A DNA stretch of 38,989 nt, taken from positions 1 through 38,989 of IMG/VR virus record IMGVR_UViG_3300042691_024196, one strand, 5' to 3'. Source of the DNA: a virus. A program made the position numbers and the translations under genes. Below the pieces are notes generated by a model. That model had not been told where the DNA came from, made no database searches, and saw only the letters and a program-made list of their open reading frames with translations. Below are positions 1 to 38,989 of this stretch, piece after piece (the first letter of the stretch is position 1; every line of letters starts with the position of its first letter).

Positions 1-14
1 GTTCAATGTGTGAA

Positions 15-43
15 TAAAAAAATACCCGAGTGGTGTTCTCGGG
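15..43 (-). terminator. Rho-independent terminator after the 53-205 gene
   Basis: On the minus strand a 6-bp CCCGAG/CTCGGG stem (38-43 with 25-30) around a 7-nt loop is followed by TATTTTTTT. It lies just past the stop of the small leftward gene and should end its transcript. Confidence 0.75.
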
Positions 44-52
44 TTCAATATC

Positions 53-205
53 TTAATTCCAATCTTTTTTGTGTTTAGACTTTCTTGAATACACGTTTTT
101 AGGAGTCTCAGTTCTAGACACGAATCTTCCATCGAAGAAACCAGCTTGTAGTTGGTCTTGTCTGATTTGAGTTCTTTTCATCTTATGTTGGTCGTAAGTT
201 TTCAT
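53..205 (-). CDS. Small basic phage protein (50 aa), unknown function
   Basis: A 50-residue, very basic protein ending in a Lys/Arg-rich tail (YSRKSKHKKDW). I chose the start at 205 (MKTYDQHK) because a host-type promoter sits at 248-278 and would place transcription start near 240, so the longer frame back to 250 would begin upstream of the mRNA. The gene is monocistronic, with its own promoter and terminator. No domain is recognised. The charge suggests nucleic-acid binding, but that is only inference; similar short basic proteins are common in large Bacteroidota phages. Confidence 0.7.
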   Translation of the reverse strand: MKTYDQHKMKRTQIRQDQLQAGFFDGRFVSRTETPKNVYSRKSKHKKDWN

Positions 206-247
206 CGTTATATTTTTAAAGGGTTTGTATCTATCGGTTTTGTTATA

Positions 248-278
248 CAAAGATAATGCGTTTTAAGTTATCAGCCAA
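248..278 (-). promoter_or_regulatory. Host-type promoter TTG-N20-TATCTTTG
   Basis: On the minus strand, -33 TTG at 276-278, 20-nt spacer, -7 box TATCTTTG at 248-255. This matches the Bacteroidota primary sigma consensus (TTG-N19-TAnnTTTG) and reads leftward into the 53-205 gene. Confidence 0.7.
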
Positions 279-291
279 ATGTTTTTTAATA

Positions 292-303
292 TATTTATTA
301 AAT
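292..303 (+). promoter_or_regulatory. TATTTAT start-proximal element, gap 5
   Basis: TATTTAT at 292-298, then 5 nt, then ATG at 304. One of the recurrent TATTTAT-N4/5-ATG elements of this window; predicted leaderless phage promoter. It also decides the start of the gene that follows. Confidence 0.6.
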
Positions 304-894
304 ATGGAAAGTTTGATTAAAAGTATTTTAAAGGAATATAGTAAAGACGATGTGGTCTTAAAACGAGTTGGTTTTGTGGACCAATTATATTTTAAAATAC
401 TTGAGGAGGATAACAAAAAAAAGAAAATTCAAATCCCTCCTCAAGCCAAACCAATCCTTGACAGATACTTGTCTAAAATAAATCCTTTCTACGGAACATA
501 TCAAGATAAAAAGAACGATAAGGAAGGTAAAATCAAATTCAATATTAAGTACGATACTCACTATTTAGAGAGACTTTTTAGATTGTCTGACCCTGAGTAT
601 CAGGAAGGTGGTAAATTCTTCAATAACAGGATTGTAAATCCTCAATATTATGAAGGTATTGATTTTGTTAGAAACGCGGCTGATAAATTTGCACAACAAA
701 TTTTTTTAGGTAACCTTGGTGATGGAGATATTGTTGAGGCAACCGCAGTGTCAGATGGTAAATTATATAGTGTAATTATTAAAATGAATGAATTTAAAGA
801 TAAAGAACCGACTTACACTCTTTACTTGAAAACTCAAATTAAAGGAGCTCCTTTCTTTGGTAAAAAACATCAGAAAAAAATTAGATTAAATTAA
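304..894 (+). CDS. Tagged phage protein (196 aa), unknown function
   Basis: The start at 304 (MESLIKSILKE) is chosen over an in-frame ATG at 256 because TATTTAT lies 5 nt before it and because the resulting N-terminus fits the recurring (I/L)-x-E peptide (LKE at residues 9-11). The rest is a soluble mixed alpha/beta protein with a charged middle (KKNDKEGK) and an aromatic-rich centre (HYLERLFRLSDPEY). No known domain is recognised. The stop codon overlaps the U-tract of the terminator of the opposite-strand RNA gene, so the two convergent transcripts meet at about 894. Predicted late, possibly virion-associated. Confidence 0.75.
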   Translation: MESLIKSILKEYSKDDVVLKRVGFVDQLYFKILEEDNKKKKIQIPPQAKPILDRYLSKINPFYGTYQDKKNDKEGKIKFNIKYDTHYLERLFRLSDPEYQEGGKFFNNRIVNPQYYEGIDFVRNAADKFAQQIFLGNLGDGDIVEATAVSDGKLYSVIIKMNEFKDKEPTYTLYLKTQIKGAPFFGKKHQKKIRLN

Positions 895-917
895 AAACCC
901 CCACTTTTCAGTGAGGG
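893..917 (-). terminator. Rho-independent terminator of the ncRNA
   Basis: Minus strand: 8-bp stem (910-917 with 898-905, one T-G pair) closed by a GAAA tetraloop and followed by TTTTT. A near-identical stem recurs at 21725-21745. Confidence 0.85.
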
Positions 918-1080
918 AATGGTTCACTACCCTATCGCGGTGTACCTCAGCGGTTGGTTAGGGTCGTCCAACTTACCCACTTAACTACCACCTTTCGGTG
1001 TATCGACCCCCACAGAGAAGAAGTTAAACTTGTTCTAAGTGTCGCTCTGATTTTCGGTTAAGATTTATCGTTATCAAATC
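893..1080 (-). ncRNA. Predicted structured phage non-coding RNA, about 188 nt
   Basis: A gene-sized non-coding stretch with its own minus-strand host-type promoter (box at 1088-1095) and a strong terminator (893-917). No start codon with a sensible frame is seen inside. Read on the minus strand it can form several helices: CAGAG/CTCTG enclosing ACTT/AAGT; GGGTCG/CGACCC enclosing a CACC-GAAA-GGTG hairpin with a GNRA loop; and a CTA-CC/GG-TAG helix before the terminator. The GNRA loop exists only on this strand, which agrees with promoter direction. It is not tRNA-like or tmRNA-like. Role unknown; the 5' end is estimated from the promoter. Confidence 0.6.
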
Positions 1081-1087
1081 AACAATA

Positions 1088-1118
1088 CAAAGATATGTGT
1101 TTTATATTAGAATTCCAA
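1088..1118 (-). promoter_or_regulatory. Host-type promoter TTG-N20-TATCTTTG driving the ncRNA
   Basis: -7 box TATCTTTG at 1088-1095 and TTG at 1116-1118 on the minus strand, spacer 20. It overlaps the 3' end of the upstream coding gene and points at the non-coding stretch only. Confidence 0.65.
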
Positions 1119-1598
1119 ATTTTTATTGAAAATAGTTTCATCTTTTTTAAGGTATTGGTTTTTAACTTTTTCAATTAGGGATTTTAAAGCGGTCGCACCT
1201 TGTGGTGTTTTTTTAAGGTCTTCAAATTTAGGATTACCTTTAAAACCAATCTTAGAATAAGAAGTTCCGTTTTCTTTACCCCAAACAATGTTGGTTAAAC
1301 ATAACTTGTCAATTTTCTTTTGTTCTTTTTCTTTTTCTTTCTCGAATAGAATATCATCAACAACTGAGTCAAGTGTTTGTGGGTAACCAAACTTTTCGGG
1401 TAAGGTTTTACAATAATCAAAAACCTCATTTAAAAGTTTAGACATTCCTTCGTAAGGTTGGATATTTGTATTTCCTCCGTGTCCGTCATTTTTAGCATAT
1501 GCGGTTTTTTTACCGTTTACAAAAACATCAGCTATAAAACAAATAGTTTCTTCACTAAATGTTTTGTTAATCTTCAAATTTTTAAGTTCTATCTTCAT
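1107..1598 (-). CDS. Phage protein (163 aa), unknown function
   Basis: The start at 1598 (MKIELKNLKI) is set by a perfect host-type promoter at 1619-1648; the longer frame up to 1784 would overlap the neighbouring gene and begin upstream of the promoter. The protein has a short beta-rich N-terminal part with FIADVFVNGKKTAYAKNDGHGG (split: FIADVF, NGKKTAYA, DGHGG), then a helical, Lys/Glu-rich region (KEKEKEQKK) and a basic C-terminus. I do not recognise the family. The DGHGG turn is distinctive. Expressed from its own promoter, it probably belongs to the early, host-promoter class. Confidence 0.72.
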   Translation of the reverse strand: MKIELKNLKINKTFSEETICFIADVFVNGKKTAYAKNDGHGGNTNIQPYEGMSKLLNEVFDYCKTLPEKFGYPQTLDSVVDDILFEKEKEKEQKKIDKLCLTNIVWGKENGTSYSKIGFKGNPKFEDLKKTPQGATALKSLIEKVKNQYLKKDETIFNKNLEF

Positions 1599-1618
1599 AT
1601 CGTTTTTTTTTTGTCTTA

Positions 1619-1648
1619 CAAAGATATAAACTTTATTTGAATTACCAA
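1619..1648 (-). promoter_or_regulatory. Host-type promoter TTG-N19-TATCTTTG (perfect)
   Basis: Minus strand: TTG at 1646-1648, exactly 19 nt, TATCTTTG at 1619-1626, about 20 nt upstream of the ATG at 1598. Exact match to the Bacteroidota consensus. Confidence 0.8.
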
Positions 1649-1656
1649 CTATTTTT

Positions 1657-1905
1657 TTAAATTTCAAACATGTCGTCACACCATATAGGTGTTTTTTCCC
1701 CAACATAAGACCCTTTGGTATTGAAATCAAAATATTCGATTGCTTCTTCAACTGACATACCTTGTAATACCAAAATTTCGACACATTTTTTAACAGAATA
1801 GATTAATCTCATACTGTTTTGGTCAATTCCAATTACCGCTTCATCAAATCCATCCGCTTTTAGAATTTCATCATCATAGAAGTATTCAACAATTTCATTT
1901 AACAT
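1657..1905 (-). CDS. Conserved small acidic phage protein (82 aa)
   Basis: An 82-residue acidic protein: N-terminal EIVEYFYDDEIL, central DEAVIGIDQNSMRLIYSVKKC, then GMSVEEAIEYFDFNT and a C-terminal YVGEKTPIWC. From memory, this small protein with its ending 'AYVGEKTPI.C' is widespread in unrelated phages, but I know of no assigned function. It ends about 30 nt before the promoter of the next leftward gene. Upstream only a degenerate AT-rich element (TATATTTTAAT) precedes ATG. Confidence 0.75.
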   Translation of the reverse strand: MLNEIVEYFYDDEILKADGFDEAVIGIDQNSMRLIYSVKKCVEILVLQGMSVEEAIEYFDFNTKGSYVGEKTPIWCDDMFEI

Positions 1906-1921
1906 ATTAAAATATATTAAA

Positions 1922-3799
1922 TTAAGTACCCATTGTCAAATATTCATCCCAAGAACCAGGTAAATCAGTTCTCATGTTAGCACTTATTGTCGCTCTTTTA
2001 GGTATTCCTGTTGGGGTGATTTTTTCGGTATTGTCATCATAAAATACCGCGTCAAACGCCTTATAAAACTCTTCTAATCTTCGTCTGATATCACCATATA
2101 ATTTATCACTATTAATAGTTTTATCACTATATGTATATGGACCGCCACTACCAATCCCTCCACTTCTTTCAAATGAAACACCTTCTGATGGTTTGATTAT
2201 GTTATATAATTTAGTATAAACGGCTTGGAGATTAGCGTCTGTTATTGCAACATCTTTACCTATATACATTTGGTCTTTAGCTATAATTTTTTTAACCAAA
2301 TCCAACATTTCATTTATTAATGACTGTGCCCTACTAAGTTCTAATCCTTTACTATCAGGTTCCTTTTTAAATATTCTTTGTATTTTATTCGCGATACCAC
2401 TGTTGTTCATTATTTTTTCTCTTTCAGCAACTAACTGTTGGATATATTGAGCTCTCAATCCAGCATATGAAGCCTCATCACTTTTACCTAATTTTGTCGT
2501 ATTTCTAATCAATGTTGTACCACAAGCGTCTGTGGTAAATAATCTACCTTTAATACTATTAACATCAAGCGGGTTTTCAACTTCTTTTTTTGTTTTTTCA
2601 TCTATTAATGATTTACCATTTTTTAATACTTCAATTTGAGGAATGTCATCGTGAGCATCATCAGTCGTACATATAAAATAAAATTCTATTTTACCGTCTT
2701 TAACTATTTGAGCAGACTGTTCTGCGGTAATGGTAAATGTATCTGACCTACCTCCTTCTAAATCACCTCCAGGTTTTGATTTACCGTATCCATAATTAAA
2801 TGTTCCGTCACCATTTTTGAGGTCACCATATCCTGGATTAAGTAACCATGCGGGTATTGATGGTAGACTACCGTATGTGGGTACTCCTCTTGAGGCATCA
2901 CTATTATTTAAATTTGCGGTATAACCTCCTGCGCTATTGTATAATAATGTTTTATTAGCAAATAAGAAAAATTCAGCATTTTGACATCTGTGTGTCGGTA
3001 CGTAAATTCTAACTTTAAGTCCCGCAGCACAATCGGGTTTAGGAATTGTGGTTGTTGTTGTCACTAATGGTTTTAAAGTTGTTGTTGCCGATGTTGCTGG
3101 TTGGGCGATTTTAACTGTTATTTCGATTGAGCTTGATTGTTCGTCTTTAAAAGCTTTTAATTCTGAAGCATATATTCCATTTTTTTGGTTAAACCAATTG
3201 TTTTTTACATCACCGTTAACTTTATAATCCTTACCTGTACAAGCATAACCTTGGGTGTCATTCGCGGGAATTTGTGGGTCTCCTTTAATACACCAAGGAG
3301 TTTCATTTTTGTTGCTGCTTATGAATTTTTTACTAGGGTCTTGAGGTACAAACTCAACAGGAGGTACCTGAACGCTAGATTGAATTACACCTTGGTCTTT
3401 TAGCGATTGGAAATACGATTGTATATATTGATTAAGATAATATTCTCTAGCCTTACTTAGTTCTCCAACATCAAGTCTATGTTTTTTAAAATACCCCGTT
3501 TTTTCATTATCTGTATTTGGTAATGAAGATTCTCGAGAAGTAAATTTAACACTTACTATTGAGTTTGGGTATTTCTTAACGAATTCTGTTACTTTAACTA
3601 GTTCAGCGTCTAATTTATCTTTTATTGTTTTACCCAAAGTATCAGATTTATCTACGGCTGAGGTAGTATAATAACCTGATTCATACTTATTTATTAATGT
3701 AACAGTACCACCTGAATTAGGGTCGATGGCTTCTCTTATAAGTCCATATAAACCTAATATATGTTTTCTGTCTTCTTCAGTAATTAAAAATTTTCTCAT
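1922..3799 (-). CDS. Large tagged protein with OmpA-like segment (625 aa), probable virion/surface protein
   Basis: It begins MRKFLITEEDRKHILGLYG: the (I/L)-x-E tag (ITE, residues 6-8) followed by a helix I associate with virion proteins of marine T4-like phages. Residues about 60-140 (SIVSVKFTSRESSLPN through LDVGELSKAREYYLNQYI) resemble an OmpA/MotB-type peptidoglycan-binding fold, whose hallmark is a LS-x-AR helix. A Thr/Pro-rich linker (TTTTTIPKP) near residue 250 leads to a Gly/Tyr-rich beta domain and then a long helical C-terminal half. Modular, surface-like architecture. No catalytic motif seen. Predicted structural or packaged protein; exact role unknown. Confidence 0.75.
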   Translation of the reverse strand: MRKFLITEEDRKHILGLYGLIREAIDPNSGGTVTLINKYESGYYTTSAVDKSDTLGKTIKDKLDAELVKVTEFVKKYPNSIVSVKFTSRESSLPNTDNEKTGYFKKHRLDVGELSKAREYYLNQYIQSYFQSLKDQGVIQSSVQVPPVEFVPQDPSKKFISSNKNETPWCIKGDPQIPANDTQGYACTGKDYKVNGDVKNNWFNQKNGIYASELKAFKDEQSSSIEITVKIAQPATSATTTLKPLVTTTTTIPKPDCAAGLKVRIYVPTHRCQNAEFFLFANKTLLYNSAGGYTANLNNSDASRGVPTYGSLPSIPAWLLNPGYGDLKNGDGTFNYGYGKSKPGGDLEGGRSDTFTITAEQSAQIVKDGKIEFYFICTTDDAHDDIPQIEVLKNGKSLIDEKTKKEVENPLDVNSIKGRLFTTDACGTTLIRNTTKLGKSDEASYAGLRAQYIQQLVAEREKIMNNSGIANKIQRIFKKEPDSKGLELSRAQSLINEMLDLVKKIIAKDQMYIGKDVAITDANLQAVYTKLYNIIKPSEGVSFERSGGIGSGGPYTYSDKTINSDKLYGDIRRRLEEFYKAFDAVFYDDNTEKITPTGIPKRATISANMRTDLPGSWDEYLTMGT

Positions 3800-3804
3800 A
3801 TATT

Positions 3805-3834
3805 TGAATGGTAGAAAAAAAATAGTATCTTTGT
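3805..3834 (+). promoter_or_regulatory. Host-type promoter TTG-N19-TATCTTTG (perfect)
   Basis: Plus strand: TTG at 3805-3807, 19 nt, TATCTTTG at 3827-3834, 22 nt before the ATG at 3857. It lies in the 57-nt divergent gap. Confidence 0.8.
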
Positions 3835-3856
3835 ATAAATATAAAATGTTTTAGAA

Positions 3857-4099
3857 ATGAATAAAGTTATTTTGGTTTTTGTTTTTGGTTTGTTATTTTC
3901 ATCTTGTGCAACTCAACAGAAAACTGTTGAATTGTCAAATGGTAAAATGGTTACTCAGAAAGAATACGAAAAGATGTTAAACCACGCTTTCAAAGTCGCT
4001 GATAGAGAAGGTAGAAAATCAGTAAGAGGTAAATTGAGTAGAAAACAAATACGTGAGATTCATGAGGAAATAACGGTTACTACCGATACAATAAATTAA
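3857..4099 (+). CDS. Small lipoprotein (80 aa)
   Basis: Signal peptide of type II: short basic start, hydrophobic core (VILVFVFGLLF) and lipobox FSSC with the lipidated Cys at residue 17. The mature part is hydrophilic and basic (REGRKSVRGKLSRKQIREIHEEI). It has its own perfect host-type promoter and a strong terminator, so it is monocistronic. Membrane-anchored small lipoproteins in phages often act in superinfection exclusion or lysis (general knowledge), but nothing in this sequence decides between those or another role. Confidence 0.85.
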   Translation: MNKVILVFVFGLLFSSCATQQKTVELSNGKMVTQKEYEKMLNHAFKVADREGRKSVRGKLSRKQIREIHEEITVTTDTIN

Positions 4100-4123
4100 T
4101 GAGGTCCTTAAACCTCATTTTTT
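4098..4123 (+). terminator. Rho-independent terminator after the lipoprotein gene
   Basis: Perfect 8-bp stem AATGAGGT/ACCTCATT (4098-4105 with 4112-4119) with a 6-nt loop, followed by T-rich sequence. The stop codon TAA (4097-4099) overlaps the stem. Confidence 0.8.
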
Positions 4124-4364
4124 ATTTGATATCATCGTACTCATAATCACTATTATCATTAGACGCTTTTAAATTCGCCAACTCTAAGGATAGTCTATTA
4201 ATTTCATCTTGTAAAATTTTCATATCACCCAATTTTTCCTCAAACAATTCATAAGTCACATCAATGATTAGTGACTCTTCTTCTGTAAGGTCCTCTTCTT
4301 TAATTAGAACTTTAGATAATATCAATTCTCTATATCTATCTTTTAAACTTTTAAATCTGAACAT
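4122..4364 (-). CDS. Small acidic helical phage protein (80 aa)
   Basis: Basic N-terminus (MFRFKSLKDRYRELIL), then acidic helices and a heptad-like segment near residues 47-70 (MKILQDEINRLSLELANLKA) that should form a short coiled coil. The tail is Asp/Asn-rich. Last gene of a leftward trio starting at 5106. No family recognised. Confidence 0.7.
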   Translation of the reverse strand: MFRFKSLKDRYRELILSKVLIKEEDLTEEESLIIDVTYELFEEKLGDMKILQDEINRLSLELANLKASNDNSDYEYDDIK

Positions 4365-4370
4365 GTCATT

Positions 4371-4721
4371 TTATTTAAAATAAATAACTTTCGGGAAATC
4401 ACCAAATACGAATTTTGTCACATCACATAACCACATTTCCATATCATACGGAATATTAAGATATTCTTTAAGAGAGTACCAAGCACCTGAACCTAATTCA
4501 ACACCTTCAATTCTTCCTAAATCAATTAATTCTAATTTTTCAGCGGTTTCAAATTCTTTATCTGACAATGTGACGTAAACTTCATTTTCTCCTTGGGAAA
4601 GGATTTCTAAAAAAGAATCCGCCCCCATTACCATTTCTAATTCCTCCTTTTCACCTTCCCATTCAGGTAGGTCAACATACCATCGACCACTTTCTTCTTT
4701 ATAAAATTTAAAATTTCTCAT
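4371..4721 (-). CDS. Conserved phage protein (116 aa), unknown function
   Basis: Sequence features: RWYVDLPEW, then EELEMVMGAD and a C-terminal segment GAWYSLKEYLNIPYDMEMWLC. I have seen proteins with the 'WYVDLPEW.G...LEMV.GAD' pattern in many phages and bacteria but do not know a function. Its start overlaps the end of the HAD-phosphatase gene by 14 nt, so the two are translationally coupled. Confidence 0.75.
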   Translation of the reverse strand: MRNFKFYKEESGRWYVDLPEWEGEKEELEMVMGADSFLEILSQGENEVYVTLSDKEFETAEKLELIDLGRIEGVELGSGAWYSLKEYLNIPYDMEMWLCDVTKFVFGDFPKVIYFK

Positions 4722-5106
4722 TATCTATCAATTCTCTACAATTTAAATCCCAATCCATGTGGTCTACATTAAGTGGTCTACATTTATCTTTACTGTCCAT
4801 AATGTCTATCAACTCTATAATATCATCATCCAAATGAAATAGAAAATCTTTATCCTTTAAGTATAATATTTTTGGTTGTTGATTTGTGAAATGAATGTTT
4901 TCTCTTTTTATACCACATTCATCAGCAACTTCGAACAATTTTGCATTTTGTTCTCTAATCCACCACCACCCTTTATCGGCAACCGCTTCATTACTGAATC
5001 TAGATGTTACAATCCAAACTTCATGTCCTTCTTCCACCAATTCTTTGGCGAATTTTTGTACAACCTTTCTAGAAAGGGTTCCATCAAAATCAAAACTAAC
5101 TTTCAT
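4708..5106 (-). CDS. HAD-superfamily phosphatase-like protein (132 aa)
   Basis: HAD motifs are visible: motif I DFDGTL with the nucleophile and general-acid aspartates at residues 6 and 8; motif II Ser/Thr in VTSR (about 34-35); motif IV HLDDD at 91-95. There is little cap domain, as in small C0-type HAD phosphatases. The family hydrolyses phosphomonoesters, such as nucleotides, sugar phosphates or polynucleotide 3'-phosphates; the substrate cannot be read here. A host-type promoter lies only 5 nt before ATG, so the mRNA is probably leaderless. It heads a three-gene leftward operon. Confidence 0.85.
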   Translation of the reverse strand: MKVSFDFDGTLSRKVVQKFAKELVEEGHEVWIVTSRFSNEAVADKGWWWIREQNAKLFEVADECGIKRENIHFTNQQPKILYLKDKDFLFHLDDDIIELIDIMDSKDKCRPLNVDHMDWDLNCRELIDNEKF

Positions 5107-5111
5107 AATAA

Positions 5112-5142
5112 CAAAAGTAAGTCTTTTTTTCTATTTTTTCAA
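5112..5142 (-). promoter_or_regulatory. Host-type promoter TTG-N20-TACTTTTG abutting the start
   Basis: TTG at 5140-5142 and TACTTTTG (fits TAnnTTTG) at 5112-5119 on the minus strand; the box ends 5 nt before ATG at 5106, leaving no room for a leader. Confidence 0.6.
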
Positions 5143-5631
5143 TGAGGGAATTATTTCTTCTTGGAAAAAGTTTTGGATTTCTGCTTCGCTATCCTCATCT
5201 TTTAAAACGTTTTGCAATCTAACATCATCATCACTTAGTGTACTGTAGAAATCATAGTCCAATAAATAACCTCTTTCATCTGTTACAATAACACCAAGGA
5301 ATTCATCACCATTAAATGTTACTTCACCATAGTACCCAACCTCACCATTATCCTCTATTTCTTCAGAAAATTCAAATGTGAATGGTCTACCTTTTAAAAT
5401 ATACTTGAATTTCATACCCTCTCTTTCATCAATGTCATAAACATCGTCCTGATTGAAAACAAAATCTTCGGGGTTACCTCCTTTCTGTTGATATTTATCA
5501 AATGCTCTCAACACATCCATTTCAGATGGTTTTAATTTTTCACCTCTACCTTTTTTAGAGTATAAATCTAATACATCATCAAGACTCTCTTTAAGTAAGT
5601 TATATTGTTTTTCGGTTATTATGAATTTCAT
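5131..5631 (-). CDS. Tagged phage protein (166 aa), unknown function
   Basis: Begins MKFIITEKQYNLL, a clear copy of the (I/L)-x-E N-terminal peptide (ITE, residues 5-7). The body is acidic and beta-rich (FTFEFSEEIEDNGEVGYYGEVTFNG), followed by a helical C-terminus. No enzyme motif. A degenerate element (CATTTAC, gap 4) precedes ATG in a 25-nt divergent spacer shared with the gene at 5657. Predicted late product. Confidence 0.78.
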   Translation of the reverse strand: MKFIITEKQYNLLKESLDDVLDLYSKKGRGEKLKPSEMDVLRAFDKYQQKGGNPEDFVFNQDDVYDIDEREGMKFKYILKGRPFTFEFSEEIEDNGEVGYYGEVTFNGDEFLGVIVTDERGYLLDYDFYSTLSDDDVRLQNVLKDEDSEAEIQNFFQEEIIPSLKK

Positions 5632-5645
5632 ATTAGTAAATGTTA

Positions 5646-5656
5646 TATTTATAAAT
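5646..5656 (+). promoter_or_regulatory. TATTTAT start-proximal element, gap 4
   Basis: TATTTAT at 5646-5652, 4 nt, ATG at 5657. Sits in a 25-nt divergent gap between two start codons. Confidence 0.6.
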
Positions 5657-6166
5657 ATGATGTCTGAACAACAAATCGAAAAAGCTCTTCATAAGATATA
5701 TCAAACTTTATTATTTAAAGACGAAATTAAATTTAGGGTAGAGGTTGAGCCTCGTATGTATGAAGAAGAATATTTGGTTTATTCTATAATTACATACTTT
5801 ACTGTTGACCATGCTAAATTTTGGCCCGATTCACCTGATTTTTCTTCTGAATATAATAAATTGATTAACTTTATTCGTGAGGATTTTGAGGAAAGAATGG
5901 ATGACGTTACAAAATATGTTTTACCTACAGAATCTTACTCTGTTTGGATTAGATTTGAGCATTACAACACGGATGTGTACAAACCATTATTGGATTTTAT
6001 TGGTGAGATAGGTACTCCTTTTATTAGTGAATTTACTGAAGTTAGTCCTAATATTGAAATAGTATTAGACGAGAATAGTGAATCAGATTATGATACTGTT
6101 GTTAGGGAAATAGAAACAAAATTTGATGTTGATGATTTATTAATTTACTGGGGTAATATTTCTTAA
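5657..6166 (+). CDS. Phage protein (169 aa), unknown function
   Basis: Start at 5657 (MMSEQQIEKALHKIY) chosen from the TATTTAT element; a second ATG follows directly. Acidic alpha/beta protein with no recognised motif; contains EYLVYSIITYF and WIRFEHYN segments. It lacks the (I/L)-x-E tag although it has the associated upstream element. Converges on the 664-residue gene, overlapping its stop by 4 nt. Confidence 0.72.
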   Translation: MMSEQQIEKALHKIYQTLLFKDEIKFRVEVEPRMYEEEYLVYSIITYFTVDHAKFWPDSPDFSSEYNKLINFIREDFEERMDDVTKYVLPTESYSVWIRFEHYNTDVYKPLLDFIGEIGTPFISEFTEVSPNIEIVLDENSESDYDTVVREIETKFDVDDLLIYWGNIS

Positions 6167-8157
6167 CTCATCTCATAGTGAGATTCAGCTTCACTTAAAT
6201 AATCAGATAATAGGTCATTAAAGTAACTGTCGTCCATATCAGGATAATATCTATCATCAGTATAAAATTTTGGTTTTTCAACATCTTCGTTAAAAATTAT
6301 TTCATTAAATACACATTCAACGTCATCGTCACAATTATCCATATAATCATCAATATATGCGTCATCAACTTCATTAAAGAATTTTTCAACATTTATATGT
6401 AATATCGCACCTTCATCATTCAATTTTTCTATTGTACCATATTGTTGTAGAGCATTTTTTAATCCATCATATAAATAATTCACATAAGCATCTGATTCTG
6501 CATTTGACACCGCACCAGTAATAGCTCTACGGATTTCATAATCTTCATCCCAATCTTCAATTAACTCTTCATTACTTTCTTCATCAAAACGTTCTTCACT
6601 AAAGTCAGGATTATCTTTCTGAGCTATATGTCTTAATAAATTACGTAATCTATTTTCATTTTCTTTATCAATACTATACGTTAAGGCCCCTCTCCAATCT
6701 ACATCATTATTATCCCATAACTCCCAAGCATCACCCGATAATATAGTTTCAAATAAAGTAACCTCAACGGTTCTTTCAATTTCACGACCTGCAGGTGATG
6801 TCATTTTTCTTTTATATCTTCTAAGTACAAAGTCACCATCAACATATTTTCCAATATCATCAACACTTAAATATAATGTTATATTATAATCAATTGCGGA
6901 TTTTTCAATTATACCCATATCCATTAACTTTCTTTGTAAACTTCGTGACCTAAATAAATCAGGTCTTTTTGTGTATATTTCTTTTATAACCGTATCAGGT
7001 AAATCAGTTAATTTAAAATCTCTATCTGAAGCATATTCGGAACCAAAACTTACAATAAGGTACTGACCATCGTCTTCAACAAAGAATAATGGTAATATGT
7101 AATTGTGATATTCTTCTTTTGGTTTTGAATTCTTTGGTCCTTTTAATTGGTATAATACACCGTCTCTACCAATTGATGCGGTTAAATGACTTTTATTGAT
7201 TGTATATTTACCACCAGGTAATTTTTTAGTTTCTCTTAATGAATAAAGATTGTTACTATAGGCCGTTCTACCACAGTGACCCATTCTTGAGCATTCTTCA
7301 GTTGAGTCGTTTGTTTCAAGGTCCACCCAATAAAAACCTTCACCATCTTCGTTTCGGAAATCTTTTATGATTGGGTGTTTTTCAACGTAGTTAATTTCAC
7401 CTCCACTTACACCTAATGAATCATGCCATTCTTTTGATTTTTGTAATAACTCATCTATTGAAAGATTTTTATACTCACCAAGATTACCATCTAAACCAAC
7501 TCGAATCCAATCCATTATTTCGGTTATTTTTCTACCGTAAACTAATCGTATTCTACCTGAATTTAATTTATCAATTGCATTTTGTCTGGTTAATTCAGGT
7601 TCAAGTCCTCTGTCTCTCCAACTTTCCATGTTGTGTAGTTGGAGGTCAATTATTTTATTTGCCATCCATACGGCAAGTGACCCACAAGTATTGGCTAAAT
7701 ATTCTGAATTTTCTTCATTCAAACCAACCTTATCAATTAGGATTTTCTTTTTAGAGGCTTCGTTAATAATCTCAGAGTCATGGATTGAGTTATAATCTCG
7801 TAACTGTTTTAGGATGGACTCTTGTAATCGTTCTTTTTTTAATTTTTCGTACCAAGGTTTGGTTTTTTCGTTATAGTTATCTAATGTTGAGGTTGATGTT
7901 GAAATGTGAACCCTATCACTTAATTCGGGTAGAAAGTCTTTAATGACACCACCTAATTTAGCTCTATGACTATGTAATATATCTGAATCTCCTAATTTAA
8001 AAGGTTTTTTCATTAAAAAAGTTATGTGAACATCATAACCTGAATAGTTATCAGGTACGACATCCACCGCGACTCCATAATAATCGTCAATATCTATTTT
8101 TTTAAGAAATCCTTTTATTAATAATTCAGCAGACTTTTCCCACTTGTTTACATTCAT
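6163..8157 (-). CDS. Large phage protein with MGHC...SLR motif (664 aa), possibly PcfJ-related
   Basis: Start supported by TATTTAT 4 nt upstream. N-terminal about 110 residues form an alpha/beta domain (YDVHITFLMKKPF). Around residues 285-360 there is CSRMGHCG, then LYSLRET, GGKYTIN and YQLKGPKNSKP. The order H-C ... SLR ... Q-x-KG-x-x-N resembles the core of PcfJ-like proteins found in phages and conjugative elements, whose biochemical role is unclear. The C-terminal third is very acidic with repeated DDY/DDAY stretches. Most likely late; function not known. Confidence 0.7.
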   Translation of the reverse strand: MNVNKWEKSAELLIKGFLKKIDIDDYYGVAVDVVPDNYSGYDVHITFLMKKPFKLGDSDILHSHRAKLGGVIKDFLPELSDRVHISTSTSTLDNYNEKTKPWYEKLKKERLQESILKQLRDYNSIHDSEIINEASKKKILIDKVGLNEENSEYLANTCGSLAVWMANKIIDLQLHNMESWRDRGLEPELTRQNAIDKLNSGRIRLVYGRKITEIMDWIRVGLDGNLGEYKNLSIDELLQKSKEWHDSLGVSGGEINYVEKHPIIKDFRNEDGEGFYWVDLETNDSTEECSRMGHCGRTAYSNNLYSLRETKKLPGGKYTINKSHLTASIGRDGVLYQLKGPKNSKPKEEYHNYILPLFFVEDDGQYLIVSFGSEYASDRDFKLTDLPDTVIKEIYTKRPDLFRSRSLQRKLMDMGIIEKSAIDYNITLYLSVDDIGKYVDGDFVLRRYKRKMTSPAGREIERTVEVTLFETILSGDAWELWDNNDVDWRGALTYSIDKENENRLRNLLRHIAQKDNPDFSEERFDEESNEELIEDWDEDYEIRRAITGAVSNAESDAYVNYLYDGLKNALQQYGTIEKLNDEGAILHINVEKFFNEVDDAYIDDYMDNCDDDVECVFNEIIFNEDVEKPKFYTDDRYYPDMDDSYFNDLLSDYLSEAESHYEMS

Positions 8158-8161
8158 ACTA

Positions 8162-8168
8162 ATAAATA
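8162..8168 (-). promoter_or_regulatory. TATTTAT start-proximal element, gap 4
   Basis: Minus-strand TATTTAT at 8162-8168, 4 nt before ATG at 8157. Confidence 0.6.
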
Positions 8169-8171
8169 CCG

Positions 8172-8543
8172 CTAAGATTTTAAATCTTGCACCATTATCA
8201 TGTATTGACTAACATCTTCAGGAGTTAAATAACCAAGAACATCATTTGTTATTTCAGTATCATAAGTTAAACTACCATCACTATCCAATATGGCCATTTC
8301 ATATAATCCTTCTCTACCTCCATAAGAGTAGTCATGTTTTACTACTGAAACCCCATACCCATTATCAAACATCATCACTCCAGCAACACCGTTATGAAAT
8401 GGTTTAAAATTTAAGTCCTCAAATGTTTTAATATCTAAACCCAATTCATAAATTAAATCAACAGGTCTCATACTTAAAACTTCACTAGCTTTAATGATAC
8501 CCATATCATTGGTAATCTTAAGTATTTTTTCAATATTTTTCAT
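8172..8543 (-). CDS. Conserved phage protein with HTH-like N-terminus (123 aa)
   Basis: N-terminal 38 residues (ILKITNDMGIIKASEVLSM, then LIYELGLDI) look like a helix-turn-helix of the type G-x3-A-x2-L. The same pattern begins the protein at 12627-13178. Residues about 60-123 carry GYGVSVVKHDYSYGG, LYEMAILDSDG, YDTEITNDVLGYLTPEDV; this second domain is common in phages from memory, with no known function. Its ATG overlaps the stop of the 42-residue membrane protein (ATGA), placing it at the end of the 11667-8172 operon. Confidence 0.78.
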   Translation of the reverse strand: MKNIEKILKITNDMGIIKASEVLSMRPVDLIYELGLDIKTFEDLNFKPFHNGVAGVMMFDNGYGVSVVKHDYSYGGREGLYEMAILDSDGSLTYDTEITNDVLGYLTPEDVSQYMIMVQDLKS

Positions 8544-8668
8544 TCTTCTTCGTTATCTAATTCTTCAGCCAAGACATGTAACATAAACCCTGGCAAACAT
8601 AATACCAATGGTATTATCAACAAAAGTACTGAAATTATTTTAATACCCCAATAAAAAATTTTTTTCAT
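8540..8668 (-). CDS. Micro-gene: single-pass membrane protein (42 aa)
   Basis: Starts MKKIFYWG, has one long hydrophobic helix (IISVLLLIIPLVLCLPGFML) and an acidic tail (AEELDNEEE). Both ends overlap neighbours by ATGA junctions (upstream gene stop at 8665, downstream start at 8543), which is good evidence that this short frame is translated. Predicted inner-membrane protein. Such phage micropeptides can be antiholins or host-membrane effectors; nothing here decides. Confidence 0.7.
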   Translation of the reverse strand: MKKIFYWGIKIISVLLLIIPLVLCLPGFMLHVLAEELDNEEE

Positions 8669-8811
8669 TTTTCAGATTCAATTTCAATTTCTTTCTTAGT
8701 TTTTTTCTTCTCGTTAACTTCAAGATAGATAGGAATTTTCACATACTCAGGAGTAATTTGGTCCATACCAACTCCAACACAAACTTCAATATACTTTACT
8801 TCGTTGTCCAT
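8665..8811 (-). CDS. Micro-gene: small charged protein (48 aa)
   Basis: Starts MDNEVKYIEVCVGVG and ends in a Lys/Glu-rich tail (KKKTKKEIEIESEK). Its stop overlaps the next start in an ATGA junction and it begins 2 nt after the preceding gene's stop, so it fits exactly into the leftward operon. No family recognised. Confidence 0.65.
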   Translation of the reverse strand: MDNEVKYIEVCVGVGMDQITPEYVKIPIYLEVNEKKKTKKEIEIESEK

Positions 8812-8812
8812 A

Positions 8813-9067
8813 TTATTTTTTATTTACAATTGCATTTTTTAATGTGTTAATTAAAACACCCAATTCATTAGAATCATGAAATCTAACTAATGGGTCAGTG
8901 TTGAAAAATTCAACGTACCATTCTCCATTTTTTATCTCTTCATTTGTTGGTGTAATAAAAGTTAAACCATCAACAATATCAAGGACATAATAATAAGTTT
9001 CATCCTCATCATATTCTTTTAATTCCTCACTTTTAAAACCCAATAATATTAAATCTCTTTCTGTCAT
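8813..9067 (-). CDS. Conserved small acidic phage protein (84 aa)
   Basis: Pattern: MTERDLILLGF, ETYYYVLDIVDGLTFITPTN, EWYVEFFNTDPLVRF, ending in a helix (ELGVLINTLKNAIV). From memory, this 'LLxLGF...YYxLDI...FxxxxxLxxLIxxL' small protein occurs in many phages without known function. ATGA overlap with the lipoprotein gene upstream. Confidence 0.75.
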   Translation of the reverse strand: MTERDLILLGFKSEELKEYDEDETYYYVLDIVDGLTFITPTNEEIKNGEWYVEFFNTDPLVRFHDSNELGVLINTLKNAIVNKK

Positions 9068-9312
9068 TTTACAAGTTTTACTTTCTTAACAATTCCTTTT
9101 TTATCTGTTTTATACTTTATTCTAAAAGAATCTTCGTATGTGTACTCACCCTCTTCAAAATTTAAACAATACCATTCACAACTATCGTGATGATAAAGAT
9201 GAACATGTAATTTTTCAAGATACTCACAACGTTCATATGATATATCTTTATATTTCCAATTAGAACAACTAACTAAAAATAGACTTAAAAAAAATAAAAA
9301 CTTTGTTGTCAT
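9064..9312 (-). CDS. Small lipoprotein (82 aa)
   Basis: Type II signal peptide: MTTKFLFFLSLFLVSC with the predicted lipidated Cys at residue 16. The mature part has four further Cys/His-rich positions (ERCEYLEKLHVHLYHHD, SCEWYC), which could form disulphides or bind a metal; this is inference. C-terminus basic. Inside the operon from 11667; no own promoter seen. Second lipoprotein in the window after 3857. Confidence 0.8.
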   Translation of the reverse strand: MTTKFLFFLSLFLVSCSNWKYKDISYERCEYLEKLHVHLYHHDSCEWYCLNFEEGEYTYEDSFRIKYKTDKKGIVKKVKLVK

Positions 9313-9315
9313 AAA

Positions 9316-9591
9316 TCAATTATCAGAATAAAAATCATTACCAGAACCTTTAACATATTGAACCGAGTTACCTGACGGTGTATGTAATTCGACAAACATT
9401 GGTTTACCTGTATACAAACAAAGTTCAAATTCATGGTACCTTGGTTTCATTGAAAGTAGTAGTGTTCTTTCTGGTCCTAACACTTTTAAATTAACTTCGT
9501 CTAATGATAAATCGTTATCAATGTTAATCTTAATACAATGTTCAGATGTTGCTTCAGCTTTAAGGTCTTGTAAAACAGGTTTTGTGTGCAT
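9316..9591 (-). CDS. Phage protein (91 aa), unknown function
   Basis: A compact beta-rich protein (KINIDNDLSLDEVNLKVLGPE, split; FELCLYTGKPMFVELHTPSG). No signal peptide, no membrane segment, no catalytic motif. Its start follows the stop of the 55-residue micro-gene by one nt, and it lies 3 nt ahead of the lipoprotein start. Confidence 0.7.
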   Translation of the reverse strand: MHTKPVLQDLKAEATSEHCIKINIDNDLSLDEVNLKVLGPERTLLLSMKPRYHEFELCLYTGKPMFVELHTPSGNSVQYVKGSGNDFYSDN

Positions 9592-9592
9592 C

Positions 9593-9760
9593 TTATCCTT
9601 TTTTAATTAAATATACCGCGATTTTTCCTTCATATCTGTCAAGGTAAGCGTTTGTTCCAAGTTCAATATGTAAAGGGACCATTTTTTCAATCTCATATCC
9701 TATATCCAACCAAGATTGTACCTCATCTTGTTTATTCGTAATTATAAATATTTTTTCCAT
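9593..9760 (-). CDS. Micro-gene (55 aa)
   Basis: Starts MEKIFIITNKQDEVQSWLDIG and ends YLIKKG. It begins one nt after the stop of the nucleotidyltransferase gene (TGATATG) and ends one nt before the next start, so it fills the gap exactly. The N-terminus IFIITN resembles the (I/L)-x-E tag but lacks the glutamate and has no TATTTAT element, so I do not count it as tagged. Function unknown. Confidence 0.65.
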   Translation of the reverse strand: MEKIFIITNKQDEVQSWLDIGYEIEKMVPLHIELGTNAYLDRYEGKIAVYLIKKG

Positions 9761-9761
9761 A

Positions 9762-10496
9762 TCATTGTTCCATTGTTGGTTTTAACCACATTAATTTATT
9801 TTCAAAAATATATCTCTTAAGTGTTGGGTAATCCTGTAGGGTTTCCAACGTGTGCATAGTATCATGTTTAAAACACTTTAACAATTCTTCACGAATTCTT
9901 TCTGAAGATACGACACCCATCTTTTTTTCATAGTTATAGTTGTTGATGTGGTAGTCTAAATATTTTAAACTAAATCCTTTGGTAATTGCAAAACGAATTG
10001 CTCTTAAAATACGAAGAGGGTCATCATTAAATGTTACATCAGTTTCTAATGGTGTTCTTAACACTCCGTCCTCCAAATCTTTTGCGCCATTAAAAAAGTC
10101 GATAATAGTACCATCTTCATCTTTAGCAAGAGCGTTCAGCGTAAAATCTCTACGTTCTAAATCATCGTATAGTGTCCCAGGAATTACAATAGGTGTTCGA
10201 GTACCTTCAACATACCCAATCTCTTTTCGAGCCATAACAAAATCGGCGACCCCTTGATACTTGTGGTCTTTAGGAAATTTAGCTCTAATAGTAAAACAGT
10301 CGGGGGTTGATAGGAATATTTCAAACTTCTCATTATGTAAGTAAGACTCAAGTATTACAAACATTTCGTGAGCGGTTTTGTATTTTTCTAATAGGTTTTT
10401 GTTAGGAACCGCAACGTAGTCCACGTCTTTAGATTGGAGACCTAAAATCTCGTCTCTAACTTTCCCACCTACTTCGTAAAACTTAAATAAACTCAT
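9762..10496 (-). CDS. cca: tRNA nucleotidyltransferase / poly(A) polymerase family protein, compact (244 aa)
   Basis: Class II nucleotidyltransferase motifs in order: GGKVRD (10-15), catalytic aspartates in KDVDYV (24 and 26), RRDFTLNALA (about 114-123) and DDPLRILRAIRF (about 158-169). The family adds CCA to tRNA 3' ends or A-tails to RNA. At 244 residues it keeps the catalytic head and neck but lacks the long C-terminal body (and any HD domain) of cellular CCA enzymes of about 400 residues. No tRNA is seen in this window. It overlaps the upstream gene by one nt (TAATG). Role: tRNA repair or maturation, or another nucleotidyl transfer. Confidence 0.88.
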   Translation of the reverse strand: MSLFKFYEVGGKVRDEILGLQSKDVDYVAVPNKNLLEKYKTAHEMFVILESYLHNEKFEIFLSTPDCFTIRAKFPKDHKYQGVADFVMARKEIGYVEGTRTPIVIPGTLYDDLERRDFTLNALAKDEDGTIIDFFNGAKDLEDGVLRTPLETDVTFNDDPLRILRAIRFAITKGFSLKYLDYHINNYNYEKKMGVVSSERIREELLKCFKHDTMHTLETLQDYPTLKRYIFENKLMWLKPTMEQ

Positions 10497-11083
10497 TAAA
10501 ACAAATTTAAGATTTTTTCTTTAATATTCCTAACAATTCCTTTCTTTTTTGTTACAGGAATTACATAATCAGATTTTTCCATGAAGATTGAGCCTCCATA
10601 TAGAGCTCTACTCATTTTTTCATTATACTCTTTCTCTTCTTTTCTCATTTTTTCTCTAAAGTAACTAATAATCTTTTTATGTTTTTCTTCAGAATAATTA
10701 GGTTTAGGCCCAAATGGTGTCCTTCTATCCCATCCCCAATATGCCAAGTCGTAGTAAGTACACTTATGAATTCTTGTACCCTCTTCAACTTTAATTTCAA
10801 AATTCTCTACATCTGATAAATCAAAAAAATCCATAACTTGTTCAACTGTATGATAAACTTGGTCCATAAGGATTTCAGGATTAATGTACCTACCTGTTCT
10901 AACATAAAGATAATATTGACTCTTAGGCTGGTAGCATCTAAATTCACAAAAAGGTCTATGTATATCAGTATTATCTAAAATTATGTTTAATATACTGTTT
11001 AATAATATAGTTCTTTTATCATATGTGTGGGGGTGTTTAAGTTCCCTTGTAGTTATATGTTCTAACATTAATTGATTTCTCAT
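10496..11083 (-). CDS. Phage protein (195 aa), unknown function
   Basis: Soluble, mostly charged protein with a Tyr-rich central part (CYQPKSQYYLYVRTGRY; YYDLAYWGWDRR) and a basic helical C-terminus (KKKGIVRNIKEKILNLF). No motif recognised. It is coupled on both sides: ATGA with the primase-like gene upstream and TAATG with the nucleotidyltransferase downstream, which suggests a related RNA/DNA role, but only by context. Confidence 0.72.
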   Translation of the reverse strand: MRNQLMLEHITTRELKHPHTYDKRTILLNSILNIILDNTDIHRPFCEFRCYQPKSQYYLYVRTGRYINPEILMDQVYHTVEQVMDFFDLSDVENFEIKVEEGTRIHKCTYYDLAYWGWDRRTPFGPKPNYSEEKHKKIISYFREKMRKEEKEYNEKMSRALYGGSIFMEKSDYVIPVTKKKGIVRNIKEKILNLF

Positions 11084-11667
11084 GGTATATATAAAACTGT
11101 TGGGTTTTTCTTTTGGATATCAATGTCAGGGTATTTCTCACTAAATGTTTTAGCGTCAAACTTACCTGTAATTAAATGATAACCATTCTTTGTTGGTAAT
11201 ACCGACTCAATTTTTGGTCCTTCAGGTTTGAGATAGTTTATGAATTGAGATAGTTCGGTAACCGCATGCCAATCCGTACAATCAATATCCACTATCCACC
11301 TTTTTTCTTGTGTTTTAATTTGACCAACAACTGAATCAAATAATCCTTTTTGATTTGATACACCGTCCCTAATACGTTCAGCAAGAATTGCTAGCATATT
11401 TAATGAAACATCTTTATGGTTTTGTTTTTGGACATGAATATATGCACGAGCGTTAAAAATTTCACAAAGTTGTTTAATCTCATCATATCTTTTTTCTAAA
11501 TATGGAATGGAATCAACACAATAAGTTTTAATGGTTCTTACTGATTGGTGATTATCTCTCTCACCTTCAGGTTGGTCCTTCTTTCGTTTAAATACGTATA
11601 ACATATAGAAGTCACCAGGGTGTGAAAAATTCAATAACGGTTTTATTAAATCTATGTTGTCTATCAT
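11080..11667 (-). CDS. Phage protein (195 aa), possibly primase-polymerase-like
   Basis: The start at 11667 (MIDNIDLIKPLLNF) follows from a perfect host promoter whose -7 box ends 4 nt before ATG; the longer frame uses a TTG start upstream of the promoter. Motifs: RWIVDIDCTDWH (about 130-141), LPTKNGYHLITGKFD and a final NPTVLYIP. The acidic DID followed by a G-Y-H strand recalls archaeo-eukaryotic primase/PrimPol-like folds, but the match is weak and may be misleading. First gene of the leftward operon ending at 8172. Confidence 0.65.
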   Translation of the reverse strand: MIDNIDLIKPLLNFSHPGDFYMLYVFKRKKDQPEGERDNHQSVRTIKTYCVDSIPYLEKRYDEIKQLCEIFNARAYIHVQKQNHKDVSLNMLAILAERIRDGVSNQKGLFDSVVGQIKTQEKRWIVDIDCTDWHAVTELSQFINYLKPEGPKIESVLPTKNGYHLITGKFDAKTFSEKYPDIDIQKKNPTVLYIP

Positions 11668-11671
11668 ATCG

Positions 11672-11701
11672 CAAATATATTTAATTATTACCAAATAACA
11701 A
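11672..11701 (-). promoter_or_regulatory. Host-type promoter TTG-N19-TATATTTG (perfect), leaderless
   Basis: Minus strand: TTG at 11699-11701, 19 nt, TATATTTG at 11672-11679, then only 4 nt to ATG at 11667. A -7 box this close predicts transcription start at or next to the A of ATG. Confidence 0.7.
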
Positions 11702-11711
11702 AATCTGATTA

Positions 11712-11723
11712 TATTTATTTTAT
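11712..11723 (+). promoter_or_regulatory. TATTTAT start-proximal element, gap 5
   Basis: TATTTAT at 11712-11718, 5 nt, ATG at 11724. Confidence 0.6.
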
Positions 11724-12110
11724 ATGAAATATATAATTACAGAGTCCAAAATTAAAGAAACTATTTTTAATTACTTGGATGATTCACCTTTATTTAAAAA
11801 TGTTGAAGAGCATAGGTCGGGTTATCCTGCAGCAGTGAAAGAGTTCTTCCAAACAGTTGAGTGGGGTGATGACATAGACCCTGATTATGACCATGTATTT
11901 ACAATCTATAGGGACCCTGAGTCATATGAGTGGATGAATGGGATTGAGTGTCCTTATTCACCTAATTATTTTCCGTTAATAGAACTGGACACTAATTATG
12001 TATATAATCCTTTATCAAATTTATTTACAGAAGAAAATGTTAAACAATATGTAAAGGATTGGATAAACAATAAATTTGGTTTAAACGCCAACCATTTAGA
12101 ACCTAATTAA
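11724..12110 (+). CDS. Tagged phage protein (128 aa), paralogue of 14276-14653
   Basis: MKYIITESKIKETIFNYLDD: (I/L)-x-E tag (ITE, 5-7). The whole protein parallels the one at 14276: same N-terminal helix, acidic middle with a Pro/Tyr-rich segment (CPYSPNYFPLIEL), and the same C-terminal signature (WINNKFGLNANHL versus WFNNRTGLEAKNI). Two diverged copies of one family in one window. Function unknown; predicted packaged late protein. Followed one nt later by the next gene. Confidence 0.8.
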   Translation: MKYIITESKIKETIFNYLDDSPLFKNVEEHRSGYPAAVKEFFQTVEWGDDIDPDYDHVFTIYRDPESYEWMNGIECPYSPNYFPLIELDTNYVYNPLSNLFTEENVKQYVKDWINNKFGLNANHLEPN

Positions 12111-12111
12111 T

Positions 12112-12624
12112 ATGACTGACAAATCACAATTAGAAAATTTAAAAGATGTCCAATTATTCTATCTATTAAAATCAGTTGGTAATGAACATCATTCAGGAAT
12201 CGAGGATATTGTTATTGACCGAAATATAATGGAGGATTCTAGTTTTCATGATTCTTGTGATAGTGCAGGTAGACTTATGGGGTTAGACATGGAGTACCCA
12301 ACAGATTATAATTATATTGCCGCAACTATCAAACTAAATCCTGATTATGATTTTGATACTAACAGACCATCAGGTCCTTTACAAAGACCCAAAGGAAATA
12401 TATATTCATACGAAATTTCTGAATTTAGAATAGAACATGTAAGAAGAGATTACCGACATGAGATTATATCTTACTCAAAAGATTTAATAATATCAACAGT
12501 AGAGGATATGTTAAGTCAAGGTTCACTTGATATTTATGAGGGATTAGAAACAGGTGAAGATAATTACGATGGTGAAACCGTTGATGAAAAAATAGATAAA
12601 GATTCGATTAGAATTGTTAGATAA
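12112..12624 (+). CDS. Phage protein (170 aa), unknown function
   Basis: Acidic soluble protein. Contains DCSDSAGRL-like turn (SCDSAGRLMGLDMEYP), YNYIAATIKLNPDYDFD and a helical C-terminal half ending in an acidic DGETVDEKID tail. No recognised motif. Starts one nt after the stop of the tagged gene (TAATATG) and is therefore probably cotranslated with it. Confidence 0.72.
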   Translation: MTDKSQLENLKDVQLFYLLKSVGNEHHSGIEDIVIDRNIMEDSSFHDSCDSAGRLMGLDMEYPTDYNYIAATIKLNPDYDFDTNRPSGPLQRPKGNIYSYEISEFRIEHVRRDYRHEIISYSKDLIISTVEDMLSQGSLDIYEGLETGEDNYDGETVDEKIDKDSIRIVR

Positions 12625-12626
12625 AT

Positions 12627-13178
12627 TTAATTTTCAATAGTTTCTTCTCTTATTTTATCTAAAAATATTCTATTCAAAATATAATATACATTAGGTAAAT
12701 AAAAATCTCTATACCAAACTAATAAATGTTCTAGATTACGGAACTTAGTTATTGATTTAAGTTGTTCAAAATATTCACCCATCATTTCCTTATCAATCAT
12801 TGTTTTACCATCTTTTGTGACGGTATAATAAATAGCCTCCACAGGTGTGTAATCGGAACCATCCCAAAAAGGAGTGGCATAACAAGCGTACTTCTCGTGA
12901 TATTCGGCATCATCACCATAAAAATCCGTTGGTGAATCCAACCTCCATTCAAATGTTCCATTAAATCTATCAACCATTATTTCATATTCCCTGTATACAT
13001 CAGGTAACTTACCCAAATTAAATAAGTCATATAAAAGTTGATTAGCTAAAATATAGTCAATAGGTATATTAAGTTCTACAACTAGTTCAACTTGTGTTAA
13101 ACCCAACATTTTAGCTGCTCCACGTAATCCACGCTCATCAACCAACAATCTTAATCGTTTTTTCCTATCTTCGCTCAT
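12627..13178 (-). CDS. Phage protein with HTH-like N-terminus (183 aa)
   Basis: Start at 13178 (MSEDRKKRLRLL) is fixed by TATTTAT 5 nt upstream; the longer frame would run into the divergent gene. Residues about 8-40 (LVDERGLRGAAKMLGLTQ, then LVVELNIPI) form a helix-turn-helix-like unit matching the N-terminus of the 8172-8543 protein. The remaining 140 residues are aromatic-rich (FEWRLDSPTDFYGDD; YATPFWDGSDY) and unrecognised. Possibly DNA binding; not shown. Confidence 0.72.
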   Translation of the reverse strand: MSEDRKKRLRLLVDERGLRGAAKMLGLTQVELVVELNIPIDYILANQLLYDLFNLGKLPDVYREYEIMVDRFNGTFEWRLDSPTDFYGDDAEYHEKYACYATPFWDGSDYTPVEAIYYTVTKDGKTMIDKEMMGEYFEQLKSITKFRNLEHLLVWYRDFYLPNVYYILNRIFLDKIREETIEN

Positions 13179-13183
13179 TAATA

Positions 13184-13190
13184 ATAAATA
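13184..13190 (-). promoter_or_regulatory. TATTTAT start-proximal element, gap 5 (divergent pair)
   Basis: Minus-strand TATTTAT at 13184-13190, 5 nt before ATG at 13178; back to back with the plus-strand copy at 13195-13201. Confidence 0.6.
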
Positions 13191-13194
13191 TAAG

Positions 13195-13201
13195 TATTTA
13201 T
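13195..13201 (+). promoter_or_regulatory. TATTTAT start-proximal element, gap 4 (divergent pair)
   Basis: TATTTAT at 13195-13201, 4 nt before ATG at 13206. Only 27 nt separate the two divergent start codons. Confidence 0.6.
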
Positions 13202-13205
13202 GAAT

Positions 13206-13871
13206 ATGAGACATGAGATTAAATTCTATTTGACCAAATATTTAAAACCAAAATATAATTTTCATGGGGTTTATTTATATCCCGACCCTCAACTTGAATC
13301 GGGTACTCTTTGGTGGGACATCGAAAACCCTAATAATTTATCATATAGTATAGATTGTTTAAGGGGTTACGTGTGGGATATTTTCGATGATTATTGTAAA
13401 CTAACTGATAGTTCAAATACTTTGTTTAGAGAATACCATATAAAAATGGCCCGTTTCAGTGTACCAGATAATCATTATTATTTAAATCGTGAAGATGAGA
13501 AAGAATTAACTAATAGAATGTACTCTATTAATAAAATTGATTTTAAAGGATTTTATGCTGATATTCAATGTGATTGGTTCACTATTAGACCTCAAGAAGA
13601 TTTTTATATTGAGATTGGGATGAGGTTTATGAAATGTATCGATAAGAAAACAGGTCATGTTTATACTCAAGATGAATTAGGACCTAATGGCGGTGTATTA
13701 AATAAAGTATTTGAAGATGATAATTTTATTAATGATTATGAATACACACTTTTTAACCCAATGAATTCATATATTATAGGTAACCCTTTATTGTTTGATA
13801 ATTCATATATGTACATAACCAACAGTATTTACCCTTTAGATAAACGTGGTAGACAACTTAAGATTTGGTAG
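13206..13871 (+). CDS. Phage protein (221 aa), paralogue of 15942-16562
   Basis: Start at 13206 (MRHEIKFYLTKYL) set by TATTTAT; an ATG 6 nt earlier overlaps the element itself. Residues 5-65 align by eye with the minus-strand protein at 15942-16562: FYLTKYLKP / FYIKFLKGS, then HGVYLYP / NGVKIIP, then ENPNNLSYS / DNPDDVSYS and LRGYVWDI / LKGWITES. The remainder diverges. Function unknown. The 3' end overlaps the convergent gene by 14 nt. Confidence 0.72.
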   Translation: MRHEIKFYLTKYLKPKYNFHGVYLYPDPQLESGTLWWDIENPNNLSYSIDCLRGYVWDIFDDYCKLTDSSNTLFREYHIKMARFSVPDNHYYLNREDEKELTNRMYSINKIDFKGFYADIQCDWFTIRPQEDFYIEIGMRFMKCIDKKTGHVYTQDELGPNGGVLNKVFEDDNFINDYEYTLFNPMNSYIIGNPLLFDNSYMYITNSIYPLDKRGRQLKIW

Positions 13872-14253
13872 AATTAAGTTTCTTATAATCCCACCCATAA
13901 TCAAGACAAACATGTGGTAATATTGTCACAACTTTTTCAGTAACAGTCTCACCTAATTCATCCCAAATATATTCATAGATATCATGTTGTTTGAATCCGT
14001 GTTCCCATTCATCATTAACCCCCAATGAAATCTTTAGAGGTTCGATATAAATTGTACCTTCATATAAACATATTTCCTCACCCTTAGTTTTCCATAAAGA
14101 AACTTTCTTAACCTTGTATTCTATTTTATAATCAACCGCTTCATCATCACTACTGGCATATGGAAGTGAATACCATCCTTCAAAGACATGTTTACCATCT
14201 AATAATTTATGAACCATGTCTAAGGTTTTCTCTGTGTTTTTGTCCATTTCCAT
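13858..14253 (-). CDS. Phage protein (131 aa), unknown function
   Basis: Start chosen at 14253 (MEMDKNTEKTLDMV); the longer frame extends into the divergent gene at 14276. A degenerate element TACTTAT lies 5 nt upstream. Beta-rich acidic protein (VDYKIEYKVKKVSLW; EICLYEGTIYIEP) with a C-terminal IWDELGETVTEKVV helix. No motif recognised. An alternative ATG two codons in (14247) is possible. Confidence 0.68.
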   Translation of the reverse strand: MEMDKNTEKTLDMVHKLLDGKHVFEGWYSLPYASSDDEAVDYKIEYKVKKVSLWKTKGEEICLYEGTIYIEPLKISLGVNDEWEHGFKQHDIYEYIWDELGETVTEKVVTILPHVCLDYGWDYKKLNSTKS

Positions 14254-14258
14254 ATAGT

Positions 14259-14265
14259 ATAAGTA
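14259..14265 (-). promoter_or_regulatory. Degenerate TATTTAT-type element (TACTTAT), gap 5
   Basis: One mismatch from the consensus, at the same distance from ATG (14253). It overlaps by 2 nt the plus-strand element of the divergent gene. Confidence 0.4.
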
Positions 14266-14270
14266 TTTAT
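14264..14270 (+). promoter_or_regulatory. TATTTAT start-proximal element, gap 5
   Basis: TATTTAT at 14264-14270, 5 nt before ATG at 14276, in a 22-nt divergent gap. Confidence 0.6.
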
Positions 14271-14275
14271 CTAAT

Positions 14276-14653
14276 ATGAAATATCTAATTACAGAATCTA
14301 AATTAAAAGATATCATTTTTAAATTTTTAGATGATAATTTTGACCTTAAAAATTTAGATTGGGTGGAGGAAGAATTTTTTGATTGGGACTCTGGACATAA
14401 CATAGAAGCGGTATATTTCGGTAATGCCGAAGAAATGAACAATATGGGTGTTTCTCCTGTAATTGAATACTTTAAATACCCTTCCAACTCTGAAGGTTGG
14501 TCTGAAGAAGACCTTCAATATTTACCATCGTTTAGATTCATTGACGATAATGTTTTAAATCTATTAATTAAAATGTTTGGTAACACTTTCGAACCATTTG
14601 CAATTGAGTGGTTTAATAATAGGACAGGTTTAGAAGCAAAAAACATATTTTAA
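14276..14653 (+). CDS. Tagged phage protein (125 aa), paralogue of 11724-12110
   Basis: MKYLITESKLKDIIFKFLDD: (I/L)-x-E tag (ITE, 5-7) almost identical to that of the 11724 protein, with a matching C-terminal W-x-NN-x-x-GL-x-A motif. Acidic between. The gene is followed 27 nt later by the endolysin gene, which has its own A-rich leader; whether they share a transcript is unclear. Unknown function, predicted packaged late protein. Confidence 0.8.
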   Translation: MKYLITESKLKDIIFKFLDDNFDLKNLDWVEEEFFDWDSGHNIEAVYFGNAEEMNNMGVSPVIEYFKYPSNSEGWSEEDLQYLPSFRFIDDNVLNLLIKMFGNTFEPFAIEWFNNRTGLEAKNIF

Positions 14654-14680
14654 AAAAAATAAACTAATAAAATAAAAACA

Positions 14681-15559
14681 ATGGAAGTATTAAAGAAAGG
14701 TAGTAAAGGAGAATCAGTAAGAACTTTACAAGAGTTTTTAAAAATCACAGTTGATGGTGACTTTGGTCCCAAGACAGAATCTGCAGTTAAATCTTATCAA
14801 AAGAAAAATGGTTTAATAGTTGATGGTGTTGTAGGTCCAAAAACTTGGGCACACATGGGTATTTTAACAACAGATAATGCAGAAAATACCGAAGTTCAAT
14901 CGGCATTACAAATTATCAAACATTACATGCCTAAAGGTACGTACTTTGAGGGTCCTGTTAAAAAACAATGGATATTTTTACACCATACCGCAGGATGGGA
15001 AAACCCTTATCAAGTGGCTGATATGTGGGCCAGAGATAACAGAGGGAATGTGGCAACTGAATTTATATTAGGTGGCCAATCGGTTAAAAACGGTAATGCA
15101 AAATTTGATGGGGAATTAATTCAATGTTTCCCTGAAGGTGGATATGGATGGCACACAGGTACAGGAAATTCTGTAATGCACAGAAACTCAGTTGCTATTG
15201 AGGTTTGTAATATGGGCCAGATTGTTAATGGAAAGACTTATGTAGGTACAATTGCCGAACCTAGTCAAGTAGTTAAACTTGCAAAACCATTTAGAGGCCA
15301 TCAATTCTGGCATCGTTATTCTGACGAACAAATTAGAGTTTTAAAAAATTGGATTTTATATTGTGCAAACAAATACAATATTGACCCTAGAGTTGGTTTA
15401 GTGGAATGGGTTAAAGAAAAAGGTGCTGATGGTTTTGATGTTTTAGACTTGAATAGGGCTAACTCAACACCTGGTATGTATTCACACACTAACGTTATAA
15501 GAGGAAAGGTTGATATGTTTCCTCAACAAGAATTAATTGATATGTTATTAAGTTTGTAA
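14681..15559 (+). CDS. Endolysin: peptidoglycan-binding domain plus N-acetylmuramoyl-L-alanine amidase (292 aa)
   Basis: Cleaves the amide bond between MurNAc and the peptide stem to release progeny. Residues about 6-58 are a PG_binding_1 domain (GSKGESVRTLQ; VDGDFGPKTESAVKSYQ; VDGVVGPKTW). Residues about 96-280 are an Amidase_2/PGRP fold: Zn-ligand histidine in FLHHTAGW (101-102), second ligand H269 in SHTNVIRGK, acidic partner D278. An N-terminal binding domain followed by the catalytic domain is typical of endolysins from phages of Gram-negative hosts. No signal peptide, so a holin is needed; none is recognised nearby. A-rich, SD-less leader. One-nt overlap with the next gene. Confidence 0.93.
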   Translation: MEVLKKGSKGESVRTLQEFLKITVDGDFGPKTESAVKSYQKKNGLIVDGVVGPKTWAHMGILTTDNAENTEVQSALQIIKHYMPKGTYFEGPVKKQWIFLHHTAGWENPYQVADMWARDNRGNVATEFILGGQSVKNGNAKFDGELIQCFPEGGYGWHTGTGNSVMHRNSVAIEVCNMGQIVNGKTYVGTIAEPSQVVKLAKPFRGHQFWHRYSDEQIRVLKNWILYCANKYNIDPRVGLVEWVKEKGADGFDVLDLNRANSTPGMYSHTNVIRGKVDMFPQQELIDMLLSL

Positions 15560-15945
15560 TGACTAAGGACCAAGAAATATCGGCACTAAATAAACTTATA
15601 AACTCTTCTTTAATATCCCCTTCTTTTGGAAAGATTGAGGTGTCTTTAAGTAAGAACGAGTCGTTTTTAATATATAGATTTTATATTGATAAACCATTAA
15701 GTAAAAAAGATTTTTATGATAGTGTCGATGTTTTTTGGATAATTGACCATCAAATCAGAGGTTATGTTACAAAACTAATGCCGTTCGATAAAATTCCTAT
15801 TTTAGATAGTGACTACCAAGTTGAGGTTTATAACTCTTATGGGATTAAGATATTTGATTGGTTAGAAGAACTTCAGGATATGCACGGAAGAAATCCTAAT
15901 AGTTCGGGTGGTGCTCAATGGTATAGAATGTCTAAAGAACTTTAA
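15559..15945 (+). CDS. Phage protein (128 aa), unknown function, coupled to endolysin
   Basis: Begins at the last base of the endolysin stop (TAATG), so it is translationally coupled. Soluble alpha/beta protein (FGKIEVSLSKNESFLIYRFYI; FWIIDHQIRGYV) ending in a Gly/Ser-rich NPNSSGGAQWYRM segment. It has no membrane helix, so it is not an obvious holin or spanin. Converges on the 15942 gene with a 4-nt overlap. Confidence 0.72.
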   Translation: MTKDQEISALNKLINSSLISPSFGKIEVSLSKNESFLIYRFYIDKPLSKKDFYDSVDVFWIIDHQIRGYVTKLMPFDKIPILDSDYQVEVYNSYGIKIFDWLEELQDMHGRNPNSSGGAQWYRMSKEL

Positions 15946-16562
15946 AATTCTTCAAATTTCGTTACAACATATTCAACCATCCATTCAGAGTCAATCAATG
16001 CTAACTCACCATCTAATATGGTGTCTATCTGAAGGTAGTTTTCCTCAGTTTCATCGTATTTACCATGTTTTTGCATTTCTTTGTACCGTTCAACCGCAGA
16101 ATTTAAATCAATTTTTTTAAATTTACCATTAGTTAATTTAATACTTGCTTTTATAGGTTTTACATAATTTTCAATCAAAAATGAATTATCACCTATAAAA
16201 TAGAAGGACAATCCTAAATGTTCAACTTCAATATTATAGTTGTAAAAAAATAATTGATTAACACTTTTAAAAAAATCATGTAACTCATTAGTTAACTCAT
16301 CATTCATATAATATGACTTACCTAATATTTCGGATTTTAAAGGGTCCCTCTCTATTCCAATAAAATTATAGAATTTATCTAAACTTTCAGTTATCCAACC
16401 TTTTAACGACATTTCACTATAAGATACGTCATCAGGATTATCAACTTTAAAATACATAATGTTATCAGAATCCATTTTGTATGGTATTATTTTAACACCA
16501 TTAATATCCAAAGACCCTTTCAGGAATTTAATATAAAACTCAACAATTTTTTCGTTTGTCAT
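15942..16562 (-). CDS. Phage protein (206 aa), paralogue of 13206-13871
   Basis: N-terminal 65 residues parallel the 13206 protein (FYIKFLKGS, NGVKIIP, DNPDDVSYS, LKGWITES). The middle is rich in aromatic and Asn residues (NQLFFYNYNIEVEHLGLSFYF). No enzymatic motif. Its ATG overlaps the stop of the zinc-ribbon-like gene (ATGA), so these two are coexpressed leftward. Confidence 0.73.
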   Translation of the reverse strand: MTNEKIVEFYIKFLKGSLDINGVKIIPYKMDSDNIMYFKVDNPDDVSYSEMSLKGWITESLDKFYNFIGIERDPLKSEILGKSYYMNDELTNELHDFFKSVNQLFFYNYNIEVEHLGLSFYFIGDNSFLIENYVKPIKASIKLTNGKFKKIDLNSAVERYKEMQKHGKYDETEENYLQIDTILDGELALIDSEWMVEYVVTKFEEF

Positions 16563-16951
16563 TTTTCTTTAACTTGTTTATAATGGTCTTCACAAAGAGT
16601 TAGGTACCAACCAATGTCATTTCTAAGTTTACCTAAATTACCACATTTCTCGCAAACCTCATAACTCTTTTTTTCAGCGTCAGTTATTCTATTATGTATT
16701 TCATTACTACCATCGTTAATATAAAATCTAAGACCTCCAAATTTTTCTTTTACTTGGCATACTTGTTTATTCCATCCAAGTTTAATTAAGTCCTCAATAA
16801 GTTCTTTGATGATTCCATTCCAGCCTTCTTCAACTCCGAAGTACCTACAATCTTTTATTGGTGGTCTATCGTTATAGAAACCATTTTCTAAACCGTTAAT
16901 AGATTCTAAAAATTGATTCATGTTTTCTTTGGTGATAAAATAATTTTCCAT
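16559..16951 (-). CDS. Conserved phage protein with C-terminal zinc-binding motif (130 aa)
   Basis: Central motif QVKEKFGGLRFYIND and a C-terminal CEKCGN ... GW ... LCEDH cluster (three Cys and one His) that should hold a zinc ion. The combination of 'V.Q.KEKFG.LRFY' and a terminal CxxCG is a widespread phage/bacterial uncharacterised family from memory. The N-terminus MENYFITKENMNQFL resembles the tag but has K in place of E at the key position and lacks a TATTTAT element. Confidence 0.78.
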   Translation of the reverse strand: MENYFITKENMNQFLESINGLENGFYNDRPPIKDCRYFGVEEGWNGIIKELIEDLIKLGWNKQVCQVKEKFGGLRFYINDGSNEIHNRITDAEKKSYEVCEKCGNLGKLRNDIGWYLTLCEDHYKQVKEK

Positions 16952-16977
16952 GGAATAAAAATAAGAAAAATTATTTT

Positions 16978-17508
16978 TTAAAGAAATGACCTATAATTAA
17001 TTTTTTTGAAGACGAACATGTAACCTGTCTTAATTTCCACATTCTCAATCATATAATCCCAAATACAATCTTCAATTTCATTTTCAATTTCCCAACCATA
17101 TTCGTCATTTGCCATGGCGTCTTTCAAACTATGTTCTCCACCACCTGTCATTATTAAATCAACAGTACCGTCAATATCATCAACAGTTAACGTAATTTCA
17201 ATTTGATGATTATCTTTTTCATATTCGTTAATTGTAAATGTGAAATCATATCCACCACAATTATCAATTGTATGAACTTTTTTATTTAGAAATTCTTTTA
17301 TTTCTTTTTCACTATCTGTACCAAGGTATTCTCTTAACCAACTATATACAATACCTGTTGGTATGGTTCCTCGACTCAAACCAAATAATTTTAACATTTT
17401 ATCATCGTATTTTGGTCCGAATTTGTCCCAATACTTAAAGAATTTTCCTTTATACGTACCAATTTCAACAACTTCATCAAATTGGTCTTCAGTTAAGATT
17501 ATTTTCAT
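16978..17508 (-). CDS. Tagged phage protein (176 aa), unknown function
   Basis: MKIILTEDQFDEVVEIG: tag (LTE, 5-7) with TATTTAT 4 nt before ATG. The body is acidic with an N-terminal helical part and a beta domain (GYDFTFTINEYEKDNHQIEITLTVDDIDG) followed by a Gly/His loop (MTGGGEHS). No known motif. Predicted late and packaged. Confidence 0.78.
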   Translation of the reverse strand: MKIILTEDQFDEVVEIGTYKGKFFKYWDKFGPKYDDKMLKLFGLSRGTIPTGIVYSWLREYLGTDSEKEIKEFLNKKVHTIDNCGGYDFTFTINEYEKDNHQIEITLTVDDIDGTVDLIMTGGGEHSLKDAMANDEYGWEIENEIEDCIWDYMIENVEIKTGYMFVFKKINYRSFL

Positions 17509-17512
17509 AACT

Positions 17513-17519
17513 ATAAATA
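17513..17519 (-). promoter_or_regulatory. TATTTAT start-proximal element, gap 4
   Basis: Minus-strand TATTTATAG, 4 nt before ATG at 17508. No TTG at the -33 position, unlike the host-type promoters. Confidence 0.62.
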
Positions 17520-17573
17520 CTCAACAATTTTTATTTAAGTATATTATCCTTATTCTATATTTAAAATAAAAAC

Positions 17574-17924
17574 ATGGCACATCCAATACAACATGCTAAA
17601 AGTTCAGCCAAGAAGTTTGGTGGTAAATGGGAAGATTATATCCATATTCACAATTGGTTTGATGAAACTAAAGGTTGGTATGGTACATCTACTCACAGAA
17701 TGTTTAGACACCACTCTGAGGGTATTTTTGAATGTGAGAAAGTATTCGGTCCCATGTTTATAAACAGTGATGATAAAACTGTATATACCAGATATGTTGG
17801 TGAGCAACATGTTAGGGAAGATTGTTTCAATCATATACCATGTGCAAAGGAATGGGTTATGGCGTTAGAAGTTAAAGAAAAACCTATATGGATGATTAGA
17901 ACAATGGATATTAATATCGATTAA
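17574..17924 (+). CDS. Conserved phage protein, DUF6915-like (116 aa)
   Basis: Begins MAHPIQHAKSSAKKFGGKW, then DYIHIHNWFDETKGWYG, a HRMFRHHSEGIF segment rich in His, FGPMFINSDDKTV and GEQHVREDC. I associate this pattern with the DUF6915 family found in phages and bacteria (from memory, not searched). Function unknown; the conserved H/D/E residues could form a metal site. A-rich leader (AAAATAAAAAC) without SD, typical of Bacteroidota translation. Confidence 0.82.
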   Translation: MAHPIQHAKSSAKKFGGKWEDYIHIHNWFDETKGWYGTSTHRMFRHHSEGIFECEKVFGPMFINSDDKTVYTRYVGEQHVREDCFNHIPCAKEWVMALEVKEKPIWMIRTMDINID

Positions 17925-17926
17925 TA

Positions 17927-17933
17927 TATTTAT
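17927..17933 (+). promoter_or_regulatory. TATTTAT start-proximal element, gap 4
   Basis: TATTTAT at 17927-17933, 4 nt before ATG at 17938, right after the stop of the preceding gene. Confidence 0.6.
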
Positions 17934-17937
17934 TAAT

Positions 17938-18618
17938 ATGGAAATTCAACTAACAGAAGAAGAAAAAAAGACATTAAAATTATTTGTTTATTACATTAAA
18001 TCATACGGTAAACGTAGAGTATATACTGAATACGTAGTTTATGAATATCAACTAGATTATCGCGCCGAAGAATGGTATGGTCAAGGAGCTCCCATTGGGA
18101 GTTATAAAGAAATTGACGAATTAGTTGATTCGATTGTTAAGAGATATGACCTTGTTAGTGAAATTGGGGGTGACAATGGTAACGGTAGGATTGAATTTAT
18201 AGTTGATGTTGAGGATATGGAAATCGAGGTTGAGGTGGCCTCATACAGTCTTGCAACCAATGATAAAGGTGATACTTATGATATTAATGAGAAGTTCGGT
18301 GAATCAGGTGTAGAACTGTTAGAGTTCATGAAATCTAAAAATATTTCTGAGGGTAGAGTTGATTTTTATGGTGGTGGTGATTCAGGAGAAATAAGTGAAT
18401 TTATAGAGTTTGGTAATCATGGTGAACCTAGTAAAAGGCTTGATAGATTAATTATGGATACTTTATATGAATGGTTAGAAGACTTTTATGGTGGATGGGA
18501 AATTAATGAAGGTTCTCAAGGTTATTTTACTTTCTTTATCGATGGTGAATGTGAATTATTCTTCCAAGAAAATTATGAAGCCGAAGAACGAGATACAGTT
18601 TTAATGGCAAAAATTTAA
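17938..18618 (+). CDS. Tagged acidic phage protein (226 aa), possible DUF6878-like C-terminus
   Basis: MEIQLTEEEKKTLKLF: tag (LTE, 5-7). Acidic throughout. The C-terminal half has GRVDFYGGGDSGEISEF and WLEDFYGGWEINEGSQGYFTFFID; a 'GDSGEIE ... GGWEINEG..G.FTF' pattern reminds me of DUF6878 proteins, of unknown function. The match is from memory. It ends at a strong bidirectional terminator. Predicted late/packaged by its promoter element and tag. Confidence 0.78.
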   Translation: MEIQLTEEEKKTLKLFVYYIKSYGKRRVYTEYVVYEYQLDYRAEEWYGQGAPIGSYKEIDELVDSIVKRYDLVSEIGGDNGNGRIEFIVDVEDMEIEVEVASYSLATNDKGDTYDINEKFGESGVELLEFMKSKNISEGRVDFYGGGDSGEISEFIEFGNHGEPSKRLDRLIMDTLYEWLEDFYGGWEINEGSQGYFTFFIDGECELFFQENYEAEERDTVLMAKI

Positions 18619-18626
18619 TAAAATCA

Positions 18627-18650
18627 AAAACCCCTCCGAAGAGGGGTTTT
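18627..18650 (+). terminator. Bidirectional Rho-independent terminator
   Basis: Perfect 6-bp stem CCCCTC/GAGGGG (18631-18636 with 18641-18646), extended by A/T pairs. A-tract and T-tract flank it, so it works both ways. On the minus strand the loop is the stable cUUCGg. It ends the 17938 gene and probably the leftward transcript coming through 18822. Confidence 0.88.
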
Positions 18651-18821
18651 CTATATCTGTTCAAGTGAGGTCAAAATGTTGAATTGTCAGGAGTGTTAAG
18701 ATTTGACATAAAACTGTTGAACGCTTGAATCTTGACTAAAAGGACCGTACTAAATCAAAATCATAACATCGTTTCTGAACAAGTTGTACTGAAAAACATC
18801 ATCACTCAACTCTCACAGATA
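18651..18821. other. Gene-free 170-nt stretch, possible structured 3' region
   Basis: No coding frame or clear promoter. It holds nested inverted repeats (TTCAAG with CTTGAA; TGTCA with TGACA). Read leftward it would be a long 3' untranslated region between the 18822 gene and the terminator at 18631-18646. It could also be a small RNA; evidence is thin. Confidence 0.35.
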
Positions 18822-19259
18822 TTATATTTGTGTTAGAGCATTATGTGTATCTAACTCTTCTTGGAGAGATTCTATCTCATCTTCCATAATTTTTACCATA
18901 CTATCTCTTTCCAAGATTGAGATTTCAGCGGTCATTACAGGTGGATTTTCACTACGTCTTGAGTAGTAATCAACTGATGTACCTTCAGTACAGTTTAGTG
19001 ATTTAATTTTTGAAACCAAAGATTTCAACTCAGACAATCTGAAAATCTTATCGTACACAGGTGAATTAGCCAAGTGAATCTTGGTTTTCAATTCAATTAA
19101 TTCATTGGTAAGTCTTGAGGTATTTTCCAATGATTGTGCTGAAGAATATGGTCTAACAGAATTTACCTCAACACTATTATAAGAATGTGCTTTTTGTAAT
19201 TCTTCGTTGATTTCTTTAACCAACTTATTCTTTAACTTTAACGCTTGTTTTACTGTCAT
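18822..19259 (-). CDS. Conserved coiled-coil phage protein (145 aa)
   Basis: MTVKQALKLKNKLVKEINE, then TNELIELKTKIHLANSPVYDKIF and RLSELKSLVSKIKSLNCTEG, ending in IEDEIESLQEELDTHNALT-type helix. This is a mostly helical family I have met in phages and a few bacteria with the same order of blocks; DIP1984/DUF6847-like helical proteins are related in pattern only. Function unknown. Its base composition is a little richer in G+C than the tagged genes, as is the case for the next leftward genes. No own promoter recognised. Confidence 0.78.
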   Translation of the reverse strand: MTVKQALKLKNKLVKEINEELQKAHSYNSVEVNSVRPYSSAQSLENTSRLTNELIELKTKIHLANSPVYDKIFRLSELKSLVSKIKSLNCTEGTSVDYYSRRSENPPVMTAEISILERDSMVKIMEDEIESLQEELDTHNALTQI

Positions 19260-19308
19260 ATTTTTTTATTTACTATCCAATAGTAGTTTATTTATCTTAA
19301 AAGTCAAA

Positions 19309-19524
19309 TTATTTTTCAATAAACATGTTTGTGTTTGATACAGGAACACGTAATACAGGTATTGGACTTTGCATTTCTTCAGTTCTATACATAACTTCAT
19401 AATACCCCTCATTTACTTTAACTGTTGGTACACTGTTATAAGACGCCAATACTTGACTTTCTTCTTTAATTCCAGAATAAAATTTAACTGTTTTATCAGT
19501 TGTGTTAAATACTAATGTTTGCAT
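19309..19524 (-). CDS. Small phage protein (71 aa), unknown function
   Basis: Beta-rich (LVFNTTDKTVKFYSG; YYEVMYRTEE) with no signal or membrane segment. Lies between the zinc-ribbon repeat gene (ending 19587, followed by a hairpin) and the 18822 gene. A-rich leader without SD. Confidence 0.65.
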   Translation of the reverse strand: MQTLVFNTTDKTVKFYSGIKEESQVLASYNSVPTVKVNEGYYEVMYRTEEMQSPIPVLRVPVSNTNMFIEK

Positions 19525-19559
19525 ATTTTTTAATTTTTAATAAGTTTAATAAAAAGAAT

Positions 19560-19580
19560 GGGGAGAGTCAACCTCTCCCC
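19560..19580 (-). terminator. Probable terminator hairpin after the 19587 gene
   Basis: 8-bp GC-rich stem GGGGAGAG/CTCTCCCC (19560-19567 with 19573-19580). On the minus strand the T-rich stretch comes 4-5 nt after the stem, so it may be a weak or attenuating terminator. Confidence 0.55.
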
Positions 19581-19586
19581 TTGAGA

Positions 19587-20321
19587 TTAAATCATCTTCA
19601 AGATGATTTCTGATTTACCATCCCATTTGATGATACGAGATTTAGGAACCCAAAACTCCATCTCACCGATTTCCTCAACCTTAGCCAAGTACTCGTTACG
19701 GAAACGTTCTGCTTGACTTGAGTCCGTGATGTATTCAACACCCATGTGTTTAGCACATGTCTTACCCATTTTAGTCAACATTGAGAACTCGTCTGTAAGT
19801 GTTTTAGCACAACATACACAAACATCTCCGCGTTTAACGGTCATTTTACCTGCGAATTTAACCGCTTTTGGTGATACCGCAAGTACTTTAGTGATATCCA
19901 AAAGGATTGGGTTGAATTTCAATCCGTAAGTCTCTTTCATTTTTTGACCTACTGAGCGACCAACTTTAATAGTCTCCCCTTTAGTTGGGAGGTTCAACTT
20001 AACTGTGTTATCCTTGTCTTCATCAGACTTGATTGTTTTGATAGCCGCCGCGACTTGTTTGTCGGAAAGTTTTCCGTATTTCTCAAGTTTACCTTTCAAC
20101 TCATTTACAAATGAGTTAGACCCTTGGTAGTCAGCGATAACCTTAAGGTCACCTGTTAGTTCTACTGACTTAGCTTCAGTAGGGTTTGAGAATATCTTCT
20201 CAACTGCGGATTTTTGATTTACGGTCAAAGAACCGTATCTAGTTAGAGCATCCTTCATTTTAAGGATGAATGAATTTTTTCCTTGGTAGTTTTTTACTTG
20301 TGTTGCGATGTCTGTTGTCAT
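19587..20321 (-). CDS. Zinc-ribbon protein with tandem helical repeat (244 aa)
   Basis: Two tandem units of about 45 residues: YQGKNSFILKMKDALTRYG-SLTVNQKSA (about 13-45) and YQGSNSFVNELKGKLEKYG-KLSDKQVAA (about 64-95). Such 'SF...L...G.LT..Q' units occur in phage and bacterial DNA-metabolism proteins from memory. Residues about 165-195 hold a Cys cluster (CVCCAKTL ... CAKHMG) likely to bind zinc. Codon use is visibly richer in G+C and more uniform than in its neighbours, suggesting high expression or separate origin. A perfect host-type promoter and 21-nt leader point to early expression. Role unknown; nucleic-acid binding is likely. Confidence 0.78.
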   Translation of the reverse strand: MTTDIATQVKNYQGKNSFILKMKDALTRYGSLTVNQKSAVEKIFSNPTEAKSVELTGDLKVIADYQGSNSFVNELKGKLEKYGKLSDKQVAAAIKTIKSDEDKDNTVKLNLPTKGETIKVGRSVGQKMKETYGLKFNPILLDITKVLAVSPKAVKFAGKMTVKRGDVCVCCAKTLTDEFSMLTKMGKTCAKHMGVEYITDSSQAERFRNEYLAKVEEIGEMEFWVPKSRIIKWDGKSEIILKMI

Positions 20322-20342
20322 GGTATCTCTGTATTTGTTTTA

Positions 20343-20372
20343 CAAAGATAGTCATTTTTTGGATATCTACAA
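20343..20372 (-). promoter_or_regulatory. Host-type promoter TTG-N19-TATCTTTG (perfect)
   Basis: Minus strand: TTG at 20370-20372, 19 nt, TATCTTTG at 20343-20350, leader of about 15-20 nt to ATG at 20321. Confidence 0.82.
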
Positions 20373-20379
20373 ATAAAAA

Positions 20380-21330
20380 TTAATTTTTTGGATGATAAAA
20401 TTTAAATTCAGTGTTATCTGTTTTTAGAACTTCACTAAAATCAGACAACAATCTTTGTTTAATACCATTTTCAATGTCTTCAGAGAATGGACTAGGTACA
20501 ACATAACCTTCAGGATTTATAACCATTCTATTGTTCCCTTCTACAGTACCTGCTTTATCAATTCTTATATCGAATAGGATTTTACCATTATGTTCTTTAA
20601 CATCTTTAATAGTAAATTTCACCTTTTTTCTATTTTCTCCCCATCCTATAGTTATCATTTTAGTATATACCCCATAGTTATTAAAAGTTGTTATAGCATC
20701 TCTAATTCGTTTACTTTTAATATCCTCCATGGATTTACCATTCATGATATTTTTAATCTCTTCAGGAGTTACATACAGAATGTCATCTTTAATGTTTGGG
20801 TCGTAAGTCCTTCTTCTAATCGGGTTTGCACCTGATAAATGTTTGGCGGTACTTGAGGAATAAGAATTACTAACTCTATACCACTGATTATTAATGTATA
20901 GATAAATAGGGTACCAACCATAAGACGTTACTACATAGTACCATTCATTATTATCGTTAACATCCCAATAACCTTCCAAACTAGACCCTTTAAACGGTAT
21001 TTTAACGGAACTATACTCATAAGCTGAGTTGTTAGGTGTTCTTCTTTGTTTAAACTCCCTGTAGTGTTTAAAAGTAGATTTATCTAAATTTTCATAATCA
21101 CCTTCAGGTCTATAATTCGCAGTATAAATCTCATAATAAAATCTTGCGTCTGATTCAGGTCTACCGATAACTGGCATCATTGATTTGAATAGTTTTAATA
21201 GACTATCTTTTTTACTATAACTGTCTTTCTGTTTGTTGATATACTTAAAGAACCTAATTTCTTTTTGTGATAAAGGATTTTCCCCATCACCCTCAAGTTG
21301 CTCAACGATTAATTTGATTAAATTTTTCAT
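20380..21330 (-). CDS. Tagged phage protein (316 aa), unknown function
   Basis: Start at ATG 21330 (MKNLIKLIVEQLEGD) rather than an adjacent TTG at 21333; TATTTAT lies 5 nt upstream. Tag variant with IVE at residues 8-10. The middle has a Tyr/Trp-rich stretch (WYYVVTSYGWYPIYLYINNQWY) with the look of an SH3- or WW-like beta module, followed by a helical region and a final beta domain. No catalytic motif. Predicted late/packaged. Confidence 0.77.
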   Translation of the reverse strand: MKNLIKLIVEQLEGDGENPLSQKEIRFFKYINKQKDSYSKKDSLLKLFKSMMPVIGRPESDARFYYEIYTANYRPEGDYENLDKSTFKHYREFKQRRTPNNSAYEYSSVKIPFKGSSLEGYWDVNDNNEWYYVVTSYGWYPIYLYINNQWYRVSNSYSSSTAKHLSGANPIRRRTYDPNIKDDILYVTPEEIKNIMNGKSMEDIKSKRIRDAITTFNNYGVYTKMITIGWGENRKKVKFTIKDVKEHNGKILFDIRIDKAGTVEGNNRMVINPEGYVVPSPFSEDIENGIKQRLLSDFSEVLKTDNTEFKFYHPKN

Positions 21331-21335
21331 CAATA

Positions 21336-21342
21336 ATAAATA
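21336..21342 (-). promoter_or_regulatory. TATTTAT start-proximal element, gap 5
   Basis: Minus-strand TATTTAT, 5 nt before ATG at 21330. Confidence 0.6.
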
Positions 21343-21359
21343 TCTTGGTTAGATATAAA

Positions 21360-21704
21360 TTACCAAACCTCATAAAAAATGGATGTGTATGTAGTACCTC
21401 TTACAATGTTTTGCAATTCCTTTAATTGTGTTTCAATGGTCCCTTGGAAGTCACCTTCAGACATAACCCCCGCCTCTGTAAACCCAAACATACCTTTCCA
21501 CATTTGTAATGAATGTTGGAGTTTTTGAACACCTTTTTGTAATGACTCGGGTCCCGTAATAATTAATAAAAATTCTTGAGGTGCTTTATAATCAGTATAT
21601 AGATAATAAAAACGGTATTCTTCACTATTTTTAGTTTCAGGATAATCTTTACGTATTTCATCCATAAACAATATTAATCGTTTTGGGTGTAATGACTTGT
21701 TCAT
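21360..21704 (-). CDS. Phage protein (114 aa), unknown function
   Basis: Soluble alpha/beta protein: KRLILFMDEIRKDYP, YRFYYLYTDYKAPQEFLLIITGP, then a helical LQKGVQKLQHSLQMWKGMFG (about 60-80). No recognised domain. It lies between the terminator of the DUF5856-like gene and the TATTTAT element of the next gene. No clear promoter of its own. Confidence 0.7.
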   Translation of the reverse strand: MNKSLHPKRLILFMDEIRKDYPETKNSEEYRFYYLYTDYKAPQEFLLIITGPESLQKGVQKLQHSLQMWKGMFGFTEAGVMSEGDFQGTIETQLKELQNIVRGTTYTSIFYEVW

Positions 21705-21720
21705 AAATTAAACATAATAA

Positions 21721-21745
21721 AAAACCCCCACTAAATCAGTGAGGG
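21721..21745 (-). terminator. Rho-independent terminator after the DUF5856-like gene
   Basis: 8-bp stem CCCTCACT/AGTGGGGG on the minus strand (21738-21745 with 21725-21732) followed by TTTTTT. Same stem sequence as the ncRNA terminator at 893-917. Confidence 0.85.
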
Positions 21746-21768
21746 TTCAAAAAAATATTTGTTTTTTT

Positions 21769-22212
21769 TTATTTTAAGAATCTTAATTTGTACAATGTTG
21801 AGTTGATTAACTCACAAACAGTATCAATTTGATTTTGGATATAAGAATCTTTGCAACAATCTCTTAGGTCTTCTATCTTACCACATAAATCTTTAAGATA
21901 GTTTATTGTATTGGTACTATCTTTATAATCCTCAAGTTTATAGTTTTGATATCCTTTTAAAATACTATATTTACCTTGGTATGATTCAACTAAACCATCA
22001 ACTAAGTCACCTATACCATCATAGTAACCATTAAGTGCCATGTGTTCAGCATAAGATTTAGTTTGTAAGTGAAAAGTATGAATTTGTGTTCTTGAATGTA
22101 GAATCAAAGAAATCATTTCGGTAAAATCTTTAGAACTTGTTTTTTGTTCTGTAATTAAACCTCTTTTTTTAACTTCTTCAAATAATCTTTCTTTTAATAA
22201 ATCTTGTTTCAT
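21769..22212 (-). CDS. DUF5856-like (Dps/ferritin-like helical) protein with tag (147 aa)
   Basis: Starts MKQDLLKERLF (LKE at 6-8 fits the tag rule) with a second LITEQ at residues 19-23. The body FHLQTKSYAEHMALNGYYDGIGDLVDGLVESYQGKY (about 48-83, split here as FHLQTKSYAEHM and GDLVDGLVESYQGKY) matches what I know as DUF5856, helical proteins resembling Dps/ferritin-like bundles in large viruses. Two CCKD/C residues near 117. A TATTTAT element lies 15 nt upstream. Possible virion-packaged DNA-protection protein; this is inference. Confidence 0.78.
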   Translation of the reverse strand: MKQDLLKERLFEEVKKRGLITEQKTSSKDFTEMISLILHSRTQIHTFHLQTKSYAEHMALNGYYDGIGDLVDGLVESYQGKYSILKGYQNYKLEDYKDSTNTINYLKDLCGKIEDLRDCCKDSYIQNQIDTVCELINSTLYKLRFLK

Positions 22213-22227
22213 TGTATTTGTTTTATT

Positions 22228-22234
22228 ATAAATA
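22228..22234 (-). promoter_or_regulatory. TATTTAT element, 15 nt upstream of ATG
   Basis: Minus-strand TATTTAT at a longer distance than usual from ATG at 22212. If it is the same promoter, this transcript has a short leader. Confidence 0.4.
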
Positions 22235-22241
22235 TTAGGAT

Positions 22242-22517
22242 TTACCTAAAACTTAATACAACTTCTCCTTCAATTGAAAATAGTGATAGGTGTTGTTTTA
22301 TTTCTTTATTTATGAAGAACTCAAACATGCTATCTGTAAAATATTTAAAGTCTTCTTTATTAATTACATTTATAGTAACCACCACAATATCATTACCCCA
22401 TTCTTGGTCAACCCCGTTTTCAATATTTAATATTTTAATCAGAACTTTTTTATTTTCATTATTAGGTATCTTTATTTCAAGATTGTTGTTCTGATAAAAC
22501 TTTAAAATGTGGTTCAT
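22242..22517 (-). CDS. Phage protein (91 aa), unknown function
   Basis: Beta-rich small protein (LEIKIPNNENKKVLIKILNIE; DIVVVTINVIN) with aromatic helix KYFTDSMFEFFINKEI. The start overlaps the preceding micro-gene by 41 nt in another frame, which is more than usual here; a shorter version from an internal start cannot be excluded. Last gene of the 23162 leftward set. Confidence 0.62.
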   Translation of the reverse strand: MNHILKFYQNNNLEIKIPNNENKKVLIKILNIENGVDQEWGNDIVVVTINVINKEDFKYFTDSMFEFFINKEIKQHLSLFSIEGEVVLSFR

Positions 22518-22650
22518 TTTCTTTATAAATTTTTCTTAATGTTTTACCCAATTCATAGTCATTAGGGTATTGTTTAATTAGACTTGTAATTAATCTAATC
22601 ATAGTTTTTTCGTCTATATCTTTTAGGGTATTCAAATTATTCTCAATCAT
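22477..22650 (-). CDS. Micro-gene (57 aa)
   Basis: MIENNLNTLKDIDEKTMIRL through KQYPNDYELGKTLRKIY, helical and charged. Its ATG overlaps the stop of the RmlC-like gene in an ATGA junction, which supports real translation. No family recognised. Confidence 0.6.
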   Translation of the reverse strand: MIENNLNTLKDIDEKTMIRLITSLIKQYPNDYELGKTLRKIYKENEPHFKVLSEQQS

Positions 22651-23162
22651 TTTTTAAAATTTTTAGTTATTAAATCTTTATCTGAAATTATTATAGAATC
22701 TTCATATCTTTTTAAAATATTTTTAACCACATTGACTTCTTTCCAATATATAGAACCTTCACTTTCAGGTGAATAGTCATTATCAACCAAATATTGAACA
22801 ATTGTATTATCTTCTAATGTGATAAATCCGTGGGCATATCCTCTTGGGACTATTAATTCATCGTTAGGGTCCATTCCGAATGTATGTACTGACATATACT
22901 CAGATGATTCAGGTCTAATATCCACTACAAAGTCTATGATTGAGCCATTTATGACTTTAATCAATTTACATTGTGCTTTATCTCCTATTTGAAAATGTAA
23001 CCCTCTAAGAGTATGTTTAACGGGATTAACACTTATATTACTTTGTACCCATTTTTTATTTAATTCTGTAATTGGTGAATTTTCGTATTTTAAAGATAAT
23101 GGTGCAAAAGTACCTCGATTATCTTTAAAAACTTTATTATGTATTAATTTAACAAACTCCAT
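22647..23162 (-). CDS. rmlC: dTDP-4-dehydrorhamnose 3,5-epimerase-like protein (171 aa)
   Basis: Start at 23162 (MEFVKLIHNKVF) because the terminator of the upstream gene occupies 23168-23197. RmlC cupin motifs: KDNRGTF (13-19), LRGLHFQ with catalytic His56, CKLIKVINGSIIDFVVDIR (65-83), VPRGYAHGF (105-113) and catalytic Tyr130 in NDYSPESEG. Length 171 is close to the family's roughly 180. RmlC epimerises C3 and C5 of dTDP-4-keto-6-deoxyglucose; related enzymes act on other nucleotide sugars. In a phage this points to modification of a host glycan or of the phage's own DNA or virion. No other rml gene is in the window. Confidence 0.9.
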   Translation of the reverse strand: MEFVKLIHNKVFKDNRGTFAPLSLKYENSPITELNKKWVQSNISVNPVKHTLRGLHFQIGDKAQCKLIKVINGSIIDFVVDIRPESSEYMSVHTFGMDPNDELIVPRGYAHGFITLEDNTIVQYLVDNDYSPESEGSIYWKEVNVVKNILKRYEDSIIISDKDLITKNFKK

Positions 23163-23167
23163 AAAAA

Positions 23168-23200
23168 AACCTTTGTTATAATAATACAACAAAGGTTTCT
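23168..23200 (-). terminator. Rho-independent terminator after the 23221 gene
   Basis: 10-bp stem AACCTTTGTT/AACAAAGGTT (23188-23197 with 23168-23177) and a T-tract on the minus strand. It sits immediately before the RmlC start, so read-through or another promoter must supply rmlC. Confidence 0.75.
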
Positions 23201-23220
23201 ACTAATCAATTTTTTTTTAT

Positions 23221-23523
23221 TTATTTACCGATAATTAAATCATTAAAATCTAATTTACCCATACCCTCAATACCTTTGTTATCAACAAATTCATCATACA
23301 TGAATGACTTAACAACCGCAATAATACTTTGTTCTGCTTGAGCAACTTTACTAACCATCCAATCCTCAAGTTCTTCTTCATCATCCATTGACTCCCACAT
23401 TTTATGTGCTAAAGTTGCGATAGTGAATAATTGTTGTTTAGTCATACTAGACCCTTTATGGTTTTCTTTTAAAGTAACAACCAATTCTCCTAATTGTTTT
23501 TCCGAAATGACTATTCTTCTCAT
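23221..23523 (-). CDS. Tagged virion-type protein (100 aa)
   Basis: MRRIVISEKQLGELV: tag (ISE, 6-8). Residues 27-85 (MTKQQLFTIATLAHKMWESM, DDEEELEDWMVSKVAQAEQ) resemble a short helical module found in marine T4-like phage proteins ('A..LY..M.DD.ELPEWV.SKV..A'), often within structural proteins, from memory. Overlaps the stop of the upstream tagged gene by 4 nt, so both come from the TATTTAT promoter at 24319. Confidence 0.77.
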   Translation of the reverse strand: MRRIVISEKQLGELVVTLKENHKGSSMTKQQLFTIATLAHKMWESMDDEEELEDWMVSKVAQAEQSIIAVVKSFMYDEFVDNKGIEGMGKLDFNDLIIGK

Positions 23524-24314
23524 GCTTGTAGTGATGTTTTTAAACTTTCTAATTTTTTCTCGTATTCATCTTTACTTAAAACACTCTTTAAAGGTTCAAA
23601 TGTTCCTCCAGGTTTTCTAACTTCCCATTTTTTAGTGGCGGTTAAATAATATATATTATTTTCATTAGGTATTTTATATTCCCCTGAAATCCAAACTTTA
23701 AAATAATCTTCTTTTTGGGTTAGACTATCAACTTTATTACTTGTTGATGACGATGTTGTTGATGATGTTGTAACAGGTTGTTGTGTGTTAGTGGTTATTG
23801 GTGGAGTGTATGAAGTTGAGGTTGGTGTTTTAGGTTTTGGGTTTACGATTGAACCTGAACTTGAACCTCCTTTACCATCTTTATCTTTTTTCTGACTTTG
23901 GTAATAAGTATTTACTATATTTTGTAGATTTCTACTTGCATGTTTATATCCATCATAATGAGATACTACTGAACGTAGATTACTTATAATATCTAATACT
24001 ATATCATTAGTTGTCTCAATCTCACTAAATTCAACTTCAACATGTTTTAATTCTTTCATTACAGACAACATAATTTTTTCAGAACTCTTTAACCTTTTTA
24101 AAGAATTTTTAATAATATTCATGTTCCTACTTAAACTATAACCTTTACCTGTAAAAGCCCCTTTTAAACCAGCAAAAATATTACCAAATCTTAATGTCCC
24201 AATATCTCTACCTAAGTCACCTAAAAACCCTTCTTCAAGTTCTTCTTCCGAACTTTCTTTAATGGTTTTAACCAACTCTTCTAATTGTTTTTCTGTTATA
24301 AGAATATTACTCAT
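23520..24314 (-). CDS. Tagged protein with Ser/Thr/Pro-rich linker (264 aa)
   Basis: Start at 24314 (MSNILITEKQLEELV) is fixed by TATTTAT 4 nt upstream; the longer frame crosses the upstream terminator. Tag ITE at 6-8, followed by an acidic ESSEEELEEGFLGDLG stretch and a Gly-rich segment (FAGLKGAFTGKG), then helices, a low-complexity linker rich in Ser, Thr and Pro (about 150-200) and a small C-terminal beta domain (DYFKVWISGEYKI; WEVRKPGGTF). Modular, non-enzymatic appearance. Predicted virion protein. Confidence 0.78.
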   Translation of the reverse strand: MSNILITEKQLEELVKTIKESSEEELEEGFLGDLGRDIGTLRFGNIFAGLKGAFTGKGYSLSRNMNIIKNSLKRLKSSEKIMLSVMKELKHVEVEFSEIETTNDIVLDIISNLRSVVSHYDGYKHASRNLQNIVNTYYQSQKKDKDGKGGSSSGSIVNPKPKTPTSTSYTPPITTNTQQPVTTSSTTSSSTSNKVDSLTQKEDYFKVWISGEYKIPNENNIYYLTATKKWEVRKPGGTFEPLKSVLSKDEYEKKLESLKTSLQA

Positions 24315-24318
24315 AACA

Positions 24319-24325
24319 ATAAATA
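24319..24325 (-). promoter_or_regulatory. TATTTAT start-proximal element, gap 4
   Basis: Minus-strand TATTTAT, 4 nt before ATG at 24314; lies just past the terminator at 24333-24360, so it is an independent start of transcription. Confidence 0.63.
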
Positions 24326-24332
24326 TCATAAA

Positions 24333-24360
24333 AATAAAAAAGGGAGAAGTTACTCTCCCT
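24333..24360 (-). terminator. Rho-independent terminator after the SPFH gene
   Basis: 7-bp stem AGGGAGA/TCTCCCT (24354-24360 with 24341-24347) followed by TTTTTTATTTTT on the minus strand. A second hairpin CCTTGTT/AACAAGG (24386-24404) precedes it. Confidence 0.8.
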
Positions 24361-24409
24361 TGGGGCCGATTAAGGCAATCCACCACCTTGTTTTACGAAC
24401 AAGGAAACG

Positions 24410-25360
24410 TTATTGTTTGATGTTTAAAAATGTACCTGAACTACCCGCCATAGTTGTTGGTAATTTACCATCCCAAGTTTGTGCTTTAATATATTCAACA
24501 TACAAAGGTGTGATTTCTTTTTGTTTAAGTTTCATGGCAAGTGCGGTTGCCTGAGCGTCAATAATCATTTTTGCAGAATCACCTTTAGCTATCGCAATTT
24601 TTTCTTGAGCCTCGGCTTCAGCCACTAACTTTCTTTGCATCGCCGCCTGAGCTTCTTGGACCGCCTTTGTTTTCCCTTCAATTGCTTGTTGGAGTGATTT
24701 AGGTGGTATGATGTTAGTTCTCAATTGTGATACTGTAAACCATTTAGAAACTCTTTTATTACATTCAGTAATAATCGCTGCTTCAAACTCTTCTCGTTTA
24801 TTAAAGATAGCGTCCACGTCCCATCTGTTCGCCACGTCATTAACTGAGGATACAATAGCGTTTTTTAACCAACCTTGTTCAACCTCTTTAATATCTAATC
24901 TAAGATTAACAAACATTTCTCCAATCGCATCTTCACGTAATGAGTAATTGAATGAAGGTTTAATGGTCGCCGCGAATCCACCTTTGGTAATTACTGTTTG
25001 TGCGTCGTATTCGATGTGTTGTTGGAATAATGGGAATTCTTTTACTTGTTCGGTCCATGAATTGTATAAAACCCAACCTGTTTTATACTGATAAGAAGAA
25101 ACCCCTCTTTCTGAACCTGTTAAATTAACCTTTAATCCTTTATTACCCGCGTCAATTCTTTCAAGTGAAAATGGTTGTATCATTGCGATTAGAATACCTA
25201 AAAAAACAATACCTAAAGGTTTTATCAACCATGATACGTTAAAACGTTTTCTACTCCCCGAATACCTATCTTCAGTTAAAGTATACATGTTTTCTTTAGT
25301 TGACATAGCAACAAATACACCAACAATCAGTGACAAAATAAAAATTCCAAATCCAATCAT
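24410..25360 (-). CDS. SPFH / prohibitin-like membrane protein (316 aa)
   Basis: Two hydrophobic N-terminal helices (residues 1-19 and about 46-62), then an SPFH/band 7 domain (RIDAGNKGLKVNLTGSERGV; YDAQTVITKGGFAATIKPSFNYSL split) and the long Ala/Glu/Lys-rich coiled coil typical of prohibitins (AVQEAQAAMQRKLVAEAEAQ). The family builds ring-like membrane scaffolds. Phage copies are seldom discussed. Coupled by ATGA to two downstream-labelled small membrane genes that precede it in the operon. Base composition is higher in G+C than the tagged genes. Likely a host-envelope organiser during infection; inference. Confidence 0.9.
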   Translation of the reverse strand: MIGFGIFILSLIVGVFVAMSTKENMYTLTEDRYSGSRKRFNVSWLIKPLGIVFLGILIAMIQPFSLERIDAGNKGLKVNLTGSERGVSSYQYKTGWVLYNSWTEQVKEFPLFQQHIEYDAQTVITKGGFAATIKPSFNYSLREDAIGEMFVNLRLDIKEVEQGWLKNAIVSSVNDVANRWDVDAIFNKREEFEAAIITECNKRVSKWFTVSQLRTNIIPPKSLQQAIEGKTKAVQEAQAAMQRKLVAEAEAQEKIAIAKGDSAKMIIDAQATALAMKLKQKEITPLYVEYIKAQTWDGKLPTTMAGSSGTFLNIKQ

Positions 25361-25551
25361 TTTTTTTCTTTTTTAGTTTTAAATAAAATTTTATATGTTT
25401 CATTAATTAAATACATAAGGACCCCAACCAATCCAATGAAACACAACAATTGGAGGAACCCGTTTACTTCTCTACTAACAATATATTCACCAAACATTGA
25501 TGTGCTTACTATACAACCTAACCACATTAAAAACAATTTAAAATACTCCAT
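25357..25551 (-). CDS. Small two-helix membrane protein (64 aa)
   Basis: Two transmembrane helices (about 5-25 and 33-53) and a basic C-terminus (KTKKEKK), predicted cytoplasmic. Stop overlaps the SPFH ATG (ATGA), so it is cotranslated with it and may be its membrane partner. No family recognised. Confidence 0.75.
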   Translation of the reverse strand: MEYFKLFLMWLGCIVSTSMFGEYIVSREVNGFLQLLCFIGLVGVLMYLINETYKILFKTKKEKK

Positions 25552-25558
25552 TTTTTAC

Positions 25559-25771
25559 TTATTCAAAACATTTATAAATCTTATCAACGTTCTTTTCAGA
25601 AACTATCTCATTATTTGTTTTTTGATTTGTTTCTCCACTAAGAGACGTTTTAATCTTTAGAACCAAAAATATAAACATAAAAACAGTTCCTATCAATAAC
25701 CATTTTAAAACTATTTTCCAAAATCTATAGATTATATATAGGGTGATACCTATCGTAATTAACCATTCCAT
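25559..25771 (-). CDS. Small membrane protein (70 aa)
   Basis: Starts MEWLITIGITLYIIYRFW; two hydrophobic segments (about 3-17 and 22-43) and a hydrophilic tail. Member of the SPFH-linked membrane trio; holin-like in size, but the position gives no support for a lysis role. Confidence 0.7.
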   Translation of the reverse strand: MEWLITIGITLYIIYRFWKIVLKWLLIGTVFMFIFLVLKIKTSLSGETNQKTNNEIVSEKNVDKIYKCFE

Positions 25772-25779
25772 GTTCTATA

Positions 25780-26055
25780 TTATTTAGTTACTAAAGCCTC
25801 GATTTTACTTTTCGCATGGTCAGCCAAATCATATTTGTCAACTGATGTCAAGACGATTGAGTCCACCAAATGTTTGTATGGTACGTGTACTAAGAAATCC
25901 ACCCCGTTGAAGAATGTTAAGTCATTTTTTAGTTCAAGACACCCATGGACCATCTTTAAAAAGATTTTAAATTGTGTTGCATCTACGAATGTCTCGTTGA
26001 TTAATTTTCCGAACTTCTCGTTCTCAATTCTGATATTATAAGTTGATGTGTTCAT
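25780..26055 (-). CDS. Phage protein (91 aa), unknown function
   Basis: MNTSTYNIRIENEKFGKLI, then FLKMVHGCLELKNDLTFFNG and a helical C-terminus (YDLADHAKSKIEALV). Soluble. A TATATTTG box at 26075-26082 likely drives it and the three membrane genes that follow. No family recognised. Codon use is richer in G+C than for tagged genes. Confidence 0.72.
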   Translation of the reverse strand: MNTSTYNIRIENEKFGKLINETFVDATQFKIFLKMVHGCLELKNDLTFFNGVDFLVHVPYKHLVDSIVLTSVDKYDLADHAKSKIEALVTK

Positions 26056-26074
26056 ACTGTTTAAATTATTTAGA

Positions 26075-26082
26075 CAAATATA
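26075..26082 (-). promoter_or_regulatory. Host-type -7 box TATATTTG
   Basis: TAnnTTTG on the minus strand 19 nt upstream of ATG 26055; no TTG at the correct -33 distance, so weaker support than the others. Confidence 0.4.
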
Positions 26083-26088
26083 CGATTA

Positions 26089-26865
26089 TTATTTCATTTT
26101 TCCTAATGCTTCGATTATAGAATCTACGCTATTATTACCCATGTAAGTACGGTCAATATTAAAAACTACTTCACCATCAACCTCTTTGTAAGAAAGAACA
26201 ATAATACTTCCATTAGTATGTTTTACAACTATTTGGTTATGATTAGTACTTACACCATTTTCAGTTCTTCCACCAAAATTAACTTCGGTATTAACTCCCC
26301 AATACTTATCAAAAGCTAATCTGAACGCTCTTGTTTTAAGTTCGGCTTGTTTTTGTTTGTGGTTATAATTATTCCAAAGACCTTGAACGTAGGTGTTAAC
26401 CTTTTCGACTACAGGTCTTCCTGTTTTAAAGTATTTTTTATCATCTTCCCAATTACAAGTTACTTTAAGTTTGTAACCATGACTAACAGTTCTCCAAGAA
26501 CCTCTTGGGCATGTTTTATGTTCTTCAACATAAATTCTGATTCGGTTGGACTCACCTTCAGGTATTTTACCTGTGTAAACAATCTCCATGTCACTATAAT
26601 CTACGGAAATCTCACCAACCAAAACTCTTTGTGAGTTATAGTTGTATTTACCTTCAGCATCAACAATGTAAGGTTGTACTTGATATCTTTGAGTTCTAGG
26701 AGTTCTCTTTAATTCAAATTCAGGGGAATATTTAAGTAACTCATTAAAGTACTTAACCCACTCGGATTCATATTTATTTCTATCCTCTTTAAATGTATCC
26801 GCACTTCTTTGTATACCTGCGATAGTTTCTTTGATATGTTTCTGTTGTAGTTCTTTCTGTGTCAT
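26089..26865 (-). CDS. Phage protein (258 aa), unknown function
   Basis: Start at 26865 (MTQKELQQKHIKE); a longer frame using TTG would begin within the promoter. N-terminal helix, then a beta-rich domain with QRYQVQPYIVDAEGKYNY, EIVYTGKIPEGESNRIRIYV and CPRGSWRTVSHGYKLKVTC, ending in a small alpha/beta unit. No catalytic motif recognised. Monocistronic from a perfect host-type promoter, therefore probably early. Confidence 0.74.
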   Translation of the reverse strand: MTQKELQQKHIKETIAGIQRSADTFKEDRNKYESEWVKYFNELLKYSPEFELKRTPRTQRYQVQPYIVDAEGKYNYNSQRVLVGEISVDYSDMEIVYTGKIPEGESNRIRIYVEEHKTCPRGSWRTVSHGYKLKVTCNWEDDKKYFKTGRPVVEKVNTYVQGLWNNYNHKQKQAELKTRAFRLAFDKYWGVNTEVNFGGRTENGVSTNHNQIVVKHTNGSIIVLSYKEVDGEVVFNIDRTYMGNNSVDSIIEALGKMK

Positions 26866-26898
26866 GGCGTAAGGGTGTTTGTATCCGTTTGTAGAATA

Positions 26899-26928
26899 CA
26901 AAGATAGTAAAAAATCTTACACCACCAA
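26899..26928 (-). promoter_or_regulatory. Host-type promoter TTG-N19-TATCTTTG (perfect)
   Basis: Minus strand: TTG at 26926-26928, 19 nt, TATCTTTG at 26899-26906; 33 nt to ATG at 26865. Confidence 0.82.
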
Positions 26929-26933
26929 AAATA

Positions 26934-27170
26934 TTATTCAGTTTTACCAATAAAAGATTGTCGTTTGGAGGTTACCCTTGCTTCAAGAGGCCAAATAACA
27001 CTATACTGATAATCTCTCCAATACTTGTCAGGAGTAATTCTCATTAGTTGTTTTTCAAAATTTCTAACCAATTGTTTCGCGGTAAAAGTTTGTTGGTACG
27101 TTTCACAAGAATCAATCACCTTTTCTAACCATTTTGCTACGTCTCCGTAGTGTGTACTTCTTTGTTCCAT
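26934..27170 (-). CDS. Small basic phage protein (78 aa)
   Basis: Start at 27170 (MEQRSTHYGDVAKWLEKV), one nt after the SmpB stop; the longer frame overlaps SmpB. Helical N-terminus, then FTAKQLVRNFEKQLMRITPDKYW, and a basic C-terminus (RVTSKRQSF). Translationally coupled to SmpB. No family recognised; basic charge may indicate RNA contact (inference). Confidence 0.68.
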   Translation of the reverse strand: MEQRSTHYGDVAKWLEKVIDSCETYQQTFTAKQLVRNFEKQLMRITPDKYWRDYQYSVIWPLEARVTSKRQSFIGKTE

Positions 27171-27171
27171 G

Positions 27172-27603
27172 TTAATATTCTTTTTTAAGTTCTCTAGATA
27201 TATCTCTTTCTTTAATTGTTTCTCTTTTGTCATATAATTTCTTACCTCGACCTAATACAATCTCAACCTTAACAATTCCTTTTTCATTCATGAAAACTTT
27301 ATAAGGCAATATTGTCAGACCTTTTACTAAATTATTACTTAATTTGTTTAATTCTTTCTTTTTAAGTAATAGTTTCCTATCCCTTTTAGCACTGTGAGTA
27401 AAAGCGTCTTTAGTTTCAGAAATTAAAATATTCTTAATGAATAGTTCCCCATCATTAAAATAACAAAATGAATCGTTCATTGATATCTTACCATTTCTTA
27501 TTGACTTTATCTCAGTACCTTGTAATACGATACCTGCAATATAAGTCTCTAAAATATGATATTCAAATCTTACCTTTCGATTTTCGATATATGTTCTACC
27601 CAT
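27172..27603 (-). CDS. smpB: SmpB (SsrA-binding protein), 143 aa
   Basis: Full-length SmpB: MGRTYIENRKVRFEYHILETYIAG, LQGTEIKSIRNGK, MNDSFCYFNDGELF, KRDRKLLLKKKELNKL, KGLTILPYKVFMNEKGIVKVE and the terminal GKKLYDKRETIKERD block that in cellular SmpB carries the basic C-terminal tail entering the mRNA channel. SmpB with tmRNA rescues stalled ribosomes. A phage copy could commandeer host tmRNA or serve translation of leaderless/truncated messages. ATG at 27603 chosen by homology; a GTG two codons earlier overlaps the -7 box. No tmRNA gene is found here. Confidence 0.93.
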   Translation of the reverse strand: MGRTYIENRKVRFEYHILETYIAGIVLQGTEIKSIRNGKISMNDSFCYFNDGELFIKNILISETKDAFTHSAKRDRKLLLKKKELNKLSNNLVKGLTILPYKVFMNEKGIVKVEIVLGRGKKLYDKRETIKERDISRELKKEY

Positions 27604-27608
27604 AACCA

Positions 27609-27616
27609 CAAAGATA
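27609..27616 (-). promoter_or_regulatory. Host-type -7 box TATCTTTG, 5 nt before SmpB start
   Basis: TATCTTTG on the minus strand ends 5 nt before ATG 27603, predicting a leaderless mRNA. No TTG at 19-20 nt; the preceding terminator stem occupies that region. Confidence 0.5.
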
Positions 27617-27630
27617 ATAAATAAAATGAA

Positions 27631-27666
27631 AAAACCCTAACAAATGACTAAATTTGTTAGGGTTAA
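27631..27666 (-). terminator. Rho-independent terminator after the Nudix gene
   Basis: Perfect 11-bp stem CCCTAACAAAT/ATTTGTTAGGG (27635-27645 with 27652-27662) followed on the minus strand by TTTTTT. Ends transcripts coming from 28159. Confidence 0.88.
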
Positions 27667-27742
27667 TTACTACCAACTTAAAGAAAGGGGTTGTTGGGGC
27701 TATGTAGGATATAAATATATAGATTTTATGAAAAAATATAAA

Positions 27743-28159
27743 TTATTTTAAAATTTTTTCAATTATACCGTGTAACTGAGTGTTTTTCTTTATGGGAAGA
27801 TTGTTTAACCTAAAATACCCATAGTCAATATGTTCATTACCATCTTGAGCATTTTCCAAATCAGGTATTATTTTATTTTCAGAATTAAGTAAAAAAACAT
27901 AAAAAAGTCCTTCAGAATCATTTTTACCTTTAGTCTTACCATTCATGAAACCAATAAGTTTAATCTTATCTTTAACTTTATGTCCCGTCTCCTCAAAAAA
28001 TTCTCGTTTAGCACCAATCATTGCGTTCTCACCATTTTCTACATGACCACAAGGTATTGACCATTGACCTGGCATATCACCCTCGTAATTGCGTTGACAC
28101 ATGAGAACTTCGTCCCCACACTTCACAATTATTCCTGCATATCTTTTTGGTTGTTTCAT
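27743..28159 (-). CDS. Nudix hydrolase (138 aa)
   Basis: Start at 28159 (MKQPKRYAGIIVK) chosen because the upstream frame is hydrophobic run-on overlapping the divergent gene. A complete Nudix box spans residues 38-60 (G-x5-E-x7-REFFEETG): GHVENGE ... KREFFEETGH, the Mg-binding and catalytic helix. Family members hydrolyse nucleoside diphosphate-X compounds; phage Nudix enzymes act on NDPs, ADP-ribose or RNA caps, and the substrate here is undetermined. Divergent from the DUF192 gene with a 25-nt gap. Confidence 0.9.
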   Translation of the reverse strand: MKQPKRYAGIIVKCGDEVLMCQRNYEGDMPGQWSIPCGHVENGENAMIGAKREFFEETGHKVKDKIKLIGFMNGKTKGKNDSEGLFYVFLLNSENKIIPDLENAQDGNEHIDYGYFRLNNLPIKKNTQLHGIIEKILK

Positions 28160-28173
28160 TACAATAGTTGGTA

Positions 28174-28184
28174 TATTTATAAGT
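28174..28184 (+). promoter_or_regulatory. TATTTAT start-proximal element, gap 4
   Basis: TATTTAT at 28174-28180, 4 nt before ATG at 28185, in the divergent gap with the Nudix gene. Confidence 0.6.
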
Positions 28185-28526
28185 ATGAGATTAAAGATAA
28201 AAAATAATAAATTTAAAATCAAAACTGTGTTCTCTCAAAAGGATACCCAAAAAGGAATGATGGGTCGTGATTTTGATTCGACATTTAATGGTATGTTATT
28301 TTTAATGAATGAGGGTCAACACTGTTTTTGGATGAAAAATTGTATAATCTCTTTAGATATTATTTTCATCAATGGTAATGAAATTACTGAAATACACCAT
28401 AACTGTCCTCCATGTACATCTGAAGAATGTGATAACTACTGTGGTGAAGGTGATATGATACTAGAAATTAAAGGAGGTAGTTGTAAAAAATTAGGTATCA
28501 ATATTGGAGATACTATCCGTTTTTAA
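28185..28526 (+). CDS. DUF192 family protein (113 aa)
   Basis: DUF192 hallmarks: QKGMMGRDFDS (GLM-R region), GMLFLMNEGQHCFWMKNCIISLDIIFI (F-WMKN-x-I-LDI-FI), and a final GINIGDTIRF. Start at 28185 from the TATTTAT element and family length. No signal peptide, whereas many bacterial DUF192 proteins are exported. Between the core blocks lies a Cys-rich loop, CPPCTSEECDNYC, with four cysteines that could bind metal; I do not recall this in typical members. Function of DUF192 is unknown. Overlaps the convergent DHH gene by 14 nt. Confidence 0.88.
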   Translation: MRLKIKNNKFKIKTVFSQKDTQKGMMGRDFDSTFNGMLFLMNEGQHCFWMKNCIISLDIIFINGNEITEIHHNCPPCTSEECDNYCGEGDMILEIKGGSCKKLGINIGDTIRF

Positions 28527-29919
28527 TTTTTTCTTCCAACACTCTAACAAATTCACCCTGAACCATCTTGGTAAACTTTACATAAGGTGAGTCTTCGCTT
28601 TCAGGATTGTATTTATACTTACCTTGGGGTGGTCTTTTACTTCTACCTAAGTAACTTAAACCAGAAATGTTAGTTATACATTTGTGTCCCCCACTATTAG
28701 CCTGAATAACGTCCCAAGCGGTTACAGTAATATTGTCTAACATTTCTTTTTCTTCTTCACTTAAAGATGTGAATGGTTGGTTCATTATTTCCCCGATATC
28801 TTTTAATTTTTGTTTACCATTTTCCATGGTTTTAAAATCATTACCATAGATAGCCACAAAATCTTTAAAAGTAAAACCAACTGAATGACCCCCAAATTCT
28901 TTAGAAAATTCAGAAACCCACTTTATAGTTGATAATGGTATATCTCTACTTTTAAGTTGTGATTCCCATTTAGATAAAACTTCTTGACCCATTTCACCTA
29001 AATTAACCCCTTTCAATTCTCTATCTTCCTTAAATGGGTTACAAGACGCTTGTACTAAACCTAAAGGCCAAGCAATAACTAAAAAATCAGCTTCAGGATT
29101 ATTTTTAAATGGTGTGTATCTATCATATGAACCTGGTACCATTGTACTACCTCCACCGTATTGTACGATGACGTTACCCATAACTTTAACGTTAGGGTGT
29201 GATTTCATTTGTTGGATGTACCCTTCTTTATTTTTTTGTAACTGTTCTTGTCCTACATACCCCTTTTCAACCATGATTCTTTTTATGTTTTGGAGTAGGT
29301 TCATAATTGATGGTGTCGTGGTCATTACAAGTTCTTCAAGGAATCCTGGTTTGTTTTTAAATGCCAATAATAATTTATTAGCAACTAACCCCAATGCCAT
29401 TTTGTTTTTTTGTAATCCTTTTTCTTTATCTAATCTGAAAAGATAATTGATAACCTCATCAACACTTATTTTGTTAACCGCATAATTTGCCGAATCAACT
29501 GTTGAGATTAATAATAAATCGTCGCTTGAAAATATTTCTTTGGGTGAAACTATTTGTGATATAGTCTCGACATTTGACCTAGATTGTCTAAAAGACGTTG
29601 ATTTAGTGTCTTCTGCACCAGCTTGTCTATCATGGTGGTCAGTGTGTATTACAAACATTGGTTTTCCATGTGCAAAATCTACTAATACAGGCATAACGTC
29701 ACCTGTCGCGTCATTTTTTTTAACCGCAAATTCTTTATCACCATATTGGATTACATGAGAATCAACAACTTTAATACCATTACTTTCTAAATAATGTTTC
29801 ATAGCAATTGCCGTAGTTACACCATCTAAATCTTGATGGAAATATATTTCCGCCTTTGGGTATCTTCGAGCCAATTTTCTAATGTCTCTTAACCCACTTT
29901 CTTTAATTAATCTTTTCAC
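28513..29919 (-). CDS. DHH-family phosphoesterase (468 aa), tagged, GTG start
   Basis: GTG start (codes MKRLIKESG) with TATTTAT 5 nt upstream; tag IKE at residues 5-7. DHH superfamily motifs: HQDLDG (28-33) with metal aspartates D30 and D32; VDFAHG with D81; TDHHDRQ with D94, H95, H96; a C-terminal SGGHKCITNISG resembles the DHHA1 GGGH substrate loop. RecJ/NrnA-type enzymes degrade ssDNA, short oligonucleotides or cyclic dinucleotides. A capsid-type tag on an enzyme suggests a virion-carried nuclease or signal-degrading enzyme delivered early in infection (inference). Larger than NrnA (about 320) and smaller than RecJ. Confidence 0.87.
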   Translation of the reverse strand: MKRLIKESGLRDIRKLARRYPKAEIYFHQDLDGVTTAIAMKHYLESNGIKVVDSHVIQYGDKEFAVKKNDATGDVMPVLVDFAHGKPMFVIHTDHHDRQAGAEDTKSTSFRQSRSNVETISQIVSPKEIFSSDDLLLISTVDSANYAVNKISVDEVINYLFRLDKEKGLQKNKMALGLVANKLLLAFKNKPGFLEELVMTTTPSIMNLLQNIKRIMVEKGYVGQEQLQKNKEGYIQQMKSHPNVKVMGNVIVQYGGGSTMVPGSYDRYTPFKNNPEADFLVIAWPLGLVQASCNPFKEDRELKGVNLGEMGQEVLSKWESQLKSRDIPLSTIKWVSEFSKEFGGHSVGFTFKDFVAIYGNDFKTMENGKQKLKDIGEIMNQPFTSLSEEEKEMLDNITVTAWDVIQANSGGHKCITNISGLSYLGRSKRPPQGKYKYNPESEDSPYVKFTKMVQGEFVRVLEEKIKNG

Positions 29920-29920
29920 G

Positions 29921-31063
29921 TTAAATAAATAATTTAGTTAATATTGATACTGGGTCAATCCCTCCACCTGACGAAGACGCTGGAGGAGCATCAGGAAAAC
30001 CAACCGATGTTGATTGTGAAGTTCCTGACATATCTTGTGACCAAAGTTTTTGAGCTTCGGGTAACTGAGCATATTGTTCATATTGTTTAGCAGCGTCAGG
30101 ATACATTTTTTCTAATTCTTCAGGTCCAACAAAATTTGCAACACCTAACCAATCAAGAAACCCAGCATAAAATTTTGTTCTTCTCATTAAAGACCTTGTT
30201 GCAGGGTTACCACCAAAAATTCTAGGAACCCCAGCACTAAACTTAGAAGCCAAACTCGCATCGGATTTCATAAATTTAAACCAACTATTTTTACCTGTAC
30301 CAAAATCTCTAAATATTCTAACAGGATTTTGTTTTGCTAAAACACTTAACTCAGCCTTTTCTGCTGCGGCTAATGGTTTTTCGATTTTAACACCTTTACC
30401 GATTTTACTAACATCTTTAATAGCCTTAACAGTTTCAACTCCTTGTTTGATGGTTGATTTATTTGTCTTCATCATTTTACCAGCATCGTCAAAAACTTTA
30501 ACGTAGTCTGTAACTCCTTTCATCATACCACCTGAAACTTTACCACTACCACTTAATTTACTTAATAATGATGTACTCCATTTAGGAGTTTCTGCAACAA
30601 ATTTTGCAACAGGACCTCCTGCTGATTTTGCCGCTTCCGCAACCTTAACCGCATCTCCCGCGGCTGCTGCGGTTCTAAACATTTTAACCGAATCACCACC
30701 TAATTTTAATGCTCCGACAACAGGTTTGGCTATTATATCACCTAATACAGGTAATACAGAAATCCAAGATAAGATAGCAAATAATTTGTCACCTTGTCTC
30801 CAATAACTTATACCATTAACAAGGTCTACAATACCTGTAGGGTCAAAAATACCTGCGATGTCACCAAGAGTATTATACCATCTTGATTCTTTTAAAAGAT
30901 ATGATTTTTCAGGATAAATAGATTTTAAGGTTTCAATTACAAAAGTTCTATCTCTACCTGATAATTTTTCCCATTTTTCATTAATATAGTTAAGTTGTTC
31001 CTCTTTATATAGTTGGACTAACTTTTCTCTAAATTCAGATTCATTTATGTAGGAGTTATTCAT
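29921..31063 (-). CDS. Tagged protein with hydrophobic pretoxin-like segment (380 aa)
   Basis: MNNSYINESEFREKLVQLYK: tag INE at 6-8. Residues about 64-120 (LGDIAGIFDPTGIVDLVNGI, then FAILSWISVLPVLGDIIAKP) form an amphipathic/hydrophobic block resembling the 'pre-toxin' region of secreted polymorphic toxins and of some marine phage virion proteins, thought to act in membrane passage. The rest is Ala/Lys/Gly-rich and helical, ending in a Ser/Gly-rich tail. No nuclease or protease signature. Predicted virion or ejected membrane-penetrating protein. Confidence 0.75.
   Translation of the reverse strand: MNNSYINESEFREKLVQLYKEEQLNYINEKWEKLSGRDRTFVIETLKSIYPEKSYLLKESRWYNTLGDIAGIFDPTGIVDLVNGISYWRQGDKLFAILSWISVLPVLGDIIAKPVVGALKLGGDSVKMFRTAAAAGDAVKVAEAAKSAGGPVAKFVAETPKWSTSLLSKLSGSGKVSGGMMKGVTDYVKVFDDAGKMMKTNKSTIKQGVETVKAIKDVSKIGKGVKIEKPLAAAEKAELSVLAKQNPVRIFRDFGTGKNSWFKFMKSDASLASKFSAGVPRIFGGNPATRSLMRRTKFYAGFLDWLGVANFVGPEELEKMYPDAAKQYEQYAQLPEAQKLWSQDMSGTSQSTSVGFPDAPPASSSGGGIDPVSILTKLFI
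29925..29931 (-). promoter_or_regulatory. TATTTAT start-proximal element, gap 5
   Basis: Minus-strand TATTTAT, 5 nt before the GTG start at 29919; the fixed spacing supports this unusual start codon. It lies inside the final codons of the preceding gene. Confidence 0.6.
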
Positions 31064-31080
31064 TGTAAAATGTTTTTACT

Positions 31081-31087
31081 ATAAATA
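31081..31087 (-). promoter_or_regulatory. TATTTAT element, 17 nt upstream of ATG
   Basis: Minus-strand TATTTATAG at 31081-31087, ahead of the tagged gene at 31063. The longer distance would give a short leader, arguing that the motif is a promoter rather than a ribosome signal. Confidence 0.45.
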
Positions 31088-31094
31088 CCTACAT

Positions 31095-31127
31095 AAATCA
31101 AAAATCCCACTTACAATTGTGGGATTT
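31095..31127 (-). terminator. Rho-independent terminator overlapping the methyltransferase stop
   Basis: 9-bp stem AAATCCCAC/GTGGGATTT (31119-31127 with 31102-31110) followed by T-rich sequence on the minus strand. The stop codon (31111-31113) lies in its loop. Confidence 0.8.
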
Positions 31128-31986
31128 CTTTTATTTGTTCTAAAGTCTTAAATAGGTTAACTCTTGATTCGGCAACTTTACAATAATCAGGCGATAATTC
31201 AATACCTAACCATTTTCTATCTAATATTTGGGCGGCAACTAAACTTGTACCACTACCAGTGAATGGGTCTAAAACTATATCGTTCTTGTAGGACAATATC
31301 TTAATCGCTTTGGTTGGTATGTCCATGGAGAAAGTAGCCTTGGTGAGTGACTTAGTGTCAGCAAAATAATTCCACTGACCATACACAAGTTGAATAAATT
31401 CTTTTTTATCTGTTTCTTCATAAATAACTTTCTTTTTTGTCGTACCGTCAGGTTGTTCCACGTCAGTTACTTGTCCTTTCCATTGTGGTTCTCCCTTAAC
31501 TTTTTTAATGTGGTGTTTTTTGTAAGCCAAAATAACACATTCTTTTGGATTATAAATATAAGGGCTTGATGGTGACATCCAAGAACCCCAAGCGGTGGTT
31601 TTACTTCTATGTGGGGAATCTTCTTCTAAATCAACAACACCAAAGAAACCATATCCAATCTCTTTCATTATTTGCCACATCTCAGAGACAAAGAAAATAC
31701 GTCCACCTTTCTTTTGTCTATTAATTTCATAAGGAATATTAAGCGCGATTCTTCCGTCATCTTTAAGTACTCTATAAGTTTCAGTTAACCAATTTTTGGC
31801 AAATACTTTATATTCTTCAAATTCAACATCATCATCGTGTACGTCATATTCGATACCTACACCATATGGTGGGCTAGTTACAACAAGGTCGATACACCCT
31901 TCGGGTAGTGTTTTCATGACTTCAACACAGTCACCATTTATTATTTTTTCAGTTTCTATCATATCCTTAATTAAATCCTCTTCCAC
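31111..31986 (-). CDS. DNA methyltransferase, beta class (291 aa)
   Basis: Motif IV TSPPY at 37-41 comes first, and the SAM-binding motif I DPFTGSGTS lies near residue 245, the beta-class order (IV before I) used by N6-adenine and N4-cytosine enzymes. TSPPY is commonest in N4-cytosine methylases but also occurs in N6-adenine ones, so the product base is open. A final LGIELSPDYC completes the SAM pocket. No restriction gene is adjacent, so it is an orphan methylase, probably protecting phage DNA from host restriction. An alternative start is M10. Confidence 0.92.
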   Translation of the reverse strand: MEEDLIKDMIETEKIINGDCVEVMKTLPEGCIDLVVTSPPYGVGIEYDVHDDDVEFEEYKVFAKNWLTETYRVLKDDGRIALNIPYEINRQKKGGRIFFVSEMWQIMKEIGYGFFGVVDLEEDSPHRSKTTAWGSWMSPSSPYIYNPKECVILAYKKHHIKKVKGEPQWKGQVTDVEQPDGTTKKKVIYEETDKKEFIQLVYGQWNYFADTKSLTKATFSMDIPTKAIKILSYKNDIVLDPFTGSGTSLVAAQILDRKWLGIELSPDYCKVAESRVNLFKTLEQIKEIPQL

Positions 31987-32058
31987 AATGAATCATAGCA
32001 TTAATCCTTTCTTTTTCAATAAAAGAAATATATCTATAAATCTTAATTATTATTTTTT

Positions 32059-32274
32059 TCATTTTTTTTCTAATTGTTCAATATGATGTTGTAAATACCA
32101 TAAAGCCTTCTTTAAATCCTCTAATTCTTTTTCTTTATCTTTCTTACCTGCTCTTGAGATATATTTAACGGTATTACCAAGTGAGAATCCTAACTCCCAA
32201 GCATCAATCACTTTAATTGCCTCGTAAGGATTATTTACACCTCCGTAATGTGGGGGATGATTTACGTGTTCCAT
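32059..32274 (-). CDS. DUF3310 family protein (71 aa)
   Basis: Compact DUF3310: HPPHYGG, NPYEAIKVIDAWELGF, LGNTVKYISRAGKK, EDLKKALWYLQHHI. Formerly annotated 'nucleotide kinase'-like; it is found almost only in phages and is small and helical. Lies one nt after the glutamine synthetase stop in a leftward operon from 34541. No biochemical role established, to my knowledge. Confidence 0.92.
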   Translation of the reverse strand: MEHVNHPPHYGGVNNPYEAIKVIDAWELGFSLGNTVKYISRAGKKDKEKELEDLKKALWYLQHHIEQLEKK

Positions 32275-32275
32275 T

Positions 32276-33394
32276 TTAGTCTTCTTTGTATTCGTTTAAC
32301 AATTCTTCACTTGAAAGGATTCCATTATATTTCTTTGCGACCTCATCAAAGTTTTTAATGTCTACATTACTATACATTCTATGAGTAGTTTCCGCAAGTT
32401 CATTTGCCATATTAATAGTTTCGGAAATAACTTTAATTATGTCATATGGATTAGCATTTGATGCTGGCCGTCTATCCTCAATATAACCTTTCCATTCTTT
32501 AGCGGTTGACAACGGAACTCTAATAGACGCTCCTCGGTCACTAATACCCCAACTAAATTTATCTATTGACTGTGTTTCATATTTACCTGTTAACCTAAGT
32601 TCATTATCTGAACCATAAACTTCAATATGTTGGTCTCTTCTAGATTCTAAAGAGTTGAACAAAGAATTAAAATACTCCTCACCTCCTACTTCTCTCATTT
32701 TTTTAGTTGAAAAATTAGTGTGTAACCCTGAGCCATTCCACTCACCAACTCTTAGAGGTTTTGGGTGATAGTCGATGTAATATTCGAATCTTTCAGATAA
32801 TTTTTCCATAAAATATCTTGCCATCCAAAGGTCGTCTCCCGCTTTTAATTTACCCTTAGAAAATATTTGGTATTCCCATTGACCTAAAGCCACTTCAGCA
32901 TTAACACCCGTAATTCCGATACCACTAAGTAAACATAAATTAATATGTTCTTCAACAATTTCTCTACCTATAACATTTGACCCAACACCACAGTAATATT
33001 TCCCTTGACCTTCAATTGACCCTTCTCGATGTCCTAAGACAGGTTTGTATTTACCTTCACGAATAAAATATTCTTGTTCAAAACCAAACCACATATCTAC
33101 ATCTTCATTACCTAATTTAGCACGTTGATTTGTTTCATGTGGGGTCCCATCAGGGTTCATAACCTCACATAAAACATAAACTTTATCGGTTTGATTATGT
33201 AATTGATATATTCTAACTGGTTTTAAAATACAATCAGATTTATCCCCGTCCGCCTGTAATGTTGAGGACCCGTCAAAATTCCATTCAGGAATTTGACTTA
33301 ATTCACTGACTTGTTCTTGGACGATTTTAATTTTACTTCTTAAATTTGGTTCTGGTGTATACCCATCTAACCACACATATTCTATTTTTGTCAT
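32276..33394 (-). CDS. glnII: Type II glutamine synthetase (372 aa)
   Basis: ATP-dependent ligation of ammonia to glutamate. GSII hallmarks are all present: YVWLDGY (6-11), WNFDGSST (38-45), DCILKPV, GFEQEYF with metal glutamates (104-110), NAEVALGQWEYQI (165-177), WNGSGLHTNFST (219-230), SDRGASIRVP (285-294) and YIEDRRPASNANPY (304-317). Length fits the family (about 340-370). Flavobacteria carry similar GSII genes, so the likely origin is the host; it is rare in phages. It sits between small conserved phage genes and DUF3310, in an operon. Likely boosts nucleotide and amino-acid nitrogen supply. Confidence 0.94.
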   Translation of the reverse strand: MTKIEYVWLDGYTPEPNLRSKIKIVQEQVSELSQIPEWNFDGSSTLQADGDKSDCILKPVRIYQLHNQTDKVYVLCEVMNPDGTPHETNQRAKLGNEDVDMWFGFEQEYFIREGKYKPVLGHREGSIEGQGKYYCGVGSNVIGREIVEEHINLCLLSGIGITGVNAEVALGQWEYQIFSKGKLKAGDDLWMARYFMEKLSERFEYYIDYHPKPLRVGEWNGSGLHTNFSTKKMREVGGEEYFNSLFNSLESRRDQHIEVYGSDNELRLTGKYETQSIDKFSWGISDRGASIRVPLSTAKEWKGYIEDRRPASNANPYDIIKVISETINMANELAETTHRMYSNVDIKNFDEVAKKYNGILSSEELLNEYKED

Positions 33395-33396
33395 AC

Positions 33397-33588
33397 TTAT
33401 ATTTTTTTATTACCTTTTACTTGGTATTCATTATTATTATTAACAATAATACCGTCTTCAATTAGTTCGTTTAAAATATCTCTCGCCTCACTCTCATTCA
33501 CATTTAAAAGATTTTTGGATATATAACCAATACCCAAAGGTTGTCTTAACTTTGACAACATTTTTTTGACTTTAGCCGAGTTCATCAT
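33397..33588 (-). CDS. Small winged-helix-like protein (63 aa)
   Basis: SAKVKKMLSKLRQPLGIGYISKN, then NVNESEARDILNELIEDGIIV and a short beta wing (NNEYQVKG): the order helix-helix-helix-wing is like a small winged helix-turn-helix. Two ATGs in tandem at the start. It overlaps the 65-residue gene by 17 nt and ends 2 nt before the glutamine synthetase start, so it could regulate or simply accompany it. DNA binding is inferred from shape only. Confidence 0.65.
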   Translation of the reverse strand: MMNSAKVKKMLSKLRQPLGIGYISKNLLNVNESEARDILNELIEDGIIVNNNNEYQVKGNKKI

Positions 33589-33769
33589 TTTTTATCATTT
33601 TTAATATTTCAGAATCTTTCACACCTTTATTATGTAAATCAAGTATTTTTTTGGATTTTTCGTCAGTTAGAAATAAAGCGTCAGCGGAAAAGTAATTTTT
33701 TAAAGGTTCGTTATTCTCCAACCTGTATAAAATATTTTCAAATTTTATAAACCTTTTATTAAACCCCAT
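33572..33769 (-). CDS. Small phage protein (65 aa), unknown function
   Basis: MGFNKRFIKFENILYRLEN, NYFSADALFLTDEKSKKIL and a helical tail (DLHNKGVKDSEILKMI). I have seen similar short 'MG.NKR...E.I' proteins in phages, without function. Overlaps both neighbours by 11 and 17 nt, consistent with tight operon packing. Confidence 0.7.
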   Translation of the reverse strand: MGFNKRFIKFENILYRLENNEPLKNYFSADALFLTDEKSKKILDLHNKGVKDSEILKMIKNDELG

Positions 33770-34541
33770 CAGGTAATAATTTTTTTACTTTGTTATTCTC
33801 TTTTTTAATTGTCTGAGTTATATAACTCATAATCTTTCTTTTAAAGATAGGTATTAATGTTTCTTCCAAAGGGAATACTTCACTACATAACACTTCAAAA
33901 ACAGGATATTTGTGGCTTTTCACCTTAATATCTTTACTCAAAAAATTAAGTATAATTTCATTAGGTGTCAAATCTGAAGGACTACTTTCATAAACTAATT
34001 TTAAGAAAGTTTTTGATTGGGTATCTTCTTTTTTGGTTTTTCTAATATTATATCTCCAAACATATATTTTTTCTTTAGATTGGTAATAAAAGAATCCCAT
34101 TTTTGAATCTATATTAACCTTATTCTTTTTTAAATTTACTGTGATTGAGTCATAGACAATTGCCCATATAGACTTTGTAATACCAAAATAATCTTGTAGT
34201 CTTGGGTGACTAAATTTTAGGATTTTCCTATATTCATCGTACTCATCATCCGCAAGTACTGGAATATCTTTTAATTTTAAATCGGATAAAAGATATTCAT
34301 CATCAAAAGATGATAACTTTTTTTCAGAATATAAAATTTTATCCTGATTGATAAGTGTTTGAATATTACCAAGATGTAACGAAAGTTCTGTGAACATGGG
34401 GTAAACCTTCATCTGTTCCAAATCCTTATTTAATTTTTGGAAATAGTCCAATAAAATGTATTGTTTCTGTTCGGAGTCTATAATTCCATTGAATAACCAA
34501 TCGGTATCCATAACAAACTTTATTTTATTTTTCCTTGTCAT
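33759..34541 (-). CDS. Phage protein (260 aa), unknown function
   Basis: KIKFVMDTDWLFNGIIDSEQKQYILLDYFQKLNK, split here as FVMDTDWLFNG and YILLDYFQKLNK, then YPMFTELSLHLGNIQTL and a basic C-terminus (KKENNKVKKLLPDG). From memory, a 'MDTEW...DYEHKQY.LLDY.QK' N-terminus recurs in large-phage proteins of unknown role. First gene of the leftward set that ends with glutamine synthetase and DUF3310. No clear promoter. Confidence 0.73.
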   Translation of the reverse strand: MTRKNKIKFVMDTDWLFNGIIDSEQKQYILLDYFQKLNKDLEQMKVYPMFTELSLHLGNIQTLINQDKILYSEKKLSSFDDEYLLSDLKLKDIPVLADDEYDEYRKILKFSHPRLQDYFGITKSIWAIVYDSITVNLKKNKVNIDSKMGFFYYQSKEKIYVWRYNIRKTKKEDTQSKTFLKLVYESSPSDLTPNEIILNFLSKDIKVKSHKYPVFEVLCSEVFPLEETLIPIFKRKIMSYITQTIKKENNKVKKLLPDGV

Positions 34542-34585
34542 AACTACTTAAAGTATAGATAAAGTTTGTTTAAAAATGAAGAGCT

Positions 34586-35977
34586 TTAATTTATCTTCAT
34601 AATATAATATACCTCATCTCCAAGTGTTACTGAATCATAACTACCATCGTTTCCATTCATAATACCCCATCCATCTTCATCAACTAAACCTTGAGCTAAC
34701 TCATCTTCATCAATGAAATCTTTAATATTTAAATTATGTTCTTTAATGAAATTCATAGGGTCCCTCATATATCTATTAACAATCCCATCTAACCTATCAT
34801 CAACCATATCTTGACTTGGCTCATCATCAGGTTCAATACCGTCTAACTCATCTTGGGCTCTATCTTTCTTCTCTTCTACTTCATCAATCATTTTTTGAAT
34901 TTCGTTGTATTTTCTATCATACTCGTCAGGGTCTTCTTCTTCATCATATACTTCGTTTTGCTTATCTTCAAGTTCTGATATATGGTCTTCAAGTTCTGAT
35001 ATATAATTCTCAAGTTCACTAATTCTTCTTTCTTGTTCTGCAGTTAATTCAAAATCGTCCCTGTTAAAATATATCTCAGGGTTTTGCCATATATCATCTT
35101 CAAACCATTCTCTAATATAGTCTCGTAAATAATCCTCATCTATATACTGTTCAATAAAATAACTTCTGAATCCCTCCATACCAACTTCATCTATATAACC
35201 TTCGGCATATTTTAAAGCAGCCTCGTCCATCTCATCTGAAGTTCCAACAGTATATTCATTATATCTAAACCCTGGTAATAAAATCTCAAATGTCGTTAAC
35301 CCATGATGAGTCCATCTCATTGGATTTAAATCATAAACATCCCCATCATCTTCACCAAGGTCGGATATTTCATCCTCAATTTCTGAAATCCTTTCTTCAA
35401 CATCATCACTATATTCTTCTTCGTTCTCTAACCTTTCTAATTCAGTATTTAATTGTTCTAATCTTTCTTTGTCTTTGTTACTTAATACTTCAATATCATT
35501 ATTTTCAACCAGATACTTAAAAAGAGCGTTAGCTTTCATACCTTCATCGTCAGTATCTTCAATATCCCACATTTTACCCATTCTTCTACGATTGGCCTCA
35601 GTTCTTTTTTCTTTTAACTCAGCCGCTAATCTTTTGGCCTCCCTTGGGGAACTACTATCCCAAACATGGTTTTTAACGGTAACCCCGTCAATATTAGAGA
35701 CTTTAGTTCTACTAATATTAAGACTACCATCAACATACTTTATATTTCCTAATGAATCTACAGGTGTGCTCGAAACATCCAAATCACCCGTTATCCATAA
35801 TGGTTTTCCTTTAAATTTAGGTAATTTACTAATCCCTTGTCCGTGATAACCTGAAAGTTTTAATAACTCCATATATTCTTGGGGAGATATTTTATAGTAC
35901 TCATCTTCAGACTGTTCTTTAATCAAATTTAACAATCTATTCATTTTATTTTCAGATAAAAAAATTCTACGATTCAT
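34586..35977 (-). CDS. Tagged coiled-coil / beta-repeat protein (463 aa)
   Basis: MNRRIFLSENKMNRLLNLIKEQ: tag LSE at 7-9, TATTTAT 4 nt upstream. Residues about 55-100 look like a few short beta-repeats (GDLDVSSTPVDSLGNIKYVDGSL split; LNISRTKVSNIDG) as in leucine-rich-like phage proteins. Two strongly charged coiled coils follow: about 165-205 and about 320-385, the second with the repeated ISELENY-ISELEDH-ISELEDK heptad. Very acidic. Predicted elongated, virion-packaged protein; no enzyme motif. Confidence 0.77.
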   Translation of the reverse strand: MNRRIFLSENKMNRLLNLIKEQSEDEYYKISPQEYMELLKLSGYHGQGISKLPKFKGKPLWITGDLDVSSTPVDSLGNIKYVDGSLNISRTKVSNIDGVTVKNHVWDSSSPREAKRLAAELKEKRTEANRRRMGKMWDIEDTDDEGMKANALFKYLVENNDIEVLSNKDKERLEQLNTELERLENEEEYSDDVEERISEIEDEISDLGEDDGDVYDLNPMRWTHHGLTTFEILLPGFRYNEYTVGTSDEMDEAALKYAEGYIDEVGMEGFRSYFIEQYIDEDYLRDYIREWFEDDIWQNPEIYFNRDDFELTAEQERRISELENYISELEDHISELEDKQNEVYDEEEDPDEYDRKYNEIQKMIDEVEEKKDRAQDELDGIEPDDEPSQDMVDDRLDGIVNRYMRDPMNFIKEHNLNIKDFIDEDELAQGLVDEDGWGIMNGNDGSYDSVTLGDEVYYIMKIN

Positions 35978-35981
35978 AACT

Positions 35982-35988
35982 ATAAATA
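35982..35988 (-). promoter_or_regulatory. TATTTAT start-proximal element, gap 4
   Basis: Minus-strand TATTTATAGTT then ATG at 35977, the same 11 bases as at the 17508 gene. Confidence 0.62.
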
Positions 35989-36037
35989 CCCTAAAAAAAT
36001 AAATAAGGTAATGTTTACAATTAAAACGTTTTGGAGA

Positions 36038-36044
36038 TATTTAT
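36038..36044 (+). promoter_or_regulatory. TATTTAT element, 31 nt upstream of ATG 36076
   Basis: Plus-strand TATTTAT with a longer distance to the gene; tentative. Confidence 0.3.
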
Positions 36045-36075
36045 TGTTATAATAAACCTATTAAAAAACTTAATT

Positions 36076-36219
36076 ATGGGATGCGGTTGTAAAAACAAAG
36101 GAAATCAGGCGGCACAACAACCATCGCAAAGTGCTCAACCTGCAAATGAAAAGGTAAAATCACCAAATATTCAAGAATCTATTAAAAAGGTTGTTGAGAA
36201 GTATTACAACAAGAAATAA
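36076..36219 (+). CDS. Small Cys-rich/Gln-rich protein (47 aa)
   Basis: Start MGCGCKNKGN with two Cys at the N-terminus, then a Gln/Ser/Pro stretch (QAAQQPSQSAQPA) and a basic helix (IKKVVEKYYNKK). Chosen start is the ATG at 36076; the upstream frame is hydrophobic and lacks support. 'MGCGCK' small proteins recur in phages from memory, with no known role; the CxC could bind metal. Own terminator follows directly. Confidence 0.68.
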   Translation: MGCGCKNKGNQAAQQPSQSAQPANEKVKSPNIQESIKKVVEKYYNKK

Positions 36220-36246
36220 AAAAAGGGTTCGTATGAACCCTTTTTT
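36219..36246 (+). terminator. Bidirectional Rho-independent terminator
   Basis: Perfect 9-bp stem AAAGGGTTC/GAACCCTTT (36222-36230 with 36235-36243), A- and T-tracts on both sides. Serves the 47-residue gene and the convergent 36246 gene. Confidence 0.85.
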
Positions 36247-36770
36247 TATACTCTTTTAGAATGTGACACTATCTGATAAAAATCTTTTTTACCGTCACAA
36301 TACTCCATTACCAACTCGAGTAATTTTTTAAACATAAAAGCCCCTTCAGTTTGTTTTTCACATTTTATGAATAGTTCTAACATTGAACATAAAAATTCTA
36401 TCTTTAGGGGTCCCACATTAGTTATCGTTTCATATTTTTCAGTAAAATATTCGTAATACAAAAAGTTGTACGATTTCATCTCGTCTTTTGTTTTGAACGG
36501 TTCGATTAAATCGTATAATTCAAACCATTCGGATATGAAATTTTTAACCTCATACGGAGCGTATTCAGATTTGATAATTAAATCAACAATCCAATGTGTA
36601 TGGGATGGTGTTCTTAATCTACTTTTACCATTTTTATATTTAACAATGAAATCTAAATCAGGATTACCACCTCTATTACCTTGGTATATTGCAATTATAG
36701 TACCATCAGGTAATAACCAATTATTTATTGGTTCGTGTCGTACACCATTTTTAGAAAAACTTAGATTCAT
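36246..36770 (-). CDS. Phage protein (174 aa), unknown function
   Basis: NNWLLPDGTIIAIYQGNRGG, NPDLDFIVKYKNGKSRLRTP, SHTHWIVDLIIKSEY: a compact alpha/beta N-terminal half with many conserved-looking polar residues (D-x-D, R, H-x-H), then helices. The pattern recalls restriction-endonuclease-like or metal-dependent enzymes, but no catalytic signature can be assigned. Terminal gene of the redox operon from the right edge (3 nt after the glutaredoxin stop). Confidence 0.73.
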   Translation of the reverse strand: MNLSFSKNGVRHEPINNWLLPDGTIIAIYQGNRGGNPDLDFIVKYKNGKSRLRTPSHTHWIVDLIIKSEYAPYEVKNFISEWFELYDLIEPFKTKDEMKSYNFLYYEYFTEKYETITNVGPLKIEFLCSMLELFIKCEKQTEGAFMFKKLLELVMEYCDGKKDFYQIVSHSKRV

Positions 36771-36773
36771 AGT

Positions 36774-37061
36774 TTAAAGAATAAAATCTTTAATAATCTC
36801 GATACCTTCTTCTATATTTTCATAATTTACTTGTGGAGCATATAATTGTGGTACAGGTTCTTCTGCCTCAGTTTCTTCAACTAACATAAAAGCTGGTACA
36901 TAATCACTACCCGTTATTTCCGCAAATAGATTAAATTCTTCTTCGTAATCGTCAATGTCTCTTTCATGAAACTCCACATTATTTTCTTTTAACTGTGTTT
37001 TAAAAACTTCGCACCATGGACATCCTTTCATGGTATATACGACTACTAATTTATTATCCAT
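36774..37061 (-). CDS. Glutaredoxin (95 aa)
   Basis: Active site CPWC at 14-17 in YTMKGCPWCEVF, preceding a thioredoxin-fold beta-alpha-beta (NNVEFHERDIDDYEEEF), and SDYVPAFMLV holding the cis-proline loop. Reduces disulphides using glutathione or thioredoxin reductase; in phages such proteins feed ribonucleotide reductase. Insert of acidic residues (EETEAEEPV) before the last strand. Eight-nt overlap with thioredoxin. Confidence 0.9.
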   Translation of the reverse strand: MDNKLVVVYTMKGCPWCEVFKTQLKENNVEFHERDIDDYEEEFNLFAEITGSDYVPAFMLVEETEAEEPVPQLYAPQVNYENIEEGIEIIKDFIL

Positions 37062-37362
37062 TTGTTAATGTATTAATCAAATCTTTTAATTGTGATTCCT
37101 GTAACAATCCCGCTTTACTTGATACTTCCCCACCTTCGTTAAAGGTTTTAATTGTTGGGATTGCTCTAACGCCTAATTCAAGAGCAATCTCTCTGTTTTC
37201 ATCCACATTAATCGTATACATAGGTACGTCAGATGTTTCTGCAACTCTTTCAAAAATAGGTTTCATCATTTTACATGGTCCGCACCATGGAGCCCAAAAA
37301 TCAACAATCATTTTTTCACCACTATTGATTTTTTCTTTTAATTCTGTTTGTGTAATTTCCAT
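37054..37362 (-). CDS. trxA: Thioredoxin (102 aa)
   Basis: Canonical thioredoxin: VDFWAPWCGPCKMMKP with CGPC at 27-30, cis-proline in RAIPTIKTF (about 69-77), conserved Asp in VDFW. Full length. Electron donor for ribonucleotide reductase and others; phage thioredoxin can also serve as a polymerase processivity factor in T7-like phages using the host protein. Directly coupled to glutaredoxin, which suggests a redox pair supplying dNTP synthesis. Confidence 0.95.
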   Translation of the reverse strand: MEITQTELKEKINSGEKMIVDFWAPWCGPCKMMKPIFERVAETSDVPMYTINVDENREIALELGVRAIPTIKTFNEGGEVSSKAGLLQESQLKDLINTLTNG

Positions 37363-37365
37363 AAT

Positions 37366-37704
37366 TTATTTTGTTTTTAACATATTATTGACAGTAAATT
37401 CAGTAACGTTTAATCTATCAACTGTCGTTAATATAAATATCTTATTATTGTTATGAACATATAACATGATACCAGATTTGTCATACATAAGTAACTGTTG
37501 GATGTCGTCTTTAATTTTTTCATCTCCAAATATTGGTACTACTTTTTGGATATGTGTCCAAACTAATTCTGATTTAGAGATTAATTTATCAATGTTTTTA
37601 ATGACACCATCTTTGTTTATTGGTATTGGAATTTCAATAATGCTAGGGTATTCATTAAATTTATTAACGAATATTGTAATACAATGTTCAGGTATTCTTT
37701 CCAT
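37366..37704 (-). CDS. Phage protein (112 aa), unknown function
   Basis: Alpha/beta protein: CITIFVNKFNEYPSIIEIPIPIN, LVWTHIQKVVPIFGDEKI, MLYVHNNNKIFILTTVDRLN. No catalytic motif. Three nt upstream of the thioredoxin start and one nt after the PcfJ-like gene, so in the same operon. Confidence 0.7.
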   Translation of the reverse strand: MERIPEHCITIFVNKFNEYPSIIEIPIPINKDGVIKNIDKLISKSELVWTHIQKVVPIFGDEKIKDDIQQLLMYDKSGIMLYVHNNNKIFILTTVDRLNVTEFTVNNMLKTK

Positions 37705-37705
37705 A

Positions 37706-38989
37706 TTAAGGTAAGTCTAATAAAAATTCATCATTATGTAAATAATCCTGAAACGGTAAATCACCATCAAACGTTATATAATTTCCACTACCTATACTAT
37801 AAACCTGTTTGTTTGTCCATTTTAATAGTTGGTGATTTATATGAATGTTTTTAACAAATTCACTATCCGATTTAATTTTTTTACCACCAACACTAACTAT
37901 TAATTTTGGTAATTCAAAATCTTTAGTTGTTTTAAGAATTAAACTATCTAATAATAGAATTGGATTATCCCAACTTTCATCTAATACTTTATTAAATTTA
38001 CCTAAAGTTTGTACTCGTTTTAATTTTAAAACTTTATGTATATCTTCACTAATTTGATACTCAATTGACGCTCGTTCTGTAGAATTAATACCTCCTTTTC
38101 TTAATGAGATTATTATTGATGAAGGTTTGTTAATATATGTCTTCACACAATTGGATTGTACAAATGATTCTTCATTATAATTTTTACTACTTTTTAATAA
38201 TACAGGGTGATACTCGATATCACTATCATAAATAACTTTTTCAATTTCATCTATGAATTTTTTATTATATATTCTATAGTAATCACCTGATGTATAAAAT
38301 GATATTCTATCAGTTAAGTAAAGGTGTTCTTCTTGGAAAGACTTAATATCCTCCGCTTTCCATTCGACAGGTTCTAACGACTTAAGTCTATCAATCATTC
38401 TTATATGGTCATTAAAAGTGTTAAAATTCATATCACCATTAATAACATGTTTTAAAACTTTAAGACTTTTTAGTTTCTCTTTTTTACTTAAATGATTAAT
38501 ATCGTAATGTATTCCTGCAGTCTCATTAAATTCAATTATAGATTTTATAAAATCTTCTGATTCTCCTATAATCATATCGTACCCATATAGTCCGACCACT
38601 TGTTTGAATAATTCGACTCCATTTACACAGTCTACAGTGTGTAATATTTTTTTTATTTTATCTCCTTTAAGATTTTGAATCTTCATAAAAGCGTCCATAA
38701 ACTTAAGTTTATGTTTTACATAATCTTTCTTTTTAGGGTTTGGATAAACTTTAGAAAAGATATTCCAATTGTTAGGTGTTTTAACTTTAATACCGTCCAA
38801 ATATAATTTATATAGGATTGTTGTTCCATCATATTCATTATTTTGAATATATTCGTCATATTCTTTCGCAGTAAGTATATTTTCAAAAAATGCGTGTTTT
38901 ACTTCACTTTTTAGAATTACATTTTGATTAAACATATAAAAGATATGGTTCATCAATGTTTCAAATGGACTATCACAAAAACTGTTTCT
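37706..38989 (-). CDS. PcfJ-like protein, partial (runs off the right edge)
   Basis: The reading frame is open to the last base of the window, so the true start probably lies beyond it (an internal ATG at 38953 is possible). At least 416 residues. Near residues 260-320 there is SFVQSNCVKTY, SSIIISLRKGG, ERASIEYQI and QTLGKFN: the core of PcfJ-like proteins (Q-x-x-CV-x-Y ... SLR ... R-x-(T/S)IEY ... Q-x-x-x-xFN), known from conjugative plasmids and many phages, role unclear. Helical N-terminal part. First visible gene of the operon that contains thioredoxin and glutaredoxin. Confidence 0.8.
   Translation of the reverse strand, partial: RNSFCDSPFETLMNHIFYMFNQNVILKSEVKHAFFENILTAKEYDEYIQNNEYDGTTILYKLYLDGIKVKTPNNWNIFSKVYPNPKKKDYVKHKLKFMDAFMKIQNLKGDKIKKILHTVDCVNGVELFKQVVGLYGYDMIIGESEDFIKSIIEFNETAGIHYDINHLSKKEKLKSLKVLKHVINGDMNFNTFNDHIRMIDRLKSLEPVEWKAEDIKSFQEEHLYLTDRISFYTSGDYYRIYNKKFIDEIEKVIYDSDIEYHPVLLKSSKNYNEESFVQSNCVKTYINKPSSIIISLRKGGINSTERASIEYQISEDIHKVLKLKRVQTLGKFNKVLDESWDNPILLLDSLILKTTKDFELPKLIVSVGGKKIKSDSEFVKNIHINHQLLKWTNKQVYSIGSGNYITFDGDLPFQDYLHNDEFLLDLP

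Follow-up and report, generated by a model that had tools for sequence, protein, structure and literature searches.

In type III toxin-antitoxin systems the RNA and the toxin form a bicistronic operon that is read from one promoter, with the RNA repeats placed first and a terminator ahead of the toxin gene (PMC5086642). In AbiF/RCd22 of Clostridioides difficile the RNA neutralises the protein by binding to it directly (PMC12373285). The pseudo-ToxI RNA of phage PhiTE counters a host toxin (PMC3475682), and RegB of phage T4 is an early protein (PMC9409239).

The locus described here lies near one end of the window, by which we mean the whole stretch of DNA analysed, 38,989 nucleotides long (positions 1-38,989 of IMG/VR record IMGVR_UViG_3300042691_024196). 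It comprises an RNA gene and a small protein gene whose product is here called protein 0:

292-298, plus strand: TATTTAT shortly ahead of the ATG of protein 0, perhaps a late promoter; it recurs upstream of protein 0 genes
304-894, plus strand: protein 0, the partner gene, with the N-terminus MESLIKSILKE; convergent neighbour of the RNA, predicted RelE/RegB-like fold
893-917, minus strand: putative intrinsic terminator, stem-loop 917-898 plus T-run 897-893; from the sequence, and found in relatives too
893-1084, minus strand: RNA gene, non-coding, about 190 nt; from the sequence, its relatives and the lack of a conserved ORF
1088-1095, minus strand: -7 element of the RNA promoter, TATCTTTG; from the sequence and relatives
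1116-1119, minus strand: -33 element of the RNA promoter, TTTG; from the sequence, with TTTGG there in 7 of 10 members

This arrangement recalls the type III systems ToxIN, TenpIN/AbiQ and CptIN in that an H-type pseudoknot RNA has as its neighbour a small protein whose predicted fold is RNase-like, and in that tandem RNA copies occur, albeit in one relative only (G073). Unlike type III loci, however, the phage pair is mostly convergent and has separate control elements rather than being one operon with the RNA upstream, the RNA is a single unit in the window and most relatives rather than a tandem repeat, and the protein, RelE/RegB-like by prediction, falls outside the known type III toxin families. 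The likeness to AbiF/RCd22 lies in a structured RNA linked to one protein family, in two motif copies and in being phage-borne, but AbiF is an Abi_2-family protein whose gene is preceded by the RNA motif array, whereas the phage RNA has no Rfam match and protein 0 no significant Pfam match. Protein 0 resembles T4 RegB and the RelE-fold endoribonucleases in the predicted succession of its strands and helices and has weak structural matches to them; it differs from them in lacking significant sequence similarity, in its longer N-terminal part and in its linked RNA, and its expression is possibly late whereas that of RegB is early. Pseudo-ToxI is likewise a phage-encoded pseudoknot RNA, but here the phage itself encodes a protein gene beside the RNA. 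We file the RNA-protein pair as working like a type III system and not as a member of that class, the neutralisation being inferred.

Is there an RNA gene at all? The putative promoter fits the published sigma-ABfr consensus TTTG/TANNTTTG, for which the distance from the -7 element to the start is 4-5 nt (PMC6847099). TTTG (1119-1116) and TATCTTTG (1095-1088) are spaced 20 nt apart, and transcription is expected to start at about 1083-1084. A TAnnTTTG (-7) element is in the right place in all ten members with contigs reaching far enough; the -33 element in these ten is TTTGG in seven and CTTGG or GTTGG in two, and is absent from L105. At the other end the stem-loop CCCTCACTGAAAAGTGGGGG (917-898) is followed by TTTTT (897-893), which overlaps the TAA stop (892-894) of the convergent gene 304-894(+). 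In the ORF control the stretch showed no conserved open reading frame, ARAGORN found no tRNA or tmRNA in the window, no Rfam family scored above the gathering threshold for the RNA, and DNA comparison of the RNA with isolated phages gave 21-nt chance matches only. An earlier note, made from the window sequence alone, had proposed a minus-strand Bacteroidota-type promoter, a terminator at 893-917, a non-coding stretch between them and no fit to a tRNA, tmRNA or known riboswitch; each of these proposals is upheld, the first by the consensus match and the recurrence of the -7 element in relatives, the second by the stem-loop and T-run that relatives also have, and the others by the searches just given. 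By folding energy the single sequence does not stand out significantly (z = -1.6, with 15 of 200 shuffles as good), so the case for the RNA rests on comparison. That comparison shows window 1084-893(-) to encode a free-standing structured non-coding RNA, whose transcription is inferred from the promoter-like and terminator-like sequences.

A second terminator-like hairpin, near-identical to that of the RNA, is found elsewhere in the window (21705-21745, minus strand). By eye, two other loci (L004 and L005) have a tRNA-like sequence directly 3' of a relative of window 1107-1598, where the window has the RNA.

With ten close relatives and ten distant ones among other phage records, the RNA constitutes a previously undescribed family, a conclusion that is well supported as far as sequence comparison goes. 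There are eleven type-1 members (the window, G010, G011, G030, G035 and G062-G067). The first two loci came via relatives of gene 304-894 and eight more from records of the same phage group (gathered via the window's CCA-adding enzyme and then searched by DNA) together with a pattern scan. Model R2 recognised members outside its training set at E-values of 2e-19 (G067), 8e-17 (G030) and 3e-16 (G035). It also gave a marginal match in G037 (E 0.016), which was accepted because it has the same promoter, a terminator, 17 identical bases shared with G067 around hairpin P2 (AUACGUCGAAAGAUGGU) and the element order P2, pseudoknot, hairpin, as in type 1. The DNA of the G037 RNA matches a stretch in G041 that lies beside a protein 0 homolog. 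A pattern scan for this distant type (type 2) returned nine records, seven of them new. Its pseudoknot is AGGA/UCCU with GUUAGG/CCUAAC or GUCAGC/GCUGAC, and in an alignment of four sequences double changes occur in 4 of 15 pairs. Shared ancestry of types 1 and 2 is likely but not proven.

Several weak matches were not accepted. Those of R2 in L138, L139 and L141 and of R3 in L214-L216 (E 0.008-0.035) lack the promoter-RNA-terminator arrangement and were judged to be chance, which means that an E-value near 0.01 counts for nothing alone; L140 was accepted only on account of its promoter, its terminator, the shared 17-nt P2 stretch and its neighbour. Pattern matches in L015, L018 and L019, with no other part of the RNA beside them, were likewise put down to chance. 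In a pattern scan of genomes, three of ten contexts were read (L119, L120, L122) and proved to be ordinary sequence with no core, which gives little information on hosts.

Comparison of the records shows the carriers of the RNA to be uncultivated large phages of Bacteroidota. The window encodes a CCA-adding tRNA nucleotidyltransferase (9762-10496, minus strand), although no tRNA was detected in it. Relatives of this enzyme are found in records of up to 373 kb, so the window probably represents only part of a large phage genome. A glutamine synthetase domain (32276-33394, minus strand) and an SPFH/Band 7 protein (24410-25360, minus strand) are also phage-encoded here.

The conserved core of the RNA consists of a 4-bp hairpin, an H-type pseudoknot and a 3' hairpin. 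The predicted helices in the window are:

1057-1062, minus strand: 5' strand of P1, CUUAAC, pairing with 980-985; from relatives
989-1000, minus strand: P2 hairpin, CACC-GAAA-GGUG; both-sided changes in 3 of its 4 pairs among relatives
980-985, minus strand: 3' strand of P1, GUUAAG; from relatives
975-978, minus strand: 5' strand of pseudoknot stem S1, GGGU; from relatives and the pseudoknot control
968-972, minus strand: 5' strand of pseudoknot stem S2, GUUGG; from relatives
961-964, minus strand: 3' strand of S1, ACCC; from relatives and the pseudoknot control
953-957, minus strand: 3' strand of S2, CCAAC; from relatives
921-946, minus strand: P5 hairpin, GGU-A-CAC / GUG-A-ACC; sequence swapped in relatives

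In the type-1 alignment of eleven members the 15 pairs are standard in every cell and four pairs have changed on both sides, giving a covariation score that was reached by none of 500 shuffles and by no slid control. These figures call for caution, because the alignment was guided by the model and hence fitted to the structure, and because relatedness among the sequences inflates covariation scores. Some of the changes are visible by eye: P2 occurs as CACC/GGUG, CGUC/GACG, CAUC/GAUG and CGUU/AAUG, and S2 as GUUGG/CCAAC or CUUGG/CCAAG, its outer pair being G-C in three members and C-G in eight. S2 covaries in both RNA types, the pseudoknot itself being predicted only. S1 (3-4 bp, and just 3 bp in L106) shows no covariation within type 1, and P1 none either way since its 5' strand is invariant in the ten members that cover it. 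P5 is GGUACAA/UUGUACC in L105 and, by eye only, GUGACA/UGUCAC in G062, whose single-sequence fold differs. There are conserved bases outside the helices as well. Of shuffled sequences, 10-27% also form an H-type pseudoknot of this size, so one case by itself is no proof; from the ORF and pseudoknot controls, one sequence alone is insufficient as evidence.

Compensatory changes in relatives were the test that the earlier note had itself set for a new structured phage RNA with its own promoter and terminator, and they support it. Of the two helices it named, CACC-GAAA-GGTG stands and covaries; GGGTCG/CGACCC exists in the window yet was rejected as a conserved helix (L014 has AACACCC and L013 lacks the 5' strand). 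The pseudoknot had escaped it, as had the linkage of the RNA to the convergent gene.

This linkage is extensive. In 10 of 11 type-1 records protein 0 is convergent at the 3' end of the RNA, while the other neighbours differ. A protein search of 50 records gave clear protein 0 matches in seven, including G041, all with the RNA adjoining, and an N-terminal fragment match in G047 (E 0.003). A second small protein family, X, is present in ten of the 50 records, in every case with the RNA adjoining or close by. Protein X adjoins the type-2 RNA, in three arrangements, and the X proteins of G037 and G041 are homologous (E 4e-10). The gene order is convergent in type 1 and in G037-like loci; in G041-like loci protein 0 is divergent from the RNA and X lies downstream on the same strand. 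The linkage also passed a prediction: a distant X in G073, found by protein alone, has two tandem pseudoknot units in its flank, behind one TATCTTTG promoter. (Scores of these copies under model R3 are not independent, because the copies had entered that model.) Since many of the records are fragments and several nearly duplicate one another, there are fewer independent cases than records, about three settings for each of the two types. Even so, the evidence is strong and shows that the RNA is tied genetically to two small protein families, 0 and X, a finding new here. Neither family had a match in isolated phages, nor protein 0 in plasmids. An hhalign comparison of protein 0 with X was not significant, and some weak profile matches to X were discounted as probably due to a shared N-terminus. 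A 183-aa ORF with repeated LEETDKLREYTP motifs sits between the tandem RNA and X (L208, 1976-2527, minus strand).

Protein 0 can be lost while the RNA stays. In G063 its gene has an in-frame stop, and in G065 it has been deleted between short repeats, leaving MKKIIKTYNPLN; the RNA is intact in both. G065 is 100% identical to G062 over 1,432 nt beyond the deletion and 98% identical across the RNA, and both losses look recent. The reverse case, an intact protein 0 without the RNA, was not seen in these records, of which many are fragments.

What might protein 0 do? Its structure model (pLDDT 76) has a strand, helices (helix-helix) and three strands over residues 73-180. VIA-align matched residues 77-193 of the model to nine toxin chains of the RelE, YoeB/ParE and HigB kind (Z 2.7-4.0); MAJIN chains score level with the RelE-type toxins. 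A Foldseek search of the PDB, in which sortases ranked first, had no match at E < 0.001, and among viral structure models the matches included a phage 'site-specific RNA endonuclease' (probability 0.51). Pfam REGB_T4 matched one of nine protein 0 members only, at E 0.15; there was no significant Pfam, PADLOC or PHROG match, and no known type III toxin family fits. Invariant in nine protein 0 sequences are H86, E89, R90, F92, R93, Y155, Y171, Q178 and K180, and the G041 protein has Q at the E89 position. Together the models weakly suggest a RelE/RegB-like nuclease fold, the matches being weak and cleavage data lacking. The protein X model (pLDDT 42) was too poor to use.

Every protein 0 gene that was inspected has TATTTAT a short way upstream. 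In a set of 1,466 distinct ORFs from these phages it lies within 35 nt of 21 of the 29 that carry the N-terminal motif (protein 0 genes are themselves among the 29) versus 200 of the 1,437 without. Many window ORFs start with a short segment of the MKxLIxxILxE or ITE type, and a TATTTAT-like element closely precedes their ATG, for instance 20380-21330, 29921-31063 and 34586-35977. The N-terminal segment and TATTTAT may mark a late, head-targeted gene set, TATTTAT being a putative late promoter and the motif a putative head-targeting signal cleaved at LxE. Both readings are inferred by analogy with T4-like phages.

We consider it an even call that the RNA and protein 0 or X form a pair like the type III toxin-antitoxin systems, in which the RNA restrains a nuclease; no binding, cleavage or toxicity data exist. 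By analogy with type III systems and AbiF/RCd22, the H-type pseudoknot would bind the protein and block its ribonuclease activity. The RNA would be read from a host-type sigma-A promoter, and for this reason could be made once phage DNA enters; protein 0 would be made from a different upstream element, TATTTAT, possibly late. Its N-terminal MKxLIxxILxE motif may direct it into the head, and the RNA would protect the producing cell, or a newly infected one, from the nuclease. Inhibition agrees with the one-sided gene loss and with the tandem copies, but not with the gene order. An extension of this reading, in our opinion unlikely, is an infection-timed toxin-antidote pair: a late RelE/RegB-like nuclease would be packed into the virion via an N-terminal signal cleaved in the prohead and injected, and the antidote, the pseudoknot RNA, transcribed by host polymerase on entry. 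If this were true, cells with the protein but without the protection of the RNA, or rival phages, would be harmed.

The same observations can be read otherwise. RNA and protein might share an accessory cassette without any contact, the RNA separately regulating host or phage mRNAs. The persistence of the RNA in G065 and G063 and the possession by each gene of its own control element would then be expected, but the pair stays together while other neighbours vary between loci and a second family, X, accompanies the distant RNA type in three arrangements, and we regard such independence as somewhat unlikely. It is distinctly unlikely that, instead of inhibiting the nuclease, the RNA serves it as substrate, activator or scaffold, or is packaged as cargo: protein 0 has been lost with the RNA nearly unchanged (though both losses look recent) and there is no evidence of RNA in virions, even if the conserved bases outside helices accord with such a role and the N-terminal motif of protein 0 is compatible with head packaging. 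Mimicry of the antitoxin of a host type III system, by which the RNA would guard the phage from host suicide as pseudo-ToxI does, draws on the pseudoknot, the tandem copies in one relative and the PhiTE precedent (PMC3475682). However, it leaves the protein 0 or X beside the RNA unexplained and no host locus was found (in one pattern scan, with hosts hardly searched), and we rate it very unlikely.

Two further explanations were weighed. The conserved stretch could encode a small peptide, since a frame reading VVKWVSW keeps seven codons in type-1 members and its internal changes are synonymous. Yet this frame has no conserved start codon and no ATG in the window, continues differently in L105 and L106 and is absent from the distant type, and its variable bases are those of a pseudoknot loop and a compensated base pair; a peptide is scarcely credible. 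That promoter- and terminator-like sequences flank a conserved DNA site by chance gains something from the unremarkable folding energy of the window sequence alone, but can be practically dismissed given that the promoter, the terminator and the compensated helices are found again in about twenty records.

Our analysis adds to large phages known only from metagenomes an undescribed RNA family that has both covariation and a genetic partner, and the RNA-protein pair is short enough for direct testing in laboratory strains. Should the RNA indeed inhibit the nuclease, type III-like control would reach a RelE/RegB-like enzyme, and also a gene order with separate timing of RNA and protein.
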